From Belnapia moabensis DSM 16746 (GTDB taxonomy: Bacteria > Pseudomonadota > Alphaproteobacteria > Acetobacterales > Acetobacteraceae): a stretch of DNA of 64,000 bases. Position 1 is the stretch's first letter. Each line of letters opens with the position of its first letter. The notes under the pieces were generated by a model. It was not told the DNA's origin. It saw only the letters and a program-made list of their open reading frames with translations, and made no database searches. Location: assembly GCF_000745835.1 (NCBI RefSeq), contig NZ_JQKB01000008.1, forward strand, positions 62,001 to 126,000, read 5' to 3'. Shown piece after piece: positions 1 through 64,000 of the stretch. A program made the position numbers and the translations under genes.

Positions 1-237
1 GACCTCGGCATCGTCCATCGTCTCGACCCGGTCCTGCACCCGGTCCAGCACGAGGGAGGCAGTGTCGAGTACCCGGGCGACATGCTCGTGCATGATGGAC
101 GCGGTGCGCTCCACCGTCGCCGTGCTCTCGCGCAGCACCTCGCCGCGGTTCCACCAGGCGGCCGTGCCGAAGACGGCGGCCGGCACCAGCACCGCGGCGA
201 TGAGGATGACCTGCTGGAAACGCGTGGCGGACAGCAT
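1..237 (-). CDS. Membrane sensor protein, N-terminal fragment (probable histidine kinase or diguanylate cyclase sensor)
   Basis: The gene runs off the left edge, so only its first 79 codons are visible. An ATG at 237 opens with MLSATRFQQVILIAAVLVPA, a single uncleaved membrane anchor at about residues 9-27. A Trp pair and an amphipathic helix rich in Glu, Arg and Val follow (about residues 31-79), as at the start of a periplasmic dCache/PDC sensor domain. Such domains commonly sit on histidine kinases or GGDEF proteins, but no catalytic domain is in view, so the output function is unknown. It lies on the same strand as the ATPase gene at 372-1847, 134 bases downstream of it, with no obvious terminator between. 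Confidence 0.6.
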   Translation of the reverse strand, partial: MLSATRFQQVILIAAVLVPAAVFGTAAWWNRGEVLRESTATVERTASIMHEHVARVLDTASLVLDRVQDRVETMDDAEV

Positions 238-371
238 CGGGGCCGGTCAAGGTCCTGGGACGGTGGGCCGGTGTCAGGCCAGCCGATCCTCCCGACCGGC
301 TCGCGGAATTGCGAAGTAACGGTGTGCCCGAGCGCCGGCGGCGAAGGCAATGGCCATTTCGCGGCCCGGGC

Positions 372-1847
372 TCACGCCACCGCCTCTTCCTCCGGGTGCC
401 CCGGCGCCGTCTCCCAGCCCGGCCCGGCGATGGTGACGATGCGCCGCCCCGTCAGGTCCGGCCGGGTGACGATCGCCCCGCGCTCCTCGATGAAGGCCAG
501 CGCCCGCCGCGCCCGGCCGGCGGAGCGGGTGCCGTAGGCACGCGCGATGGCGGCATCCGATGGGCAGGGGGCGCCAGCCAGCGCTGCCCGCGCCAGCAGC
601 AGGAAGACGCCCTGCAGGTCTTCCGGCAGCGGCGCCGCCCGCGCCACCGCCTCTGCCCACTCCTCCCCCTCGGCCATCTCCGCCGGCACCCCCGCCTTGC
701 CGATCGCCAGAAGCCGGCGGAATGCGGCCATGTCGGGCAGCTTGCTGCCGATCTGCTCGATCCGGCAGCGGACGAGGAAATCCTGGTACAGCACCGCCGC
801 CGGCCGGTAGCCGCTGTCGGGGTCGGCCAGCACCTGCCGCATCACCGCCTCCAGCCGCCGCCGCTGCTCGGCCTGCTGCTCGGCCGAGGGCGGCGGCAGG
901 GTAGGGGGCGGCGCCGGCCGGGCGGCGGCGAGCTGGGCGAGGATATCCGGCGGCGGGGGAGGGGGCGCACGGCGCGGCCGAGGCGCCTCGGGCGCCGGCG
1001 GCTGGAGGATCAGCGCCCGCGCATCCTCCAGCGGCTGGCTCGGCAGGGGCGTCAGCTTCGGCGCCGCGCCGCGCGATTCCGTCTCCACCGCGCCGATCCG
1101 CACCGGCAGCGGCCGCCGGGCGAGGGCCGGCCCGAGCGCCACGAAATGCCCCTGCCTGAGGTCGCGGAACATCTCCGCCTGGCGCTTCTCCATCCCGAGC
1201 AGGTCGGCGGCGCGCGCCATGTCGATGTCGAGGAAGGTGCGGCCCATCAGGAAGTTGCTAGCCTCGGCCGCCACGTTCTTGGCGAGCTTGGCCAGCCGCT
1301 GCGTCGCGATGATCCCCGCCAGCCCCCGCTTCCGGCCGCGGCACATCAGGTTGGTCATGGCGCCGAGCGAGACCTTCCGCGCCTCGTCCGCCACCTCGCC
1401 GGCGGCCATGGGGGCGAAGAGCTGCGCCTCGTCCACCACCACCAGCATCGGCGTCCAATGCGCCCGCTCGGCATCGAAGAGCCCGCCGAGGAAGGCCGCG
1501 GCCCGGCGCATCTGCCCTTCGGTGTCCAGCCCCTCCAGGTTGAGGATGACCGAGACCCGGTGCTGGCGGATGCGCTCGGCGGCGAGCTGCAACCCGGCCT
1601 CCGAATGCCCCGCCGCATCGATCACGAGATGCCCGAATCGGTCGGCCAGCGTGACGAAATCCCCCTCCGGGTCGATCACCGCCTGCTGCACCCAGGGCGC
1701 GCTGCCCTCCAGCAACCGTCGCAGCAGGTGGGACTTGCCCGAGCCGGAATTGCCCTGGACCAGCAGGCGGGTGGCCAGCAGCTCCTCGAGGTCCATCAGG
1801 GCGGGGGCGCCGGCTTCCGTCTGGCCGAGATCGATGCGGACCGTCAT
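372..1847 (-). CDS. HerA/FtsK-like ATP-binding protein (DUF87 type)
   Basis: A 491-residue protein whose N-terminal half is a P-loop ATPase of the HerA/VirB4 (DUF87) kind. Walker A is GNSGSGKS at residues 32-39, and Walker B is VVVDE with D139 and E140. The segment RGRKRGLAGIIATQR is typical of the arginine-finger/sensor region of this family. A proline-rich linker (about residues 280-330) joins it to a helical C-terminal domain I do not recognise. The start was set at the ATG at 1847 (MTVRIDLGQ); the frame is open further upstream, but that part would overlap the divergent cheZ gene at 1945. HerA-like ATPases act as DNA-pumping motors or as NTPases of defence systems, but no nuclease partner (NurA, SIR2) lies next to this one, so the role is open. 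Confidence 0.75.
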   Translation of the reverse strand: MTVRIDLGQTEAGAPALMDLEELLATRLLVQGNSGSGKSHLLRRLLEGSAPWVQQAVIDPEGDFVTLADRFGHLVIDAAGHSEAGLQLAAERIRQHRVSVILNLEGLDTEGQMRRAAAFLGGLFDAERAHWTPMLVVVDEAQLFAPMAAGEVADEARKVSLGAMTNLMCRGRKRGLAGIIATQRLAKLAKNVAAEASNFLMGRTFLDIDMARAADLLGMEKRQAEMFRDLRQGHFVALGPALARRPLPVRIGAVETESRGAAPKLTPLPSQPLEDARALILQPPAPEAPRPRRAPPPPPPDILAQLAAARPAPPPTLPPPSAEQQAEQRRRLEAVMRQVLADPDSGYRPAAVLYQDFLVRCRIEQIGSKLPDMAAFRRLLAIGKAGVPAEMAEGEEWAEAVARAAPLPEDLQGVFLLLARAALAGAPCPSDAAIARAYGTRSAGRARRALAFIEERGAIVTRPDLTGRRIVTIAGPGWETAPGHPEEEAVA

Positions 1848-1944
1848 GGCGCGGTGGTAGCGCAGCAGCGCGCTTCCATAAACAGGGTCTTCATTCTTGC
1901 GGTGGCATGATCCGCCCCGTTGTCGAGGCCGGGAGTGAGAGGCG

Positions 1945-2544
1945 ATGCAGGCTGGAACCGCCGAGGAGGTGCTGTCGCTCCGCGCCGAGATGGGCGGCAT
2001 GTTCTCCGACCTGCGCGGCTTCATCGACCGCCGCATCGCCGAGCTGAGCGCCGAAATCCATGCCACGGTGCAGCTGGTGGACTACTCGGAGGAGAACCTT
2101 TCCGGCCAGCTCGGCCGCATCCACGAGCAGATCGCGACGCTGATCGCCATCCCCGCCACCACCACCCGCAACAGCGGCCTCGAGCTTGAGGCGGTGGTGC
2201 AGGCGACGGAGGCCGCTGCCAACACCATCATGGAGGCCGCCGAGGCCATCCAGGACTGGCTCGCCAGCGACAGCAAGGATGCCGCCTCGCTCCGCCTCGT
2301 CTCGGAGAAGGTCAGCTCCATCTTCGAAGCCTGCTCCTTCCAGGACGTCACCGGCCAGCGCATCCGCCGCGCCATACAGCACCTCCAGCAGGTCGAGCAG
2401 ATGCTGGAGGGGATGATCCCCGGCGGCACCGCCCCGGTCGAAACCGTGGAGGTGAGGGCGGTGCGGCACACCGTCGCCGAGCCGGAGGCCGCCGGCCCCG
2501 ACCTCGCCCAGGCCGAAATCGACCGCCTGCTCAACGACTTCTGA
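1945..2544 (+). CDS. cheZ: CheZ-like chemotaxis phosphatase
   Basis: A 199-residue, mostly helical protein. It contains [10 protein letters not shown], the CheZ catalytic motif; in the family, the Asp and Gln (here D134 and Q138) drive CheY-phosphate hydrolysis. The last residues, [11 protein letters not shown], match the style of the C-terminal amphipathic helix with which CheZ holds CheY. The central region (about residues 80-140) would be the long helical hairpin. The ATG at 1945 has a GAGAGGCG Shine-Dalgarno-like stretch just upstream. No cheA, cheY or flagellar gene is in the window, so its partner is elsewhere. It is divergent from the ATPase gene and runs toward hemA. Confidence 0.75.
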
Positions 2545-2635
2545 GGCCCGGGGCACCCCCTCCATGAATGGCAGGGTTGCGCAGGATCAATTGGCATTTC
2601 GCGCCGATGCGGACATATGGCGGATCACACCGCCG

Positions 2636-3874
2636 ATGCCGGACCCGATGCACACGCGCCAAGCCTTCCTCGCCCATTGCCGCGCCAATCTCGCCGAACT
2701 GCGCCGCGAGGGCCGCTACCGCGAATTCGCCCATCTGGAGAAATTGGCCGGGCGCTTCCCGCTCTACCGCTGGCACGCGCCGCAGGGGGTGCGGGAGGTC
2801 ACCGTCTGGTCCTCCAACGACTATCTCGGCATGGGCGCGCACCCGCAGGTGCTGGCCGCCGCCGCGAAGGCGGTCGGGGAGCATGGCGTGGGCGCTGGCG
2901 GCACCCGCAACATCTCCGGCACCTCGCCGCTCCATGTGGCGCTGGAGGCGGAACTCGCCTCGCTGCACGGCAAGCCCGCCGCGCTGCTCTTCGGCAGCGG
3001 CTACATCGCCAACCAGGCCGGCATCGCCGCGGTGCTGGAGGCATTGCCCGGCTTCATCGTCTTCTCCGACGCCAAGAACCACGCCTCGATGATCGCCGGC
3101 ATGCGCGGCGCCAAGGGCGCGGGCCGGGTGATCTGGCGGCACAACGACCTCGCCGACCTCGAGGCCAAGCTGGCCGCCGCCCCCGCCGGGGCGCCGAAGC
3201 TGATCGCCTTCGAGAGCGTCTACTCCATGGATGGCGACATCGCCCCGATCGGCGCCATCTGCGACCTCGCCGAGCGCTACGGCGCCATGACCTATCTCGA
3301 TGAGGTCCATGCCGTCGGCCTCTATGGCGCGACGGGCGGCGGCATCTCGGAGCGGGACGGCGTCGCGCACCGCGTCGACCTGATCGAGGGCACGCTGGCC
3401 AAGGGCTTCGGCGTCTTCGGCGGCTACCTCGCCGGCGATGCCGACATGGTGGACTACATCCGCAGCACCGCGGGCGGGCTGATCTTCACCACTGCCCTGC
3501 CGCCCGCCGTCGCCGCCGCCGCGCTGGAGAGCGTCCGCGTGCTGAAGCGCGACGAGGCCCGGCGCGGCGCGCTGGCCGAGCGCGCCGAGGCGCTGAAGGC
3601 GGCCCTCGACGCCGCCGGCCTGCCGCGCATCCCGGGGCCGAGCCACATCGTCCCCGTCTGGGTCGGGGAGGCGGAGCTCTGCCGCCAGGTCGCGCGACGC
3701 CTGCTGGACGAGCACGGCATCTACGCCACGCCGATCAACTACCCCACCGTCCCGCGCGGCACGGAACGGCTGCGCCTCTGCGCCACGCCCTTCCATACCG
3801 ATGCGATGATGGCCGCGCTGGTCACCGCGCTCCGCGCCGTGCTGCCGACCGATCTCAGGCAGGCGGCGGAATAG
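2636..3874 (+). CDS. hemA: 5-aminolevulinate synthase
   Basis: A PLP enzyme that condenses glycine with succinyl-CoA, the first step of the alphaproteobacterial (Shemin) heme pathway. Family landmarks are the N-terminal [13 protein letters not shown] stretch, [21 protein letters not shown] with the PLP-binding Asp, and [13 protein letters not shown] with the Schiff-base lysine (about K256). The C-terminal [16 protein letters not shown] is also typical. The length of 412 residues is normal. I chose the ATG at 2636 because the family begins at about this point; ATG 2648 (MHTRQ) is equally possible and ATG 2564 gives an atypical extension. Its 3' end overlaps the convergent lipoprotein gene by 20 bases. 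Confidence 0.93.
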
Positions 3875-4760
3875 CAGCCGCCCGGCCGAGGAAGGCCGGC
3901 CCCTCGACCTCCGCCACGGTGATGCCGCGGTCGAGGTCGAGCCCTGTCAGCCGCCAGTCATGCACGGCGAGCGGCAGCGGCCGCAGCAGCCGCTCGTGGA
4001 ATTGCGTCGGCCAGCGCACGCCCTGGCGCTCGATATGCCCCCAGGCATCCACCTCGGCCACGGCGCCACGCGTGCCCTCCATCCCCTCCAGCCCGAAGCG
4101 CACCCGCCGCATCAGCCGCTCCTCCCGGTCGAGATAGAGGGCAATGCGCTCCGCCCCGGAGAAGCCGAGGCCGGGGATCATCCGTCCACGCAGCACCACG
4201 CAAGGCCAGCGCCGCCCACCCACCGTGACCGCCTCGTCCTCATCCCGCTCGAGGATGGCGGCCCGCGGCGTCCCCCAGCCGCCCGCGAGCAGCATGGGCC
4301 CGAGCAGGAAGAGCGCATAGCCATCCGCCACCAGCGCCGCCGCGCTGCGCCGCTCCGCATCCTCTGCCGGCTCGCCGTTGAACCAGACCCGCACCTCGCC
4401 TGTGCCCCCGCCGCCGGAGCGCCGCACCACCTGCTTCCGCCCCTCCGGCCCCGCATGGGCCTGGGCGACGATCCCCTCCCGCGGCAGCAACCGCTCCTCG
4501 GAGGTGCCGCGGAAGCCCCGGTCCACCAGCACCGGCTGCAACCGCCCGATGACCGGCGCCCACTCCCCGGCATAGCTCACGCTGACATCGCGGAGGCGCC
4601 GGAAGGCCTCCAGCCCATGCGCCGCGGCGCTTTCCTCCAGCAATGCGCGCGCTTCCGGCGTGCTGGCGGCGATCCTCGCCTCGGGCAGGGGCGAGGCGCA
4701 GGCGGCCAGCGCGAGCGGGGCGAGCAACGTGGTGCGGCGAGTCGGCATGTCGCCGAGCAT
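3855..4760 (-). CDS. Predicted lipoprotein of unknown function
   Basis: A 301-residue protein with an arginine-rich start, a short hydrophobic segment and a lipobox ending LALAAC (Cys at residue 21), so it is probably anchored to a membrane facing the periplasm. The rest is mixed alpha/beta with many aromatic and charged residues, including [21 protein letters not shown] recognise no catalytic motif. The fold could be an outer-membrane-lipoprotein-type (LolA/LolB-like) beta structure, but that is only a guess. Its ATG follows the stop of the nitronate monooxygenase gene by three bases, so the two are almost certainly one transcript. Confidence 0.6.
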
Positions 4761-4763
4761 AGG

Positions 4764-5834
4764 TCAGGCAAGCAGCCGCCGCGCCCCCTCCCAGACCGAG
4801 CGCGCGATCTCCCCCGCCGGCTCCGCCCGCGCCAGCCCCGCCGCCTGCCCTGCCCAGGCCTGGATGCGCCCGATATTCCCCGCCTTGGTTCCCTGCTCCC
4901 GCATCGCCCCGGTGAGCCCGCGCTGCACCGGATAGGGCGCAGGCTCCGGCGCATCCGGCGCCGTCGCCGCCGCGACATAGGCGGTGGCCAGGCTCCGCCC
5001 CGCCCGCCCGCTGAAGACGCGGCTGACCCGCGTGCCCTCCGGCGCCGCCCCGCCCAGCGCATCGGCCCAGGCCGGGGCGATCCCCGCCTCCGGGGCGCGG
5101 AGGAAGCCGGTGCCGATCTGCGCCGCCGAGGCACCGAGGGCGAGCGCCGCCGCCACCCCGCGCGCATCGGCGATGCCGCCCGTCGCCACCACCGGAATCC
5201 GCACCGCATCCACCACGGCCGGGACCAGCGCCATCAACCCCACCATCTCCGCCTCCGCCCGCGCCGCATCGAACCGGCCGCGATGCCCGCCGGCCTCCGC
5301 CCCCTGCGCCACGAGGATGTCGGCCCCCGCCGCCTCCGCAGCGCGGGCCTCGGCCAGGGTCGAGACGGTGGCCATCCAGGTGATGCCGCGCGCCTTCAGC
5401 CGCTCGACTAAGGCGGCCGGGAACAGTCCCATGATCGAGGAGACGGCCGCCGGCGCCGCCTGCAGCAGCGCCTCGCATTGCGCCTCGAAATCGGGCGGCG
5501 CCGCATCGCCCGCCTCTGCCGGCACCTCCGGCCCCCAGCCACCGAGGAAGCGTCGCACCGCCGCCTCGCGCGCCGCATCGCGGACGGGCGGCGGATCAGG
5601 AATCCAGAGGTTCAGGCTGAAGGGCCCATTGGTCGCTCCCCGCACCTCGGCGGCCCAGGCGAGGATCGCCTTCGGCTGCATCAGCAGCGCCCCGCAGGCT
5701 CCCATGCCGCCGGCATTGGCAACGGCGATGGAGAGCGCGGGCGGGCAGGTCCCCGCCATCGGGGCGAGCAGGATCGGCAGGCGCAGGCCGAAGCGGTCAC
5801 AGAAGGCCGCGCTGCGGGCGAGGGCCGAGGTCAT
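4764..5834 (-). CDS. Nitronate monooxygenase family flavoprotein
   Basis: A 356-residue FMN-dependent TIM-barrel protein of the nitronate monooxygenase (2-nitropropane dioxygenase) family, which oxidises alkyl nitronates. Visible signatures are PILLAPMAG near the N terminus, GAEAGGHRGRF with the conserved His, VVATGGIADARGVAAALALGA (a phosphate/FMN-binding strand-loop) and GTGFLRAPEA. The ATG at 5834 is preceded by GGAGG at a good distance. A GTG five codons upstream lies inside that ribosome site and is unlikely. A LysR gene faces it across 151 bases and is the obvious candidate regulator. A lipoprotein gene is downstream in the same operon. Confidence 0.85.
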   Translation of the reverse strand: MTSALARSAAFCDRFGLRLPILLAPMAGTCPPALSIAVANAGGMGACGALLMQPKAILAWAAEVRGATNGPFSLNLWIPDPPPVRDAAREAAVRRFLGGWGPEVPAEAGDAAPPDFEAQCEALLQAAPAAVSSIMGLFPAALVERLKARGITWMATVSTLAEARAAEAAGADILVAQGAEAGGHRGRFDAARAEAEMVGLMALVPAVVDAVRIPVVATGGIADARGVAAALALGASAAQIGTGFLRAPEAGIAPAWADALGGAAPEGTRVSRVFSGRAGRSLATAYVAAATAPDAPEPAPYPVQRGLTGAMREQGTKAGNIGRIQAWAGQAAGLARAEPAGEIARSVWEGARRLLA

Positions 5835-5985
5835 CGTGGTTTCCTCCACTCATCGGCCCCCAGGGTTCCGCTGCCGGGGCTTCGGCACAAGCGATGATTC
5901 CTGATCGGCGCCATCGCTCCGGCAGATGGCTTGCCGCCGCCGCCCGCCCGCGCCTTACTGGCCCCCGGCATTGGAGCGCATCGCC

Positions 5986-6876
5986 ATGGACGTGGCCGAT
6001 CTGCGGATCTTCGAGGCAGTGGCGCGGCTCGGCAGCATGAGCCGCGCGGCGCTGGCGCTGAACACCGTGCAGTCCAACGTCACCGCCCATATCCGCCAGC
6101 TGGAGGCGCGGCTCGGCCTGGCGCTGTTCGAGCGCGGCGGCCGCGGCGTGCGGCTGACCGCGGCCGGCACGCGGCTTTTGCCCCAGGCGGAGCGGGTACT
6201 GCGCGCGCTCGAGGATGCCCGCCGCGCCGTGCTGGACGACGGCACCCCGCGTGGCCCGCTCTGCCTCGGTGCCCTGGAGACGACGACGGCGATCCGACTC
6301 GGCCCGGCGCTGCGCGACTTCGTCACCGCGCATCCGGCGGTGGACCTGACGATCCGCACCGGCACGACGGCGGAGCTGCTGGAACGGGTGCTGGCGCAGG
6401 AGGTGGAAGGCGCCTTCCTCTGCGGTCCCGTCGCGCATCCGGCGCTGGAGGCGGCGCCGGTATGGGCGGAGGAGCTGGTGCTCCTCTCGGCCCCCGGCAC
6501 CCGCCCGCTGGCGCGCCTGCTGGCGGGGGAGGGGGATATCCGCATCATCGTGCTGCGCGCCGGCTGCTCCTACCGGCAGCGGCTGGAGGATGTGCTGGCG
6601 CGACGCGGCATCCCGGCGCCGCGCCTGCTGGAATTCGGCACGCTGGAGGCGATCTTTTCGAGTGTCGCGGCCGGCCTCGGCATCACCCTGCTGCCGCGCG
6701 CGCTGATAGGCCCGGTGGTGAAGCCCGGCCGCCTCGCGGTGGAGGCGCTGCCGCGCAGCGAAGGCCATGTGGAGACGGTCTTCGCCCGCCGCCGCGACTG
6801 CTACGCCTCGGGTGCGCTGCGTGCGTTTCTCGATGCGATGCGCCGGGCGGAAGCGCATACCGTGGAAGCAGCCTAG
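5986..6876 (+). CDS. LysR-family transcriptional regulator
   Basis: A 296-residue protein with an N-terminal winged helix-turn-helix (about residues 1-60: DLRIFEAVARLGSMSRAALALN, then VQSNVTAHIRQLEARLG) and a two-lobed effector domain with the LysR pattern LARRGIPAPRLLEFGTLEAI...GLGITLLP. The start was set at ATG 5986 (MDVADLR), where the family normally begins. It is divergent from the nitronate monooxygenase gene, which it probably controls by binding the shared 151-base region. The inducer cannot be told from sequence. A short GC hairpin follows the stop at 6890-6905. Confidence 0.88.
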   Translation: MDVADLRIFEAVARLGSMSRAALALNTVQSNVTAHIRQLEARLGLALFERGGRGVRLTAAGTRLLPQAERVLRALEDARRAVLDDGTPRGPLCLGALETTTAIRLGPALRDFVTAHPAVDLTIRTGTTAELLERVLAQEVEGAFLCGPVAHPALEAAPVWAEELVLLSAPGTRPLARLLAGEGDIRIIVLRAGCSYRQRLEDVLARRGIPAPRLLEFGTLEAIFSSVAAGLGITLLPRALIGPVVKPGRLAVEALPRSEGHVETVFARRRDCYASGALRAFLDAMRRAEAHTVEAA

Positions 6877-6889
6877 CTCAAGGAGGCCA

Positions 6890-6905
6890 GGGGCCCTTCG
6901 GCCCC
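6890..6905 (+). terminator. GC hairpin after lysR
   Basis: A perfect 6-base inverted repeat, GGGGCC-CTTC-GGCCCC, lies 14 bases after the LysR stop. The CTTC loop is a stable tetraloop type. There is no T-tract, so it may work with Rho or only protect the mRNA end. Confidence 0.4.
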
Positions 6906-6939
6906 CGACAGGAGGAGCTTGAGGAGGGCAGGAGCCCCC

Positions 6940-7140
6940 TCAACCCATCCCGTTGTTCTTGGACCAGCTTAGCATCCTCGCCCAACCCATCCTTCGCCGC
7001 ACCCTCGCGGTAGCTGAGCCGGCAATCCGCGTTGAAGCCGTGCGGCAGACATCGACCCCGACGGTCTTCCCCACCACCCGTGCCCTCGCCGCCGCATCGG
7101 CATCGGCGACCGGCATGCCGGTATCCGCCCCGCCACAGAG
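6940..7140 (-). pseudogene. Decayed 3' end of a dienelactone hydrolase family gene
   Basis: On the minus strand, pieces of a dienelactone hydrolase C terminus are spread over two frames. One frame gives GGADTGMPVADADAAARARV (7140 to about 7075). Another gives PHGFNADCRLSYREGAAKDG, with the catalytic-His motif HGF at 7034-7042. The first frame then resumes with GWARMLSWSKNNGMG and a stop at 6940-6942. In the family these three pieces are contiguous, so at least two frame changes have occurred. The catalytic Cys and Asp parts are missing. It lies directly downstream of the FAH-family gene, so it is probably a leftover of the same catabolic operon. Confidence 0.65.
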
Positions 7141-7160
7141 GCCGTGCGGCCCGTCCACGC

Positions 7161-8048
7161 TCAATGTTCCGCCACGGTATTGGTAAGCGAGCCGATGCCG
7201 TCGATCTCGCAGCGGATGACATCGCCCGGCTTCAGCGTCCGCGGCGGCTGCATGGCGTAGCCGACGCCCTCCGGCGTGCCGGTGATGATCACGTCGCCCG
7301 GCCGCAGCGTGAACCCGAGCGAGAGCTGGTGGATGATCTCGCGCACATCGAAGATCATCTTCGAGGTGTGGCTGTCCTGCCGCTTCTCGCCGTTGACGAA
7401 GCAGCGGATGCCGGTGTTGAGCGCATCCAGCTCCTCCGCCGGCACGATCCAGGGCCCGAGCGGGCAGGAGCGGTCGAGCGACTTGCCCTTGAACCACTGT
7501 CCGTAGCGGCGCTGCAATTCGCGCCCTGTCACGTCATTGCCGATGCTCCAGCCGAAGACGTGGCTGAGCGCATCCTCCCGGCTGATGTTCACCCCTTCGC
7601 GGCCGATGATGCAGGCCAGCTCCACCTCGTAGTCGAGCCATTCGGTGACGCCGGTATGGGCCGGCACCAGTTCATCCGGCCCGATCACTGCCTCCGGCGC
7701 CTTGGTGAAGAACTGCGGGTATTTCGGCAGCTCGGACTGGCTGATGCCGCGGGTCCGGTCGCCCTCTGCCACATGGTCCATGTAGTTGCGGCCGACGCAG
7801 AAGACGTTGCGCCGCGGCCGGGGGATCGGCGCGAGCAGCCTGTAGCTGCCGGCCGGCAGCACCGCGGCCGGGGGAGGGGAGGCGGCCAGGGCGCGTGCGG
7901 CGGCCAGCGCCCCCGGCCCGGCCTCGATCAGCCCGAGCATGTCGGCGGGCGCGCCGCCGGCCGCGGCCAGGTCGAGGATGCGGCCATCCTCCAGCACGGC
8001 GCCGAGGCGCGGTCCCTTCGCATCGGAAAAGGTAGCAAGCTTGGTCAT
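7161..8048 (-). CDS. Fumarylacetoacetate hydrolase (FAH) family protein
   Basis: A 295-residue member of the FAH superfamily, which includes C-C bond hydrolases, decarboxylases and hydratases acting on beta-diketo or 2-oxo acids. The metal-binding pattern is visible: VGRNYMDHVAE, then DYEVELACIIGREG with the acidic ligands, then GWSIGNDVTGRELQRR. The C-terminal GDVIITGTPEGVG and DVIRCEIDGIGSLTN are hallmarks. The ATG at 8048 begins MTKLATF. The exact substrate cannot be read off. A dienelactone hydrolase remnant follows it, which points to a former ring-cleavage or hydroxy-acid pathway. Confidence 0.85.
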   Translation of the reverse strand: MTKLATFSDAKGPRLGAVLEDGRILDLAAAGGAPADMLGLIEAGPGALAAARALAASPPPAAVLPAGSYRLLAPIPRPRRNVFCVGRNYMDHVAEGDRTRGISQSELPKYPQFFTKAPEAVIGPDELVPAHTGVTEWLDYEVELACIIGREGVNISREDALSHVFGWSIGNDVTGRELQRRYGQWFKGKSLDRSCPLGPWIVPAEELDALNTGIRCFVNGEKRQDSHTSKMIFDVREIIHQLSLGFTLRPGDVIITGTPEGVGYAMQPPRTLKPGDVIRCEIDGIGSLTNTVAEH

Positions 8049-8134
8049 GGAGAGCGTCCCCCGTGTTTCTGGCGTGAGGTCCAGGGGACCGCGCGCGCGT
8101 AGTTGTGGCAAGCCCCAGGAACCCGCGACTTCCG

Positions 8135-8168
8135 TTGCGCGCACGCAAAGTTCAACAACCACCGGTTG
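8135..8168. promoter_or_regulatory. Two short inverted repeats between the FAH gene and bcsZ
   Basis: The 180-base divergent region holds two small palindromes: TTGCG-CGCA-CGCAA (8135-8148) and CAACC-ACC-GGTTG (8156-8168). They could be operators for either gene. Arms of five bases can arise by chance, so this is only a candidate. Confidence 0.25.
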
Positions 8169-8228
8169 CCCGAAGCGGCGCTTGTTGCTACAAGCTGGGC
8201 GACTGCAACTTCAACCGAGAGCTGGCCG

Positions 8229-9302
8229 GTGCAGACCCCATCCCAGCCCTCCCCGATCGGCCCCGTGCTGGCCCGACGCAGTGCCTTGGCTACGCTCGCC
8301 GCCATTGCATGCGCCGCACCCGCCCAGCCTGCGGCGGCGTCGGCCATCTTCCGTGCCGAATGGTTCCAGTTCCAGTCGCGCTTCCTGATGGCGGACGGGC
8401 GTGTCGTCGATACCGGCAATGGGGGCGTCTCGCATTCCGAGGGCCAGGGCTGGGCCCTGCTCTTCGCCCTCACCGCGGATGACCGGCCGGGCTTCGAGCG
8501 CATCCTCGGCTGGACGCGGCGGGTGCTGCGGCGCCCGGGCGACAACCTCCATGCCTGGCGCTTCAAGCCCGATGCGGCCCTCCCGGTGGAAGACCCGAAC
8601 AACGCGACGGATGGCGATATCTGCATCGCCTGGGCCCTGCTCGATGCCGGCGCGCGTTGGGACATGCCGGACTACACGATGCTCGGCACCGCCATCGCGC
8701 GGGACATCCTGCGGCTGCTGGTCCGCCGCGTCGGCGCCTACAGCGTGCTGCTGCCGGGCGCGCGAGGCTTCGAACTGGCCGATGGGACCATCATCAACCC
8801 CTCCTACTACGTCTTCCCCGCCTTCGGCGCCCTGGCGCGAGCGGTGCCGGACCCGGCCTGGGTGCGCGTCGCGGCCGATGGGCTGGTGCTGCTGCGCCAA
8901 TGCCGCTTCGGCCGCTGGGGCCTGCCGCCCGACTGGGCCGTGCTCGCCCGCGCCGATGGTGGGCTGACCCTGCCGTCGAACTGGCCGCCGCGCTTCTCCT
9001 TCGACGCGGTACGGGTGCCGCTCTACCTGGCCTGGGCCGGCCTCGGGGGAGAGCCGGTGCTCGAGCGTGTGCGCAATTTCTGGATCGATCCCGCGAATCC
9101 GTTCATGCCGGCCTGGGCGGACCTGACCAACGACCGCATCGCCCCCTATCCGGCTTCACCTGGGGTTACTGCCATTGCCCGCCTTGCCGGAGCGCAAAGG
9201 CCTACAGGGCCGGTGACGCAGCGGGCGGAAGGCATGGTCGCGGATGCGCCCGATTACTACTCCGCGGCGCTCAGCCTCCTGGTCCGCATGGCGCAGCGGT
9301 AA
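8229..9302 (+). CDS. bcsZ: Cellulose-operon endoglucanase, glycoside hydrolase family 8
   Basis: A secreted endo-beta-1,4-glucanase of family GH8, the cellulase that accompanies bacterial cellulose synthases and trims or edits nascent glucan. The motif SHSEGQGWAL carries the catalytic Glu (about E71), and DGDICIAWAL and NPSYYVFPAF are further family blocks. A signal peptide (LARRSALATLAAIACAAPAQPAAASA) lies near the N terminus. The GTG at 8229 gives a sensible peptide of 357 residues; starting at 8103 would put about 50 extra residues before the signal. It is the first gene of the bcs cluster, as in Komagataeibacter (cmcAx). Confidence 0.88.
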   Translation: MQTPSQPSPIGPVLARRSALATLAAIACAAPAQPAAASAIFRAEWFQFQSRFLMADGRVVDTGNGGVSHSEGQGWALLFALTADDRPGFERILGWTRRVLRRPGDNLHAWRFKPDAALPVEDPNNATDGDICIAWALLDAGARWDMPDYTMLGTAIARDILRLLVRRVGAYSVLLPGARGFELADGTIINPSYYVFPAFGALARAVPDPAWVRVAADGLVLLRQCRFGRWGLPPDWAVLARADGGLTLPSNWPPRFSFDAVRVPLYLAWAGLGGEPVLERVRNFWIDPANPFMPAWADLTNDRIAPYPASPGVTAIARLAGAQRPTGPVTQRAEGMVADAPDYYSAALSLLVRMAQR

Positions 9303-9338
9303 GCCGAGGGCAAGATTGCGCAAAAGTTGATATGCTGT

Positions 9339-9362
9339 TCAAAAACCTATTCCGTTTTGAAT
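9339..9362. promoter_or_regulatory. AT-rich inverted repeat ahead of the bcs synthase genes
   Basis: Seven-base arms TTCAAAA (9339-9345) and TTTTGAA (9356-9362) flank a 10-base centre inside an unusually AT-rich 104-base gap between bcsZ and the accessory gene. It ends 44 bases before the accessory gene start. It fits an operator or an upstream promoter element for the bcs genes; no specific factor is recognised. Confidence 0.4.
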
Positions 9363-9406
9363 GAACTCACGGCATGTTGTTCTCCATCTAAGGGAACGAC
9401 TGCGCG

Positions 9407-10045
9407 ATGGAACGGGACTCGGATGTTGCTCGGGTAGCGGCAGCCTTGAAGTCTCCCGGACTCCGGTACCGGAGCTTCGGGAACGAGCCGGTGCGTGGAA
9501 CGCCGTCTCAATCAGTGGATGATGCTCCGAATTCCTTCCCTCTAGTCGGCGCCGCGATGGAGGCCGCGGCGGCGGAAGCGAAGCCGGCTCCCCCGGCGGC
9601 CGAGCCGCATGCCTCGGTGCCTCCCCCAAGTTTCGTCCCGCTGCCCGCCGATTTCGCCAGCCGGCCTTCGCCCGGCCCGGTCGACCTCAGCTACAAGCTG
9701 CCCGAACCCGCCCGCCCGGCCGCGCCAACGCCCGTCGCCGAGGCGCCCTACCGGCCGCAGCCACCCTTGCCCGAGCCGCCCGCGGCGCCTTTTTTCGCAC
9801 CGTCCCCCGCTCCGGCTCCCTCTCACGCGTCTTCTGGCACTCTCGCCACCCTGCTGCACGGCATGGCGCAGACCGTCGCCCCGCCGGGCTGGCCCGCCGC
9901 CATGCCACAGACCGGCCTGCTGCCCGCCGGCATGGTCACCCTGCCGCTCGCCGAGGTGATGCGCCTGGTCGGCGGCGCTCAGCCGGAACTGGCCTCGCCC
10001 TTCGCCGCCTTCCGCGTCGCGGGCCATCCCTCGGGCGTGCGCTAG
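9407..10045 (+). CDS. Proline-rich cellulose-synthesis accessory protein, CcpAx/BcsO-P-like
   Basis: A 212-residue protein of three parts. The N-terminal segment is DVARVAAALKSPGLRYRSFG. A long Pro/Ala-rich disordered middle spans about residues 50-145. The short C-terminal helical block is LPLAEVMRLVGGAQPELASP. From memory, CcpAx (cellulose complementing factor of Komagataeibacter) has the same layout: a D-x-x-R-V...Y-x-x-Y-R-x-F start, a proline-rich middle and an AEVFMTLGG...SP end. CcpAx helps arrange synthase terminal complexes with BcsD. Its position directly before bcsQ-bcsAB supports a Bcs role. Sequence identity is low, so the family name is an inference. Confidence 0.6.
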   Translation: MERDSDVARVAAALKSPGLRYRSFGNEPVRGTPSQSVDDAPNSFPLVGAAMEAAAAEAKPAPPAAEPHASVPPPSFVPLPADFASRPSPGPVDLSYKLPEPARPAAPTPVAEAPYRPQPPLPEPPAAPFFAPSPAPAPSHASSGTLATLLHGMAQTVAPPGWPAAMPQTGLLPAGMVTLPLAEVMRLVGGAQPELASPFAAFRVAGHPSGVR

Positions 10046-10065
10046 ACAGGATCGGGGAAGGCAGA

Positions 10066-10890
10066 ATGCCGCTGATCTGCGTGGCCGCGCCCAAGGGAGG
10101 CGTCGGCAAGACCACGCTCGCTGCCAACCTCGCCGATGCGCTGCATCGCGCGGGCCACCCGGTGCTGGCGATGGATTGCGACCCGCAGAACGCGCTCCGC
10201 CTGCATTTCGGCCTGCCGGTGCGGGACGCCGCCGGCTTCCTGATGGAACTGCCTCGCCGCCCCGACTGGCGCGGCCTCGTCCGCGACACCGATTCCGGCG
10301 TCGCCCTGCTGCCGCATGGGGCGACCGACATCCGCGCCGCGCTGCGCCTCGCCGCCGCGCTGGAGCGCGAGCCGGAGCTGCTGCTGGCCCCGGTGCGCGC
10401 CATGCTGGCAACGCCCGGCCTCGTCCTGCTGGCCGACCTGCCGCCCGGCCCCTCGCAGGTGCTGAACCTGCTGGCGCCGCTCGCCGACCTTGTCGTGACG
10501 GTGCTGCTGGCCGATGCGACCAGCGCCGCCCTGGTGCCCGAGATCGACAGCGGCCGCTTCCTCGGCGGCGGGACCCTGGCCGCGCTCCACACCAGCCGCG
10601 TGCGCGTCGTGCTGAACCAGGTCGAGGCCTCTTCCCGCCTCTCCCGCGCCGTGGCCGAGGCACTGGTCCGCCATCTCGGCCCCCGCCTGCTCGGCGCCAT
10701 CTGCCGCGACGAGGCGGTGGCCGAAGCGGTCGCCGCCCAGCGCCTGCTGCACGCGCTGGCCCCGGACAGCCCCGCAGCCCTCGACATCGGGGACATCACC
10801 CGCGGCATCGCCGCCCTGCTGCCGCCACTGCCCCTGTCCATTGGGCCTCAGTCCATTGGGCCCCTCCCGACGGAACCGGTCGCGCCATGA
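10066..10890 (+). CDS. bcsQ: BcsQ, ParA/MinD-type ATPase of cellulose synthesis
   Basis: A 274-residue ParA/MinD-family ATPase with a deviant Walker A, PKGGVGKTTL (residues 9-18). The switch-like segment MDCDPQNALRLHFG is characteristic of BcsQ, and LLADLPPGPSQVL is the Walker B area. In enterobacteria BcsQ is needed for cellulose synthesis and localises the synthase at a pole. The stop codon overlaps the bcsAB start (ATGA at 10887-10890), so translation is probably coupled. The C-terminal tail holds a duplicated SIGP motif encoded by a 15-base-period repeat. Confidence 0.88.
   Translation: MPLICVAAPKGGVGKTTLAANLADALHRAGHPVLAMDCDPQNALRLHFGLPVRDAAGFLMELPRRPDWRGLVRDTDSGVALLPHGATDIRAALRLAAALEREPELLLAPVRAMLATPGLVLLADLPPGPSQVLNLLAPLADLVVTVLLADATSAALVPEIDSGRFLGGGTLAALHTSRVRVVLNQVEASSRLSRAVAEALVRHLGPRLLGAICRDEAVAEAVAAQRLLHALAPDSPAALDIGDITRGIAALLPPLPLSIGPQSIGPLPTEPVAP
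10836..10862 (+). repeat. Two-copy direct repeat in the bcsQ tail
   Basis: GTCCATTGGGCC occurs at 10836-10847 and again at 10851-10862, a period of 15 bases (five codons). It encodes SIGPQSIGP at the BcsQ C terminus and looks like a slipped-strand duplication that kept the frame. Confidence 0.8.
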
Positions 10891-13800
10891 GCACCAGCAC
10901 CCGCGACCGGCTCGCCCGCCTGCCCTTCATGCGCAGCCGCATCGGCGGCACTTTTGCCATCCTCGTCGGCCTGACCGCGGCGCTGACGGTGATCGTCGCG
11001 CCGCTCGAGCCGAAGGACCAGGCCTATCTGGCGATCGGCGGAGTGATGCTCTTCCTCGCCGCCAATGTCTTCCGCGGCCGCGTGATGACGCTCGCCCTCG
11101 CGGCTCTCTCCACCATCGTCTCGCTGCGCTACCTGTACTGGCGGCTGAGCGACACGCTCGACTACACGAGCTTCTGGCAGACCTTCCTCGGCACCGGCCT
11201 GGTGATCGCCGAGGTCTATGCCGCCGTCGCGCTCATCCTCTCCTACTTCCAGACGCTCTGGCCGCTCGATCGCAAGCCGGTGCCGCTGCCGGACGATGTC
11301 GCCGCCTGGCCGGTCGTCGATGTCTTCATCCCGACCTACAACGAGCCGCTGGAGGTGGTGAAGCCGACCGTCTTCGCGGCCCTCGCCATCGACTGGCCGC
11401 CCGAGAAGCTGCGCGTCCATGTGCTCGACGACGGACGGCGCGAGGATTTCCGCCGCTTCGCCGCCGAGGTCGGCGCCAACTACATCACCCGGCCCGACAA
11501 CAAGGGCGCCAAGGCGGGCAACATCAACCACGCGATGGGCGTCACCAGCGGCGAGTTCATCGCCGTGTTCGACTGCGACCATGTGCCTACGCGCGCCTTC
11601 CTCCAGCTCACCCTCGGCTGGCTGCTGCGTGACCGCGACCTCTGCATGGTGCAGACGCCGCACCACTTCTATTCGCCCGACCCCTTCGAGCGGAACCTCG
11701 TCTCCGGCTCGCGCGTGCCGAACGAGAACCTGCTCTTCTACGGCCTCATCCAGCAGGGCAACGACTTCTGGGGCGGCACCTTCTTCTGCGGCTCCTGCGC
11801 CGTCATTCGGCGCGAGGCGCTGGAGGAGATCGGCGGCGTGCCGACCGAGACGGTGACGGAGGACTGCCACGCCTCGCTGCGCATGCAGCGGCTCGGCTGG
11901 CGCACCGCCTATATCCGCATGCCGCTCGCGGCCGGCCTCGCGACCGAGCGGCTGATGCTGCATATCGGCCAGCGCATGCGCTGGGGGCGGGGGATGATCC
12001 AGATCCTCCGCATCGAGAACCCGCTGACGGCGAGCGGCCTCGGGTGGTCCGAGCGGCTTTGCTACTTCATGGCGATGTTCCACTTCCTCTTCCCGCTGCC
12101 GCGCTTCGTCTTCCTCACCGCGCCGCTCGCCTACCTGCTCGGCGGGCAGACCATCATCGCGGCCTCGCCGCTGGCGATCGTCGCCTATGCCGGGCCGCAC
12201 ATCATCCATTCCATCGTGACGGCGAGCCGCATCCAGGGCCGCGTCCGCCACTCCTTCTGGTCGGAGATCTACGAGGCCGTGCTTGCCGTCTATCTGCTGC
12301 CGGTCACGCTGGCGACCCTGCTCGACCCGCGCCGCGGCAAGTTCAACGTCACCGACAAGGGCGGCACGCTGGCCGATGGCTATTTCGACATGCGCGCGGT
12401 CGGGCCCAACATGGTGCTCGCCCTCTTCCTCGCCGCCGGCCTCGGCTTCGGCCTCTGGGGACTGATGACCAACCCGAGGCAGAGCCTCGAATTCCAGGCC
12501 TACATGCTGAACCTCCTCTGGTGCTCGCTCTGCTTCATCACGGTGATGACCGGCCTCGCCGTTGGGCGCGAGCGGCGCCAGCTGCGCGAGCGGGCGCGGA
12601 TCAGCGCCGATGTCCCGGCCACCATCCTGCTGCCCGACGGCCGCGCGGTCGAGGGCGAGACGCGCGACCTCTCCCTCGGCGGCGCCGCGGTCTATGCCGA
12701 CCGCCCCGAGGGCATGGTCGACGACGCGGTGGTGACGCTCGAGCTGCACTGTGGCCATGAGACGATCCCGCTGCCGGCCGAGGTTCTGCGCTGGTCGGAG
12801 GGGCGCCTGCAGGTGCGCTTCGTCCCGCAGGACCTGCATGACGAGGGCCGCATCGTCCGCGCCGTGCTCGGCCGCGCCGATGCCTGGATGCCCTGGGACG
12901 AGACGCGGATCGACCGGCCGCTGCGCTCGCTGCGCGAGGTGATGGTGAGCATCACCGGCCTGGTGCGCGGCGGCTCGCAATTCTCGCTGCGCCGCCGCGC
13001 CCCGGCGATGGCCCACCATGTCCCGGTCATCGCCGAGCCGGAGCGCCCGCCGGCGCCGAGCCGCGTCACGACACGCCGCGCCGCGGCCTGGCTGCTCGTG
13101 GGCCTCGGCCTCACCGCCGCCGGCCAGGCCTCGGCGCAGCCGCGCCCCGCCTTCGGCCAGGCCCCAACCTATGCGCCGGCGCCCGCACTCGCCGCCCCCG
13201 GCGCGCATGACCCGACGCTCGGGACGCGCCGCATCAGCTATACGCTGCGCCAGCTCGGCCTCCGCTCGCCGATGCAGCTCCGCGGCACCTCCGACCTGCA
13301 AGGCGTGCTCTTCGGCGTCCGCGGCGACGAGGTGGTGACGGATGCCCGCCTCGTCATGCAGGGCTCGACCTCGCCCGCGCTGATCCCCGAGCTGAGCCAG
13401 ATCTCCATCGCGCTGAACGAGCAATTCGTCGGCGCCATCCAGCCGGACCGCAACCGGCCGAATTTCGGCCCGCTAGAATTCCCGGTGAACCCGGTCTTCT
13501 TCGCCGACAACAACCGGCTGAACATCCGCTTCTCCGGCCGCTACGCGGTCGAGTGCAACGACCCGCTCTCCGGCCTGCTCTGGGCCGTCGTCTCCGACAC
13601 CTCGACGCTGAACCTCACCCTGGAGAAGCTGCCGCTGACCCGCGACCTGGCGCGGCTGCCGGAGCCCTTCTTCGACCCGCGCCTGCTGCGCGAGCAGCTG
13701 GTACTGCCCGTGATCCTTGCCGAGGGCGCCGGCAACGACGCGCTGCGGGCGGCGGCCATCGCCTCCTCCTGGTTCGCGGTGCAGGCCGACTACCGCACCG

Positions 13801-15356
13801 CCCGCTTCCCCGTCGCCCCCGTGCCGCCGCCGCGCGGCCATGCGGTGATGGTCGCCACCAGCGGCGACGTCATCCAGGGCGTGCCGCTGCCGCGCTTCGA
13901 CGGCCCGACCGTCGCCCTGCTGCCCAACCCGAACGACCCCTTCGGCCTCATCCTCGTCCTCGGCGGCCGCACCGGGGCGGAGGCGGTGGCCGCCGCCTCG
14001 GTACTCGCGGTCGGGCGCGAGGCGCTGTCGGGCGAGGCGGCCATCGTCCAGCTGCCGGAGATGGCGGCCCGCCAGCCCTATGACGCGCCACGCTGGGTTC
14101 GCAGCAACCGCCCGGTGAAGCTCGGCGAGCTGGTCGACCCGACGGAGCTGCAGGTCTCCGGCTACTCGCCCGGCGCCATCTCCATCCCCTTTCGCACCGC
14201 GCCCGACCTCTTCACCTGGCGCAACCAGCCCTTGCAGGCCGATATCCGCTTCCGCGCCCCCCCGGGCCCCATCGTCGACGTCGCCGTCTCCCGCGTCGAC
14301 GCCACCATCAACGACCTCTACCTGAAGAGCTTCCCGCTGCGCGGCCCGGAGCCGGCCTGGCCGCTCTCCGCCGTCGCCGGATGGTTCGGCGGCACCGGCG
14401 ACCGCTCCGAGGCACGCCTCGGCATCCCGCCCTGGATCGTCTTCGGCCAGAACGAGCTGCAACTGCGCTTCGACATGCGCCCGCTCTCGCGCGGCGAATG
14501 CGTCGCCATCCCCGGCGACATCCATGCCGGCATCGACCCGGACAGCACGATCGACCTCTCCTCGGCCTACCGCTTCACCCGCCTGCCGAACCTCGCCTAT
14601 TTCGCCAGCTCCGGCTTCCCCTTCACCCGCCTCGCCGACCTCTCCACCACCGCCGTCGTCCTGCCCGACCGGCCGAGCACCAGCGAGCTCTCGGCCTTCC
14701 TCGGCCTGATCGGCCGCATCTCCGCCCTCGTCGGCCATCCGGCGACCGGTGTGCAGGTGGTGCGGCCCCAGGCGCTGGCCCAGGCGACGGAGAAGGACCT
14801 CATCGTCATCGGCGCCCTCGGCCGCCAGCCGGCCCTGCCGCAGCTGATGGCGCACGCGCCGGTGCAGATCGACGGCAACCGCCTCACCGTCGCCCTGCCG
14901 GACATGCTGGGCGGCTTCCGCCACATCTTCGGCGCCGGCGACCGGACGGGGGCGGCGGAACGCGCCTCGGCCCAGCTCTCGGCACCGGGCGACGGGCTCG
15001 GCGCGGTCTTCGGCTTCGAATCGCCGCTGAAGCCCGGCCGCTCCGTGCTCGCGCTGACCGGCACCACCCCGGCCGCGCTCGAGGACATGGTCGCCGCCCT
15101 GCAGGACCGCGAGCAGTTGCCCCGCGTCGAGGGCGACCTCGTCCTGCTCACCGCCGGCAAGCTCCAGGGCTACAGCCTCGGCCGCAGCTACAACACCGGC
15201 GTGCTGCCGCCCTGGCTCTGGCCGCAGGTCTATCTCTCGACCAGCCCGGCGGCGCTGCTCGGCCTGCTCGCCCTCGCCGCCCTGCTGGTCTCGGCGCCCG
15301 TCTACTGGGTGCTCCGCCGCCGCGCGATCCGCCGCCTGCGCATGAGGACAAGCTGA
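10887..15356 (+). CDS. bcsA: Fused cellulose synthase catalytic subunit BcsA and periplasmic subunit BcsB
   Basis: One 1489-residue polypeptide joining BcsA and BcsB. The BcsA part (about 1-690) is a multi-span membrane GT2 synthase using UDP-glucose. Its motifs are DDG (D181-D182), DCD (D229, D231), TED (324-326) and QRMRW (362-366). A cytoplasmic PilZ domain at about 560-665 has RRQLR and DLSLGG, the two c-di-GMP-binding motifs, so activity should need c-di-GMP. At about 733-750 lies AAWLLVGLGLTAAGQASA, which reads like a retained BcsB signal/anchor. The BcsB part (about 751-1489) is periplasmic and ends in a membrane helix (LLGLLALAALLVSAPVYWVL). Fusions like this are known in Komagataeibacter (AcsAB). 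Its start overlaps bcsQ. Confidence 0.93.
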   Translation: MSTSTRDRLARLPFMRSRIGGTFAILVGLTAALTVIVAPLEPKDQAYLAIGGVMLFLAANVFRGRVMTLALAALSTIVSLRYLYWRLSDTLDYTSFWQTFLGTGLVIAEVYAAVALILSYFQTLWPLDRKPVPLPDDVAAWPVVDVFIPTYNEPLEVVKPTVFAALAIDWPPEKLRVHVLDDGRREDFRRFAAEVGANYITRPDNKGAKAGNINHAMGVTSGEFIAVFDCDHVPTRAFLQLTLGWLLRDRDLCMVQTPHHFYSPDPFERNLVSGSRVPNENLLFYGLIQQGNDFWGGTFFCGSCAVIRREALEEIGGVPTETVTEDCHASLRMQRLGWRTAYIRMPLAAGLATERLMLHIGQRMRWGRGMIQILRIENPLTASGLGWSERLCYFMAMFHFLFPLPRFVFLTAPLAYLLGGQTIIAASPLAIVAYAGPHIIHSIVTASRIQGRVRHSFWSEIYEAVLAVYLLPVTLATLLDPRRGKFNVTDKGGTLADGYFDMRAVGPNMVLALFLAAGLGFGLWGLMTNPRQSLEFQAYMLNLLWCSLCFITVMTGLAVGRERRQLRERARISADVPATILLPDGRAVEGETRDLSLGGAAVYADRPEGMVDDAVVTLELHCGHETIPLPAEVLRWSEGRLQVRFVPQDLHDEGRIVRAVLGRADAWMPWDETRIDRPLRSLREVMVSITGLVRGGSQFSLRRRAPAMAHHVPVIAEPERPPAPSRVTTRRAAAWLLVGLGLTAAGQASAQPRPAFGQAPTYAPAPALAAPGAHDPTLGTRRISYTLRQLGLRSPMQLRGTSDLQGVLFGVRGDEVVTDARLVMQGSTSPALIPELSQISIALNEQFVGAIQPDRNRPNFGPLEFPVNPVFFADNNRLNIRFSGRYAVECNDPLSGLLWAVVSDTSTLNLTLEKLPLTRDLARLPEPFFDPRLLREQLVLPVILAEGAGNDALRAAAIASSWFAVQADYRTARFPVAPVPPPRGHAVMVATSGDVIQGVPLPRFDGPTVALLPNPNDPFGLILVLGGRTGAEAVAAASVLAVGREALSGEAAIVQLPEMAARQPYDAPRWVRSNRPVKLGELVDPTELQVSGYSPGAISIPFRTAPDLFTWRNQPLQADIRFRAPPGPIVDVAVSRVDATINDLYLKSFPLRGPEPAWPLSAVAGWFGGTGDRSEARLGIPPWIVFGQNELQLRFDMRPLSRGECVAIPGDIHAGIDPDSTIDLSSAYRFTRLPNLAYFASSGFPFTRLADLSTTAVVLPDRPSTSELSAFLGLIGRISALVGHPATGVQVVRPQALAQATEKDLIVIGALGRQPALPQLMAHAPVQIDGNRLTVALPDMLGGFRHIFGAGDRTGAAERASAQLSAPGDGLGAVFGFESPLKPGRSVLALTGTTPAALEDMVAALQDREQLPRVEGDLVLLTAGKLQGYSLGRSYNTGVLPPWLWPQVYLSTSPAALLGLLALAALLVSAPVYWVLRRRAIRRLRMRTS

Positions 15357-18300
15357 TGCTCCGCCGCGCGCCCCTTATCGCCGCCGCGCTGCTGCTGCCG
15401 CCGGTCGCGCTCGCCCAAGGCCAAGCCCAGCCCACTGCCGCCACCGCGGCCCAGGGCGGGCAGGAAGGCGCCATCACCGCCCTGCTCGACCAAGCGAATT
15501 ACTGGCGCCTGCAGAACCGGCCGGAACTCGTCATCCGCACGCTGGAGCGGTTGCTCGTCGTCGATCCGCGCAATGTCGAGGCGCTGGCCGGCGCCGCCCA
15601 GGCGCATGCCCATCTCGGCAACCGCCAGCCGGCCGAAAGCTACCTCGCGCGGCTGCGCCAGGTGGCGCCCGGCGACCCGCGGCTCGGCGAGACCGACATC
15701 ACCGTCCGCGCCGCGACTGTCGATACCGGCGCGCTGGCCGAGGCCCGCCGCCTCGCCGGGGCTGGCCGCGCCGCCGAGGCGGTGCAGCGCTACCAGGAGC
15801 TGTTCCGCGGCGCGACGCCGCCCGACGGCTACGCCCAGGAATACTACGCGACCCTCGCCGGCACCGAGCAGGGCTACCCGGAGGCGCGCGACGGCCTCGC
15901 CCGCCTCGCTGCCCGCTCGCCGAGCGACATGCGCCTGCAGCTCGCCCATGCCCAGGTGCTGACCTACCGCGACGCCACGCGCAACGACGGCATCGGCCGC
16001 CTCCGCCAGCTCGCCGCCAACCCGGAGGTGGCGAACACCGCGACCGCCGCCTGGCGCCAGGCGCTGCTCTGGCAGGGCCCAAGCAAGGACATGGTCCCGG
16101 CGCTGCAATCCTTCCTCGAACGCTTCCCGAATGACGGCGACATCGCCCGCAAGCTGGCCGAGGCGCAGAACCCGCCCGCCGGCACGCCGGACGAGGCGAG
16201 CCTCACCCGCATCCGCGGCTTCGAGCAGCTGAACGCCGGTCGCCTGCGCGACGCCCAGCGCGACTTCGAGGCCGCCGTCGCCCGCAACCCGGAGGATGCC
16301 GACGCCACCGGCGGCCTCGGCCTCGTCCGGCTGCGCGAGGGCCGCTACGGCGAGGCGCGCAGCCTGCTCGAGCGCGCCATCCGCCTCGACCCCGGGAAGC
16401 GCGACCAGTGGCAGCGCGCCCTCGACGGCGCCGGCTATGCCGCCGACCTCGCCACCGCCCGCAGCCAGCTCCAGGCCGGCAACCTCGACGCCGCCGAGCA
16501 GACTCTCCGCCGTGCCACCAGCCGCGGCGCCGGCGACCGCGCCGATGCCGATGCGCTGCTCGGCGACCTCGCGCTGCGCCGCGGTGACCTCGCCGGCGCC
16601 GAATCCCGCTACCACGCCGCGCTCGGCCGCCGCCCCAATCTCGGCCCCGCCGCCAGCGGCCTCTACGAGGTACTGCAGCAGCAGGGCCGCTTCGCCGAAG
16701 CGGAGGAGCTGCAACGCAACGCCCGCGGCCCGCTCGCCGGCGGCGATGCCATGTCCGGCCGGGCGAACGCCATCCGCACCGAGGCCCAGCGCAACCCGGA
16801 CCCGGCCGCCGCCATCGCCATGCTCCGCCAGGCGCTCCAGGCCGACCCGTCGAGCCCCTGGATCCGCCTCGACCTCGCCCGGCTGCTCGCGCGCCAGGGC
16901 AGCGGCGCCGAGGCCCGCCAGCTGATGGAGTCCGCCGCCGCCACCGGCAACCCCGCCTCGCTGCACGCCGCCTCGCTCTTCGCCGAGGAGGATGGCCGCC
17001 CCGCCGATGCCGCCGGCTACCTCGACCGCATCCCCGTCCGCCTGCGCAACGCCGACATGAACGGCCTGCTGGCCCGCGCCCGCATCGCCGCCGAGGTGCA
17101 GGCGGCAGCCAACCTCATCCGCTCCGGCCAGCAGGCCCAGGGCCGCCTCCAGCTCATCGGCATCGCCCGCCGCGCTGACCCGACCGGCACCAACGCCCAG
17201 CTCGCCATCCGCAAGCTCGGCCAACTGAACGATCCGATGGGCGCCGCCGAGGCCGGCCGCGCCGCGCTCGCCGCCAACCCCCGCGCCAGCGCCTCCGCCC
17301 GCCTCGCCATCGCCACCGCCCTGCTCGGCGCCGGGGCGGAGGCCGATGCCATCGCGCTCGCCCGCGCCGTGGAGGCCCTGCCCAACCTGACGGGAGAGGA
17401 ACGCCGCCAGGCCGCCGCCCTGCAATCCGGCCTCGCCGTCCGCGCTGCCGACCGGCTGAACGAGCAGGGCGACCAGGCCGGCGCCTATGACCTGCTCGCC
17501 CCCGTCCTGGCCCGCGACCCGACCAACGCCCCGGCCAACCTGGCGCTCGCCCGGCTCTACCAGGGCGCCAACCAGCCCCAGGCTGCCGGCCGCATCGCCG
17601 AGGGCGTCCTCCAGGCTGACCCGTCCAGCCTCGAAGCCCGCTTCGCCGCCATGGACGCCGCCATCGCCGCGCGCGACTGGGGCCGGGCCGAGGCCCTGCT
17701 GGTCGAGGCCCGCGCCATCAGCCCCGGCGACCTCCGCGTCTCGCTGGCGGAGGCGCGCCTCGCCCGCGCCGCTGGCCAGAACGGCCGTGCCCTGCGCGCG
17801 CTGGAGATGGCCGCCGCCCAGCGCCGCTCCCAGGCCACCCAAGGGGGCGACCCCACCGCCGGCAACGGCCCGTTGCTCGCCCAGGCCGGCCGCGACAACC
17901 CCTTCCGCCGCGGCGGCCTGCCCGGCACCCCCCTCGCCCCCGCTATCGACCCGGTCGATGCCGAGATCCAGCGCGAGCTCGGCTTGGTGCGCGAGGAAAC
18001 CACCGCCCGTCTCCAGGGCGCCGTCGCCTACCGCACCCGCTCCGGCACCAGCGGCCGCGACCGGCTGGAGGAGGTCTCCGCCCCGCTCGAAGCCTCCATC
18101 GCCCCCGGCGGCCGCATCACCGCGACGGTCACGCCGGTCAGCATCGCCACCGGCAAGCTGAACGCCGACAACATCGAGGGCCTGCGCGCCTATGGCAGCA
18201 ACGCCCTCGCCCCCGGCCTGCAAGGGACGACGCCCTCGGCCAGCCCCGCCGACCGCCAGCGCCTCACCGCGCGGGACACCACGGCGACTGGCGTCGGCCT

Positions 18301-19111
18301 CGGCCTCGGCTATGCGCGGGAGAGCTTCCGCGCCGATGTCGGCACCTCGCCCATCGGCTTCCGCGAGCAGAATTTCCTGGGCGGCGTCGAATTCGCCCCC
18401 GCCCTCAGCCCGACACTTAAGCTGCGGCTGACCGCCGAGCGCCGCTCGGTGACCGACAGCCTGCTCTCCTGGTCCGGTGTGCGCGACCCGGCAAGCGGCC
18501 AGGTCTGGGGCGGCGTAGTCCGCACCGGCGGGCGGGCGCAGCTGGAATACGGCACCGGCCCGGTCGGCCTTTACGCCGGGGCCGGCTACTCCAGCTTCAC
18601 CGGCCGCAACACCGCCAGCAACAACCGCTTCGAGGCCGGGGCAGGGGCCTCCTACCAGGTCTGGCGGCGGCCGGGCGACGAGCTGACGGCCGGGCTCGAC
18701 CTCGTCTACTTCGCCTATGACAACAACCAGCGCCTCTTCACCTACGGCAATGGCGGCTATTTCAGCCCGCAGAGCTACTTCGCCGCCAACATCCCGGTCG
18801 ACTGGCGCGGCCGCGACGGCGACCTCTCCTGGCGGCTCGGCGGCACCATCGGCTACCAGAGCTACCGCGAGGACGCCGCCCGCTACTTCCCGACCGATAC
18901 CGGCGCCCAGGCCCAGCTCGAATCCGACCCGACCGCCAGGGCCAGCCAGGCGGCCCGCAGCGCCTCCGTCATCATCGGCGGGGTCCGCGGCGACATCGAC
19001 TATGCCGTGACGCCCAATCTTCGCATCGGCGCCCTGCTGCGCTACGACCGCACCGCGAATTGGAACGAGGCACGCGGCATGTTCTTCGCCCGCTACCGGT
19101 TCGACAAGTGA
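15356..19111 (+). CDS. bcsC: Cellulose export protein BcsC (TPR plus outer-membrane barrel)
   Basis: A 1251-residue secreted protein. The signal peptide (MLRRAPLIAAALLLPPVALA) is followed by a long run of tetratricopeptide repeats (about residues 40-870) that spans the periplasm. The C-terminal region (about 900-1251) is a beta-barrel ending RYDRTANWNEARGMFFARYR, the usual BcsC porin end through which glucan leaves the cell. The ATG shares one base with the bcsAB stop (TGATG at 15354-15358), so the genes are translationally linked. Length and domain order match the family. Confidence 0.92.
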   Translation: MLRRAPLIAAALLLPPVALAQGQAQPTAATAAQGGQEGAITALLDQANYWRLQNRPELVIRTLERLLVVDPRNVEALAGAAQAHAHLGNRQPAESYLARLRQVAPGDPRLGETDITVRAATVDTGALAEARRLAGAGRAAEAVQRYQELFRGATPPDGYAQEYYATLAGTEQGYPEARDGLARLAARSPSDMRLQLAHAQVLTYRDATRNDGIGRLRQLAANPEVANTATAAWRQALLWQGPSKDMVPALQSFLERFPNDGDIARKLAEAQNPPAGTPDEASLTRIRGFEQLNAGRLRDAQRDFEAAVARNPEDADATGGLGLVRLREGRYGEARSLLERAIRLDPGKRDQWQRALDGAGYAADLATARSQLQAGNLDAAEQTLRRATSRGAGDRADADALLGDLALRRGDLAGAESRYHAALGRRPNLGPAASGLYEVLQQQGRFAEAEELQRNARGPLAGGDAMSGRANAIRTEAQRNPDPAAAIAMLRQALQADPSSPWIRLDLARLLARQGSGAEARQLMESAAATGNPASLHAASLFAEEDGRPADAAGYLDRIPVRLRNADMNGLLARARIAAEVQAAANLIRSGQQAQGRLQLIGIARRADPTGTNAQLAIRKLGQLNDPMGAAEAGRAALAANPRASASARLAIATALLGAGAEADAIALARAVEALPNLTGEERRQAAALQSGLAVRAADRLNEQGDQAGAYDLLAPVLARDPTNAPANLALARLYQGANQPQAAGRIAEGVLQADPSSLEARFAAMDAAIAARDWGRAEALLVEARAISPGDLRVSLAEARLARAAGQNGRALRALEMAAAQRRSQATQGGDPTAGNGPLLAQAGRDNPFRRGGLPGTPLAPAIDPVDAEIQRELGLVREETTARLQGAVAYRTRSGTSGRDRLEEVSAPLEASIAPGGRITATVTPVSIATGKLNADNIEGLRAYGSNALAPGLQGTTPSASPADRQRLTARDTTATGVGLGLGYARESFRADVGTSPIGFREQNFLGGVEFAPALSPTLKLRLTAERRSVTDSLLSWSGVRDPASGQVWGGVVRTGGRAQLEYGTGPVGLYAGAGYSSFTGRNTASNNRFEAGAGASYQVWRRPGDELTAGLDLVYFAYDNNQRLFTYGNGGYFSPQSYFAANIPVDWRGRDGDLSWRLGGTIGYQSYREDAARYFPTDTGAQAQLESDPTARASQAARSASVIIGGVRGDIDYAVTPNLRIGALLRYDRTANWNEARGMFFARYRFDK

Positions 19112-19146
19112 TGGACACCTCGCTCACCTTCCCGGAAGGGCCTCGC

Positions 19147-19617
19147 ATGACGGCAGCCGAGCCGAATGCCCTCAGCTATCTCGCCCGCCGCGGCGTCGCG
19201 GCGCAGTGGCGCGGCTTCCTCCGCGCCCTGGTCGAGACGTTGGACGCCAACCTCGACGCCGCCTCGCGCGACGCCCTGCTGCGTGCCGTCGGCGCCCGCT
19301 TCGCCACCCTGACCCCGTTGCCCGCCTGCGCCGGCCTCGCCGAGCTGGAGGCCCGGGTGAACGAGGCCCTGGCGGCCGCCGATTGGGGCTGGGCCGAGAT
19401 CGCCCTCGACCCGAACGACCGCGCCCTCGTCGTCACCCATTGCGCCGCCCCCCTGGTGGCGACCGGGGCCGACCCCTCCGGCGGCTGGGTCGGCGCGGTG
19501 CTGGAGGGCCTCTACGGCACCTGGTTCGGCGCCCAGCCCGGCGCCGAGCCGAGCCTCGTCCCCCGCCGCACCGGCAGCAGGCCGGGCGTCATCCTCCTCC
19601 GCTACGGCCGGGGCTGA
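19147..19617 (+). CDS. bcsD: Cellulose synthase subunit BcsD
   Basis: A small (156-residue) protein matching BcsD in size, position and the segments YLARRGVAAQWRGFLRAL and WGWAEIALDPNDRALVVTH. In Komagataeibacter, BcsD forms a cylindrical octamer in the periplasm that guides glucan chains, which favours ordered cellulose. The ATG at 19147 has GGAAGGG seven bases upstream and gives the usual length. An earlier ATG at 19111, overlapping the bcsC stop, would add 12 residues and cannot be excluded. It is the last bcs gene of the cluster; a GC-rich hairpin follows at once. Confidence 0.82.
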   Translation: MTAAEPNALSYLARRGVAAQWRGFLRALVETLDANLDAASRDALLRAVGARFATLTPLPACAGLAELEARVNEALAAADWGWAEIALDPNDRALVVTHCAAPLVATGADPSGGWVGAVLEGLYGTWFGAQPGAEPSLVPRRTGSRPGVILLRYGRG

Positions 19618-19618
19618 C

Positions 19619-19640
19619 GGGGGAGGGGTTCCCCACCCCC
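19619..19640 (+). terminator. GC-rich hairpin after bcsD
   Basis: GGGGGAGGGG and CCCCACCCCC face each other across TT right after the bcsD stop; the two A residues oppose each other. It could end or attenuate the bcs transcript before the glycosyltransferase gene. There is no T-tract. Confidence 0.35.
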
Positions 19641-19665
19641 CGGTCCATGATATGCGAAGCGCCCG

Positions 19666-21207
19666 ATGAGCCTTTCTCCGCGCCTGCGGGCCCCCTTCGC
19701 CGCGATCGACCGCGTCTTCGGCATCCTCGTCGTCCCGCTGGCGATGCTGCTGGCCTCGCTGCTGCTGCGCGCCCTCGGCTTCACCGTCGCGGTGATCGAC
19801 ACGGATGAGGGGCTCTACCTGGTCCAAGCCCAGCAATGGCTGCGCGGCCACTGGCCGCTGGTCGCGGTCTGGGACATGCACCCGGTCGGCGCGCCGGCGG
19901 TCTTCGCCGCGGCGATGGCCGTTTTTGGCGAGAGCATCGCCACCATCCGCCTGCTCGGCTGCTTCTGCGTGGCGCTGGCCGCCTGGGCGCTCTATGGCGC
20001 GGTGCGAACGGCGGGCGGGCCGCGCGGCATCGGCCTGGCGGCGGGCTTCATCTACATCGCTCATAGTCTCAGGATGGGCGGGCTCGCCACCAATACCGAG
20101 ATCCTGTTCGCCCCGCTCACCGTCTCCGCCATGGCGCTCGGCATCCGCGGCCTGGCCGGGACGCTCCGCCTGCGGGAGGCGCCCGGCTGGCCCGGGCTGG
20201 TCGCCATGGGCCTGCTGATCGGGTCGGCGCTCGCCATCAAGCCGGTGATGGTGGTCGAGGGCTGCCTTTGCTTCGCGCTGATGGTCTTTCCCGCTCTCTG
20301 GCTCCGCCTGCTGCCCTGGCGCCGGGCGCTGGCGATGGCCGCTGCCTATGCCGGGCTCTGCGCCCTGCCGACGCTGATCTTCGGCCTGCTCTACTGGTGG
20401 CAGGGGGCGCTGGCCGACTTCCTCGACGGCACCTTCCTCGGCCCGCTCCGCTATGCCGAGGGGCGGCTCGGCGGGGTGGAGTCCTTCCACCGCATCCTCG
20501 TCGAGATCCTGACTTTGCTCTGGCCCATCGCGCTGGCCGGCACCGCCCTGCTGCGCTGGCTGCCGCGGCGCGGCATCGCCGGGATGCTGGTGCGGGTCGG
20601 GCTGATCTGGTTCGCCGCCGCCAGCGTCGGCGTCGCCTCGCCGGGCTATTTCTACCCGCACTACTTCCTGCTGTGGCTGCCCTCCCTCGCGCTGATGGCG
20701 ACCTTCGGGTGCTGGCGCCTCGCCCGCTGGCTGCCGGCGCACCGCCGCGCCCCCGGCTTCGCCCTGCTGGTCGCGGTGGTGATGATCGGCTCCTGGCGCG
20801 CCGACGCCACCGCCCGCGTCGACCGCGGCATCGGCCTGTTCGAAGCCGACCCGGTGGTCGAGATCACCCGCCTGATCCGCGCCGAGCTGAAGCCGGGCGA
20901 GACCATCTTCGTCGCCAACTACCATCCCGTCATCTACGCGCTGACCGATGCGGCGCTGCCGACGCGCTTCGTCTTCCCCGCCCAGCTCACCGGCGAGTTC
21001 ACCGACATCGCCGGCATCAACACCGATGCCGAGGTGGCGCGCATCATGGCGACCCGCCCGCGCTTCGTCGTCATCGACCGCGGTTGGTGGCCGCGCCTGC
21101 GCGAGAGTGCGGCGGCCATCATCACCGAGGCGCTCGAGAGCGACTACCACCAGGTGGGCGAGGTGCCGGAGGAGCGCGGCCCGATCGAGCTCTGGGCACC
21201 GAAATAG
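19666..21207 (+). CDS. Polytopic membrane glycosyltransferase, GT39/ArnT-like
   Basis: A 513-residue protein with about ten or more hydrophobic segments. The first periplasmic loop carries VIDTDEGLYLVQAQQWLRGH, the acidic motif (D/E) used by PMT/ArnT-type enzymes that transfer sugars from polyprenyl-phosphate donors. A soluble C-terminal part starts near residue 395. It begins 48 bases after bcsD on the same strand, separated only by a GC hairpin, so it may be co-transcribed with the bcs operon at a reduced level. The acceptor is unknown: lipid, protein or exopolysaccharide. Confidence 0.72.
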   Translation: MSLSPRLRAPFAAIDRVFGILVVPLAMLLASLLLRALGFTVAVIDTDEGLYLVQAQQWLRGHWPLVAVWDMHPVGAPAVFAAAMAVFGESIATIRLLGCFCVALAAWALYGAVRTAGGPRGIGLAAGFIYIAHSLRMGGLATNTEILFAPLTVSAMALGIRGLAGTLRLREAPGWPGLVAMGLLIGSALAIKPVMVVEGCLCFALMVFPALWLRLLPWRRALAMAAAYAGLCALPTLIFGLLYWWQGALADFLDGTFLGPLRYAEGRLGGVESFHRILVEILTLLWPIALAGTALLRWLPRRGIAGMLVRVGLIWFAAASVGVASPGYFYPHYFLLWLPSLALMATFGCWRLARWLPAHRRAPGFALLVAVVMIGSWRADATARVDRGIGLFEADPVVEITRLIRAELKPGETIFVANYHPVIYALTDAALPTRFVFPAQLTGEFTDIAGINTDAEVARIMATRPRFVVIDRGWWPRLRESAAAIITEALESDYHQVGEVPEERGPIELWAPK

Positions 21208-21211
21208 TCCG

Positions 21212-21232
21212 GGTGGGGTTGCAAGCCCCGCC
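21212..21232 (+). terminator. Hairpin after the glycosyltransferase gene
   Basis: GGGG-TT-GCA-AG-CCCC with wobble-extended flanks forms a stem of about nine pairs just after the stop at 21207, followed by TTCT. It is a moderate candidate for an intrinsic terminator. Confidence 0.4.
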
Positions 21233-21275
21233 TTCTGGCGCATGATCCCCGGCAAGATTGAAGGGGGAGAGAGGC

Positions 21276-22211
21276 ATGGCCGAGTTGCGCATCCTGGCCG
21301 AGGGGCTGCGGTTCCCGGAGGGTCCGGTCGCCATGCCGGATGGCAGCATCATCCTGGTCGAGATCGCCGCCGGCACCCTCACCCGCGTCGCCCCGGACGG
21401 GACGAAGACCACCGTCGCCCGCCCCGGCGGCGGCCCGAACGGCATCGCCCTCGGCCCGGACGGCAAGATCTTCTGCTGCAACAACGGCGGCTTCCTCTGG
21501 CACGAGGAGCCGGGCTTCATCCGCCCCATCGGCCAGTCGCCCGACTACAGCGGCGGCCGCATCGAGGTGATCGACCCGCGATCGGGCGATGTGCGCGTGC
21601 TTTACGACCGCTGCGGCGACCATAAGCTGAAAGGCCCGAACGACATCGTCTTCGCGCCCAAGGGCAGCCCCGGCGACGGCGGCTTCTGGTTCACCGACCT
21701 CGGCAAGGTCCGCGCCCGCGACCGCGACCATGGCGGCGTCTACTGGGCCGCGACCGACGGCTCGAAGATTGTCGAGGCCGCCTACCCGGTCTTCGGCGGC
21801 GCCAACGGCATCGCCCTCTCGCCCGACGGCCGCACCCTCTACGCCGCCGAGACGGAAACGGGCCGCCTCTGGGCCTGGGACATCGAAGGCCCCGGCGTGG
21901 TGCGCAAGGACCCCTGGCCCTCCTCGAACGGCGGCCGCGTGCTCTGCCAGTTCCCCGGCTACCGCCGCCTCGACAGCGTCGCCGCGACGGCCGCCGGCAA
22001 CATCTGCGTCGCAACGTTGGTGAGCGGCGAGATCACCACCGTCTCCCCCAGCGGCGAGATCATCCGCGTGGTGAAGATGCCGGAGCCGATGCCCACCAAC
22101 CTCTGCTTCGGCGGGCCCGACCGGCGCACCGCCTTCATCACCCTCTCCACCACTGGCAAGCTGGCTGCGATGGGGTGGGACGAGCCCGGCCTCCACCTTC
22201 CGCACAACTGA
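21276..22211 (+). CDS. SMP-30/gluconolactonase/LRE family protein
   Basis: A 311-residue six-bladed beta-propeller of the SMP-30/gluconolactonase family, which hydrolyses sugar-acid or other lactones with a bound divalent metal. Typical blade elements are GLRFPEGPVAMPDGSI with the metal-ligand Glu, GPNGIALGPDG, GPNDIVFAPKG and GANGIALSPDGRTLY. The ATG at 21276 follows GGGGGAGAG, an excellent ribosome site; an upstream TTG is not needed. It is the first gene of a two-gene unit with an FAH-family enzyme 11 bases downstream. Confidence 0.85.
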   Translation: MAELRILAEGLRFPEGPVAMPDGSIILVEIAAGTLTRVAPDGTKTTVARPGGGPNGIALGPDGKIFCCNNGGFLWHEEPGFIRPIGQSPDYSGGRIEVIDPRSGDVRVLYDRCGDHKLKGPNDIVFAPKGSPGDGGFWFTDLGKVRARDRDHGGVYWAATDGSKIVEAAYPVFGGANGIALSPDGRTLYAAETETGRLWAWDIEGPGVVRKDPWPSSNGGRVLCQFPGYRRLDSVAATAAGNICVATLVSGEITTVSPSGEIIRVVKMPEPMPTNLCFGGPDRRTAFITLSTTGKLAAMGWDEPGLHLPHN

Positions 22212-22222
22212 AGGGACAGGGG

Positions 22223-23005
22223 ATGACGCTCTGGGTCCGCTACGACCGCGACCGCGACGGCGCCGAGGGCTTCGGCGCCCTGGAAGGCGAGGAAATCGCC
22301 GTCCATGCCGGCGAGTTCTTCGGCACGCCCGCCCCGACCGGCAAGCGCCTGCCGCTCTCGGCGGTGCGCCTGCTGCCGCCCGTGCAGCCCGGCGCCTTCA
22401 TCGGCCTCTGGAACAACTTCCACGCCGCCGCCGCGAAGCAGGGCAACGCTATCCCCGAATTCCCCCTCTACTTCCTGAAGAACCCGCGCTGCGTCATCGG
22501 CCCCGGCGCCGCCATCCACCCGCCCGCGGGCTATGACGGCAAGGTGCTCTACGAGGGCGAACTCGGCATCGTCATCGGCCGCGAGGTCTCGGCAGTCGAC
22601 GAGGCGGAGGCCGAAGCCGCCATCTTCGGCTACACCGCCGTGAATGACGTGACGGCGCTCGACCTGCTGACCGCCGACGCCTCCTTCCCGCAATGGGCGC
22701 GGGCCAAGGGCTGCGACACATTCGGCCCCATCGGCCCCGCCATCGCCACCGGCTTCGACTGGCGATCGGCCCGCGTCACCGTCGCGCTCAACGGCCGCAC
22801 CCGCCAGGACTACCCGCTCGCCGACATGATCCTGCCGCCGGCGCGCATCGTCTCGCTCATCTCGCGTGAGATGACGCTGCATCCCGGCGACGTCATCGCC
22901 TGCGGCACCTCGCTCGGCGCCCTGCCGATGCGCCCCGGCATGCAAGTCGCCGTCACCATCGAGGGCATCGGCGTCCTGGAGAACCCCTACGCCCCCTCAA
23001 TGTAG
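22223..23005 (+). CDS. Fumarylacetoacetate hydrolase family protein
   Basis: A second FAH-superfamily enzyme, 260 residues. Landmarks are GLWNNFHAAAAKQGN, YFLKNPRCVIGPG, YEGELGIVIGREV (metal-binding acids) and GYTAVNDVTALDLL, with GDVIACGTSLGA near the end in place of the usual GTPxG. It is closer to the 2-hydroxyhepta-2,4-diene-1,7-dioate isomerase/ureidoglycolate-lyase branch than to true FAH, but the substrate is not certain. It starts 11 bases after the SMP-30 gene, which suggests that a lactone is opened and the acid processed. Its end overlaps the convergent TPR gene by nine bases. Confidence 0.83.
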   Translation: MTLWVRYDRDRDGAEGFGALEGEEIAVHAGEFFGTPAPTGKRLPLSAVRLLPPVQPGAFIGLWNNFHAAAAKQGNAIPEFPLYFLKNPRCVIGPGAAIHPPAGYDGKVLYEGELGIVIGREVSAVDEAEAEAAIFGYTAVNDVTALDLLTADASFPQWARAKGCDTFGPIGPAIATGFDWRSARVTVALNGRTRQDYPLADMILPPARIVSLISREMTLHPGDVIACGTSLGALPMRPGMQVAVTIEGIGVLENPYAPSM

Positions 23006-24349
23006 GATGGAGGCGGCCGCCTTGCGGTATCCCGCCCGCCGCTCCGGCGGCACCGGGTGCCGGCCAGCGACCCGCTCCAGCAGCAGCCGCGCATCCTCCT
23101 CCAGCCCCGCCTTCATGGCGGCATCGAGGAAGAACTGCTCCAGCACGTCCTGCTGCGCGTGGCTGCCGCCGAGCGCATGCATCCCGCCGAGCGCCGGCCG
23201 CATCGCCGCCACCGCACCGGCGAAGTCCCCCCGCCCATGCTTCAGCACCGCCTCGCAGATCGGCAGCGCATACTGCCCGATGATTGCGGCATTCCCGCCG
23301 TTATGGCTTCGCGCATAGTCGCGCACCGCCTCCAGCATCCGCTCCGCCGCGCCGAAGCGCCCTGTTACCACCAACGCCATCATGAAATGCGGCAGGTTGA
23401 AGCCCTGCTGGCAATCGCCGATCCGCGCCTCCGACTTGTCGGCCAGCTCCGTCCAGCGCGCCCCGCCATCCACGCCCTGCAGCCGCAGCCGGTAGAGCAT
23501 GGAGACGGCATTCTGCATGTCGATGGCGAGGTCCGGCATCGCCTGCGTCACCGGGCTCTCCAGGTTGCGGAAATTCCGGTCGTAGAGCGCCAGCACCTGG
23601 TCGTGCTCGCCCCGCTCGTAGTGGAACAGCGCCCGGTGCCACCAGAGGTGATGGGTGAGGTTGTTCCCCCCCTCCCAATGCTGCTCCAGCCCCGAGGTCC
23701 AGGCGATGCCCTCGCCACGCCGCCCCTGCATCTCCATCACATGCGCGACCGCATGCGTCGCCCAGAGATCCGCCGGGTTGATGCCGACCGCCGCCCGCCC
23801 GGCGGATTCGCCGACCAGGTAGTTGCCGCACTCCTCATTGGCGAAGGCCTGGCAGGCCAGCACATTGTGGTAGCCCGGCTGGTCCGCCCCCCAATGCGGC
23901 AGCACGCCGGTGACGGCCGCCAGCATCATGTCGGCCCGCCCCCGCCAGAAGGCGTTGTAGTGATGCAGCCGGAGCGCCAGCAGGTCATGCGGATGCTCGG
24001 CCATGATGCCCGTCCAGGCCGCGAGCGCGCGCGCCATATCGCCCTCCGCCCAGGCCGCCAGCGCCGCCGCATGCGCCCGCTCGCGCGCCGTGCCGCGCTC
24101 GGCGAGCGCTCCCGCCTTCGCCGCCGCCTCAAGCGCCGCCGGAGCGAAGGCGGAGTTGGCCGCCAGCATGGCGAAGGTGCCCTTCAGCAAGACCAGCATC
24201 GGGCTCTCCGGGTCGAGCTTCAGCGCCGCCTTGAGCCGTTGCGAGGTATCCGCCCGGTAGAGCAGGAACCCCTCCAGCGTCCGGTCATAGCCCGCCGCCG
24301 CCTCGGCCGAGGCCACCGTCATCGGCAGGCCCTGCGCGTCCTTCTGCAT
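22997..24349 (-). CDS. Tetratricopeptide-repeat protein (TTC38-like)
   Basis: A 450-residue alpha-helical repeat protein. Repeated pieces such as YNAFWRGRADMMLAAVTGVLPHW, NPADLWATHAVAHVMEMQGRREG-like and LTHHLWWHRALFHYERGEHDQVLALYD match the TPR family that includes eukaryotic TTC38. There is no signal peptide, so it is probably cytoplasmic. Its function is unknown. Bacterial members often sit in catabolic clusters, as here between an FAH enzyme and an amidohydrolase. The start at ATG 24349 has GAGGGA upstream; ATG 24361 is an alternative. Confidence 0.72.
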   Translation of the reverse strand: MQKDAQGLPMTVASAEAAAGYDRTLEGFLLYRADTSQRLKAALKLDPESPMLVLLKGTFAMLAANSAFAPAALEAAAKAGALAERGTARERAHAAALAAWAEGDMARALAAWTGIMAEHPHDLLALRLHHYNAFWRGRADMMLAAVTGVLPHWGADQPGYHNVLACQAFANEECGNYLVGESAGRAAVGINPADLWATHAVAHVMEMQGRRGEGIAWTSGLEQHWEGGNNLTHHLWWHRALFHYERGEHDQVLALYDRNFRNLESPVTQAMPDLAIDMQNAVSMLYRLRLQGVDGGARWTELADKSEARIGDCQQGFNLPHFMMALVVTGRFGAAERMLEAVRDYARSHNGGNAAIIGQYALPICEAVLKHGRGDFAGAVAAMRPALGGMHALGGSHAQQDVLEQFFLDAAMKAGLEEDARLLLERVAGRHPVPPERRAGYRKAAASILH

Positions 24350-24400
24350 GCGTTCCCTCATCCTTCGGAAGTCTTGTCGAAGCTGGCCCATAGCTGGTGT

Positions 24401-24425
24401 CCTTCCGCCGCTTTGCTGCGGAAGG
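24401..24425 (-). terminator. Hairpin between the amidohydrolase and TPR genes
   Basis: A perfect eight-base stem, CCTTCCGC (24401-24408) and GCGGAAGG (24418-24425), with a nine-base loop. It lies 29 bases after the amidohydrolase stop and 52 bases before the TPR start. It probably ends or attenuates the upstream operon. No T-run follows. Confidence 0.5.
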
Positions 24426-24453
24426 CTTGCGAGGAGTTGAGAGTCGGCCGGCC

Positions 24454-25692
24454 TCAATGCCCGGCGCGGCCCGCCAGCCATAGCGTGAGCAGGCCGATCC
24501 CAGCCAGCAGGTCATCCGTCTCCATCGCCTCGTCCGGGTTGTGGCTGCCATTGCGGTTGCGGATGAGCAGCATTCCCGTCGGCACCCCGGCCGCGGCGAA
24601 GTTGTTGGCGTCATGGCTGCCCGGGCTGTTGAGCCGCGGCGGCGCCAGGCCCCGCTGCCGCGCCGCCGCCGCCGCCAGCTCCTCGAGAATCGCCGCATCC
24701 ATCACCCCCGGCGCCGCCGCGCTCCGCGGCCCGAGATCGATCGCCACCCCCCGCCGCGCCGCGACCGCTCCCACCAGCCCGTGCAGCTTCGCTTCCAGCG
24801 CCGCCAGATGCGCCGGCTCATAGGCCCTAAGGTCGAGACTCATCTCGAACGCCCCCGGCACCACCGTCATCGCATGCCGCTCCACCAGGGTATGGAACCG
24901 CCCGATGGTCACCGCCATCGGCCGCCGCCCCGCCTCCTCGTCGAGCCAGAGCCGCTCCAGCGCCAGCGCCAGCTCCGCCCCCGCCAGCGCCGCATCGTGG
25001 CGGAAGCGATGCGGCAGCCCGGTATGCGCATCCTCCCCGGTGATGCGGATATGCGGGTGCCGCACATTCCCCGGATTGGCCAGGCACAGCGCCACGGGCT
25101 GCCCCGCCTCGATGAGCTGCGGTGCCTGCTCGATATGGACCTCGACATAAGCCCCGATCCGCCGCGGGTCCCGCAGCGGCCGCCCGAGCGCCCCGGGATC
25201 GCCCCCGCACCCCGCGATGCAATCCCGCAGGTTGCGCCCGCCCCGCGCATGCGGCAGGTCGAGCGCCCCCTTCGGCAACCGCCCGAGCAGGCTCCGGCTG
25301 CCGATCAGCCCGAGCCCGAACCACACCGCCTCCTCGCAGCGCAGCGCCAGCACCTCGATGGTGGCGCGCGGCCGGAACCCCTCCGCCCGCAACGCCGCGA
25401 TGGCCGCGAGCCCCGCCACCACCCCCGCCGCCCCGTCGAAATTCCCGCCATGCACCACGCTGTCGAGATGCGAGCCGACAAGCACCGGCGCCGCCGATGG
25501 GTCGCTCCCCACCCAGCGCATGGTGAGGTTCGCCCCCGCATCCACGCCGCATTCGAGCCCGAGCCCCCGCGCCGTCTCCGCCATCAGCGCCATCGCGGCG
25601 TTCTCACCCGCCCCGAAAGCCTCGCGGGTGATGCCGGGCGGATCGGCGCCGATCTCCGCCAGCCGGTCCAGCAAATCCTGGACGAGCCTCAA
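24454..25692 (-). CDS. M20-family Zn-dependent amidohydrolase (allantoate/N-carbamoyl-amino-acid hydrolase type)
   Basis: A 412-residue metallo-amidase. Metal-site motifs are GSHLDSVVHGGNFDGAAGV (His and bridging Asp), RCEEAVWFG (Glu pair), YVEVHIEQ, GEDAHTG and near the end SPGSHDANNFAAAGVPTGML with the last His. The family cleaves N-carbamoyl or ureido groups, as in allantoate, ureidoglycolate or carbamoyl-beta-alanine. No ATG lies at the family start. A TTG at 25692 overlaps the stop of the CoA-transferase gene (TTGA), giving a normal length and coupled translation. The Glu motif CEEAVWFG differs from the common NEEGSRF, so substrate choice may differ too. Confidence 0.82.
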   Translation of the reverse strand: MRLVQDLLDRLAEIGADPPGITREAFGAGENAAMALMAETARGLGLECGVDAGANLTMRWVGSDPSAAPVLVGSHLDSVVHGGNFDGAAGVVAGLAAIAALRAEGFRPRATIEVLALRCEEAVWFGLGLIGSRSLLGRLPKGALDLPHARGGRNLRDCIAGCGGDPGALGRPLRDPRRIGAYVEVHIEQAPQLIEAGQPVALCLANPGNVRHPHIRITGEDAHTGLPHRFRHDAALAGAELALALERLWLDEEAGRRPMAVTIGRFHTLVERHAMTVVPGAFEMSLDLRAYEPAHLAALEAKLHGLVGAVAARRGVAIDLGPRSAAAPGVMDAAILEELAAAAARQRGLAPPRLNSPGSHDANNFAAAGVPTGMLLIRNRNGSHNPDEAMETDDLLAGIGLLTLWLAGRAGH

Positions 25693-26807
25693 AGCCCAAG
25701 CTCCGCCAGCACCGCCTCCGTATGCTCGCCGAGGCCCGGCGCCGGCACGCTCCACGCCCCGATCCCCGGCAGCTTCGGAAAGGGCAGGGTGCCCAGCCCC
25801 GGCTGCTCCAGCGGCACCGCCGCGCCGACCGCCTGCACATGCGGGTCCGCCAGCCAGTCGAGCGGCGTGTTGACCAGGTCGCACAGCATCCGCGCCGCCT
25901 GATAGCGCGTCACCCATTCGGCGGCGGGCGCCTTGGCGAAGGCCTCCCGCAGCATCGGCAGCAACGCCTCCCGATGCTCCGCCCGCGCCGCGAAGCTGGT
26001 GAAGCGCGCATCCTGCGCCAGCTCCGGCAACCCCGCGATGCCGCAGAGCGTGGCGAATTCCGGCTCCCGCAGCATCGCCACCATGAACCAGCGTCCATCG
26101 CTTCCCTGGTAGGTCCCGGAGGGCACGTTGGCGAGCGGCGGCACCCGCCCGAGCAGCCCCTGCTCGGCGACGTTGAAGGCCATCAGCGCCGCCGCCGACT
26201 GCATCAGCGACACATCGAGCACCCGCCGCTGCGGCGCCGCCCCCGCCACCCTGTCGCGCGCCTGCCCCGCCAGCGCCGCCTGCACCGCCGCGAAGGCCGA
26301 GATGCCGGTGACCATATCCACCGTCATCAGGTTGCCGGTGCGATGGGGCACGCCATCCATGCCGATATTGAGCGAGACCATCCCCGAATAGGCCTGCGCC
26401 ACGCTATCCGTGCAGGGCCGCTCCGAATGCGGCCCCTGCTGCCCGAAGCCCGAAATCGAGAGGAAGACGACATCCGCCTTCCCTGCCTCCGGCACAACGC
26501 CGATCCGCCGCGCGACGCCGGGCCGGAAGGCCTCCAGCATCACATCCGCCCGCGCCGCCAGCGTGCGGAAGGCCGCGCGGCCCTTCTCCTCCTGCAGATC
26601 GAGCACCACGCTCCGCTTGCCGCGGTTGAAGGTGACATGCATGGCGCTCTGCGTGCCCTCCCGCGTCGAGAGCCCCCGCGACCAGTCCCCCGCCGGCGGC
26701 TCCACCTTCAGCACCTCCGCCCCGCAGGCCGCGAGCAGCGTCGCGCAATAGGGCCCGGCGATGCCCTGGCTCGCATCCAGCACGAAGAGCCCTTGATACG
26801 GCTGCAT
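25689..26807 (-). CDS. Class III CoA-transferase (CaiB/BaiF family)
   Basis: A 372-residue member of the CaiB/BaiF family, which moves CoA between carboxylic acids through an aspartyl-CoA intermediate. It shows GLFVLDASQGIAGPYCATLLAACGAEVLKVEPP, NRGKRSVVLDLQ, FGQQGP and CTDSVAQAYSGM; the Asp after the Thr is the likely nucleophile. It is the first gene of a coupled pair with the M20 amidohydrolase and is divergent from a TctC receptor gene (65 bases apart). The acid it activates is unknown. Confidence 0.87.
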   Translation of the reverse strand: MQPYQGLFVLDASQGIAGPYCATLLAACGAEVLKVEPPAGDWSRGLSTREGTQSAMHVTFNRGKRSVVLDLQEEKGRAAFRTLAARADVMLEAFRPGVARRIGVVPEAGKADVVFLSISGFGQQGPHSERPCTDSVAQAYSGMVSLNIGMDGVPHRTGNLMTVDMVTGISAFAAVQAALAGQARDRVAGAAPQRRVLDVSLMQSAAALMAFNVAEQGLLGRVPPLANVPSGTYQGSDGRWFMVAMLREPEFATLCGIAGLPELAQDARFTSFAARAEHREALLPMLREAFAKAPAAEWVTRYQAARMLCDLVNTPLDWLADPHVQAVGAAVPLEQPGLGTLPFPKLPGIGAWSVPAPGLGEHTEAVLAELGL

Positions 26808-26872
26808 GGCGTTTCCTCCCGCGTCTTCACCCCCTATCCTGCCTGGAACGACGGATGAGGGAAGGGGAGGGG

Positions 26873-27835
26873 ATGCGGATCACCCGAAGGACGGCGCTCG
26901 GCCTGCTCGCGGCGGCACCAGGGCTGGCGAAGGCCGAGGACTGGCCATCCCGCCCCGTCCGCTTCGTCATCCCCTATCCGCCCGGCGGCCCGACCGACAT
27001 CCTCGGCCGCGTCATCACCACCCGCCTGGCGCAAGACCTCCGCCAGCCCATGGTGGTCGAGAACCGCGCCGGCGCCTCCGGCGTCATCGGCTCCGAGGTC
27101 GTGGCCCGCGCCGCCCCGGACGGCGCCACCTTCCTGGTCAACGCCTCCATCCACCTCATCATCCCGCACCTGAACCCGTCGATGCCCTTCGACGCGGTCG
27201 CCGACTTCACCCCCGTCACCAACATCGCCATGGTCCCGCTCGTCGCCGTGGTGAACCCCGCCCTGCCGGTGAAGACCATCCCGGAGCTGATCGCCTATCT
27301 GAAGGCGAACCCCGGGAAGGTCTCCTACGCCTCCTCCGGCAACGGCTCCGCGCTGCACCTGGCCGGCGAGATGTTCAAGCTGATGACCGGGACGGAGATG
27401 GTCCACGTCCCCTATCGCGGCGCCGGGCCGGCGGTGCAGGACCTCATCGCCGGCAACATCCAGCTGATCTTCGACAGCATCCCGAGCAGTGCCGCCGCGG
27501 TCCGCGCCGGCCTGCTCCGCCCGCTGGCGGTGACGACCGCGAGCCGCGTCGCCGCCTACCCGGAGCTGCCGACCGTCGCCGAGGCCGGCGTCCCCGGCTT
27601 CGAGATCGCCACCTGGTACGCCATCTGGGGCCCGCCCCGCCTGCCGCCCGCCATCGCCCTCCGCCTGCAGCAGGCCGTCGCCGCCGCCGTCCAGGCCCCC
27701 GAGGTCCGCGAGCGCCTCGCCACCCTCGGCGCCGACCCCGTCGCCGACAGCCCCGAGCGCTTCGCCGAGTTCTGCCGCCGCGAATTCGACCGCTGGGGCC
27801 GCCTGGTCCGCGAAGCGAATGTGAGGCTCGACTGA
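26873..27835 (+). CDS. TctC-type periplasmic substrate-binding protein (Bug family)
   Basis: A 320-residue extracytoplasmic receptor of the tripartite tricarboxylate transporter family. A Tat-like signal (MRITRRTALGLLAAAPGLAKA) precedes the mature start DWPSRPVRFVIPYPPGGPTDILGR, the usual first strand and carboxylate-binding loop. PDGATFLV, YASSGNGSALHLAGE and VPYRGAGPAVQDLIAG are further family blocks. The ATG at 26873 has a GGGAGGGG ribosome site. No tctA/tctB membrane genes are here, so it is an orphan receptor, which is common in this group. Its stop overlaps the next gene. Confidence 0.9.
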   Translation: MRITRRTALGLLAAAPGLAKAEDWPSRPVRFVIPYPPGGPTDILGRVITTRLAQDLRQPMVVENRAGASGVIGSEVVARAAPDGATFLVNASIHLIIPHLNPSMPFDAVADFTPVTNIAMVPLVAVVNPALPVKTIPELIAYLKANPGKVSYASSGNGSALHLAGEMFKLMTGTEMVHVPYRGAGPAVQDLIAGNIQLIFDSIPSSAAAVRAGLLRPLAVTTASRVAAYPELPTVAEAGVPGFEIATWYAIWGPPRLPPAIALRLQQAVAAAVQAPEVRERLATLGADPVADSPERFAEFCRREFDRWGRLVREANVRLD

Positions 27836-28839
27836 TGCGCGCCGTGGTCTGCGAGTCCTGGCGCGAATTCGATGCGCTCGAACTGAAGGACATCCCCCCG
27901 CCGCCGCTCCGGCCGGGCGGCGTCCGCATCCGCGTCGAGGCCGCCGGCGTCTCCTTCGCCACGCAACTCGTCGTCGCCGGCAAGTACCAGCGGAAGCCCC
28001 CGCTGCCCTTCACCCCGGGGACGGAGATCGCCGGCACCGTCATCGAAAGCGCCCCCGACGTGCCGGACCCGCTCCCCCCCGGCACCCGCGTCTTCGCCGT
28101 GCTGGACTGGGGCGGCATGGCCGAGGAGGCGGTGGCCGACGCCATCCACGTCATCGCCATCCCCGACGGCCTCCCCCTCGAGCCCGCCGTCGCCATGCCC
28201 ATCAGCTACCCGACGGCGGCCAGCGCCCTGCTCTGGCGCACCCGCCTCGCCCCCGGCCAATGGGTGCTGGTCCACGGCGCCGCCGCCGGCGTCGGCTTGG
28301 CCGGCCTCGAAGTGGCCCGCGCCCTCGGCGCCCGCGTCATCGCCCGCTGCGGCGCGGCGAAGCGCGGCATCCCGCTCGCCCGCGGCGCCGACCTCGTCCT
28401 CGACAGCGCCGAGCCCTTCCGCGACGCCGTGCGCGAGGCGACCGGCGGCACGGGCGTCGCCGCCGTGCTCGACACCCTCGGCGGCCCCGTCTTCGACGAG
28501 TCCCTCCGCTGCCTCGGCGATGGCGGCACGCTCGTCACCATCGGCTTCGCCGCCGGCGGCATACCGCAACTGCCGGTGAACCTCCTGCTGCTGAAGAACA
28601 TCGCCGTCGCCGGCCTCAACTGGGGCACCTATGTCGGCTGGTCCCCCGGCGACAACCGCCTTCTCCACGCCCCCCGCGCCCGCGCCCTATGGGGCCAACT
28701 CGTCCAGTGGTGGACCGAAGGCGCCCTCCGCCCCGAAGTCCATGCCGGCTTCCCCCTCGCCCAATTCCGCGAGGCCATGGCCGAGGTCAGAGGCCGCCGC
28801 GCCAGCGGCCGGGTGGTGCTGCGCCCGCACGAGGCGTAG
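27835..28839 (+). CDS. MDR-superfamily NADPH:quinone oxidoreductase-like protein
   Basis: A 334-residue medium-chain reductase/dehydrogenase without the structural zinc loop. The N-terminal GroES-like part has VEAAGVSFATQLVVAGKYQRKP and PFTPGTEIAGTV. The Rossmann part has VLVHGAAAGVGLAGLEVARALGA (nucleotide-binding glycines) and VLDTLGGPVFDESLRCLGDGG. It therefore resembles quinone oxidoreductase (QorA) or enoyl reductases using NADPH. Its ATG shares one base with the TctC stop (TGATG), so both come from one mRNA. The substrate is not known. Confidence 0.85.
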   Translation: MRAVVCESWREFDALELKDIPPPPLRPGGVRIRVEAAGVSFATQLVVAGKYQRKPPLPFTPGTEIAGTVIESAPDVPDPLPPGTRVFAVLDWGGMAEEAVADAIHVIAIPDGLPLEPAVAMPISYPTAASALLWRTRLAPGQWVLVHGAAAGVGLAGLEVARALGARVIARCGAAKRGIPLARGADLVLDSAEPFRDAVREATGGTGVAAVLDTLGGPVFDESLRCLGDGGTLVTIGFAAGGIPQLPVNLLLLKNIAVAGLNWGTYVGWSPGDNRLLHAPRARALWGQLVQWWTEGALRPEVHAGFPLAQFREAMAEVRGRRASGRVVLRPHEA

Positions 28840-28848
28840 CCTGCCCGG

Positions 28849-30279
28849 ATGAGCGAGACCAGCGCGCCGCCCGCCAAGCCCGACCCGCGCCTCACCGCCG
28901 CCATCGTCGCCAGCGCGCTCTTCATGCAGAACCTCGACAGCGCCGCGGTGACGACGGCGCTGCCCTCCATGGCCGCCGATCTGGGTGTGGAGCCCGCCCG
29001 CCTCGGCGTTGCCATCACCGCCTATCTCGTCTCGCTCACCGTCTTCATCCCCGTCTCCGGCTGGGTCGCCGACCGGTTTGGCGCGAAGCGCGTCTTCATG
29101 GCCGCCATCGCCATCTTCACCCTCGCCTCCATCCTCTGCGGCCGCGCCACCGGTGTGCCGGAGATGATCGCCGCCCGCGTCTTCCAGGGCTTCGGCGGCG
29201 CGATGATGGTCCCCGTCGCCCGCCTCCTCCTGCTCCGCCAGGTCCGCAAGGAAGAAATGCTGAGCGCCATGACCTGGCTCACCATGCCGGCCATGATCGG
29301 CCCGATCAGCGGCCCACCCCTCGGCGGCTTCCTGACCGACGCCTTCGGCTGGCAGTCAGTCTTCCTCATCAACGTCCCGATCGGCCTGCTCGGCCTCGCC
29401 CTCGTCGCCTGGAAGATCGAGGACATCCCCCCCGGCGACCCCGGCCCGCCCGATGTCATGGGTCTCGTCCTGATCGGCCTCGCGCTCGCCCTCTTCATGT
29501 TCGGCCTCGAGACCATCGGCCGCGGCGTCGTCCCCGCGGGCATCGCCGGGGCGGCGCTGGTCCTCGGCCTGATGTTCGGCTGGGCCGCCATCCGCCACTG
29601 CCTGCGGGCCAAGCGCCCCGCCCTCGACCTCTCGCTGCTGCGGATCACCACCTTCAACCAGGGCACGCTGGCCGGCAGCCTGTTCCGCATCGGCGCCGGG
29701 GCGACGCCCTTCCTCGTGCCGATGCTGCTCCAGGTCGGCTTCGGCAAGACCGCCTCGGCGGCCGGCCTCGTCTCCTTTGCAACGGCTCTCGGCGCGCTGG
29801 TGATGAAGCCGCTTGCCCGCCCCATCCTCCGCCGCTTCGGCTTCCGCACCGTGCTGCTCGGCACCTCGGTCCTGGCCGCGGCCGGCGTCGCCGTGGCGGC
29901 GCTCTTCACCCCGTCCTGGCCGCTCGCGGCGATCTTCCTGCTGCTGGCGGCCGGCGGACTCTTCCGCAGCCTTCAATTCACCGCGCTGAACACCCTCTCC
30001 TTCGCCGACATCCCGGCCACCCGCCTCTCGGCGGCGACGAGCTTCTCCGGCACGGTGCAGCAGCTCGCCCCCGCCCTCGGCGTGGTCCTGGCGACGACGA
30101 GCCTCGAAGTCAGCAAGTCGCTCAGCGGCCACCACGTGGCGGAGGTGCCGGATTTCGCCGTCGCCTTCATCGTCGCCGCGCTGGTGGTCCTGGCCTCCTG
30201 CCCCTTCTTCCTCCGCCTCGCCCCCGACGCGGGCGCCGAGGTCAGCGGCCACCGGCGGATCGCCGCCCCCGCCGAGTAG
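28849..30279 (+). CDS. MFS transporter, DHA2-like drug:proton antiporter
   Basis: A 476-residue integral membrane protein with about 14 hydrophobic segments. The loop GWVADRFGAKRVFM is the MFS signature between helices 2 and 3, and MTWLTMPAMIGPISGPPLGGFLTD is the motif-C region of drug antiporters. NLDSAAVTTALPSMAADLG at helix 1 is typical of the DHA2 (EmrB) branch. It follows the MDR gene by nine bases and closes the TctC-MDR-MFS operon, so it may export a pathway product or toxic compound. It ends next to the convergent cupin gene. Confidence 0.85.
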   Translation: MSETSAPPAKPDPRLTAAIVASALFMQNLDSAAVTTALPSMAADLGVEPARLGVAITAYLVSLTVFIPVSGWVADRFGAKRVFMAAIAIFTLASILCGRATGVPEMIAARVFQGFGGAMMVPVARLLLLRQVRKEEMLSAMTWLTMPAMIGPISGPPLGGFLTDAFGWQSVFLINVPIGLLGLALVAWKIEDIPPGDPGPPDVMGLVLIGLALALFMFGLETIGRGVVPAGIAGAALVLGLMFGWAAIRHCLRAKRPALDLSLLRITTFNQGTLAGSLFRIGAGATPFLVPMLLQVGFGKTASAAGLVSFATALGALVMKPLARPILRRFGFRTVLLGTSVLAAAGVAVAALFTPSWPLAAIFLLLAAGGLFRSLQFTALNTLSFADIPATRLSAATSFSGTVQQLAPALGVVLATTSLEVSKSLSGHHVAEVPDFAVAFIVAALVVLASCPFFLRLAPDAGAEVSGHRRIAAPAE

Positions 30280-30280
30280 C

Positions 30281-30613
30281 TCAGTCGACGATGAACAGCT
30301 TCGCCCCGATGCGCGTCGAGGAGCGATGCGGCTCGTCGCCGAAATCGGAAACCCGGTAGCCCATCCCCGGCGTCAGGGTGAAGCGCCGCCCGTCCTTCAG
30401 CTCCGTCTCCAGCTCACCCTCCAGCACGTAGAGGACATGCCCCCGGTCGCACCAGTGATCGGCGAGGTATCCCGGCGAGTACTCCACCTCCCGCACCCGG
30501 AGGTCGCCGACCTCGAGCGTGCGCCAGACGGCCTCGCCCGTCTCGCCGGGATGCCGCGTCTCGGCAACGCCGGCCCAATCGGTGACGGTGAAGGGAAGGG
30601 CAGGGATCTTCAT
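30281..30613 (-). CDS. DHCW-motif cupin protein
   Basis: A 110-residue single-domain cupin. The segment YLADHWCDRGHVLYVLEGELETEL carries a metal-binding His pattern with the local order D-H-W-C, close to the DHCW-motif cupin family, whose role is unknown. A second beta-block, PGMGYRVSDFGDEPHRSSTRIGAKLFIVD, closes the barrel. Its ATG overlaps the RND permease stop (ATGA at 30610-30613), so it is translated with the efflux pump. It could sense or bind a pump substrate, but this is speculation. Confidence 0.75.
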   Translation of the reverse strand: MKIPALPFTVTDWAGVAETRHPGETGEAVWRTLEVGDLRVREVEYSPGYLADHWCDRGHVLYVLEGELETELKDGRRFTLTPGMGYRVSDFGDEPHRSSTRIGAKLFIVD

Positions 30614-33600
30614 TCCGCGGGCGCCGCTCCAACGGGTGCCTGCCGCCGCTTGAAGGTCAGGCGCCGCGCCAGCCCATCGAAGCCGAGATAGAGCACCGGG
30701 GTGACGAAGAGGGTGAGCACCTGCGATACCGCGAGCCCGCCGACCACCGCAAGCCCGAGCGGCTGCCGCAACTCCGCCGCCGCGCCCCATCCGGCGGCAA
30801 TGGGCACCGCACCCGCACCCGCCGCCAGCGTCGTCATCAGGATCGGCCGGAACCGCAGGAGGCACGCCTCCCTGACCGCCGAAAAGGCCGTCGCCCCCGC
30901 ACGCTGCCGTTGCAGCGCGACATCGACGATCATGATGGCGTTCTTCTTGACCAGGCCTATCAGCAGCAGCACGCCAATGACGGCGATCACGGAGAGGTCG
31001 AGCCCAAAGGCATAGAGCGTCAGGAACGCCCCCAGCGCCGCCGCCGGCAGGCCGGAGAGGATGGTCAGCGGATGGATCAGGCTCTCATACAGCACGCCGA
31101 GCACCAGATAGACGATGGCGATAGCCGCCAGCACCAGCGCGCCTTGCCCCGCCAACGCCTCCTGAAAGACCTGCGCCGCCCCGCTGAAGCCGGTCACGAT
31201 GGTGGGTGGCATCCCCACCTCCCGCTCCGCCGCGCGAATGGCGTTCACCGCATCCCCCAGCGCCACCCCCGGCGGCGTATTGAAGCCGATGACAACGGCC
31301 GGCAGCTGCCCCTGATGCGAGACATTGAGCGGCCCCGACTTCCGCTCGATGCTGGCCACCGCCGAGAGCGGCACCAGCCGCCCCGTATTCGACCGGATAT
31401 AGAGCTTCGCCAGCCCCGTCTCGTCCCGCTGGTCCTCCGGCAGGGCCTCGAGAATGACTTGGTAGGCATTCGCCTGCCCGTAGAGCGTCGAGATCTGCCG
31501 CGTGCCGAAGGCCGAGAACAGCGCCTGCCGCACCGCATCCACCGAGACCCCGAGCGAGGTCGCCCGATCCCGGTTGACGTTCACCTGCACCACCGGGCTG
31601 TCGATCTGCAGATCGGTGTTCACGTCCTGCAGCTGCGGGATCTTCAGCAGCTGCTGCTCCATCCGCTGCGCCCAGTCATAGAGCTCCTCGAGCCTCAGCC
31701 CCTGCAACGAATAGAGATACAGCGTTCGCGTCTGCCGCGAGCCGAAATTGAGGTTCTGGATCGGCTGGACGAAGACGCGGAGGCCGGGGATCTGGCTCGT
31801 CTCCCGCCGCAGCTGCTGGATGACCTGGACGATGCCGGGCCGCTCCGCCGCCGGCTTCAGCTCGACGAACATCCGCCCCTGGTTGATCGAGATCGAGCCG
31901 CCGGCCGCGCCGATATTGGAGACGACATTGGCGACCGCGGGGTTCTGCCGCAGCTGCCGCGAGAGCTGGCCCTGCATCTCCACCATCGCCGCATAGGAGG
32001 CCCCGCGCGGCCCCTCGGTGTTGATGCTGAGCAGCCCGGTATCCTCGATCGGGAAGAAGCCCTTGGGGATGACCACGGCCATGTACCCCGCCGCCCCGAG
32101 CGAGGCGAAGAAGGCGATCCACACCAGGAAGCGGAAGCGCAGCGCGAAGTCGAGCATCGCCGCATAGGCGCGCTCGATCGCGCTCAGGAAGCGTTCCAGC
32201 ACCCGCTCCACCAGTCCCGGCTTGCTATGCGCCGGCAGGCGGGAGGCCATCAGCGGCGTCAGCGTCAGCGAGACGATGCAGGAGGCGATGACCGAGAGGC
32301 AGACGGTCGCCGCGAAGGCGTTGAACACCCGCCCGACGACGCCGCCCATCAGCAGGATCGGCAGGAAGACCGCCACCAGCGAGAGGGTGATCGAGAGCAC
32401 GGTGAAGCCGATCTCCCGCGAGCCCTTGATGGCGGCCGGGATGGGCGCCATCCCCTCCTCGATATGCCGCATGATGGCTTCCAGCACGACGATCGCGTCA
32501 TCCACCACGAGCCCGACAGCGATGGTCAGCCCGAGCAGCGTCACGTTGTCGATGCCGTAGCCCATCAGGTACATCAGCCCGAAGGCGACGCAGAGGCTGA
32601 TCGGCACCGCGACGGTCGGGATCAGCGTCGCGCTCAGCTTGCGCAGGAAGATGAAGCAGACCAGCACCACCAGCCCGATGGCGATGGCGAGGCTCTCCTG
32701 CACGTCATGCACCGCCGCCCGGATCGAGAGCGAACGGTCGAGCATGACGTTGATCTTCGCCCCCGGCGGCAGCGCCGCCTCCAGCGCCGGCAGGCTGGCC
32801 TTCACCCCATCCACCACATCGACCGTATTCGCATCCGGCTGCCGCAGCACCGCCAGCACCAGCGCCCGCTCGTCGTTCCGCCAGGCCGCGATGCGGCTAT
32901 TGGCGACGCCATCGGCGACCGAGGCGATCTCGTTCAGCCGCACCGGCGAGTTCGGCCGCCCGGCGACGACGAGGTTGCCGAAGGCCGCCGCATCCTGCGG
33001 CTGGTCGTTGGCGCGCAGCGTCAGCTGCTGCCGGTCGCCATTCATCAGCCCGACCGGCGTCGCCGAATTGGCCTGGGCGATCGCCTGCTGCATCGTGTCG
33101 AAGGCGAGCCCCATCGCCGCCATCCGGTCCGGGTCGAGCCGCACCCGCACCGCATAGAGCTGCTCGCCATAGGTCTGCACCTGCGCCACGCCCTGCACGC
33201 GCGACAGCGCCGGGCTGACGATCGTGCTCACCAGGTCGTTCAGGTAATACAGAGGCTTGTCGCCCCCCGAGACCGTCAGCAGCACCACCGGCGCATCCGC
33301 CGGGTTCACCTTGCGGTAGTTCGGCGGCACCAGCATGTCCACCGGCAGCCGCCGCTGCGCGCGCGTCAGGGCGGCCTGCACATCCTGCGCCGCCGCATCG
33401 ATGTTCTTGGTCAGCACGAACTGCACGGTGATCTGCGAGGTGTCCTGCCCGTTGATCGAGCTCATCGAATCGACGCCCGCGATGGTCGATAATTCGCGCT
33501 CGATCGGCAGCGCCACGCTGGTCGCCATCGTCTCCGGGCTCGCCCCGGGGAAGTTGGCGAAGATGGTGATGACAGGGAAATCGACCCGCGGCACGGCCGC

Positions 33601-33702
33601 CACCGGCAGCCTCGTATAGGCGATGATGCCGGCGATGATGGCCGCGATGGAGAGCAGCCCGGTCATCACCGGGCGGCGGATGCAGAGTTCGGAGATGTTC
33701 AT
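30610..33702 (-). CDS. RND-family efflux permease (MdtB/MdtC-like, HAE1)
   Basis: A 1030-residue inner-membrane proton antiporter of the AcrB/MdtBC type. N-terminal NISELCIRRPVMTGLLSIAAI, the two large periplasmic loops, VGLVVDDAIVVLEAIMRHIEEG with the helix-4 Asp pair, and IGLVKKNAIMIVDVA are diagnostic. It exports drugs or other toxic molecules with the adaptor encoded just upstream (18 bases between the genes) and an outer-membrane channel that is not in the window. The length is standard. No frame problem is visible. Confidence 0.92.
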   Translation of the reverse strand: MNISELCIRRPVMTGLLSIAAIIAGIIAYTRLPVAAVPRVDFPVITIFANFPGASPETMATSVALPIERELSTIAGVDSMSSINGQDTSQITVQFVLTKNIDAAAQDVQAALTRAQRRLPVDMLVPPNYRKVNPADAPVVLLTVSGGDKPLYYLNDLVSTIVSPALSRVQGVAQVQTYGEQLYAVRVRLDPDRMAAMGLAFDTMQQAIAQANSATPVGLMNGDRQQLTLRANDQPQDAAAFGNLVVAGRPNSPVRLNEIASVADGVANSRIAAWRNDERALVLAVLRQPDANTVDVVDGVKASLPALEAALPPGAKINVMLDRSLSIRAAVHDVQESLAIAIGLVVLVCFIFLRKLSATLIPTVAVPISLCVAFGLMYLMGYGIDNVTLLGLTIAVGLVVDDAIVVLEAIMRHIEEGMAPIPAAIKGSREIGFTVLSITLSLVAVFLPILLMGGVVGRVFNAFAATVCLSVIASCIVSLTLTPLMASRLPAHSKPGLVERVLERFLSAIERAYAAMLDFALRFRFLVWIAFFASLGAAGYMAVVIPKGFFPIEDTGLLSINTEGPRGASYAAMVEMQGQLSRQLRQNPAVANVVSNIGAAGGSISINQGRMFVELKPAAERPGIVQVIQQLRRETSQIPGLRVFVQPIQNLNFGSRQTRTLYLYSLQGLRLEELYDWAQRMEQQLLKIPQLQDVNTDLQIDSPVVQVNVNRDRATSLGVSVDAVRQALFSAFGTRQISTLYGQANAYQVILEALPEDQRDETGLAKLYIRSNTGRLVPLSAVASIERKSGPLNVSHQGQLPAVVIGFNTPPGVALGDAVNAIRAAEREVGMPPTIVTGFSGAAQVFQEALAGQGALVLAAIAIVYLVLGVLYESLIHPLTILSGLPAAALGAFLTLYAFGLDLSVIAVIGVLLLIGLVKKNAIMIVDVALQRQRAGATAFSAVREACLLRFRPILMTTLAAGAGAVPIAAGWGAAAELRQPLGLAVVGGLAVSQVLTLFVTPVLYLGFDGLARRLTFKRRQAPVGAAPAE

Positions 33703-33720
33703 CCTGGCCTTCGCCCCCGC

Positions 33721-34851
33721 CTACTGGACGCTCGAGACGCGCTGCGGCGGCGCATTGCGCTCCACCGCCCGCGTGCCGTCGGTCACGCGCTGCGCCCCGT
33801 CGACGATCACCTTCTCGCCCGGCTCCAGGGCGCCCGCGACGACGGCCCGCTCCCCGGCCACCCGCACCAGCACCACATCCCGCCGCCGCGCCGTATTGTC
33901 CGGCGCGAGGACGAAGACGAAGCGCCCGTTCTGCCCCGTCTGCACAGCCGGCCCCGCGACCGTGATCGCCTGCGGCTCGACCCTTGGCGCGATCCGCACC
34001 TGCACATACTGTCCCGGCCAGAGCCGGAACCCCGCATTCTCGAAGCGCGCCTTGAGCAGGATCGTCCCCGTCGTCGTATCGACCGCGCTGTCGACGAAGA
34101 CGAGCCGCCCCTCCGCCGGCGCCGCCGTGTCTCCCTCCAGCCGCACCGCGACGCGCGGCGGGTCGCGCAGCATCGCCGCCTGCACCTCCGGCAGCCACCG
34201 CTCGGGGATGGCGAATTGCACCAGGATCGGGTCCATCTGGGTCAGGGTGGTGATGGCGGTATTCTCCGCCTGGCGCACGAAATTGCCCGCCCGCAGCGGG
34301 ATGGCGCCGAGCCTGCCGTCGATCTCGGCGACGATCGTCGCATAATCGATGCTGAGCCGCGTCTGCTGGATCAGCGCCTCGGTCGCCCGCGCCGTGGCGG
34401 CGGCGGCCAGCGCATCCGCCTGCGCCTGCTCGAAGCGCTGCTGCGAGGCGAAGCTCTCGCCGCGCAGCGACTGGTAGCGCCTGGCATCGGCCTGGGTGCG
34501 GGCCTCCTGCGCCCGGTTGCTGGCAAGCTGCGCCTCCTGCTGCGCCAGCATCGCCTGGGCCAGCCGCGAGTCGAGGGTGAAGAGCGGCTGCCCCCGCCGC
34601 ACCATCTGCCCTTCCGTCACATGCACCCGCTCGATCTGCCCATCGACGCGGGTGCGGATGGTGATGACCGATTCCGAGGCGACGATGCCGTTGGCCAGGA
34701 TCTCCACCGGCACCGGCCCTACCTGCACCGGGTCCGTGGTCACCGGCACGGCGCCGCCCCCTTGCTGGCCCTGGGCCAGCCCCGCCGGCAGCAAGGCCAG
34801 CAGGGTCACGAAGGCGAGGCGCCGCAGGCGCGGCAGGTAGCGTCGCGTCAT
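33721..34851 (-). CDS. RND efflux periplasmic adaptor (membrane fusion protein)
   Basis: A 376-residue adaptor of the MdtA/AcrA type. After a signal peptide (LRRLAFVTLLALLPAGLAQG) come the barrel-sandwich half VASESVITIRTRVDGQIERVHV, a helical hairpin (about residues 95-165, rich in Gln, Ala and Glu), and the second half DYATIVAEIDGRLGAIPLRAG. The beta-barrel and membrane-proximal domains end at VDGAQRV. The ATG at 34851 (MTRRYLPRLRR) was chosen because it precedes the signal directly. It is first in the operon adaptor-permease-cupin and is preceded by a 16-base palindrome. Confidence 0.9.
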   Translation of the reverse strand: MTRRYLPRLRRLAFVTLLALLPAGLAQGQQGGGAVPVTTDPVQVGPVPVEILANGIVASESVITIRTRVDGQIERVHVTEGQMVRRGQPLFTLDSRLAQAMLAQQEAQLASNRAQEARTQADARRYQSLRGESFASQQRFEQAQADALAAAATARATEALIQQTRLSIDYATIVAEIDGRLGAIPLRAGNFVRQAENTAITTLTQMDPILVQFAIPERWLPEVQAAMLRDPPRVAVRLEGDTAAPAEGRLVFVDSAVDTTTGTILLKARFENAGFRLWPGQYVQVRIAPRVEPQAITVAGPAVQTGQNGRFVFVLAPDNTARRRDVVLVRVAGERAVVAGALEPGEKVIVDGAQRVTDGTRAVERNAPPQRVSSVQ

Positions 34852-34868
34852 TCGTCTCGGTTCTCCCA

Positions 34869-34884
34869 CGGCCGCGCGCGGCCG
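34869..34884. promoter_or_regulatory. Perfect 16-base palindrome upstream of the efflux operon
   Basis: CGGCCGCGCGCGGCCG is its own reverse complement and ends 18 bases before the adaptor ATG, in the 287-base divergent gap with the alpha-2-macroglobulin gene. It is a candidate operator or mRNA hairpin. The rest of the gap shows a TATATG-like -10 on the minus strand near 34915-34920 and nothing else clear. Confidence 0.4.
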
Positions 34885-35138
34885 GCAGCCGAACGGCAGG
34901 GCAGTACGGCGTCTCATATACGCCGCATTGCCTCCGCCCCCACGAATTCCTGCCAGAAAATGGATACCGAAGCATGACGGGAATGCGGCGCCGGCCAGAT
35001 GTGCGCTGGCTTCGCAACGACCATGGCATGCGACGGGAGAGCCAGCAACGCGCAACGGTTTTACCCTTCATGAACAGTTTCATCCCCACGATGCCGGCTC
35101 CGTGCGATGCTCGGCCTCGCACCTGGGATACCCGCCGC

Positions 35139-38100
35139 ATGCGCCTGCTTCTGCTGCTCCTCGGCCTGCTCTGCCTCTCGCCTGGCCTGCAGGCCCAGGG
35201 CTTCGACCTGCCCGGCGTCTCCGCCGATGCCGAAGCCTGGCAGCGCGACCTGACCCGCCGCTTCCCGGCCGGCGCCACGCCGCAGCAGCGCGCCGCCGCC
35301 GAGCAGCGCGCCGCCCAGGCCGAGCGCGCCGGCAACTGGCCCGCCGCCGCCCAGGCCTGGGAGGAGCGCGTCGCCGGCGGCGACCCGAAGCCTGAACATT
35401 GGCTCGCCCTCGCCCGTGCCAACCTGCAGAAGACGCCGCCCGACCCAACCCGCTCCCTCCAGGCGGCGTGGATGAACTTCCAGCAGGTCGCCGCCGGCGA
35501 GCCCGAGATTCCCTCGCTCCTGCTCATGGCCGAGGCCCTGCAACGTCTCGACCGCCCCGCCCAGCAGCTCCAGGCCCTCGCCGCCGTCCTCGAACGCGCC
35601 CCGAACGAGCCGCGCTACCGCCAGATGCTCGCCGATGCCCGCCGCGCCGCCGGCCTGCTCGTCGCCCGCATCAACACCGAGCCGGAGGCGGAGCCGGCCC
35701 GCGCCTGCCTCGCCTTCACCCTGCCGCCTGCCCGCCGCACCGACTGGCAGCCGGGCGACTGGGTGCGGACCGAGCCCGCCATCCCCGGCCTCGCCGTGAC
35801 GCGCGAGGGCGACCGACTCTGCATCCTCGGCCTGCCGAACGGCGCCACCACCCGCGTCCTGCTCCGCGCCGGCCTGCCTGGCGAGGACGGCCAGCGCCTC
35901 ACCCGCGATGCAGAGCTGCGCATCGCCATGCCCAACCGGGCGGCCAGCATCATCTTCGATTCCAGCGGCTTCCTGCTGCCGCGCGGCCAGGCGCCGCGCA
36001 TCGGCTTCAATACGATGAACCTCTCCGCGCTCAACCTCCGCGTCGTGCGGGTGACCGAGCGCAACCTCGTCCCCTTCGGCCGCAATTGGAGCCCGGGCAC
36101 CGCCCTCGACAGCTGGACGGCCGAGGACATCCCCGACACCTGGGGCCGCACCATCTGGGAAGGCCGGATCGAGCTGCCCCGCTTCGAGGCCAACCGCCTC
36201 CAGCGCCAGGTCATCCCCCTGCCGGAGGCCCTCCGTGCCGCCGGCCCTGGCCTCTACACGCTGGTGGTGAAGCCCGCCGACGGCACCCGCGCCCGCGCCG
36301 CCGGCCTGCCCATCATGGTGACCGATCTCGGCATCACCGCCTGGCGCAGCCCGCAGGGACTCGCCGCGCAGGTGAGGGGCCTCGGCGCCGGCCAGCCGCG
36401 CCCGGGCACCCAAGTCCGGCTGCTCGCCACCAGCAACGACATCCTGGCCGAGGCCGAGACCGGTCCCGACGGCCTCGTCCGCTTCGCCGCCCCTCTGCTG
36501 CGCGGCACGGGCCCGATGGCGCCCAAGGCACTCCAGGCCGTGCTCGGCGACGACCTCGTCCAACTCGACCTGGAAAGCGCCGCCTTCGACCTCTCCGACC
36601 GCGGCGCGACGGGCGCCCCGCATCCCGGCGCCATCGACGCCTTCGCCTGGCTCGACCGCGGCATCTACCGCCCCGGCGAAACGGTGAAGGCCGCCGCTCT
36701 CATCCGTGACGGCGGCGGCGCCCCGCTCGACCTGCCAGCCCGCTTCCGGGTGCGCCGCCCGAACGGCAGCGTCTATGCCGAGGCCGTGCCCGCCCGCACG
36801 CCGGGCGCGGCCATCCTCTGGCCCATCCCGCTCGGCACCAGCGCCCCCGCCGGCGTCTGGACACTGGAAGTCCTCGCCGACCCCAACGACCCGCCGGTCG
36901 GCCGCGTGGAATTCCGCGTCGACGCCTTCGTCCCCGAGCGACTCGAGGTGAAGGCCGGCCCCGCGCCCGGCCCGCTCGTCCCCGGCCAGGTGCTGACGCT
37001 GCCCATCAACGCCCGCTTCCTCTACGGCGCCCCGGCCGCCGGCCTCACCGGCAGCGCGGAACTCCGCCTCCAGGCCCTCCGCTCACCCTTCCCGCAGTTC
37101 AAGGACTACCTCTTCGGCCTGGCGGACGAGCAGTTCGCCCCCGACCTCATCCCCTTCGACATCGAGGCGCTGGACGACCAGGGCGGCGGCAGCCTTGCCC
37201 TCTCCCTGCCGCGCGCCCCCGACACCACCCGTCCCCTCCAGGCCGAGCTCGCCATCTCCATCGACGAGCCCGGCGGCCGCGCCTCCCGCACCTCGCTCAC
37301 CCTGCCGGTGCGCAGCCCTGGCCGGATGATCGGGGTGAAGCCGCTCTTCGCCGACCTCGCCATCGATGCCGGCGCCGAGGCAGGCTTCGAGGTCATCGCT
37401 CTCAGCCCCGACGCCAGGCCCGCCGCCGCCCGCCTCCGCGCCCGCCTGGTGCGCGAGCGCCCGGACTGGCGCATCGTCACCCGCGGCGGCACCCCCCGCT
37501 ATGAGACCGTATGGCGCGACGAGCCGGTGGACAGCGCCGACCTTGCCGTCCCCGCCTCCGGCCCCGCCCGCTTCGCCCGCCGCCTGCCCTTCGGCCGCTA
37601 CCGGCTGGAAGTGGCGGAGCCGGGTGGCATGGCCATCACCTCCATCCGCTTCCGCTCCGGCTGGGCCGGCGGCGAGACGCCCGAGGTTCCCGACAAGGTC
37701 GACGTCGCCGCCGACCGCCGCGCCTATGCCCCTGGCGAGACGGCGCGCATCCGCATCACCCCGCCCTTCTCCGGCTCCGCCAGCCTCGCCATCCTGACCG
37801 ACCGCTTGGTCTCCCTCCGCGAGATCCAGCTCGCCGAAGGCGGCACGGAGGTCGAGGTGCCCGTCGATGCCGCCTGGGGTGCCGGCGCCTATGTGGCGGT
37901 GACCGCCTTCCGTCCCGGCGAGACCCGCCAGGGTCAGCCGGGAAGGGCCCTCGGCCTCGCCTGGGTGCAGGTCGATCCCGGCTCCCGCCGCATCGAGGTC
38001 TCGATCGGCACGCCGGAGCGCATCACCCCCCGCCAGAGCCTCGCCATCCCCATCAGGCTGGCGAATGCGGGGGAGGGGGCCATGCTGACCCTCGCCGCGG

Positions 38101-40241
38101 TCGATGAAGGCATCCTCCGCCTCACCCGCTTCGAGAGCCCGGACCCGGTCCCGCATTTCATGGGCCGTCGCCGCCTCGCCGTCGATATCCGCGACGATTA
38201 CGGCCGCCTCATCCCCCCGCCCGAGGGCGAGCTGGCCGTGCTCCGCCAGGGCGGCGACGAGTTCTCTGCCGGCGCCATCGACATCCCGCAGCGCACCGTC
38301 GCCCTCTTCTCCGGCCCCGTCGCCGTGGCCCCCGACGGCACCGCGACCGTCACCCTCGACATCCCCGACTTCGCCGGCGAGCTGCGGCTGATGGCCGTCG
38401 CCTGGGCCGGCAACCGCATCGGCGCCGCCAGCAAGCCGCTGACGGTCCGCGACCCGATCATCGCCGAGGCGCTGCTGCCCCGCTTCCTCGCCCCCGGCGA
38501 CGAGGCCCGTCTCCCAGTCCTCCTCAGCAACCTCGACCTGCCCGAGGGCGAGGTAACGGCCACCCTCTCCACCGAAGGCGCCATCGCGCTGGCCGGCCCG
38601 GAGCGCCTGACCGCCCGCCTTGCCGCCGGCGCCCGCGCCCTGCCGACGAGCAGCCTCCGCGCCACCGCCGCCGGCCAGGGCGTGCTCCGCCTGACCGTCG
38701 CCGGCCCCGGCGGCTTCACTGCCAGCCGCGAGTCCCGCATCACCATCCGCTCCTCCCGCCCCGTCACCACCGAGGTCACGGCCCAGGAAATCCCCCCCAA
38801 CCAGGAGCGTCCGCTGGCGCTCGCCGCCGACCGCTGGCTCCCCGGTACCTGGCGCGCCGCCGCCAGCTTCGGCGGCCCCACGCGCTACGACGCCGGCGGC
38901 ATGCTGAAGCTGCTGGAAAACTACCCCTTCGCCTGCCTCGAGCAGTCCTCCTCCCAGCTTCTCGCCTTCAGCTCGGGCCAGGTGGACGGGCTGGCCGGCG
39001 AGGAGCGCGCCGCCCGCCTCCAGCGCGCCGTCGAATGGGTGCTGAACAAGCAGCGCTACGATGGCGGCTTCGGCCTCTGGTCCGCCCAGGGCGAGGTCCA
39101 GTACTGGACCGGCGCTTATGCCACCGAGGCCCTGCTGCGCGCCCGCGCCGCCGGCGCCGTCGTGCCCGACGCCGCGCTCGAGGATGCGCTGAAATCCATC
39201 GCCGAGCAGGCCGAGGACATCTCCGCCAGCAACCCGGAGGAACGCGCCGCCCAGGCCTACCGCCTCTACGTGCTCTCGCTCGCCGGCCGCCCCCGCCTCG
39301 GCGCCGCCCGCCGCTTGCTGGAGGATCTCGACCAGCTCCCCACCCCCTTGGCGAAGGCCCAGCTCGCCGCCGCCTTCGCCAAGGCCGGCGACCGCCCGCG
39401 CGCCGAGGCCGCCTTCGCCGCCACGCTGGCGACGCCGGCCCGCCGCGCCTGGATCTACGACTACGGCACCGCCGCCCGCGACGCGCTCGCCGTCGCCACC
39501 CTGCTGAAGGAGAGCGGCCTGCTCCCCGACCGCCTCTCCGCCCTGCAGGCGACGCTGCCCGGCCCGGAGCTGACGCCGCAATCCGCCAATACCCAGGAAC
39601 AGGCCTGGGGCGTCACCGCCGCCGCCACCCTCGGCCGCGACGGCCGCCCCGTCCGCGTCGCCGTCAACGGCACCCCCCAGGCCCCGGCGCCCATCCTCGC
39701 CGTCGCCCTCCAGGCGCCGGGCACCGCGCGCAACCTCTCCGACGCGCCGGTCTGGGCCAGCCTCTCCGTCACCGGTATCCCGGCCCAGCCGGCCCCGGCC
39801 GGGCGCGCGGGCATGCGCATCGCCCGCCGCTTCTTCGACCTTAGCGGCCAGCCCCTGAACCTCGACACGCTGAAGCAGAACAATGTCTTCGTCCTACTGC
39901 TGGAAGGGAAAGCCGAGACGCGCGAGGCCCACCGCGCCATCCTCCAGCAGGGCCTGCCGGCGGGGTGGGAGATCGTTGGCCGCCTCTCCGCCGGCGAGGT
40001 GGCGGGGATGCCCTGGCTCGGCACCCTCAGCGAGACGGCGGCCACCCCCGCCCTCGACGACCGCCTCGCCGCCGCGCTGGACCTGACGCCGGAAGCCCCC
40101 GACTTCCGCATCGCCGTCCGCCTCCGCGCCGTCACCGCCGGCCGGTTCGAGCTGCCCGGCGCCCAGGTCGAGGACATGTACCGGCCGCAGGTCTTCGCCC
40201 GGCAGAATACCGGGCGGATCACGGTGCTGCCGGCCGACTGA
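35139..40241 (+). CDS. Bacterial alpha-2-macroglobulin (YfhM-like)
   Basis: A 1700-residue secreted protease trap. The start MRLLLLLLGLLCLSPGLQAQ is a signal peptide; no lipobox Cys is evident. A TPR-like N-terminal region (about 20-180) precedes the macroglobulin domains. NYPFACLEQSSSQ holds the thioester site (C1266 and Q1269, the CxEQ motif) that covalently captures an attacking protease; the toroid of helices around it (about 1230-1520) has RAAGAVVPDAALEDALKSIAEQ. The next gene, overlapping by one base, is penicillin-binding protein PbpC, the classic partner that repairs peptidoglycan when proteases breach the envelope. Confidence 0.9.
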   Translation: MRLLLLLLGLLCLSPGLQAQGFDLPGVSADAEAWQRDLTRRFPAGATPQQRAAAEQRAAQAERAGNWPAAAQAWEERVAGGDPKPEHWLALARANLQKTPPDPTRSLQAAWMNFQQVAAGEPEIPSLLLMAEALQRLDRPAQQLQALAAVLERAPNEPRYRQMLADARRAAGLLVARINTEPEAEPARACLAFTLPPARRTDWQPGDWVRTEPAIPGLAVTREGDRLCILGLPNGATTRVLLRAGLPGEDGQRLTRDAELRIAMPNRAASIIFDSSGFLLPRGQAPRIGFNTMNLSALNLRVVRVTERNLVPFGRNWSPGTALDSWTAEDIPDTWGRTIWEGRIELPRFEANRLQRQVIPLPEALRAAGPGLYTLVVKPADGTRARAAGLPIMVTDLGITAWRSPQGLAAQVRGLGAGQPRPGTQVRLLATSNDILAEAETGPDGLVRFAAPLLRGTGPMAPKALQAVLGDDLVQLDLESAAFDLSDRGATGAPHPGAIDAFAWLDRGIYRPGETVKAAALIRDGGGAPLDLPARFRVRRPNGSVYAEAVPARTPGAAILWPIPLGTSAPAGVWTLEVLADPNDPPVGRVEFRVDAFVPERLEVKAGPAPGPLVPGQVLTLPINARFLYGAPAAGLTGSAELRLQALRSPFPQFKDYLFGLADEQFAPDLIPFDIEALDDQGGGSLALSLPRAPDTTRPLQAELAISIDEPGGRASRTSLTLPVRSPGRMIGVKPLFADLAIDAGAEAGFEVIALSPDARPAAARLRARLVRERPDWRIVTRGGTPRYETVWRDEPVDSADLAVPASGPARFARRLPFGRYRLEVAEPGGMAITSIRFRSGWAGGETPEVPDKVDVAADRRAYAPGETARIRITPPFSGSASLAILTDRLVSLREIQLAEGGTEVEVPVDAAWGAGAYVAVTAFRPGETRQGQPGRALGLAWVQVDPGSRRIEVSIGTPERITPRQSLAIPIRLANAGEGAMLTLAAVDEGILRLTRFESPDPVPHFMGRRRLAVDIRDDYGRLIPPPEGELAVLRQGGDEFSAGAIDIPQRTVALFSGPVAVAPDGTATVTLDIPDFAGELRLMAVAWAGNRIGAASKPLTVRDPIIAEALLPRFLAPGDEARLPVLLSNLDLPEGEVTATLSTEGAIALAGPERLTARLAAGARALPTSSLRATAAGQGVLRLTVAGPGGFTASRESRITIRSSRPVTTEVTAQEIPPNQERPLALAADRWLPGTWRAAASFGGPTRYDAGGMLKLLENYPFACLEQSSSQLLAFSSGQVDGLAGEERAARLQRAVEWVLNKQRYDGGFGLWSAQGEVQYWTGAYATEALLRARAAGAVVPDAALEDALKSIAEQAEDISASNPEERAAQAYRLYVLSLAGRPRLGAARRLLEDLDQLPTPLAKAQLAAAFAKAGDRPRAEAAFAATLATPARRAWIYDYGTAARDALAVATLLKESGLLPDRLSALQATLPGPELTPQSANTQEQAWGVTAAATLGRDGRPVRVAVNGTPQAPAPILAVALQAPGTARNLSDAPVWASLSVTGIPAQPAPAGRAGMRIARRFFDLSGQPLNLDTLKQNNVFVLLLEGKAETREAHRAILQQGLPAGWEIVGRLSAGEVAGMPWLGTLSETAATPALDDRLAAALDLTPEAPDFRIAVRLRAVTAGRFELPGAQVEDMYRPQVFARQNTGRITVLPAD

Positions 40242-42190
40242 TGCGGCGCCTGCTCGCCGCGCTGGCGCTGCTGGCCGGGGCAGGGTGGGCGCTCGACCGC
40301 GCCTTCCCCCCCGACCTCTCCCGACTGGAGGCGGTCGGGCAGGAGGTGCTGGCCCGCGACGGCCGCACCCTCTCCACCCTCCCGGCCCCCGGCGGCACCT
40401 GGCGCCTCACCACCTCCACGGCCGATGTCCCGCCCCACCTCACCGATCTGCTGATCACCGCCGAGGACCGCCGCTTCCGCTGGCACCCGGGCGTCGACCC
40501 CCTGGCCCTCGCCCGCGCCGCCTGGCAATGGGCCCACGCCGGCCGCATCCTCTCCGGCGGCTCGACGCTGACCATGCAGGCCGCCCGCCTGCTGGAGCCG
40601 CGCCCCCGCACCCTCCGCAGCAAGGCGATCGAGATCCTCCGCGCCCTGCAATTGGAGGCCCGCTACTCCAAGGACGACATCCTCGGCATCTGGCTCACCC
40701 TCGCCCCCATGGGCGGCAATATCGAAGGCGTCCGCGCCGGCTCGCTGGCTTGGTTCGGCCGCCCCTCCCGCCAGCTCGACCCCGCCGAGGCCGCCCTCCT
40801 CGTCGCCATCCCCCGCCGCCCAGAGGCGACCCGCCCCGACCGCCACCCCGAGCGCGCCCGCCTCGCCCGCGACGCCCTGCTGACGGCCCGCGCCGCCGAC
40901 GCCCCCGGCATCACCCCGGCCGATACCGCCTATGCGCTGGCCACCCCCGTCCCCGTCGCCCGCCAGCCCATGCCCCGCCTTGCCCCGCACCTCGCGCGGG
41001 AGCTGGCCCGCTCCGACCCCGCCCACCGCATCCCGAGCACCATCGACCTCCCCCTCCAGCGCGCCATCGAGGATGTCGCCGCCACCGCCCTCGCCGGCCT
41101 GCCCGACCGCGCCTCCCTCGCCATCCTCGTCGCCGATGCGGATGCGCACGAGATCCGCGCCCTCCACGGCGGCGCCTTCGGAGCTGAAGGCCGCGCCGGC
41201 GCCCTCGACCTCACCCGCGCCATCCGCTCCCCCGGCTCGGCGCTGAAGCCCATGCTCTACGCGCTGGCCTTCGAGGCCGGCATCGCCGCACCCGAGACCT
41301 TGCTCGCCGACCTGCCGCGCCGCTTCGGCAGCTACGCCCCGGAGAATTTCGACGGCGGCTTCGCCGGCCGCGTCACCGTCGCCGACGCGCTCCGCCACTC
41401 GCTGAACCTCCCCGCCGTCGCCCTGCTCAGCGAGCTCGGCCCCCTCCGCTTCGCCTCCGCGCTGAAGGCCGCCGGTGCCCCGCCGCGCCTGCCCCCCGGC
41501 GCCGACCCCTCCCTCCCGCTCGCCCTTGGCGGCCTCGGCATCACCCTCCGCGAGATGGCCGGCCTCTACGCCATGCTCGGCCAGGGCGGCGAGGCAGCCC
41601 CCCTCCGCCTGCAACCCGGCCCCGGCCCCACCCCCCGCCGCGTGCTCGATCCGCGCGCCGCCGGCCTCACCGCCGCCATCCTGGTCAACCCCTTCCCCGG
41701 CGGTGGCCCCCATGGCATCGCCTGGAAGACCGGCACCAGCTGGGGCGGCCGCGACGCCTGGGCGATGGGCTTCGATGCCCGCCACGTCGCCGGCATCTGG
41801 GTCGGCCGCCCCGACGGCACGCCGCTCCCCGGCGCGACGGGGGCCCGCACCGCCTTGCCGCTCCTGGCCCGCATCTTCGAACGCCTGCCCCCCGCGCCCC
41901 GCCAGGGCCTCCCCGTCCGCGCCGCCACACCCCCCATGGCCGAGATGCTCGACCGCCTCCGCCTCACCTTCCCACCCCCCGGTGCCGTGCTGGAGGAAGG
42001 GGAGGGCCATGTCACCCTCCGCGCCTCCGGCGGCCGCCGCCCCTTGACCTTCCTCGTCGATGGCCGCCCCCTGCCCGCCGAGCCGGCCAAGCGGGAGGCC
42101 GCCTGGGTCCCCGAAGGCCCCGGCTTCTACCGCGTGACGGTGCTGGATGCCGCGGGCAGCGCGGCGCGGGCGGAGGTGCGGGTCCGGTGA
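40241..42190 (+). CDS. pbpC: Penicillin-binding protein 1C
   Basis: A 649-residue bifunctional peptidoglycan synthase with a short N-terminal anchor. The glycosyltransferase domain (about 50-230) has LLITAEDRRFRWHPGVDP with the catalytic Glu at E75, then GGSTLTMQAARLLEP and RSKAIEILRALQLE. The transpeptidase domain has SPGSALKP (S333, K336), HSLNLP and GIAWKTGTSWGGRDAW. A C-terminal beta domain (about 560-649) is the BiPBP_C type of PbpC. Its start overlaps the macroglobulin stop (TGATG), and its own stop overlaps the next start (GTGA). Confidence 0.92.
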   Translation: MRRLLAALALLAGAGWALDRAFPPDLSRLEAVGQEVLARDGRTLSTLPAPGGTWRLTTSTADVPPHLTDLLITAEDRRFRWHPGVDPLALARAAWQWAHAGRILSGGSTLTMQAARLLEPRPRTLRSKAIEILRALQLEARYSKDDILGIWLTLAPMGGNIEGVRAGSLAWFGRPSRQLDPAEAALLVAIPRRPEATRPDRHPERARLARDALLTARAADAPGITPADTAYALATPVPVARQPMPRLAPHLARELARSDPAHRIPSTIDLPLQRAIEDVAATALAGLPDRASLAILVADADAHEIRALHGGAFGAEGRAGALDLTRAIRSPGSALKPMLYALAFEAGIAAPETLLADLPRRFGSYAPENFDGGFAGRVTVADALRHSLNLPAVALLSELGPLRFASALKAAGAPPRLPPGADPSLPLALGGLGITLREMAGLYAMLGQGGEAAPLRLQPGPGPTPRRVLDPRAAGLTAAILVNPFPGGGPHGIAWKTGTSWGGRDAWAMGFDARHVAGIWVGRPDGTPLPGATGARTALPLLARIFERLPPAPRQGLPVRAATPPMAEMLDRLRLTFPPPGAVLEEGEGHVTLRASGGRRPLTFLVDGRPLPAEPAKREAAWVPEGPGFYRVTVLDAAGSAARAEVRVR

Positions 42191-42681
42191 CGACACTCTA
42201 TATCGATGGCGATGCCTGCCCGGTGCGGGAGGAGGCCTTCCGCGTCGCAACGCGCCTGAACCTGCCGGTGAAGCTCGTCGCCAATGGCAGCCGCCCCGTC
42301 CGCCCACCCGGCCTGCCGAATGTCGAGATGGTCCTCGTCCCCGAAGGCGCCGATGCTGCCGACGACTGGATCGCCGAGCGCGCCGCCCGCGGAGATGTCT
42401 GCATCACCGCCGACATCCCGCTCGCCGCCCGCTGCCTGGCCAAAGGCGCCCGCGCGCTCTCCTTCAAGGGCCGCCCCTGGACGACGGACAATATCGGCGG
42501 CGCCCTGGTCGGCCGCACCATCTCGCAGGGGATGCGCGACATGGGCCAGATGACCGGCGGCCCCGCGCCGCTGACCAAGGCCGACCGCTCCCGCTTCCTC
42601 GCCGCTCTCGATGCCGAAGTCGCCGCCGCCCGGCGCGAGGCCGCCGCCCCGCCGCCCCGCCCCTGGGTGTCCTTCGAATAG
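42187..42681 (+). CDS. YaiI/YqxD family protein (DUF188)
   Basis: A 164-residue protein with TLYIDGDACPVREEAFRVATR at the start and GDVCITADIPLAARCLAKGA in the middle, both hallmarks of the YaiI/YqxD family. The fold is related to PIN-like nucleases, but the role is unknown. The start is GTG at 42187, overlapping the pbpC stop by four bases. It ends one base before the convergent small secreted protein gene. Confidence 0.85.
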   Translation: MTTLYIDGDACPVREEAFRVATRLNLPVKLVANGSRPVRPPGLPNVEMVLVPEGADAADDWIAERAARGDVCITADIPLAARCLAKGARALSFKGRPWTTDNIGGALVGRTISQGMRDMGQMTGGPAPLTKADRSRFLAALDAEVAAARREAAAPPPRPWVSFE

Positions 42682-42682
42682 C

Positions 42683-42955
42683 TCAGTTCTGGCGCCGCGG
42701 CGGCTCGACATGCGGCGCCGGCACCGGCGTGCCCGGCGGCGTCAGCTGCCGCGAAAGCTCGTTCAGCTCCCGCAGCTGCTGCCGGTCGCGCTCGGCGGCG
42801 GCGCCCTCCTGCGGCCTCACCTCGCGCTCCACCTGCCCCGAGGGGAAGACCCGCCCGCCGAGGCTTGGCACCCGGTCGGGCTGCGCCCGTGGCTGGTCCT
42901 GCGCCGCCACCGGGCCGGCCAGCAGGATGAAACCCAGAATCAGGACGTGACGCAT
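42683..42955 (-). CDS. Small secreted protein of unknown function
   Basis: A 90-residue protein with a signal peptide (MRHVLILGFILLAGPVAA, cleavage after AA) and a mature part rich in Pro, Arg, Gln and Glu, with one short helix (AAERDRQQLRELNELSRQL) and a proline-rich tail. I recognise no domain. It is a convincing gene because an ideal ribosome site, AAAGGAGG, lies six bases before the ATG at 42955. It follows another small secreted protein on the same strand. Confidence 0.6.
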   Translation of the reverse strand: MRHVLILGFILLAGPVAAQDQPRAQPDRVPSLGGRVFPSGQVEREVRPQEGAAAERDRQQLRELNELSRQLTPPGTPVPAPHVEPPRRQN

Positions 42956-42974
42956 CGCAAGCCTCCTTTGGGGC

Positions 42975-42993
42975 AAAAACGCCGCTCCGGGCG
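42975..42993 (-). terminator. Weak intrinsic terminator candidate
   Basis: On the minus strand a short CGCC...GGCG stem (42980-42993) with a six-base loop is followed by five T residues (42975-42979). It lies just after the stop of the cysteine-containing small protein gene. The stem is short, so confidence is low. Confidence 0.35.
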
Positions 42994-42999
42994 CCGCGT

Positions 43000-43371
43000 T
43001 CAGGAGCAGCCCTGCCGGTCCAGCCGCTCCCGCGCCAGCCTGGCGGAGAAGCGCGCCCGGTCCATGCCGCGGCGAATCCCCGCCAGCTCCGCCGCCCCAC
43101 GGAGCCCCTCGGCAAGCCCGGCCGCCTCCTGCGCCTCCCCGGCCGCCCGCGCGCAGCCGCAGCCGGCAAGCCGCCCCGCCGCCTCCGCCAGCCGGTCGGC
43201 AGCCTGCCCGGCCGCCTCCCGCCCCGCGAGCAGCGACGGCGCCTCGGCCCCCGCCCGCAACGCCTCCTCGGCCCCCCGCAGCGCCTCCAGCCCGAGCCCC
43301 ATGCCGCAGCCGCCGCGCTGCGCCGCCGCCGGCCCCGCCAGCAGCAGGACCAGCAGAATCACCCCCGTCAC
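43000..43371 (-). CDS. Small secreted cysteine-containing protein of unknown function
   Basis: A 123-residue protein with a signal peptide (VTGVILLVLLLAGPAAAQ) and a helical, Ala/Glu/Arg-rich mature part. Four Cys (GGCGMG, AGCGCA, RQGCS at the end) could form two disulfides in the periplasm. The GTG start at 43371 overlaps the RluA stop (GTGA), so the two genes are coupled. I do not recognise the family. Confidence 0.5.
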   Translation of the reverse strand: MTGVILLVLLLAGPAAAQRGGCGMGLGLEALRGAEEALRAGAEAPSLLAGREAAGQAADRLAEAAGRLAGCGCARAAGEAQEAAGLAEGLRGAAELAGIRRGMDRARFSARLARERLDRQGCS

Positions 43372-44070
43372 CCGCAAGCCTCCATCGCCGCGCGCATATG
43401 CCCCGGCACTGGCGCCGTGGCCGCCACCGGCGGCTCCAGCGGCAGGGCGATGGCCCGCGCCAGCAGATGCATCGCGCCCTCGCCCCCGCCATACCGCCCA
43501 TCGCCCAGGATCGGGCAGCCGAGATGCGCGCAATGAACCCTGATCTGATGCGTCCGCCCGGTCCGCGGCGCCAACTCCAGCCAGGCGAGCCCCACCCCGC
43601 GCCCCATCACCCGCCAAGCGGTCCGCGCCGCCTGCCCGGCCGGGTCGATGGCCATCCACCAGCCGTCCCTCGCCGTGCTGCGCTTCAGCAGCGGCGCATC
43701 GACCTCGCCGGAATCACCCTCCGGCCCGCCCCGCACCACCGCCCAATAGGTCTTGCGCGCCCGCCCCCCGGCGAAGAGCGCACCAAGCGCCGCCAGCGCC
43801 GGCCTGGTCCGCCCGAGCACCAGACACCCCGCCGTATCCTGGTCGAGCCGGTGCGCCGGCTGCGGCAGACGCCGCTTGCCGAAAGCCAGCGCCGGCAGCC
43901 AGTCCTCGACCGAGGGCCCGCCACGCGGCCCCGCATGCACCGCGAGCCCCGCCGGTTTGTCGAGGATCAGCAGCCGCTCGTCCCGGTGCAGCAGCCGACT
44001 GAGCGGGTCGATGGCCGAAGCCGGCCCCGATGCGGTGCGGATGGCGCGGCCCTTTCCTGGCGAGTGGCAT
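43368..44070 (-). CDS. RluA-family pseudouridine synthase, with an apparent one-base frameshift near its start
   Basis: The frame from about 44050 to 43368 encodes the RluA catalytic domain: LLHRDERLLILDKPAGLAVHAG, AHRLDQDTAGCLVLGRT with the catalytic Asp in HRLDQDT, RTGRTHQIRVHCAHLGCPILGD. This enzyme class isomerises uridine in rRNA or tRNA. That frame has no ATG, GTG or TTG before a GTG at 43940, which would cut off an essential strand. An ATG at 44070 (MPLARKG) is in another frame and joins it neatly if one base of the run GGG at 44050-44052 (minus-strand AAAGGG) is extra. So there is either a real frameshift, a sequencing error or a non-standard start. There is no S4 domain. Confidence 0.7.
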
Positions 44071-44273
44071 GTCCCGCACAGCCTATACTGCCCCGCCCCG
44101 CCGCCATGAAGGCGGGATCGCTCAGGTCACCGTCTCGACCGAGCCATCCAGGGGCATGATGCCGGTGGCCGCCCGCAGCCCCGGCCTGCGCTTCGCCGCC
44201 TCCGCGCGAAGGCCCGCACCACCTCGGGCTGGCCCTTGCAATTACGCTGAGTGACGGCGCTTGGGCCCGCCGC

Positions 44274-47003
<2,730 letters not shown>

Positions 47004-47156
47004 GCGAACCTGGTTTCTCCGGGATTGCGCGGTACTGCCCGCGCGGGCCTCGGCAGTCTATGGCCCCAAGGGCCGCCGGGATGGGGCCGAAGCCGGAGCT
47101 TCGGGCAGCGTCCTCGGTACGACCATGGGGCGCGACCCCGGAGCGCGGAACAGATA

Positions 47157-47195
47157 GGCAAGCGCCGCGCTGAGGTCAATCTTCACGCGCTTGCC
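47157..47195. promoter_or_regulatory. Long-armed inverted repeat between secA and the PPIase gene
   Basis: GGCAAGCGC (47157-47165) and GCGCTTGCC (47187-47195) are perfect nine-base arms separated by 21 bases. The repeat ends 52 bases before the PPIase ATG. It could be an operator or a 5' UTR hairpin. Nothing else is clear in the gap. Confidence 0.4.
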
Positions 47196-47247
47196 GCCCC
47201 ATGCCGCATCCGGCATTGTCCGGCGCCTTTCGGAGCCCCCCGACTTT

Positions 47248-48192
47248 ATGACCTTCCGCCCCCTTCTCCTGGCTGCCCTCCTGGCCCCCGCCGCCGCGCT
47301 CGCCCAGACGGCCGCGCCCCCACCGGCGCTCCAGGCAACCCCCCAGGGGGCGGAAGACCCCATCCTCGCCCGGGTCGATGGCAGCCCGGTCCGCCTCTCG
47401 GACGTGATGGCGACGGCCCAGGACGTGCTGCCGCCCGAGATGCGCACCATGCCCGGCCCGGCCCTGATGCAGATGCTCCCCCCCGAGGTCGCCCGCCAGC
47501 TCATCGACCGCGCCGTCACCGAGCGCGTCCTGACCAACGCCGCCCGCTCGGCGGGCCTCGACAAGGACGCCGAGGTCCAGCGCCGCATCCGCCGCGCCGA
47601 GGAGCAGGAGCTGCAGCAGGCCTACCTCTCCCGCGAGGTGACGCCCGCCGTCACCGACGCCGCCATCCGCGCCCGCTACGACCAAGAGGCCAGCCGCCGC
47701 CAGGGCGAGGAGGAGGTCCACGCCCGCCACATCCTCGTCCAGACCGAGGCCGAGGCGAAGGCCGTGCTCGCCGAACTCGCCGGCGGCGCCGACTTCGCCG
47801 ATGTGGCGAAGCGCCGCTCCCGCGACCCCGGCGCCCAGAGCGGCGGCGATCTCGGCTTCTTCAAGCGCGGCGACATGGTCCCTGAATTCGCCGAGGCCGC
47901 CTTCGCCCTCCAGACCGGCCAGGTGACCCAGACCCCGGTCCGCACCTCCTTCGGTTGGCACGTCATCAAGGTGGAGGAGCGCCGCTCCGCCCCGGTGCCG
48001 GGCTTCGAGGAGAGCCGCAACCAGCTCCGCCAGAAGATGCTGGAGGAGCAGGTGCAGCAGGTCGTCGCCCGCGCCCGCGATGCGGCGAAGGTCGAGCGCC
48101 TCGACCAGCCCGCCCCCTCGCTGATGGACAACGCGGCCCCGCCCGCAGCGGCCCCGGCCCGCCCCGCCGCCCCGCAACCCCAACGTCGCTGA
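47248..48192 (+). CDS. Parvulin-type peptidyl-prolyl isomerase (SurA/PrsA-like)
   Basis: A 314-residue exported foldase. The signal peptide ([20 protein letters not shown]) precedes an N-terminal chaperone region with [15 protein letters not shown] and helices to about residue 150. The PpiC rotamase domain (about 155-255) has [47 protein letters not shown] and [14 protein letters not shown]. The tail is Ala/Pro rich and disordered. Such proteins help fold outer-membrane or periplasmic proteins. The start was set at ATG 47248, directly before the signal. argJ follows 16 bases downstream. Confidence 0.88.
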
Positions 48193-48208
48193 TAGAGAGC
48201 CCACGCCC

Positions 48209-49444
48209 ATGGCCGGCCCGCTGCCCGTCTCCCCGCTTGCTCAACCGATGCCGGAGCTGCCGCCGATCGCCGGCGTCACCCTCGGCGTCATCGAGGCGGG
48301 CATCCGCTACAAGGGCCGCGCCGACCTGACGATGCTGGAATTCGCCCCCGGCACGACGGTCGCGGGCGTCTTCACCCGCAACCTATGCCCCGGCGCCCCC
48401 ATCGACTGGTGCCGCGCCGCCCTCAAGGGTGGGAAAGCCCGCGCCCTGGTCGTGAATGCCGGCAACGCCAACGTCTTCACCGGCAAGGCCGGCCGCGACG
48501 CCACCGCCGCCACGGCCGAGGCCGCCGCGAAGCTCGTCGGCTGCAAGCCCCGCGAGGTCTTCCTCGCCAGCACCGGCGTCATCGGCGAGACCCTGCCGCA
48601 TGACCGCCTGACCGCCGCCCTCCCGGCTCTCCACTCTGGCCTCTCCCCTGACCGCTGGCCCGACGCCGCGCGGGGGATCATGACGACGGACACCTTCCCC
48701 AAGGCCGCCCTCCGCACGGCGACCATCGGCGACGCCACGGTGACCATCGCCGGCATCGCCAAGGGCAGCGGCATGATCGCCCCCGACATGGCGACCATGC
48801 TGAGCTTCATCGCGACCGACGCGAAGATCCCCGCCGCCGCCCTCCAGTCCCTTCTGTCGAAGGGCGTCGCCAAGTCCTTCAATTGTATCACGGTCGACAG
48901 CGACACCTCGACCAGCGACACGGTCCTGCTCTTCGCCACCGGCCAGGCGAAGCACCCCCGCATCCCCGCCGAAGGCGGCGCGATGCTGCGCGACTTCGCC
49001 CGCGCCCTCGACGAGGTCCTGCTCGACCTCGCCCTCCAGGTCGCCCGCGACGGGGAGGGGGCGCAGAAGCTCATCCAGATCGACGTCATCGGCGCCGTCA
49101 GCGCCAAGTCGGCCCACCGCATCGCCATGGCCATCGCCAATTCGCCGCTGGTGAAGACCGCCATCGCCGGCGAGGACGCCAATTGGGGCCGCATCGTCAT
49201 GGCCGTCGGCAAGTCCGGCGAGCCGGCCGACCGCGACAAGCTCGGCATCGCCGTCGGCGGCACCTGGATGGCGCAGGAAGGCGGCGTCGTCCCCGGCTAT
49301 GACGAGGCCCCCGTCGTCGCCCATATGAAGGGCCGCGAGGTCGAGATCACCGTCGATATCGGCCTCGGCCGCGGCAAGGCCCGCGTCTGGACCTGCGACC
49401 TGACCCACGGCTACATCGACATCAACGGCTCCTACCGGAGCTGA
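48209..49444 (+). CDS. argJ: Bifunctional ornithine acetyltransferase/N-acetylglutamate synthase
   Basis: A 411-residue ArgJ precursor, which recycles the acetyl group from N-acetylornithine to glutamate in arginine synthesis. Family marks are [50 protein letters not shown] with the Thr at which the protein cuts itself into alpha and beta chains (usual motif APNMATML; here Asp replaces Asn), and [14 protein letters not shown]. The beta part ends [19 protein letters not shown], as usual. Its 3' end overlaps the convergent toxin gene by 13 bases. Confidence 0.94.
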
Positions 49445-49884
49445 AACGGGTCGATGGCCTCCACCCCCATCGGGGTGAAGTGCCGCAGGTTCCGCGTCGC
49501 CAGCACCAGCCCATGGGTGCGGGCGATGCAGGCCAGGGTGAGGTCGGCGAAGCCCGGCTCCACCCCCGCCGCCCGCGCGGTCCGGGCCAGCGCCCGCGCC
49601 TCCAGCGCCGCCCTGGCATCGAAGCCGAGCACCCGCTCCGGATAGGCCACCAGCACCGCCCGCAGCCAGGCGGCCAGATCGGCCGCATGCCGCACCGCCC
49701 CCGAAGCCTCCCGCGCCCCGATCCCCGCCGCGATCTCGGCGACGGCGATCACTGGCAGGAACAGCCGGTCCTGGTTGTCCAGCACCCAGTCCCGCGCCGC
49801 CCGCTTCGCCACATCCGGCACGCCCCGCCGGTCAGGCGCCGTGGCCGAGACGACATTGGTATCGAGCAGGAACCCCGCGCTCAC
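49432..49884 (-). CDS. vapC: PIN-domain toxin, VapC-like
   Basis: A 150-residue PIN-domain ribonuclease. Acidic active-site residues are visible at D8 (FLLDTNVVS), E50 (AVAEI) and D114 (FADLTLA), and TRNLRHF stands at the fourth position. VapC toxins cut tRNA or rRNA when freed from their antitoxin. The start ATG at 49884 overlaps the antitoxin stop by four bases (ATGA), the usual antitoxin-first order. The gene ends inside the argJ coding end by 13 bases. Confidence 0.85.
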
Positions 49885-50120
49885 AGACCGAGGTCGCGCA
49901 CCGGCGCCGGATCGCGCCCGACCTCATCATCCTCGGGAAAGGCCAGCAGCAGATCGGCGAAGGAGGGCTGCGCCCCGGTCAGCCTTCGCCACTCGGCATA
50001 GCCGAGCACCACCGCCACCTTCTCCCCATGCCGCGTGACGACGCTCGGCTCGCCTTGCGCCGCCTTCTCGACCACCGCCGAGAAGCCGGCCTTCGCATCG
50101 CGCAGCTGCAATTCGTGCAT
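49881..50120 (-). CDS. Phd/YefM-type antitoxin
   Basis: A 79-residue protein whose N-terminal half (MHELQLRDAKAGFSAVVEKAAQGEPSVV-type pattern, then RHGEKVAVVLGYAEW) is a clear Phd/YefM DNA-binding fold, here shorter than 80 residues as is usual. The C-terminal part, FADLLLAFPEDDEVGRDPAPV, would be the disordered region that wraps the PIN toxin. The ATG at 50120 has a palindromic operator 14 bases upstream, suggesting classical autorepression by the antitoxin-toxin complex. Confidence 0.82.
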   Translation of the reverse strand: MHELQLRDAKAGFSAVVEKAAQGEPSVVTRHGEKVAVVLGYAEWRRLTGAQPSFADLLLAFPEDDEVGRDPAPVRDLGL

Positions 50121-50133
50121 GTCGGACCCTGTG

Positions 50134-50148
50134 TGACCACTGTGGTCA
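50134..50148 (-). promoter_or_regulatory. Operator-like palindrome of the toxin-antitoxin module
   Basis: TGACCA-CTG-TGGTCA is a perfect six-base inverted repeat (50134-50148), with flanks TG and TA on the two sides. It sits 14 bases before the antitoxin ATG and is a good binding site for the Phd-type repressor. Confidence 0.6.
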
Positions 50149-50161
50149 TATAGTCGCTTAG

Positions 50162-51547
50162 CTACTCCGTCGCCAGCGCCTTCCCGCCCAGCTCCGCCCA
50201 GGCCGCATCCAGCCCCGCCCGGAACCGCCCGCACATCTCCCCGATCTCCTCGGCGGTGATGATGAGCGGCGGCGTGAAGGCGATCCGGTCCCCGATCGCC
50301 CGTACGATCAGCCCCGCCGCCTGGCACTTCTCCTACACCAGCAGCCCCACCTTGGCCGCAGGCGGGAAGGGCGCCTTCGTCGTCTTGTCCGCCACCAGCT
50401 CCACCCCCGCGATCAGCCCGACGCCGCGCACGTCGCCGACCAGCGGATGCTCCCGCATCGCCCCCAGCCCCTCGAGGAAGGTCGGCGAGACGGCCCGCAC
50501 ATGCCCCAGGATGTCCCGCTCCTCGTAGATCGCCAGCGTCTCCAGCCCGACCGCGCAGGCCACGGGATGCCCGCCATAGGTGAAGCCATGCCCGAAGCTG
50601 CCATGCTTCCGGCTTCCCTCCATCAGCGCCGCATGGATTGGGTCCGAGATCAGCAGCGCCGAAAGCGGCTGGTAGCTGGCCGTCAGCTGCTTGGCCGAGA
50701 CCAGCATGTCCGGCCGCATCCCATAGGTCTCGGAACCCCAGAGATTGCCCGTCCGCCCGAAGCCGCAGATCACCTCGTCGGCGACCAGCAGGATGTCATG
50801 CCGCGTAAGGATCGGCTGGATCAGGTCGAAATACCCGCGCGGCGGAGTAATGGCGCCGCCGCCGCCCTGCACCGGCTCGGCGAAGAGCGCGGCGATGGTC
50901 TCCCCGCCCTCCCGTTCGATCAGCGCCTCCAACTCGGCCGCCATCCGCGCGCTGAACTGCTCCTCGCTCTCCCCCTCCTGCCCGAAGCGGTAGTAGTTCG
51001 GGTTGGAGATGTGCAGGAACCGCTCGCCCAGCGGCAGGTCGAAATCCGCCTGCATATGCGGCTGGCCGGAGAGCGAGGCCGTCGCCACCGTATTCCCATG
51101 GTAGCCGCGCATCCGCCCGATCAGCTTCTTCTTCGCCGGCTTACCGCGGATGTTGTTGTAATACCAGATCAGCTTGATCGCCGCGTCATTCGCCTCCGAC
51201 CCGCTGCACTGGAAGAGCACATGGTTGAGCCCCTCCGGCGCCATGGCCGCCAGCTTCTCGGCCAGCCGGACGCTCGGCTCATGCCCCTTCTGGAAGAAGG
51301 TGTGATAGTAGGGCAGCGCCAGCATTTGCTTGTAGGCCGCCTCCGCCAGCCGCCGCTCGGAGAAGCCGAGCGAGGCGCACCACAGCCCCGCCATCGCCTC
51401 GATATACTCGCGCCCCTCGGTATCGGTGACGCGCACGCCATTCCCGCGCGCGATGAGGATGGCCCCCTCCGCCTCATGCGCCCCGAGATCGGTCTGCTGA
51501 TGGACGAGATGCGCCAGGTCGGCGGCATGGAGGCTGTTCGGACGCAT
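50162..51547 (-). pseudogene. Class III aminotransferase interrupted by an in-frame amber codon
   Basis: The reading frame of 461 codons encodes a PLP-dependent class III (omega-amino acid:pyruvate or diamine) aminotransferase: AMAGLWCASLGF, QCSGSEANDAAIKLIWYYN, MRGYHGNTVATASLSG, LLVADEVICGFGRTG and SAKQLTASYQPLSA with the Schiff-base Lys. At 50333-50335 a TAG replaces codon 405. The frame then continues without further damage (EKCQAAGLIVRAIGDRIAF, TPPLIITAEEIGEM) to a stop at 50162-50164. The lost 57 residues belong to the small domain that closes the active site, so the truncated form is probably inactive. The change is single-base, so either recent decay or sequencing error fits. Confidence 0.85.
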
Positions 51548-51685
51548 CGGCGGGGCTCCTCAAGGCTCGCGCCATGCTGCGGCGCGTGCCCCCACCCTGC
51601 AAGATCCTTGCCCCGCTGATCCCATCCCGCTATAGGAATATTCGCCCAAGGTGAGGCCGCGCCCGAAGCCCGGCCCGGCAACTCG

Positions 51686-51707
51686 CCTAAAGCCCTAAAA
51701 TCCTAAA
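51686..51707. repeat. Triple CCTAAA direct repeat with 8-base period
   Basis: CCTAAA occurs at 51686, 51694 and 51702, spaced exactly eight bases apart, in an unusually AT-rich part of the 217-base gap between the aminotransferase start and the beta-lactamase stop. It may be an iterated binding site; read on the minus strand it is TTTAGG, about 140 bases upstream of the aminotransferase start. Nothing else is clear in this gap beyond GAATATTC near 51637. Confidence 0.45.
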
Positions 51708-51764
51708 TTCCCCTCCTGAAACCGAACTACCTCAAGAGCTTACCCGCCCCCAGGCTTCAAGATC

Positions 51765-52607
51765 TCAAACCATCCGCGCCGCAACCCGCCCGACCTCGGC
51801 CAGCACCGCGCTCCGCTCCGCATCGCTCCCCCGCGCGCCTTCGAGATAGGCGGCGACGATGACCGGTGCCTGCCCCGGCGGCCAGGCGATGGCGACATCG
51901 TTGGTCGGCACCAGCGGCGCCGGCCCGGTGCCGGTCTTGTCGCCGACCCGCCATCCCGCCGGCATCCCGGCCCTGAGCCGCGCATCACCCGTCTTGGACC
52001 CGACCAGCCACCCCACCAACCGCTCCCGCGAACCCGCCGACAACGCCTCGCCCAACAGAAGCCGCCGCATCGTCCCCACCATGGCGAGCGGCGTCGTCGT
52101 ATCCCGCTCATCCCCGGGCGGCACGACATTCAGCTCCGTCTCCCGCCGATCCAGCCGCGTCGCCCCATCCCCCAGCCCCCGCAGCCAGGACGTCAGCCCC
52201 GCCGGCCCACCGAAGCTGTCGAGCATGAGGTTGCCCGCCGTATTGTCGCTGAGTGCCACCGCCGCCTCGCAGATCGCTCCCATGGCGAGGCCGCCCGCCT
52301 CCGCCCCCGGCCCCGTCACAGGCGAGTAAGGCACCAGCGCCTCCCGTCCATAGGCGACATGCCGGTCGAGCCACTCCTCGCCCGCATCGACCCGCGCCAG
52401 CACCCGCGCGGCCGCCAGGTGCTTGAAGGTGCTGCACAGCGCGAACCGCTCCTCCCCCCGATGCGCCAGCACCCGCCCGCTGCCGCTATCCAGGATGGCG
52501 ACACCGAGCCGCCCGCCCTGCCGCGCCTCCAGCGCCGCCAGCCCCTCGGCCGCCGCGGCCGGCATCGCCAGCACCGCACCCGCCGCCAGCACCGTCCTTC
52601 GCCTCAT
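51765..52607 (-). CDS. Class A beta-lactamase
   Basis: A 280-residue secreted serine beta-lactamase. The signal peptide (MRRRTVLAAGAVLAMPAAAA) is Tat-like. Active-site boxes are STFK (S59, K62), SDN (120-122), ExxLN (E156-TE-L159-N160) and KTG (224-226), all intact, so it should hydrolyse penicillins and perhaps some cephalosporins. Cys58 before the catalytic Ser is present, as in several environmental class A enzymes. The ATG at 52607 overlaps the leuD stop (ATGA), so it is made from the leucine operon mRNA. There is no regulator of the AmpR type beside it. Confidence 0.92.
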   Translation of the reverse strand: MRRRTVLAAGAVLAMPAAAAEGLAALEARQGGRLGVAILDSGSGRVLAHRGEERFALCSTFKHLAAARVLARVDAGEEWLDRHVAYGREALVPYSPVTGPGAEAGGLAMGAICEAAVALSDNTAGNLMLDSFGGPAGLTSWLRGLGDGATRLDRRETELNVVPPGDERDTTTPLAMVGTMRRLLLGEALSAGSRERLVGWLVGSKTGDARLRAGMPAGWRVGDKTGTGPAPLVPTNDVAIAWPPGQAPVIVAAYLEGARGSDAERSAVLAEVGRVAARMV

Positions 52608-53209
52608 CGCGTGTTCTCCCGCCCGTAGCGCCGCTCGAAGGCCGCGATCTCATCCTCCAGCGACAGGGTCAACCCGATCTCGTCCAGCCCCTCCAGCAGG
52701 CAGTGCCGGGCGAAGGGATCGACCTCGAAGCCATGCACCGATCCATCCGGGAAGGTCACCTCCAGCGCCCGCAGGTCGACCGTGACCTCGGCCTCCGGCG
52801 CCGCCTCCACCTGCGCGGTCAGCGCCGCCACCGCCTCCGCCGGCAGCACCACCGGCAGCAGCCCGTTCTTCATCCCGTTGGTGCGGAAGATGTCGCCGAA
52901 ACTGGGCGCGATGGCGCAGCGGAACCCCGCATCGAACAGCGCCCAGACCGCGCTTTCCCGCGACGACCCGCAGGCGAAATTCCGCCCCGCCACGATGATC
53001 CGCGCCGCCCCGAACACCTCCCGGTTCAGCGGGAATTCGGGATCCTGCTCCCCCGTCTCCGGCCGCCGTCGCGCATCGTGGAAGAGGAACTCCCCATGAT
53101 CGACCTCCCTCGGCCGAGAGAGGAAGCGCGCCGGGATGATCTGGTCGGTGTCGATATTCGGCCGCGGCAGCGGCACCGCCACGGAGGTAAGCCGGGTGAA
53201 AGCCTCCAT
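52604..53209 (-). CDS. leuD: 3-isopropylmalate dehydratase small subunit
   Basis: A 201-residue subunit that forms the swivel domain of isopropylmalate isomerase. TSVAVPLPRPNIDTDQIIPARFL at the start, GRNFACGSSRESAVWAL (the substrate-binding SSRE loop) and SFGDIFRTNGMKNGLLPV are diagnostic. The pair LeuC-LeuD converts 2-isopropylmalate to 3-isopropylmalate in leucine synthesis. It follows leuC with almost no gap (stop of leuC at 53211) and its stop overlaps the beta-lactamase start. Confidence 0.95.
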   Translation of the reverse strand: MEAFTRLTSVAVPLPRPNIDTDQIIPARFLSRPREVDHGEFLFHDARRRPETGEQDPEFPLNREVFGAARIIVAGRNFACGSSRESAVWALFDAGFRCAIAPSFGDIFRTNGMKNGLLPVVLPAEAVAALTAQVEAAPEAEVTVDLRALEVTFPDGSVHGFEVDPFARHCLLEGLDEIGLTLSLEDEIAAFERRYGRENTR

Positions 53210-53210
53210 C

Positions 53211-54626
53211 TCAGCCGCCCCCCGCCAGCAGCCGCCGCACATCGGTGAAATGCCCCGCCACCGCGGCGGCGGCGGCCATCGCCGGGCTGACCAGATGCGT
53301 CCGCGCCCCCGGTCCCTGCCGCCCCATGAAATTCCGGTTGCTGGTCGAGGCGACGCGGCTGCCCGGCCGGGCGATGTCGCCATTCATCCCCACGCACATG
53401 GAACACCCCGGCTCCCGCCAGTCGAAGCCGGCACCGCGGAAGACCTCGTGCAGTCCCTCCGCCTCGGCCTGGCGCTTCACCGCCTCGCTGCCCGGCACCA
53501 CCCAGGCCTCGACGCTCTCCGCCACGCGCCGCCCCCGCGCGACGGCGGCAGCGGCCCGCAGATCCTCGATCCGGGAATTGGTGCAGGAGCCAATGAAGAC
53601 CCTATCGACCGCCAACCCCTCCAGCGCCATCCCCGGCGCGAGGCCCATATAGTCGAGCGTCCGCGCCATGGTCTCCCGCCGCTCCGCATCGGCCGCCGCC
53701 TCCGGCCCCGGCACGGTGCCGCCGATCGGCAGCGCCTCCTCCGGGCTGTTGCCCCAGGTGACCATCGGCTCGATGGCGCCGCCATCCAGCGTCACCTCCG
53801 CATCGAATACCGCCCCCGGGTCGCTCGGCAGCGCCCGCCAGCGCGCGAGCGCCGCCTCCCAATCCTCCGGCGCATAGGCCCGGCCGGCGAGATAGGCGAA
53901 GGTAGCCTCGTCCGGCGCCACCATGCCGGCCCGCCCACCCGCCTCGATCGACATGTTGCAGAGCGTCAGCCGCCCCTCCATCGAGAGGCTCGTGATGGCG
54001 CTGCCGGCATATTCGATCACATGCCCCGTCGCCCCCGCCGCGCTGATCCGGGCGATGATGGCGAGGATCACGTCCTTCGCCGAAACACCCTCGCCGAGCC
54101 TCCCGTCGACGGTGATGCGCATCGTCTTCGGCTTGCGCTGCCACAGCGTCTGCGTCGCCAGCACATGCGCGACCTCGCTGCTGCCGATGCCGAAGGCGAG
54201 CGCGCCGAGCGCCCCATGCGTGCTGGTATGGCTGTCGCCGCAGACGATCAGCATCCCCGGCTGGGAGAGGCCGAGCTCCGGCCCGATCACATGCACGATG
54301 CCCTGCTCCGGCCCGCCGAGGCCGAAATGCCGAATGCCGTGCTCCTTCGAATTCTGGGCAAGCTGCTCGATCATCTCGCGGTGGCGCGGGTCGCGGATGT
54401 CATCGAGCCGGCGGCTGTCGGTCGGCGCGTAGTGATCCGGCACGGTGAAGATGCGGTCGGGCGCGCGCGGTGCCAGCCCGCGCCGCCGCAGCGCCGCGAA
54501 GGCCGCGGCACCGCCCTCATGCACCAGGTGCCGGTCGACATAGAGCAGCGTCTGCCCGTCCTCCCGCTCCAGGACCCGGTGGCGGTCCCAGATCTTCTCG
54601 AACATCGTCCTCGGCGCCTCGGACAT
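53211..54626 (-). CDS. leuC: 3-isopropylmalate dehydratase large subunit
   Basis: A 471-residue aconitase-family protein with a [4Fe-4S] cluster. Cluster ligands are in [12 protein letters not shown] and [35 protein letters not shown] and [17 protein letters not shown] are family marks. The start at ATG 54626 ([16 protein letters not shown]) fits the usual N terminus. It is first in the operon leuC-leuD-beta-lactamase and divergent from an MFS gene. The 158-base space between them shows no leucine-rich leader peptide that I could recognise. Confidence 0.96.
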
Positions 54627-54784
54627 GGCTTCCTCCGCCCGCTTCGCGCCGATCCTGCGGCGGGGGAGGGATGCGGTCCAGTAGGGTCAGCCACGCTCGC
54701 TCGTCCCTTTCCCTCGCCGCCGATCCTGGCGATGCTGCATCACCGCCCCATCTCGAGGGCCAAGCAAACGAGGGAATGCCCGCC

Positions 54785-55987
54785 ATGCAGGCTGCCAGCT
54801 GGACCCGGCCGGAACTGCGCTCGCTGACCCTCGTCTCCGGCGCGCATCTCGTCAGCCACATCCACCAGCTCGTCCTGCCGCCGCTCTTCCCCCTGCTGCG
54901 CGACCGGCTCGGCGTCTCCTTCGTCGAGCTGGCGCTGGCGCTGACGCTCTACAACATCGTCTCCGGCGTCACCCAGGCGCCGCTCGGCTATGCGGTCGAC
55001 CGCTTCGGCTCGCGGCGGGTGCTGGTGGCCGGGCTCGGCCTCGGCGCCTTCGCCCTTGTCCTGCTGGCGGCGATGCCGACCTATCCCGTGCTGCTGGTCT
55101 CTGCGGCGCTGCTCGGCCTGGCGAATGCCGTCTACCACCCGGCGGATTACGAGATTCTCGGCCGCACCATCGGCGAGGAGCGGATCGGCCGCGCCTTCTC
55201 CATCCACACCTTCTCCGGCTATCTTGGAGGGGCGATGGCCCCGGCGCTGATGCTCGGCCTCTCCAGCCTCGCCGGGCTCGAGGCAGCGCTCGGCGCGGCC
55301 GGGGGGCTGGCCATCCTTGCCGCCCTGCCGCTCGCCTTCGCCCGCGACGAGGCCCCTGCGCCCCGCGCCGCCGCAGCCAAAGCCGCCAAGGCCCCAGCCG
55401 AATCGGTGCTGACGCCGGCCGTCGTCATGCTGACGGTCTTCTTCACCCTGCTCGCCCTCTCGCTCGGCGGCATCCAGAATTTCTCGGTCGTGGCGCTGGT
55501 GAACGGCCGGGGCGTCGACTTCGCCGCGGCCAATGTCGCGCTGAGCGCCTTCCTTCTGCTGAGCGCCTTCGGCGTGCTGGCCGGCGGCATCATCGCCGAC
55601 CGTACCACACGGCATGGCGATGTGGCTGCCCTCGGCTTCGGACTGACGGGCGCGTTGATCGGCCTGGTCGGGCTGGTGCCGCTCGGGCCGGTGGTGCTGG
55701 TGGGCGTGATGGGTCTGGCGGGCTTTTTCTCCGGCATGATCATGCCCTCCCGCGACATGCTGGTGCGGGCCGCGGCGCCGCCCGGCGCGGTGGGCCGGGT
55801 CTTCGGCATCGTGACGACGGGCTTCAACATCGGCGGCGCGGTGGGGCCGATGATCTACGGCGCGCTGATGGACCATGGCCGGCCGCTGCTGGTCTTCGCC
55901 GCCTCGGTCTGCTTCATCCTGGCGACCATGGCGATGGCCTTCGTCGGCGAGCGGCGCTTCAAGCGACCGGTGACGGCCGCCGAGTGA
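54785..55987 (+). CDS. MFS transporter (fosmidomycin-resistance-like)
   Basis: A 400-residue, 12-span major facilitator protein. The N terminus [26 protein letters not shown] and the loop [16 protein letters not shown] recall the Fsr (fosmidomycin resistance) group, which exports small phosphonates or drugs, but sugar or organic-acid transport is possible. The start is uncertain: ATG 54785 has AGGGA nine bases upstream and is preferred; ATG 54776 is too near that site. It is divergent from leuC and runs into a TctC receptor gene 28 bases on, so the two may be one operon. Confidence 0.82.
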
Positions 55988-56015
55988 ACGGGACGATCGG
56001 GAGGAACATGAGACA

Positions 56016-56999
56016 ATGAGTGGCTTTGCTTCGGTGACCCGGCGCGCGGCGCTCGGGGCAGGCGCTGGCCTGCTCGCCTCGCGGGGCGCCCGGGCGGCGG
56101 GCTATCCGGACCGGCCCATCCGCATCGTCGTCCCCTACACCCCGGGCGGCACCACCGACGTCGCTGCCCGTTTCGTGGCGGAACCGCTGTCGAAGGCGCT
56201 CGGCCAGCCTGTGGTGGTGGAGAACCGGCCGGGCGCCAACAGCATCGTCGGCGCCGGCGCTGTCGCCGCCAGCCCGCCGGATGGCTACAGCTTCGCCGTG
56301 GTGATCGGGGCTCATGCGGCCAATGCCACGCTCTACAAGGGCAAGCTGCCCTTCGACCCGGTAGCGAGCTTCGCCCCGGTCTCGCTGATGATGCTCGCGC
56401 CGCTCGTGCTCGGCGCCAATGCCAAGCTGCCCTTCACCGATCTGGCCGGAATGCTGGCCTATGCCAAGGCGCGGCCGGGCGCCCTGAATTACGGTTCGAG
56501 CGGGATCGGCGCAGCGGCCCACCTGACGATGGAGGACCTGCAGGTCCGAACCGGCACGCAAATGGTGCACGTGCCCTATCGCGGCACGGCGCCGGCGCTG
56601 CAGGACCTGATCTCCGGCAATATCGGCGTGATGTTCGACAGCTTCTCCTCGCTGCGGGCGCAGTTCGAGAGCGGCGCCGTCCGGCCGATCGGCTTCGCCA
56701 GCGCCACGCGCCCGACCTGGGCGCCGAACATCCCGACCTTCATCGAGAGCGGCCTACCGGACTTCGTCTCCAGCACCTGGTGCCTGCTGCTGGCCCCAGC
56801 CAATACGCCGCGCGAGATCGTCGAGCGCGTCTCGGGCGAGGTGGCGAAGATCGTCCGCGACCCGGCCGCGACCGAGCGGCTGCGCGGCCTCGGCTTCGAC
56901 GCCGTCGGCAGCAGCCCGGAGGAAGCCGGGACCTTCCTCCGCGGCGAGGTGGACCGTTGGGCCAAGGTCATCACCGCGGCCAACGTCACTATCGAATAG
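56016..56999 (+). CDS. TctC-type periplasmic substrate-binding protein (Bug family)
   Basis: A 327-residue extracytoplasmic receptor. The signal (MSGFASVTRRAALGAGAGLL, Tat-like RR) ends at ARAAGYPDRPIRI. The mature part opens with IRIVVPYTPGGTTDVAARFV and contains ENRPGANSIVGA, YGSSGIGAAAHLTMED and VPYRGTAPALQDLISG. This is the same family as the receptor at 26873 but clearly a different member. No TctA/TctB is near. Its position after an MFS gene and before a convergent enoyl-CoA hydratase suggests uptake of a carboxylate that is later degraded. Confidence 0.9.
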   Translation: MSGFASVTRRAALGAGAGLLASRGARAAGYPDRPIRIVVPYTPGGTTDVAARFVAEPLSKALGQPVVVENRPGANSIVGAGAVAASPPDGYSFAVVIGAHAANATLYKGKLPFDPVASFAPVSLMMLAPLVLGANAKLPFTDLAGMLAYAKARPGALNYGSSGIGAAAHLTMEDLQVRTGTQMVHVPYRGTAPALQDLISGNIGVMFDSFSSLRAQFESGAVRPIGFASATRPTWAPNIPTFIESGLPDFVSSTWCLLLAPANTPREIVERVSGEVAKIVRDPAATERLRGLGFDAVGSSPEEAGTFLRGEVDRWAKVITAANVTIE

Positions 57000-57000
57000 C

Positions 57001-57780
57001 CTACTTCCCGGTGAAATCCGGGCGGCGGCGGCCGAGGAAGGCGGCGACGCCTTCGGCGAAATCCGCGGTACCGGCCGAGGCGAGGAAGGCCGCTTCCTCC
57101 GCCTGAAGCTGGGTCGGCAGGTCGCGGCCCGCCGCCCCACGGAGCAGCGCCTTGGCCCGGCCGAAGGCTGCCGTCGGCCCGCTGGCGAGTTCCTGCGCCA
57201 GGGCCTCCGTCGCCGCCTCCAGCTCGGCGGCCGGCACGACCCGGTTCACCAGCCCGGCGGCGAGCGCCGCCTGCCCGTCCAGCTCCTCGCCGAGCATCGC
57301 CAGGCCCATCGCTCCGCGTAGGCCAAGGAGGCGCGGTAGCACCCAGCTCCCGCCGCAATCCGGCACGGTGCCAAGCTTCAGGTAGCCCAGGGCGAAGCGC
57401 GCATCCTCCGCCGCAATCACCAGATCGGCGCCGAGGGCCAGCGACAGCCCTCCGCCCGCTGCCGCGCCCTGGACGCTGGCGAGAACGGGGACGGGGAGGG
57501 CGGCGAGCCCGGCCACCGCCTCATGCATCGGCTGCAGGATATGGCGGATCTCGGCTAGCGCCTGCGGCCCCTGGAAGGCGGAGATGTCGCCGCCAGCCAT
57601 GAAGGCCCGGCCGGCGCCGCAGAGCACGACGCAGCGGAGATCCGGGTCCTGCGGCAGGGCATCGACGGCTTCGCGGAAGGCCGCGGCCATGGCGGCATCG
57701 ATGGCATTCAGCCGCTCTGGCCGGTTGAAGCGGAGGCGGGTGATGGCGCCGGAGCGCTCGACGAGAAGGGGGTTCGACAT
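57001..57780 (-). CDS. Enoyl-CoA hydratase/isomerase family protein
   Basis: A 259-residue crotonase. The oxyanion-hole segments are GRAFMAGGDISAF and VQGAAAGGGLSLALGADLVIA. The acidic pair typical of true hydratases is only partly matched: LGYLKLGTVPDCGGSWVLPRLLG has the Asp-Cys-Gly-Gly isomerase/hydratase loop with one acid rather than the usual Glu. It may therefore be an isomerase or a hydrolase of the family. ATG 57780 (MSNPLLVERS) is the family start. It ends one base from the convergent TctC gene. Confidence 0.85.
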   Translation of the reverse strand: MSNPLLVERSGAITRLRFNRPERLNAIDAAMAAAFREAVDALPQDPDLRCVVLCGAGRAFMAGGDISAFQGPQALAEIRHILQPMHEAVAGLAALPVPVLASVQGAAAGGGLSLALGADLVIAAEDARFALGYLKLGTVPDCGGSWVLPRLLGLRGAMGLAMLGEELDGQAALAAGLVNRVVPAAELEAATEALAQELASGPTAAFGRAKALLRGAAGRDLPTQLQAEEAAFLASAGTADFAEGVAAFLGRRRPDFTGK

Positions 57781-57808
57781 GGGGCGAGCCTGCACCCGTC
57801 GCGTGGAT

Positions 57809-57842
57809 AAAAAAAGGCCGGCGAGGTTGCCCCCGCCGGCCT
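57809..57842 (-). terminator. Intrinsic terminator of rpsA
   Basis: On the minus strand AGGCCGGCG and CGCCGGCCT form a perfect nine-base stem (57834-57842 with 57815-57823) with a ten-base loop, followed by a run of seven T residues. It begins about 20 bases after the rpsA stop. This is the clearest Rho-independent terminator in the window. Confidence 0.88.
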
Positions 57843-57862
57843 GGTCTGGTCTGCCTCGAGGA

Positions 57863-59581
57863 TTACTCCTCGCCGGCCATCTCGCGGCGGCGGCGGATGG
57901 CCGCGCCCAGGATGTCACCGAGCGAGGCGCCGCTGTCGGTGGAGCCGTACTCCTTCATCGCCTCGCGCTCCTCCTCGATCTCCTTGCCCTTGATCGTCAG
58001 GGCGAGGCGACGGGCGGCGCGATCCACGGCGGTGACCTTGGCATCGACCTTCTCGCCCACGGCGAACTTGTCGGGGCGCTGGTCGCCGCGGTCACGCGCC
58101 AGCTCGGCGCGGCGGATGAAGCCGGTGAGGACATCCTCGACCCGGACCTCGATGCCGTTGGCCTGAACCTGCGTGACGATGCAGGTGACGACATCGCCCT
58201 TGCGGACCTTGTCGAGCACTTCCGCGGCCGGGTCGGCCTCGAGCTGCTTCACGCCGAGGGAGATGCGCTCCTTCTCGACATCCACATCGAGCACCTTGGC
58301 CTTGATGACCTGGCCCTTCTCGAAGTTGGCCATCGCCGCCTCGCCGGCCTCTTCCCAGGAGAGGTCGGACATGTGGACCATGCCGTCGATCTCCGGGCCG
58401 ATGCCGATGAACAGCCCGAACTCGGTGATGTTGCGGATCTCGCCCTCGACCACGGAGCCCGGCGGATGGGCCTCGAGGAACAGCTCCCACGGGTTGCCCT
58501 GGGCCTGCTTCAGGCCGAGCGAGATGCGGCGCTTCGGCTCGTCCACGTCGAGGATCATCACGTCCACTTCCTGCGAGGTGGCGACGATCTTGCCCGGATG
58601 GACGTTCTTCTTCGTCCAGGACATCTCGCTGACATGCACGAGGCCCTCGACGCCCGGCTCCAGCTCCACGAAAGCGCCGTAGTCGGTGATGTTGGTCACG
58701 CGGCCGCTGAACTTGGCGTTCACCGGGTACTTGATGGCGACGCCATCCCACGGATCGGCCATCAGCTGCTTCATGCCGAGGCTGATGCGCTGGGTCTCGC
58801 TGTTGAAGCGGATGACCTGCACCTTCACCGGCTGGCCGATGGTCAGCGCCTCGGACGGGTGGTTGATCCGGCGCCAGGCGATGTCGGTGACGTGCAGCAG
58901 GCCGTCGACGCCGCCGAGGTCCACGAACGCACCGTAATCGGTGATGTTCTTGACCACGCCGTCGAGGATCATGCCCTCCTTCAGGCCCTGGATCAGCTCA
59001 GAACGCTGCTCCGCACGGGTCTCCTCGAGGACGGCGCGGCGGCTGACCACGATGTTGCCGCGGGCGCGGTCCATCTTAAGGATCTGGAAGGGCTGCGGGC
59101 TGCCCATCAGCGGGCCGACATCGCGCACCGGGCGGATATCGACCTGGGAGCCGGGGAGGAAGGCCACGGCGCCGCCGAGATCGACGGTGAAGCCGCCCTT
59201 GACGCGCCCGAAGATCACGCCGTTGACGCGCTGGTTCGCCTGGTAGGCCTTCTCGAGATTGGTCCAGGCTTCCTCGCGCCGCGCCTTCTCGCGCGAGAGC
59301 ACGATGGAGCCGTCGCGGTCCTCATAGCGCTCGACGAAGAGCTCGACCACGTCGCCGGCCTGCACTTCCGGCTTCTGCCCCTGCGGGGCGAATTCCTTGA
59401 GGGGGACGCGCCCCTCGCTCTTCAGCCCGACATCGACGACGGCGAAGTCGTCATCGATGCGGATGACGCGCCCGGAAACAACCGAGCCGGCGAAGCCGGT
59501 ATCGGCGCCCAGGGTCTCGTCGAGCATTGCGGCAAAGTCTTCGATCCCCGCGTCATGCGCGAGGGTGGTGGCGGATGCCAT
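57863..59581 (-). CDS. rpsA: 30S ribosomal protein S1
   Basis: A 572-residue protein with six S1 (OB-fold) RNA-binding repeats. The later four are the most regular, with the recurring ITDYGAFV...VDGLLHV and RISLGMKQL-type blocks near residues 215-280, 300-365, 387-452 and 474-540. S1 feeds mRNA to the ribosome. ATG 59581 (MASATTLAHDAG) is the usual alphaproteobacterial start. It lies downstream of aroA and cmk on the same strand, the conserved order, with a 255-base structured leader before it and a strong terminator after it. Confidence 0.97.
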   Translation of the reverse strand: MASATTLAHDAGIEDFAAMLDETLGADTGFAGSVVSGRVIRIDDDFAVVDVGLKSEGRVPLKEFAPQGQKPEVQAGDVVELFVERYEDRDGSIVLSREKARREEAWTNLEKAYQANQRVNGVIFGRVKGGFTVDLGGAVAFLPGSQVDIRPVRDVGPLMGSPQPFQILKMDRARGNIVVSRRAVLEETRAEQRSELIQGLKEGMILDGVVKNITDYGAFVDLGGVDGLLHVTDIAWRRINHPSEALTIGQPVKVQVIRFNSETQRISLGMKQLMADPWDGVAIKYPVNAKFSGRVTNITDYGAFVELEPGVEGLVHVSEMSWTKKNVHPGKIVATSQEVDVMILDVDEPKRRISLGLKQAQGNPWELFLEAHPPGSVVEGEIRNITEFGLFIGIGPEIDGMVHMSDLSWEEAGEAAMANFEKGQVIKAKVLDVDVEKERISLGVKQLEADPAAEVLDKVRKGDVVTCIVTQVQANGIEVRVEDVLTGFIRRAELARDRGDQRPDKFAVGEKVDAKVTAVDRAARRLALTIKGKEIEEEREAMKEYGSTDSGASLGDILGAAIRRRREMAGEE

Positions 59582-59602
59582 GCGGTCTGTCTGTCCCGAA
59601 CT

Positions 59603-59650
59603 GCCCGCGAGCGGCGGGCGGTGGTCCTGCGCCCCCGGCGATCCGCCGGG
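59603..59650 (-). promoter_or_regulatory. Two hairpins in the rpsA leader
   Basis: GCCCGC-GAGCG-GCGGGC (59603-59619) and CCCGGC-GATCC-GCCGGG (59634-59650) are perfect six-base stems lying 22-69 bases before the rpsA ATG. In E. coli S1 represses its own synthesis through leader hairpins, so a similar role is plausible. Confidence 0.4.
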
Positions 59651-59762
59651 CACGGCTTGATCGGGCGCCGGGCCGTCCTTGTCGGGCGGATGGAGGCGCG
59701 TTCGACCCTGTGCCTTGGGCGGCGTATCGGCCCGCCCGGTCCCGGCCCTTGGGCTGCGGGAT

Positions 59763-59782
59763 GCCTCACATTGCTGTGATGC
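59763..59782. promoter_or_regulatory. Imperfect inverted repeat upstream of rpsA
   Basis: TCACA-TTGC-TGTGA with outer GC pairs and one mismatch (seven of eight pairs) lies in the 255-base cmk-rpsA gap, about 180 bases before rpsA. It may mark an internal rpsA promoter or an operator; the rest of the gap outside the leader hairpins shows nothing clear. Confidence 0.3.
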
Positions 59783-59836
59783 CGATCCCTCAACTGCGGG
59801 CGCCGCGGCCCTTACGGACGCGCGGAGGTGATTTCG

Positions 59837-60490
59837 CTAGGCTTTTGCGGCACCAGGGTCAAGAGAATTCAGCCGGTCCCGGATCATCGCCATGGCCGTG
59901 GCGAAGGCCGCCTCGGCATCGAGCGCGGTGGTGTCGAGGATGAGGGCATCCTCGGCGGGACGGAGCGGGGCGACGGGGCGGTTGCTATCCTGCTCGTCGC
60001 GGGTGTGGATCTCGGCGGCGACCTGCGCCCGGTCGGCCGCGACGCCGCGGGACCGCAGCTCCAGCCAGCGGCGGCGGGCGCGCTCCTCCGGGGTGGCGGT
60101 GACGAAGAGCTTCACCGGCGCCGCGGGGAAGACGACGGTGCCGATGTCCCGCCCGTCCATCACCGCGCCGTGGCGGCGGCCGAATTCGCGCTGCCAGTCG
60201 AGCAGGGCGGCGCGCACCGCGGGGATGGCGGCGACGGTGCTGGCGGCCATGTCGGCGGCCGGGCCGCGCAGGTCGGAGCGGTCCAGGTCTTCCGGGCGGA
60301 GGGCGCCGGCCTCGGCGGCGGCGATGGCGGCGTCGTGCGGATCGGCCTCGCGGTCGAGAACGCGGCGGCCGGTCGCGCGGTAGAGCAGGCCGGTATCGAG
60401 ATAGGGCAGGCCGAGCGCGGCGGCGAGGCGGCGGGCCAGCGTGCCCTTGCCGGCGGCGGCCGGCCCGTCGACGGCGATGACGAGGCTCAT
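59837..60490 (-). CDS. cmk: (d)CMP kinase
   Basis: A 217-residue cytidylate kinase. The P-loop GPAAAGKGTLARRLA is at residues 9-23. YLDTGLLYRATGRRVLD and VMDGRDIGTVVFP are the CMP-binding blocks, and RARRRWLELRSRG forms the lid. It phosphorylates CMP and dCMP for nucleic acid and lipid synthesis. The start overlaps the aroA stop by four bases, so aroA and cmk are coupled, as in many proteobacteria. Confidence 0.95.
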   Translation of the reverse strand: MSLVIAVDGPAAAGKGTLARRLAAALGLPYLDTGLLYRATGRRVLDREADPHDAAIAAAEAGALRPEDLDRSDLRGPAADMAASTVAAIPAVRAALLDWQREFGRRHGAVMDGRDIGTVVFPAAPVKLFVTATPEERARRRWLELRSRGVAADRAQVAAEIHTRDEQDSNRPVAPLRPAEDALILDTTALDAEAAFATAMAMIRDRLNSLDPGAAKA

Positions 60491-61836
60491 GCCGGGCGGA
60501 TCGCCTCGCTGCCGGCGGCGCGGTTCATCAGCGCGGCGAAGCCGGGGAAGCTGGTCTCGATAAAGCCGGCATCGTCCACCGCGACGGGCGCGCGGGCGGC
60601 GAGGCCCATCACCAGGGCACTCATCGCCAGGCGGTGGTCCATATGGGTGACGACGGTGCCGCCGCCCGGGATGACGCCGCCGGTGCCCTCCACCAGCAGG
60701 TCGTCGCCCTCGATCCGTGCGGCGATGCCGTTGGCGGCGAGCATCGCGGCGGCGGCGGCCAGGCGGTCGCTCTCCTTCACCCGCAGCTCGGCGAGGCCGC
60801 GCATGCGGGTGATGCCCGTCGCGGCGGCGGCGGCGACGGCAAGGACTGGATACTCGTCGATCATTGAAGGGGCGCGCTCCGGCGGCACCTCGACGGCCCG
60901 GAGCGGCCCATGGGTGGCGACCAGGTCACCGACCGGCTCGCCGCCCTCGACGCGGGCATTCTCGATGCGCAACTCGGCGCCCATCTCGCGGAGCGTGGCG
61001 AAGAGGCCGGTTCGCAGAGGGTTGAGGCCGACATTGGCGATCGTCACCTGCGAGCCGGGGACGAGCAGGGCCGCGACCAGCAGGAAGGCGGCGGAAGAAG
61101 GGTCGCCGGGGACGAGGATCGGGGCCGCGGTCAGCTCCGGCTGGCCCTCGAGCTCGATCACCCTTCCCTCGGCGGTGTCCTCGACGCGGACGGCGGCACC
61201 GAAATGGCGGAGCATGTTCTCTGTGTGGTCGCGGGTCGGCTCCGGTTCCACCACGCGGGTGGTGCCGCGGGCGCAGAGGCCGGCGAGAAGGCAGGCCGAC
61301 TTCACCTGAGCCGAGGCGACGGGCAGCCGGTAGTCGAGCGGCAGAGGATCGGTGGCGCCCTGGACGGCAAGCGGCAGGCGGCCGCCCTCGCGGGTCCAGA
61401 AGCTGGCGCCGGTTGCCGAGAGCGGGTCGGTCACCCGCAGCATGGGGCGCCGGCGGAGCGAGGCATCGCCCGTCATCACCGAAAATATGGGATGGCCGGC
61501 GAGCAGCCCGCAAAGCAGCCGGGCGGCGGTGCCGCTATTGCCCATGTCGAGCACATCCGCCGGTTCGACCAGGCCGCCGATCCCGCGCCCGGCGACGCGC
61601 CAGGCACCGGGGCCCTGCTGCTCCACCGTCGCACCGAGGGCGCGCATGGCGGCGGCGGTGCGGAGCACGTCCTCGCCTTCCAGCAGCCCCTCGATCTCCG
61701 TGGTGCCGATGGCGAGCGCGCCGAACATCAGCGCGCGATGGCTGATCGACTTGTCTCCCGGCACGCGATGGGTGCCGGAGAGGGGCGCGGCGGGCGCCTG
61801 GGCGCGGAGCGGCCTGGGGGAAGCATCATGGGACAT
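60487..61836 (-). CDS. aroA: 3-phosphoshikimate 1-carboxyvinyltransferase (EPSP synthase)
   Basis: A 449-residue EPSP synthase of the shikimate pathway. GTHRVPGDKSISHRALMFGALAIG is the substrate-binding start and DMGNSGTAARLLCGLLAG follows. SLRRRPMLRV, the PEP/glyphosate region, has an Ala after the Gly-Asp (GDAS-L-R-R-R-P), the class II style seen in natural glyphosate-tolerant enzymes. RVKESDRLAA and THMDHRLAMSALVMG are late motifs. The start was set at ATG 61836 (MSHDASPRP). It is first in aroA-cmk-(rpsA) and divergent from the FYDLN gene. Confidence 0.94.
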   Translation of the reverse strand: MSHDASPRPLRAQAPAAPLSGTHRVPGDKSISHRALMFGALAIGTTEIEGLLEGEDVLRTAAAMRALGATVEQQGPGAWRVAGRGIGGLVEPADVLDMGNSGTAARLLCGLLAGHPIFSVMTGDASLRRRPMLRVTDPLSATGASFWTREGGRLPLAVQGATDPLPLDYRLPVASAQVKSACLLAGLCARGTTRVVEPEPTRDHTENMLRHFGAAVRVEDTAEGRVIELEGQPELTAAPILVPGDPSSAAFLLVAALLVPGSQVTIANVGLNPLRTGLFATLREMGAELRIENARVEGGEPVGDLVATHGPLRAVEVPPERAPSMIDEYPVLAVAAAAATGITRMRGLAELRVKESDRLAAAAAMLAANGIAARIEGDDLLVEGTGGVIPGGGTVVTHMDHRLAMSALVMGLAARAPVAVDDAGFIETSFPGFAALMNRAAGSEAIRPA

Positions 61837-61895
61837 GGCCCCGCGCGTTTGACATGCCCCGGCCCCGCGTGGCAATGCGCGTGACCCGTTTTCAG

Positions 61896-61937
61896 CCGCC
61901 GACGCGCAGCCGCCACACCAACCCTGCGCGCCGGCGG
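61896..61937. promoter_or_regulatory. Long hairpin in the aroA/FYDLN divergent region
   Basis: CCGCCGACGCGCAG (61896-61909) and CTGCGCGCCGGCGG (61924-61937) pair at 13 of 14 positions around a 14-base loop. It ends 24 bases before the FYDLN gene ATG, so it may be a 5' UTR hairpin or an operator for the divergent pair. Confidence 0.5.
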
Positions 61938-61961
61938 CCAGATCCTCACGAGGCTTCCCCC

Positions 61962-62288
61962 ATGGCCAAGCCCGAACTGGGCCTCAAGCGTGTCTGCGTC
62001 GCCTGCGGCACGAAATTCTACGACCTCACCCGAGCACCCGCCATCTGCCCGAAATGCGGCACGGAGCAGCCGGCCGAGCAGCCGCGCCTGCGCCGTGCCG
62101 CGGGCAGCCTGCCGGTGGACGACAAGCTGAAGAAGCGCGCCGCCGTGCCCGACGCCGAGGCGGATGATGTCGAGCTGGAGGATGTCGAGGCCGATGAGAC
62201 GGTCGAGGACGCCGAGGAGCTCGACGACGAGGCCGATGCGATCGGCGAGGAGATCGAGGTCGAAGGCGATCGCGACGAGGAAGGCTGA
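61962..62288 (+). CDS. FYDLN-acid domain protein (TIGR02300 family)
   Basis: A 108-residue protein conserved in Alphaproteobacteria. The N-terminal zinc ribbon, VCVACGTKFYDLTRAPAICPKCGTEQP, has two CxxC pairs and the FYDL motif that names the family. The C-terminal half (about residues 55-108) is an acidic, Glu/Asp-rich tail. Its function is not established; a nucleic-acid or protein contact is likely. The start is ATG 61962 (MAKPELGLKRV). It is next to aroA in many genomes, as here. Confidence 0.9.
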   Translation: MAKPELGLKRVCVACGTKFYDLTRAPAICPKCGTEQPAEQPRLRRAAGSLPVDDKLKKRAAVPDAEADDVELEDVEADETVEDAEELDDEADAIGEEIEVEGDRDEEG

Positions 62289-62309
62289 CCCCGGCGCGGG
62301 CGGCGCGCC

Positions 62310-63488
62310 ATGACGGCGCCGCCGCCCGCCCTTCTGCTGACCCGGCTGATGCTGCGGGATTTCCGCAGCTACCCGGCGCTGACCGTCGCCTTCCGGTCCC
62401 GCATCGTCGCCGTCTCCGGGGAGAACGGTGTCGGCAAGACCAACCTGCTGGAAGCCATCAGCCTGCTCGGCCCTGGACGCGGGCTGCGCGGGGCCCGCAT
62501 GGCCGATTGCGCCCGGCAGGCGGGGGAGGGGCCGCGCCCCTGGGCCGTCGCCGGGCGGTTCGACAGCGCGGCCTACCAGGACTTCGACATCGGCACCGGC
62601 ACGCCGGAGGGCGGGCCGATCGAGCGCCGGACCTTCCGCCTCGACGGTGCGCCCGTGCGCAGCCAGGCGGAACTGGCGGAGCGGGTGGCGCTGGTCTGGC
62701 TCACCCCGCAGATGGACCGGCTGTTCCAGGACGGTGCAGGCGACCGGCGGCGCTTCCTCGACCGGCTGGTCTGGGCGCTGGAGCCGCACCATGCCCGCGA
62801 GGTTGCCGCCTATGAGAACGCCATGGCCCAGCGCAACCGCCTGCTGGCCCAGGAGCGGCGCGAGGGCAGGGGGGTGGACCCGGCCTGGCTCGCGGCGCTG
62901 GAGGATGCCATGGCGCGGCACGGCGTCGCCGCGGCGGCCGCACGGCGGGGGCTGGTCGGGCGGCTGAACGGGGTGCTGCTCGGCGGCATCACCGGCGATT
63001 TCCCGGCGGCACGGCTAGACCTGCAATGCGCCGCCGCCGCCGCGCTGGACGAGGCGCCGGCGCTGGCGGTGGAGGACGGGCTGCGCGAGGGCTGGGCGGC
63101 CAGCCGAGGGCGGGATGCCGCCGCCGGGGCGACGCTGGAAGGTCCCCATCGGGCCGACCTGCTCTTTACCCATGCGCCGAAGGGGCTGCCGGCCGCGCTC
63201 TGCTCCACCGGCGAGCAGAAGGCCCTGCTGATCGCCGTGGTGCTGGCCCATGCCAGGCTGATCGCCGATGCCCGCGGCTTCGCCCCCCTGCTGCTGCTGG
63301 ACGAGGTGGCGGCCCATCTGGATGCCCGCCGGCGGGAGGCGCTGTTCGAGGCGCTGGCGGCCCTGCCGGCCCAGGCCTTCCTTACCGGCACGGATGCGGG
63401 CATTTTCACTTCCCTGCGCGGCACCGCCGAGGGCTTCCGAGCCCTGCCCGGTGCACTCGTTCCGGATGGCGATTTACCCGTGTCCTGA
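62310..63488 (+). CDS. recF: DNA replication and repair protein RecF
   Basis: A 392-residue SMC-like ATPase that loads RecA onto gapped DNA with RecO and RecR. LMLRDFRSYPALTVAF at the start, Walker A GENGVGKTNLL (about residues 38-48), the signature STGEQKALLIAVVLAHA and Walker B LLLLDEVAAHLD are clear. ATG 62310 is used. gyrB follows 64 bases downstream in the same direction, a common arrangement, although dnaA and dnaN are not just before it here. Confidence 0.93.
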   Translation: MTAPPPALLLTRLMLRDFRSYPALTVAFRSRIVAVSGENGVGKTNLLEAISLLGPGRGLRGARMADCARQAGEGPRPWAVAGRFDSAAYQDFDIGTGTPEGGPIERRTFRLDGAPVRSQAELAERVALVWLTPQMDRLFQDGAGDRRRFLDRLVWALEPHHAREVAAYENAMAQRNRLLAQERREGRGVDPAWLAALEDAMARHGVAAAAARRGLVGRLNGVLLGGITGDFPAARLDLQCAAAAALDEAPALAVEDGLREGWAASRGRDAAAGATLEGPHRADLLFTHAPKGLPAALCSTGEQKALLIAVVLAHARLIADARGFAPLLLLDEVAAHLDARRREALFEALAALPAQAFLTGTDAGIFTSLRGTAEGFRALPGALVPDGDLPVS

Positions 63489-63501
63489 CGCCTGGGACTC
63501 C

Positions 63502-63509
63502 CTATATAG
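63502..63509 (+). promoter_or_regulatory. Possible -10 region before gyrB
   Basis: The palindrome CTATATAG stands out in the GC-rich 64-base recF-gyrB gap, with GAGGAG as the ribosome site before the ATG. It could be a -10 element; no convincing -35 is visible. Confidence 0.3.
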
Positions 63510-63552
63510 AGTGTCGTCCCCATAGCGTTGACCCGAGGAGCTTGCCGCCGGC

Positions 63553-64000
<448 letters not shown>

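Follow-up and report, generated by a model that had tools for sequence, protein, structure and literature searches.

The cellulose cluster of Belnapia moabensis DSM 16746 raises two questions: whether its bcsQ gene was inserted into a Komagataeibacter-type layout or came by descent, and how a BcsD scaffold and a BcsQ ATPase encoded in one operon might both be joined to the synthase. We addressed these questions in a stretch of 64,000 nucleotides, referred to below as the window.

Gene content and known counterparts

Six open frames, all on the + strand, occupy 8229–19617 in the originally predicted order of bcsZ, a proline-rich gene, bcsQ, fused bcsAB, bcsC and bcsD:

8229..9302, +, bcsZ, GH8 endoglucanase (PF01270, E 5.5e-61; open frame from 8103)
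9407..10045, +, proline-rich gene, 212 aa, candidate scaffold of BcsH/BcsP type (lies between bcsZ and bcsQ; no Pfam family)
10066..10890, +, bcsQ, SIMIBI ATPase (TIGR03371, PF06564, tree; best PDB match E. coli BcsQ, 7.3e-11)
10093–10113, +, KGGVGKT motif of bcsQ, residues 10–16
10887..15356, +, fused bcsAB, one 1489-residue frame (TIGR03030, 835.8 bits; PF03170)
15356..19111, +, bcsC, outer-membrane exporter with TPR repeats (PF05420, E 5.1e-96)
19111..19617, +, bcsD (PF03500, E 6.8e-46; best PDB match 8pkd, 1e-17)

The stop of bcsQ and the start of bcsAB (ATG at 10887) overlap in ATGA, and TGATG overlaps mark the starts of bcsC (15356) and bcsD (19111). The GT2, PilZ and BcsB parts of BcsAB share a single open frame; BcsD, identified by its PF03500 and 8pkd matches, is encoded with the synthase, which makes this a type I Bcs system as defined in PMC11470070. 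As a type I operon for cellulose secretion, the cluster is complete and has the form usual in Acetobacteraceae. The NCBI BcsZ model scores the window bcsZ at 168.8 bits, under its cut-off of 299. A scan for promoters and terminators returned nothing above chance. Directly 3′ of bcsD lies a membrane protein resembling PMT_2 (2.2e-5, slightly short of the Pfam cut-off), with no glucosidase there.

The Belnapia cluster is ordinary for its family, and its layout is already in the public record. Plasmid pKB14400_3 of Kozakia baliensis DSM 14400 carries bcsZ, a small ORF, bcsQ, fused bcsAB, bcsC and bcsD in the same order, plasmid-borne unlike the window operon; the legend to Fig. 5d of PMC5050591, which describes it, lacks bcsD in its gene list. 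As annotated, the Kozakia small ORF (129 aa) has FPLI and the C-terminal motif discussed below but not the plug, which the window ORF has. BcsD with BcsQ has also been published for beta-proteobacteria, in PMC11470070 and, for Burkholderia glumae, in PMC6978641. As described there, the beta BcsPDQ systems unite in one operon, as the window does, BcsD with BcsQ and with a partner that is small or proline-rich and has a BcsR-like head (in the window, by agreement of positions); in Cupriavidus, however, the operon opens with bcsD and has bcsA and bcsB as separate genes, whereas in the window bcsD is last and BcsAB is fused. The one BcsP tested matches PF10945, in contrast to the window protein, which has no Pfam match. 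The plasmid cluster of Enterobacter kobei (bcsO-Q-A-B-C-D-GH8) likewise joins BcsQ with BcsD and places a small gene before bcsQ, but has BcsO (PF17037), separate A and B, the GH8 gene last and bcsFG nearby. The original prediction was right that BcsD and BcsQ share an operon, in a combination already known from beta-proteobacteria, Kozakia and Enterobacter kobei.

The Komagataeibacter BcsHD (CcpAx) arrangement shares with the window the order bcsZ, proline-rich gene, bcsAB, bcsC, bcsD; its protein has a plug-like head and a C-terminal motif that resemble those of the window protein. The Komagataeibacter-type loci that we read lack bcsQ and the FPL motif, and the proline-rich protein of one (L054) matches PF17040; the window differs in all three respects.

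Distribution and descent of bcsQ

The window BcsQ is of Bcs type, as predicted. It scores 158.5 bits against TIGR03371, barely above the cut-off of 157.85, and 101.5 bits against PF06564, and falls far short of the enterobacterial model PRK10037 (55.5 bits against 399). BcsQs of Bcs operons split from non-Bcs ParA proteins at 99/98 (40 BcsQ and 12 ParA rows), and the window protein does not group with the latter. Distances among BcsQs follow those among BcsAs (rho 0.90; 0 of 2000 permutations as high).

We surveyed 79 loci; in 17 of them bcsA was out of reach, and 3 with a fused gene were truncated upstream. A weak second BcsD match in genome G015 was left out. Within the same family, bcsQ was present in 42 of the 53 decidable clusters with fused bcsAB and bcsD. 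A further survey of 42 genomes with BcsD (G846 and G888 left out) took 40 loci, 10 without bcsA and 3 cut, and found bcsQ in 20 of 21 fused clusters. Outside the family, bcsQ accompanied 11 of 14 BcsD loci; among the other three, one had no synthase genes in its stretch and one was cut at bcsA. On the BcsA tree, bcsQ must have changed state five times, and Komagataeibacter-type rows adjoin bcsQ-bearing ones.

Because most fused clusters of the family carry bcsQ, and Komagataeibacter-type clusters sit among bcsQ-bearing BcsA rows, bcsQ does not look inserted here; we rejected insertion on the family distribution and the trees. That the window holds a Komagataeibacter-type cluster which gained bcsQ by transfer is accordingly very improbable and largely refuted already: its gene order does equal that of Komagataeibacter-type loci apart from bcsQ, but the family counts, the agreement of BcsQ with BcsA distances and the adjoining tree rows all speak against it. 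Of the earlier interpretation, the gene identities, the copied order and the Bcs-type BcsQ hold, and the insertion of bcsQ is not supported. Most likely, bcsQ is ancestral in the family and absent from Komagataeibacter-type clusters by loss, not gain. The answer on bcsQ is thus unremarkable: the gene was inherited here and, most likely, lost in other lineages.

A search for relocated copies covered 10 of the 16 bcsQ-less genomes; in nine, the best TIGR03371 match reached 60–81 bits (cut-off 157.85), and in the tenth (G143) bcsQ (155.6 bits) sits in its other cluster. One paper, however, reports a same-contig bcsQ for 17 of 18 Komagataeibacter genomes, which counts against this reading.

End motifs of the proline-rich protein

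The gene between bcsZ and bcsQ encodes three short motifs:

9422..9478, +, N-terminal plug motif, residues 6–24 (DVARVAAALKSPGLRYRSF) (gapless line-up with E. coli BcsR D21–Y36; HMM iE 4.1e-4)
9536..9547, +, FPLV motif, residues 44–47, proposed BcsQ handle (BcsR and BcsP have WPLL)
9941..10015, +, C-terminal motif, residues 179–203 (LPLAEVMRLVGG...SPFAAFR), proposed BcsD contact (profile comparisons of tails)

The gene lies, as BcsH/CcpAx does, between bcsZ and the synthase gene, with bcsQ intervening before bcsAB. Its original label, Ccp-like, suits this position and the composition of the protein but finds no echo in PF17040: neither that family (CBP_CCPA) nor PF10945 (BcsR) matched it at a limit of E 10 with HMMER filters on, whereas the L054 protein in the same position matches PF17040 at 4.3e-27. 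A Pfam BcsR search of the Belnapia genome gave three weak matches (E 1.3–2.2), none in the cellulose cluster.

The N terminus is conserved. Among the window protein and 14 relatives, hand-picked by the analyst, 12 of 15 invariant columns fall in residues 1–30, and invariant D6, L14 and Y21 correspond to BcsR D21, F29 and Y36; the BcsR plug docks on BcsA, with residue roles given in section 9 of PMC11470070. An HMM of 14 intermediates recovers the window protein at 4.1e-4 among 18347 ORFs, and a Komagataeibacter HMM reaches one intermediate (L076) at 4.7e-5. Direct hhalign comparison of motif-anchored windows, a partly circular procedure, gave 67% for window-type against Komagataeibacter heads (0 of 200 shuffles as high) and 1.7% against beta heads (24 of 200). 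HMM searches over all ORFs are the better test, yet their results are weaker. The intermediates' head HMM has neither CcpAx nor BcsP heads among the 24 matches listed. The beta BcsP HMM touches E. coli BcsR (0.0098) over the Y36-to-WPLL part only, plug excluded, and, in L108 and L076, finds the proline-rich gene at ~0.4, behind two chance frames. Agreement with a BcsP-type head is by eye at the BcsR positions, and by profile through intermediates only.

At the other end, a search with the C-terminal residues of 26 intermediates, free of motif selection, finds the tails of CcpAx (2.4e-4) and BcsP (5.1e-4); 2 of 100 shuffles match the intermediates' score against window-type tails. Komagataeibacter tails alone retrieved no relative above chance, and window-type against CcpAx tails gave 0.5%; the window tail is linked to CcpAx via intermediates only (L034, with a broken frame, was excluded). 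Together, these comparisons lend moderate support, short of proof, to both end motifs being akin to the ends of CcpAx and, more weakly, of BcsP. An AlphaFold model of the protein was too poor to use (mean pLDDT 57.9, pTM 0.16); its helices, 3–14 and 181–188, fall on the end motifs.

A candidate adaptor and its alternatives

The best explanation, which we hold somewhat probable, is a family-type type I operon whose proline-rich protein serves as a three-contact adaptor, with bcsQ ancestral and lost in Komagataeibacter-type clusters. BcsAB would make the chain, BcsC would export it and BcsD would form an intracellular scaffold. The N-terminal plug of the BcsH/BcsP-type adaptor would dock on the GT-PilZ hinge of BcsA, a short [F/W]PL helix may hold the BcsQ dimer, and the C-terminal motif may recruit BcsD, a defining trait of BcsP being that it brings BcsD into cytoskeletal assemblies; we infer each of these contacts. 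Komagataeibacter-type clusters, which show no FPL motif, would have dropped bcsQ and kept plug and tail. A broader and more tentative proposal, which we put below an even chance, is that BcsR, BcsP and BcsH/CcpAx form one adaptor family, the window protein retaining plug, handle and tail and CcpAx being a BcsQ-less derivative with a BcsA plug. If so, the Komagataeibacter belt would be attached straight to the hinge of the synthase and may activate this enzyme. The adaptor reading, if true, would connect the cortical belt of Komagataeibacter, in a testable way, with the activation of BcsA by BcsR/BcsP, and singles out D6, V10, L14, L19, Y21 and their CcpAx counterparts for testing.

The proline-rich gene could instead encode a low-complexity linker that resembles BcsP, BcsR and CcpAx at its ends by convergence, or over stretches too short to signify homology, with BcsQ acting on BcsA without this protein. 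We consider this a lesser but appreciable possibility: the missing Pfam match, the nonsignificant comparison with BcsP heads, the failure of the intermediates' head HMM to reach CcpAx or BcsP and motifs of only ~20 residues favor it, whereas conservation concentrated at the N terminus, a small gene adjoining bcsQ also in beta-proteobacteria (BcsP) and E. coli (BcsR), and a C-terminal link obtained without motif selection argue for the adaptor. The handle faces a separate challenge, not far from evenly poised: with bcsQ ancestral, the FPL pattern may be a mere lineage marker and no BcsQ handle. FPL occurs in 27 of 40 clusters with bcsQ, leaving 13 without it, and in 1 of 16 lacking bcsQ (the table excludes L036, L048 and L072, whose gene starts lie off the contig). 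This split, and WPLL in 28 of 29 beta BcsPs and in E. coli BcsR, count against a lineage marker. The association was noticed first and tested afterwards, however, and over independent pairs, only five, it is not significant (median p 0.375). In the further genomes FPL appears in 10 of 21 compared with 0 of 6 (p 0.057), five of the six being from one genus; length-picked ORFs that look wrong-frame (L304, L312, L318, L320 and L324) counted there as lacking motifs. The exception, L101, retains FPIL in a genome without bcsQ, again as a lineage marker might.

On the BcsA side, alignment with E. coli identifies two residues:

12873–12875, +, Arg R663 of BcsAB, aligned with E. coli R792
11592–11594, +, Arg R236 of BcsAB, aligned with R367

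All readable family rows, 58 of 58, carry the hinge Arg, which speaks for the adaptor reading. The Arg was nevertheless rejected as an indicator of the plug, being non-discriminating inside the family, where plug-less rows retain it. The residue after it is Ala in 50 of these rows. The eight non-Ala rows are the seven of the plug-less genera g85, g23 and g26, and L074, which has a plug. Six plug-less rows are included in the tree; they group as a single clade and therefore represent one event. Belnapia's own second cluster likewise has Pro at this position.

Cellulose cluster and the frequency of bcsQ

The window (G000:C8:62001-126000 in a 6.7-Mb draft assembly) carries all six genes that the original prediction had placed in its cellulose cluster, in the predicted order:

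8229-19617: bcsZ, proline-rich gene (212 aa), bcsQ, fused bcsAB, bcsC and bcsD, head to tail
19666-21207: PMT_2-like membrane protein gene, directly downstream of bcsD
21258-22211: SMP-30 family gene, next after it

Overlaps of one to four bases at three junctions (bcsQ/bcsAB, bcsAB/bcsC and bcsC/bcsD) suggest translational coupling there. The fused BcsAB shares 85–92% best-segment identity with named Belnapia records and 90–93% with a metagenome bin labelled Craurococcus. Downstream of bcsD the window departs from Komagataeibacter, where bglX occupies the place of the PMT_2-like gene. BcsD has one match in the genome. A second fused bcsAB lies on another contig (L229, G000:C17:74000-90000) in the order bcsQ-bcsAB-bcsC, with neither bcsZ nor bcsD within the 16 kb read; in the related second clusters L129 and L130, a small ORF before bcsQ has the plug-like head DEPI(D/N)RLLRACGL. 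Spacing varies elsewhere: bcsD lies ~4.6 kb from bcsC in L230 and L080 (G216, genus g44), and in L116, L120, L125, L148, L152 and L155 the bcsC match and the bcsAB frame are ~1.7 kb apart.

The original prediction treated bcsQ as an insertion; the family surveys, in which most decidable fused-bcsAB clusters carry it, speak against this. BcsD was present in 78 of 299 genomes, and 78 of 79 other BcsD places were fetched, giving 79 loci with the window (17 without bcsA in reach and three fused clusters cut upstream). Among the 53 decidable fused clusters, bcsQ was present in 42 and absent in 11; clusters with separate bcsA and bcsB carried it in one of six. A larger draw (BcsD in 120 of 397 genomes) added 42 genomes to the first 78 and yielded 40 loci, 27 of them decidable: 20 fused clusters with bcsQ and one without, and split clusters with bcsQ in one and absent in five. 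As first posed, the bcsQ finding is ordinary.

Nine of the 16 bcsQ-less loci in the first survey belong to genera g60 and g73, labelled Komagataeibacter-type from gene order and a PF17040 match of one proline-rich protein (L054); the others fall in g11 (2), g7, g12, g19, g41 and g76. A BcsQ model search of 10 of the 16 bcsQ-less genomes returned no match above 81 bits in nine, and in the tenth bcsQ sits in its other cluster. For Komagataeibacter, PMC13028821 describes a bcsQ "selected" on the anchor contig of 17 among 18 genomes, which conflicts with these bcsQ-less clusters unless other ParA genes were taken there; ParA matches to the BcsQ model in Komagataeibacter-type genomes score 55–78 bits. 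One genome, G143, holds two BcsD clusters, one with bcsQ and one without (L066, L074), and in L320 (G863, genus g54), which has fused bcsAB and bcsD, neither bcsQ nor any recognised proline-rich gene separates bcsZ from bcsAB.

Probable descent of bcsQ

The layout has precedents. A public record of Kozakia baliensis matches the window's layout; for that species, bcsZ, bcsQ, bcsAB and bcsC are named in PMC5050591 (legend of Fig. 5d). A figure legend in PMC8156966 names BcsQ and BcsD in Asaia, and PMC11470070 reports BcsD, BcsQ and proline-rich BcsP together in beta-proteobacteria.

In a careful tree of 52 rows, 40 BcsQ separated from 12 non-Bcs ParA proteins at 99/98, so the grouping of BcsQ with such ParA proteins, which the original prediction had raised against itself, did not appear. 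The family's BcsQs form one group at 86/99, except one (g38), and BcsQ path lengths track those of BcsA (rho 0.90, 25 rows; 0 of 2,000 permutations as high). By sequence, the closest solved structure to the window BcsQ is E. coli BcsQ (7.3e-11), before ParA and MinD.

On a 73-row BcsA tree, built by a quick method under a plain model, with long-branch warnings and an outgroup not gathered on one side, bcsQ presence needs five changes, a number that does not separate gain from loss. Nine Komagataeibacter-type rows are sister to nine bcsQ-bearing rows including Kozakia (support 90, not starred); the Kozakia locus L103 encodes a BcsQ identical to that of a Kozakia plasmid. The direction, loss rather than gain, is drawn from 14 clusters beyond the family: bcsQ is present in 11, and the exceptions are Methylobacterium L214 without bcsQ, L216 without synthase genes in its stretch, and L226, cut at bcsA. 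Descent with several losses is the simplest history of these sequences, and bcsQ is normal in such clusters and was most likely lost in Komagataeibacter-type ones.

Ends of the proline-rich protein

Across the window protein and 14 hand-picked relatives, mean column identity is 27%, and 12 of 15 invariant columns fall within residues 1–30. Window residues D6-V-A-R-V10-A-A-A-L14-K-S-P17-G-L19-R-Y21 align by eye, gap-free, with D21-I-V-A-L25-K-Q-A-F29-S-L-P32-D-I34-D-Y36 of E. coli BcsR (from L232). Section 9 of PMC11470070 describes L25, F29, L31 and I34 as the BcsR plug in BcsA, I22 pairing with Y36, and D21 between BcsA R367 and R792. One plug residue differs, L31 against S16 in the window; both arginines are kept in the window BcsA (R236, R663).

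Profile searches covered 18,347 six-frame ORFs. A head HMM of intermediates (14 rows from other genera, 28 residues) ranked window-type heads first (window protein 4.1e-4) and recovered three non-seed proline-rich genes (L075, L230, L074), with no CcpAx or BcsP heads among the 24 matches listed. The Komagataeibacter head HMM reached the intermediate L076 at 4.7e-5. With the beta BcsP HMM (52 residues), E. coli BcsR was the top non-BcsP ORF (0.0098), matching outside the plug, over Y36-to-WPLL; for L108 and L076, the proline-rich genes scored ~0.4, below two chance frames. In motif-anchored windows, intermediate head profiles compared at 96% to Komagataeibacter, 97.5% to window-type and 78% to beta, and window-type to Komagataeibacter at 67% (each 0/200 shuffles as high); Komagataeibacter to beta gave 9.6% (1/200) and window-type to beta 1.7% (24/200).

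Tails were chosen without reference to the motif. From 26 intermediates, the final 48 residues reached Komagataeibacter CcpAx tails at 2.4e-4 and BcsP tails at 5.1e-4, unrelated frames beginning at 1.5e-3. Window-type and beta tails alone each found one intermediate (L078, 0.024; L100, 0.037), and Komagataeibacter tails alone gave no match above chance. Between tail profiles, intermediates scored 87% against Komagataeibacter, 72% against beta (0/100 shuffles as high each) and 25% against window-type (2/100); window-type gave 0.5% to Komagataeibacter and 9.8% to beta. These comparisons support kinship of the window protein's ends with CcpAx and BcsP, largely through intermediates. Pfam places the protein in neither family. 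In the same-genus genome G121, the proline-rich gene (L034:2596-3308) spans two overlapping frames, a sequencing error or a broken gene.

A candidate adaptor

The best explanation, which we favor slightly, is an operon-encoded machine in which BcsAB and BcsC would make and export the cellulose chain, BcsD would build the scaffold, and the proline-rich protein would join BcsA, BcsQ and BcsD, contacts that we infer from relatives. That BcsR, BcsP and the BcsH/CcpAx kin, window protein included, form one adaptor family is more tentative, and somewhat less probable than its opposite. Both assessments are held down because the BcsR match of the beta BcsP HMM misses the plug and the intermediates' head HMM reaches neither CcpAx nor BcsP. 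A partial literature search found no earlier description of the BcsH head, which may already be described.

Of 59 aligned family rows, L078 was unreadable; all 58 others have an arginine aligned with R792. So do 17 additional rows, among which the window appears again and two places are entered twice. At this position, eight control BcsA-like rows with no BcsQ in 1.5-kb flanks have D in three, G in two, and S, N and a misaligned R in one each; the arginine is present in L275, which likewise has no BcsQ in its flank. The pattern is consistent with a docking site retained wherever a plug protein occurs, and is no test of the plug itself because plug-less rows also keep the arginine.

WPLL occurs in 28 of 29 beta BcsP (collected by pattern) and close to the end of E. 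coli BcsR, whose C-terminal helices hold the BcsQ dimer according to PMC11470070. Within the family, [FWY]P[LIVF][LIVMF] was found in 27/40 bcsQ-bearing versus 1/16 bcsQ-less clusters (Fisher 5.2e-5; by genus 13/18 versus 1/8, p 0.009), a pattern noticed before it was tested; five independent pairs gave a median p of 0.375, and further genomes 10/21 versus 0/6 (p 0.057), five of the six sharing one genus. We regard this FPL motif as a lead. The plug pattern occurs in 31/40 bcsQ-bearing and 16/16 bcsQ-less clusters; among the nine misses, L075 and L087 do carry the plug, and the other seven (g85, g23, g26) all have bcsQ. A plug-like head is combined with the C-terminal motif in a hypothetical gene (L214:23384-23746, minus strand) on a stretch of a Methylobacterium aquaticum plasmid that holds bcsA-B-C-D and acetylation genes but gave no match to bcsQ.
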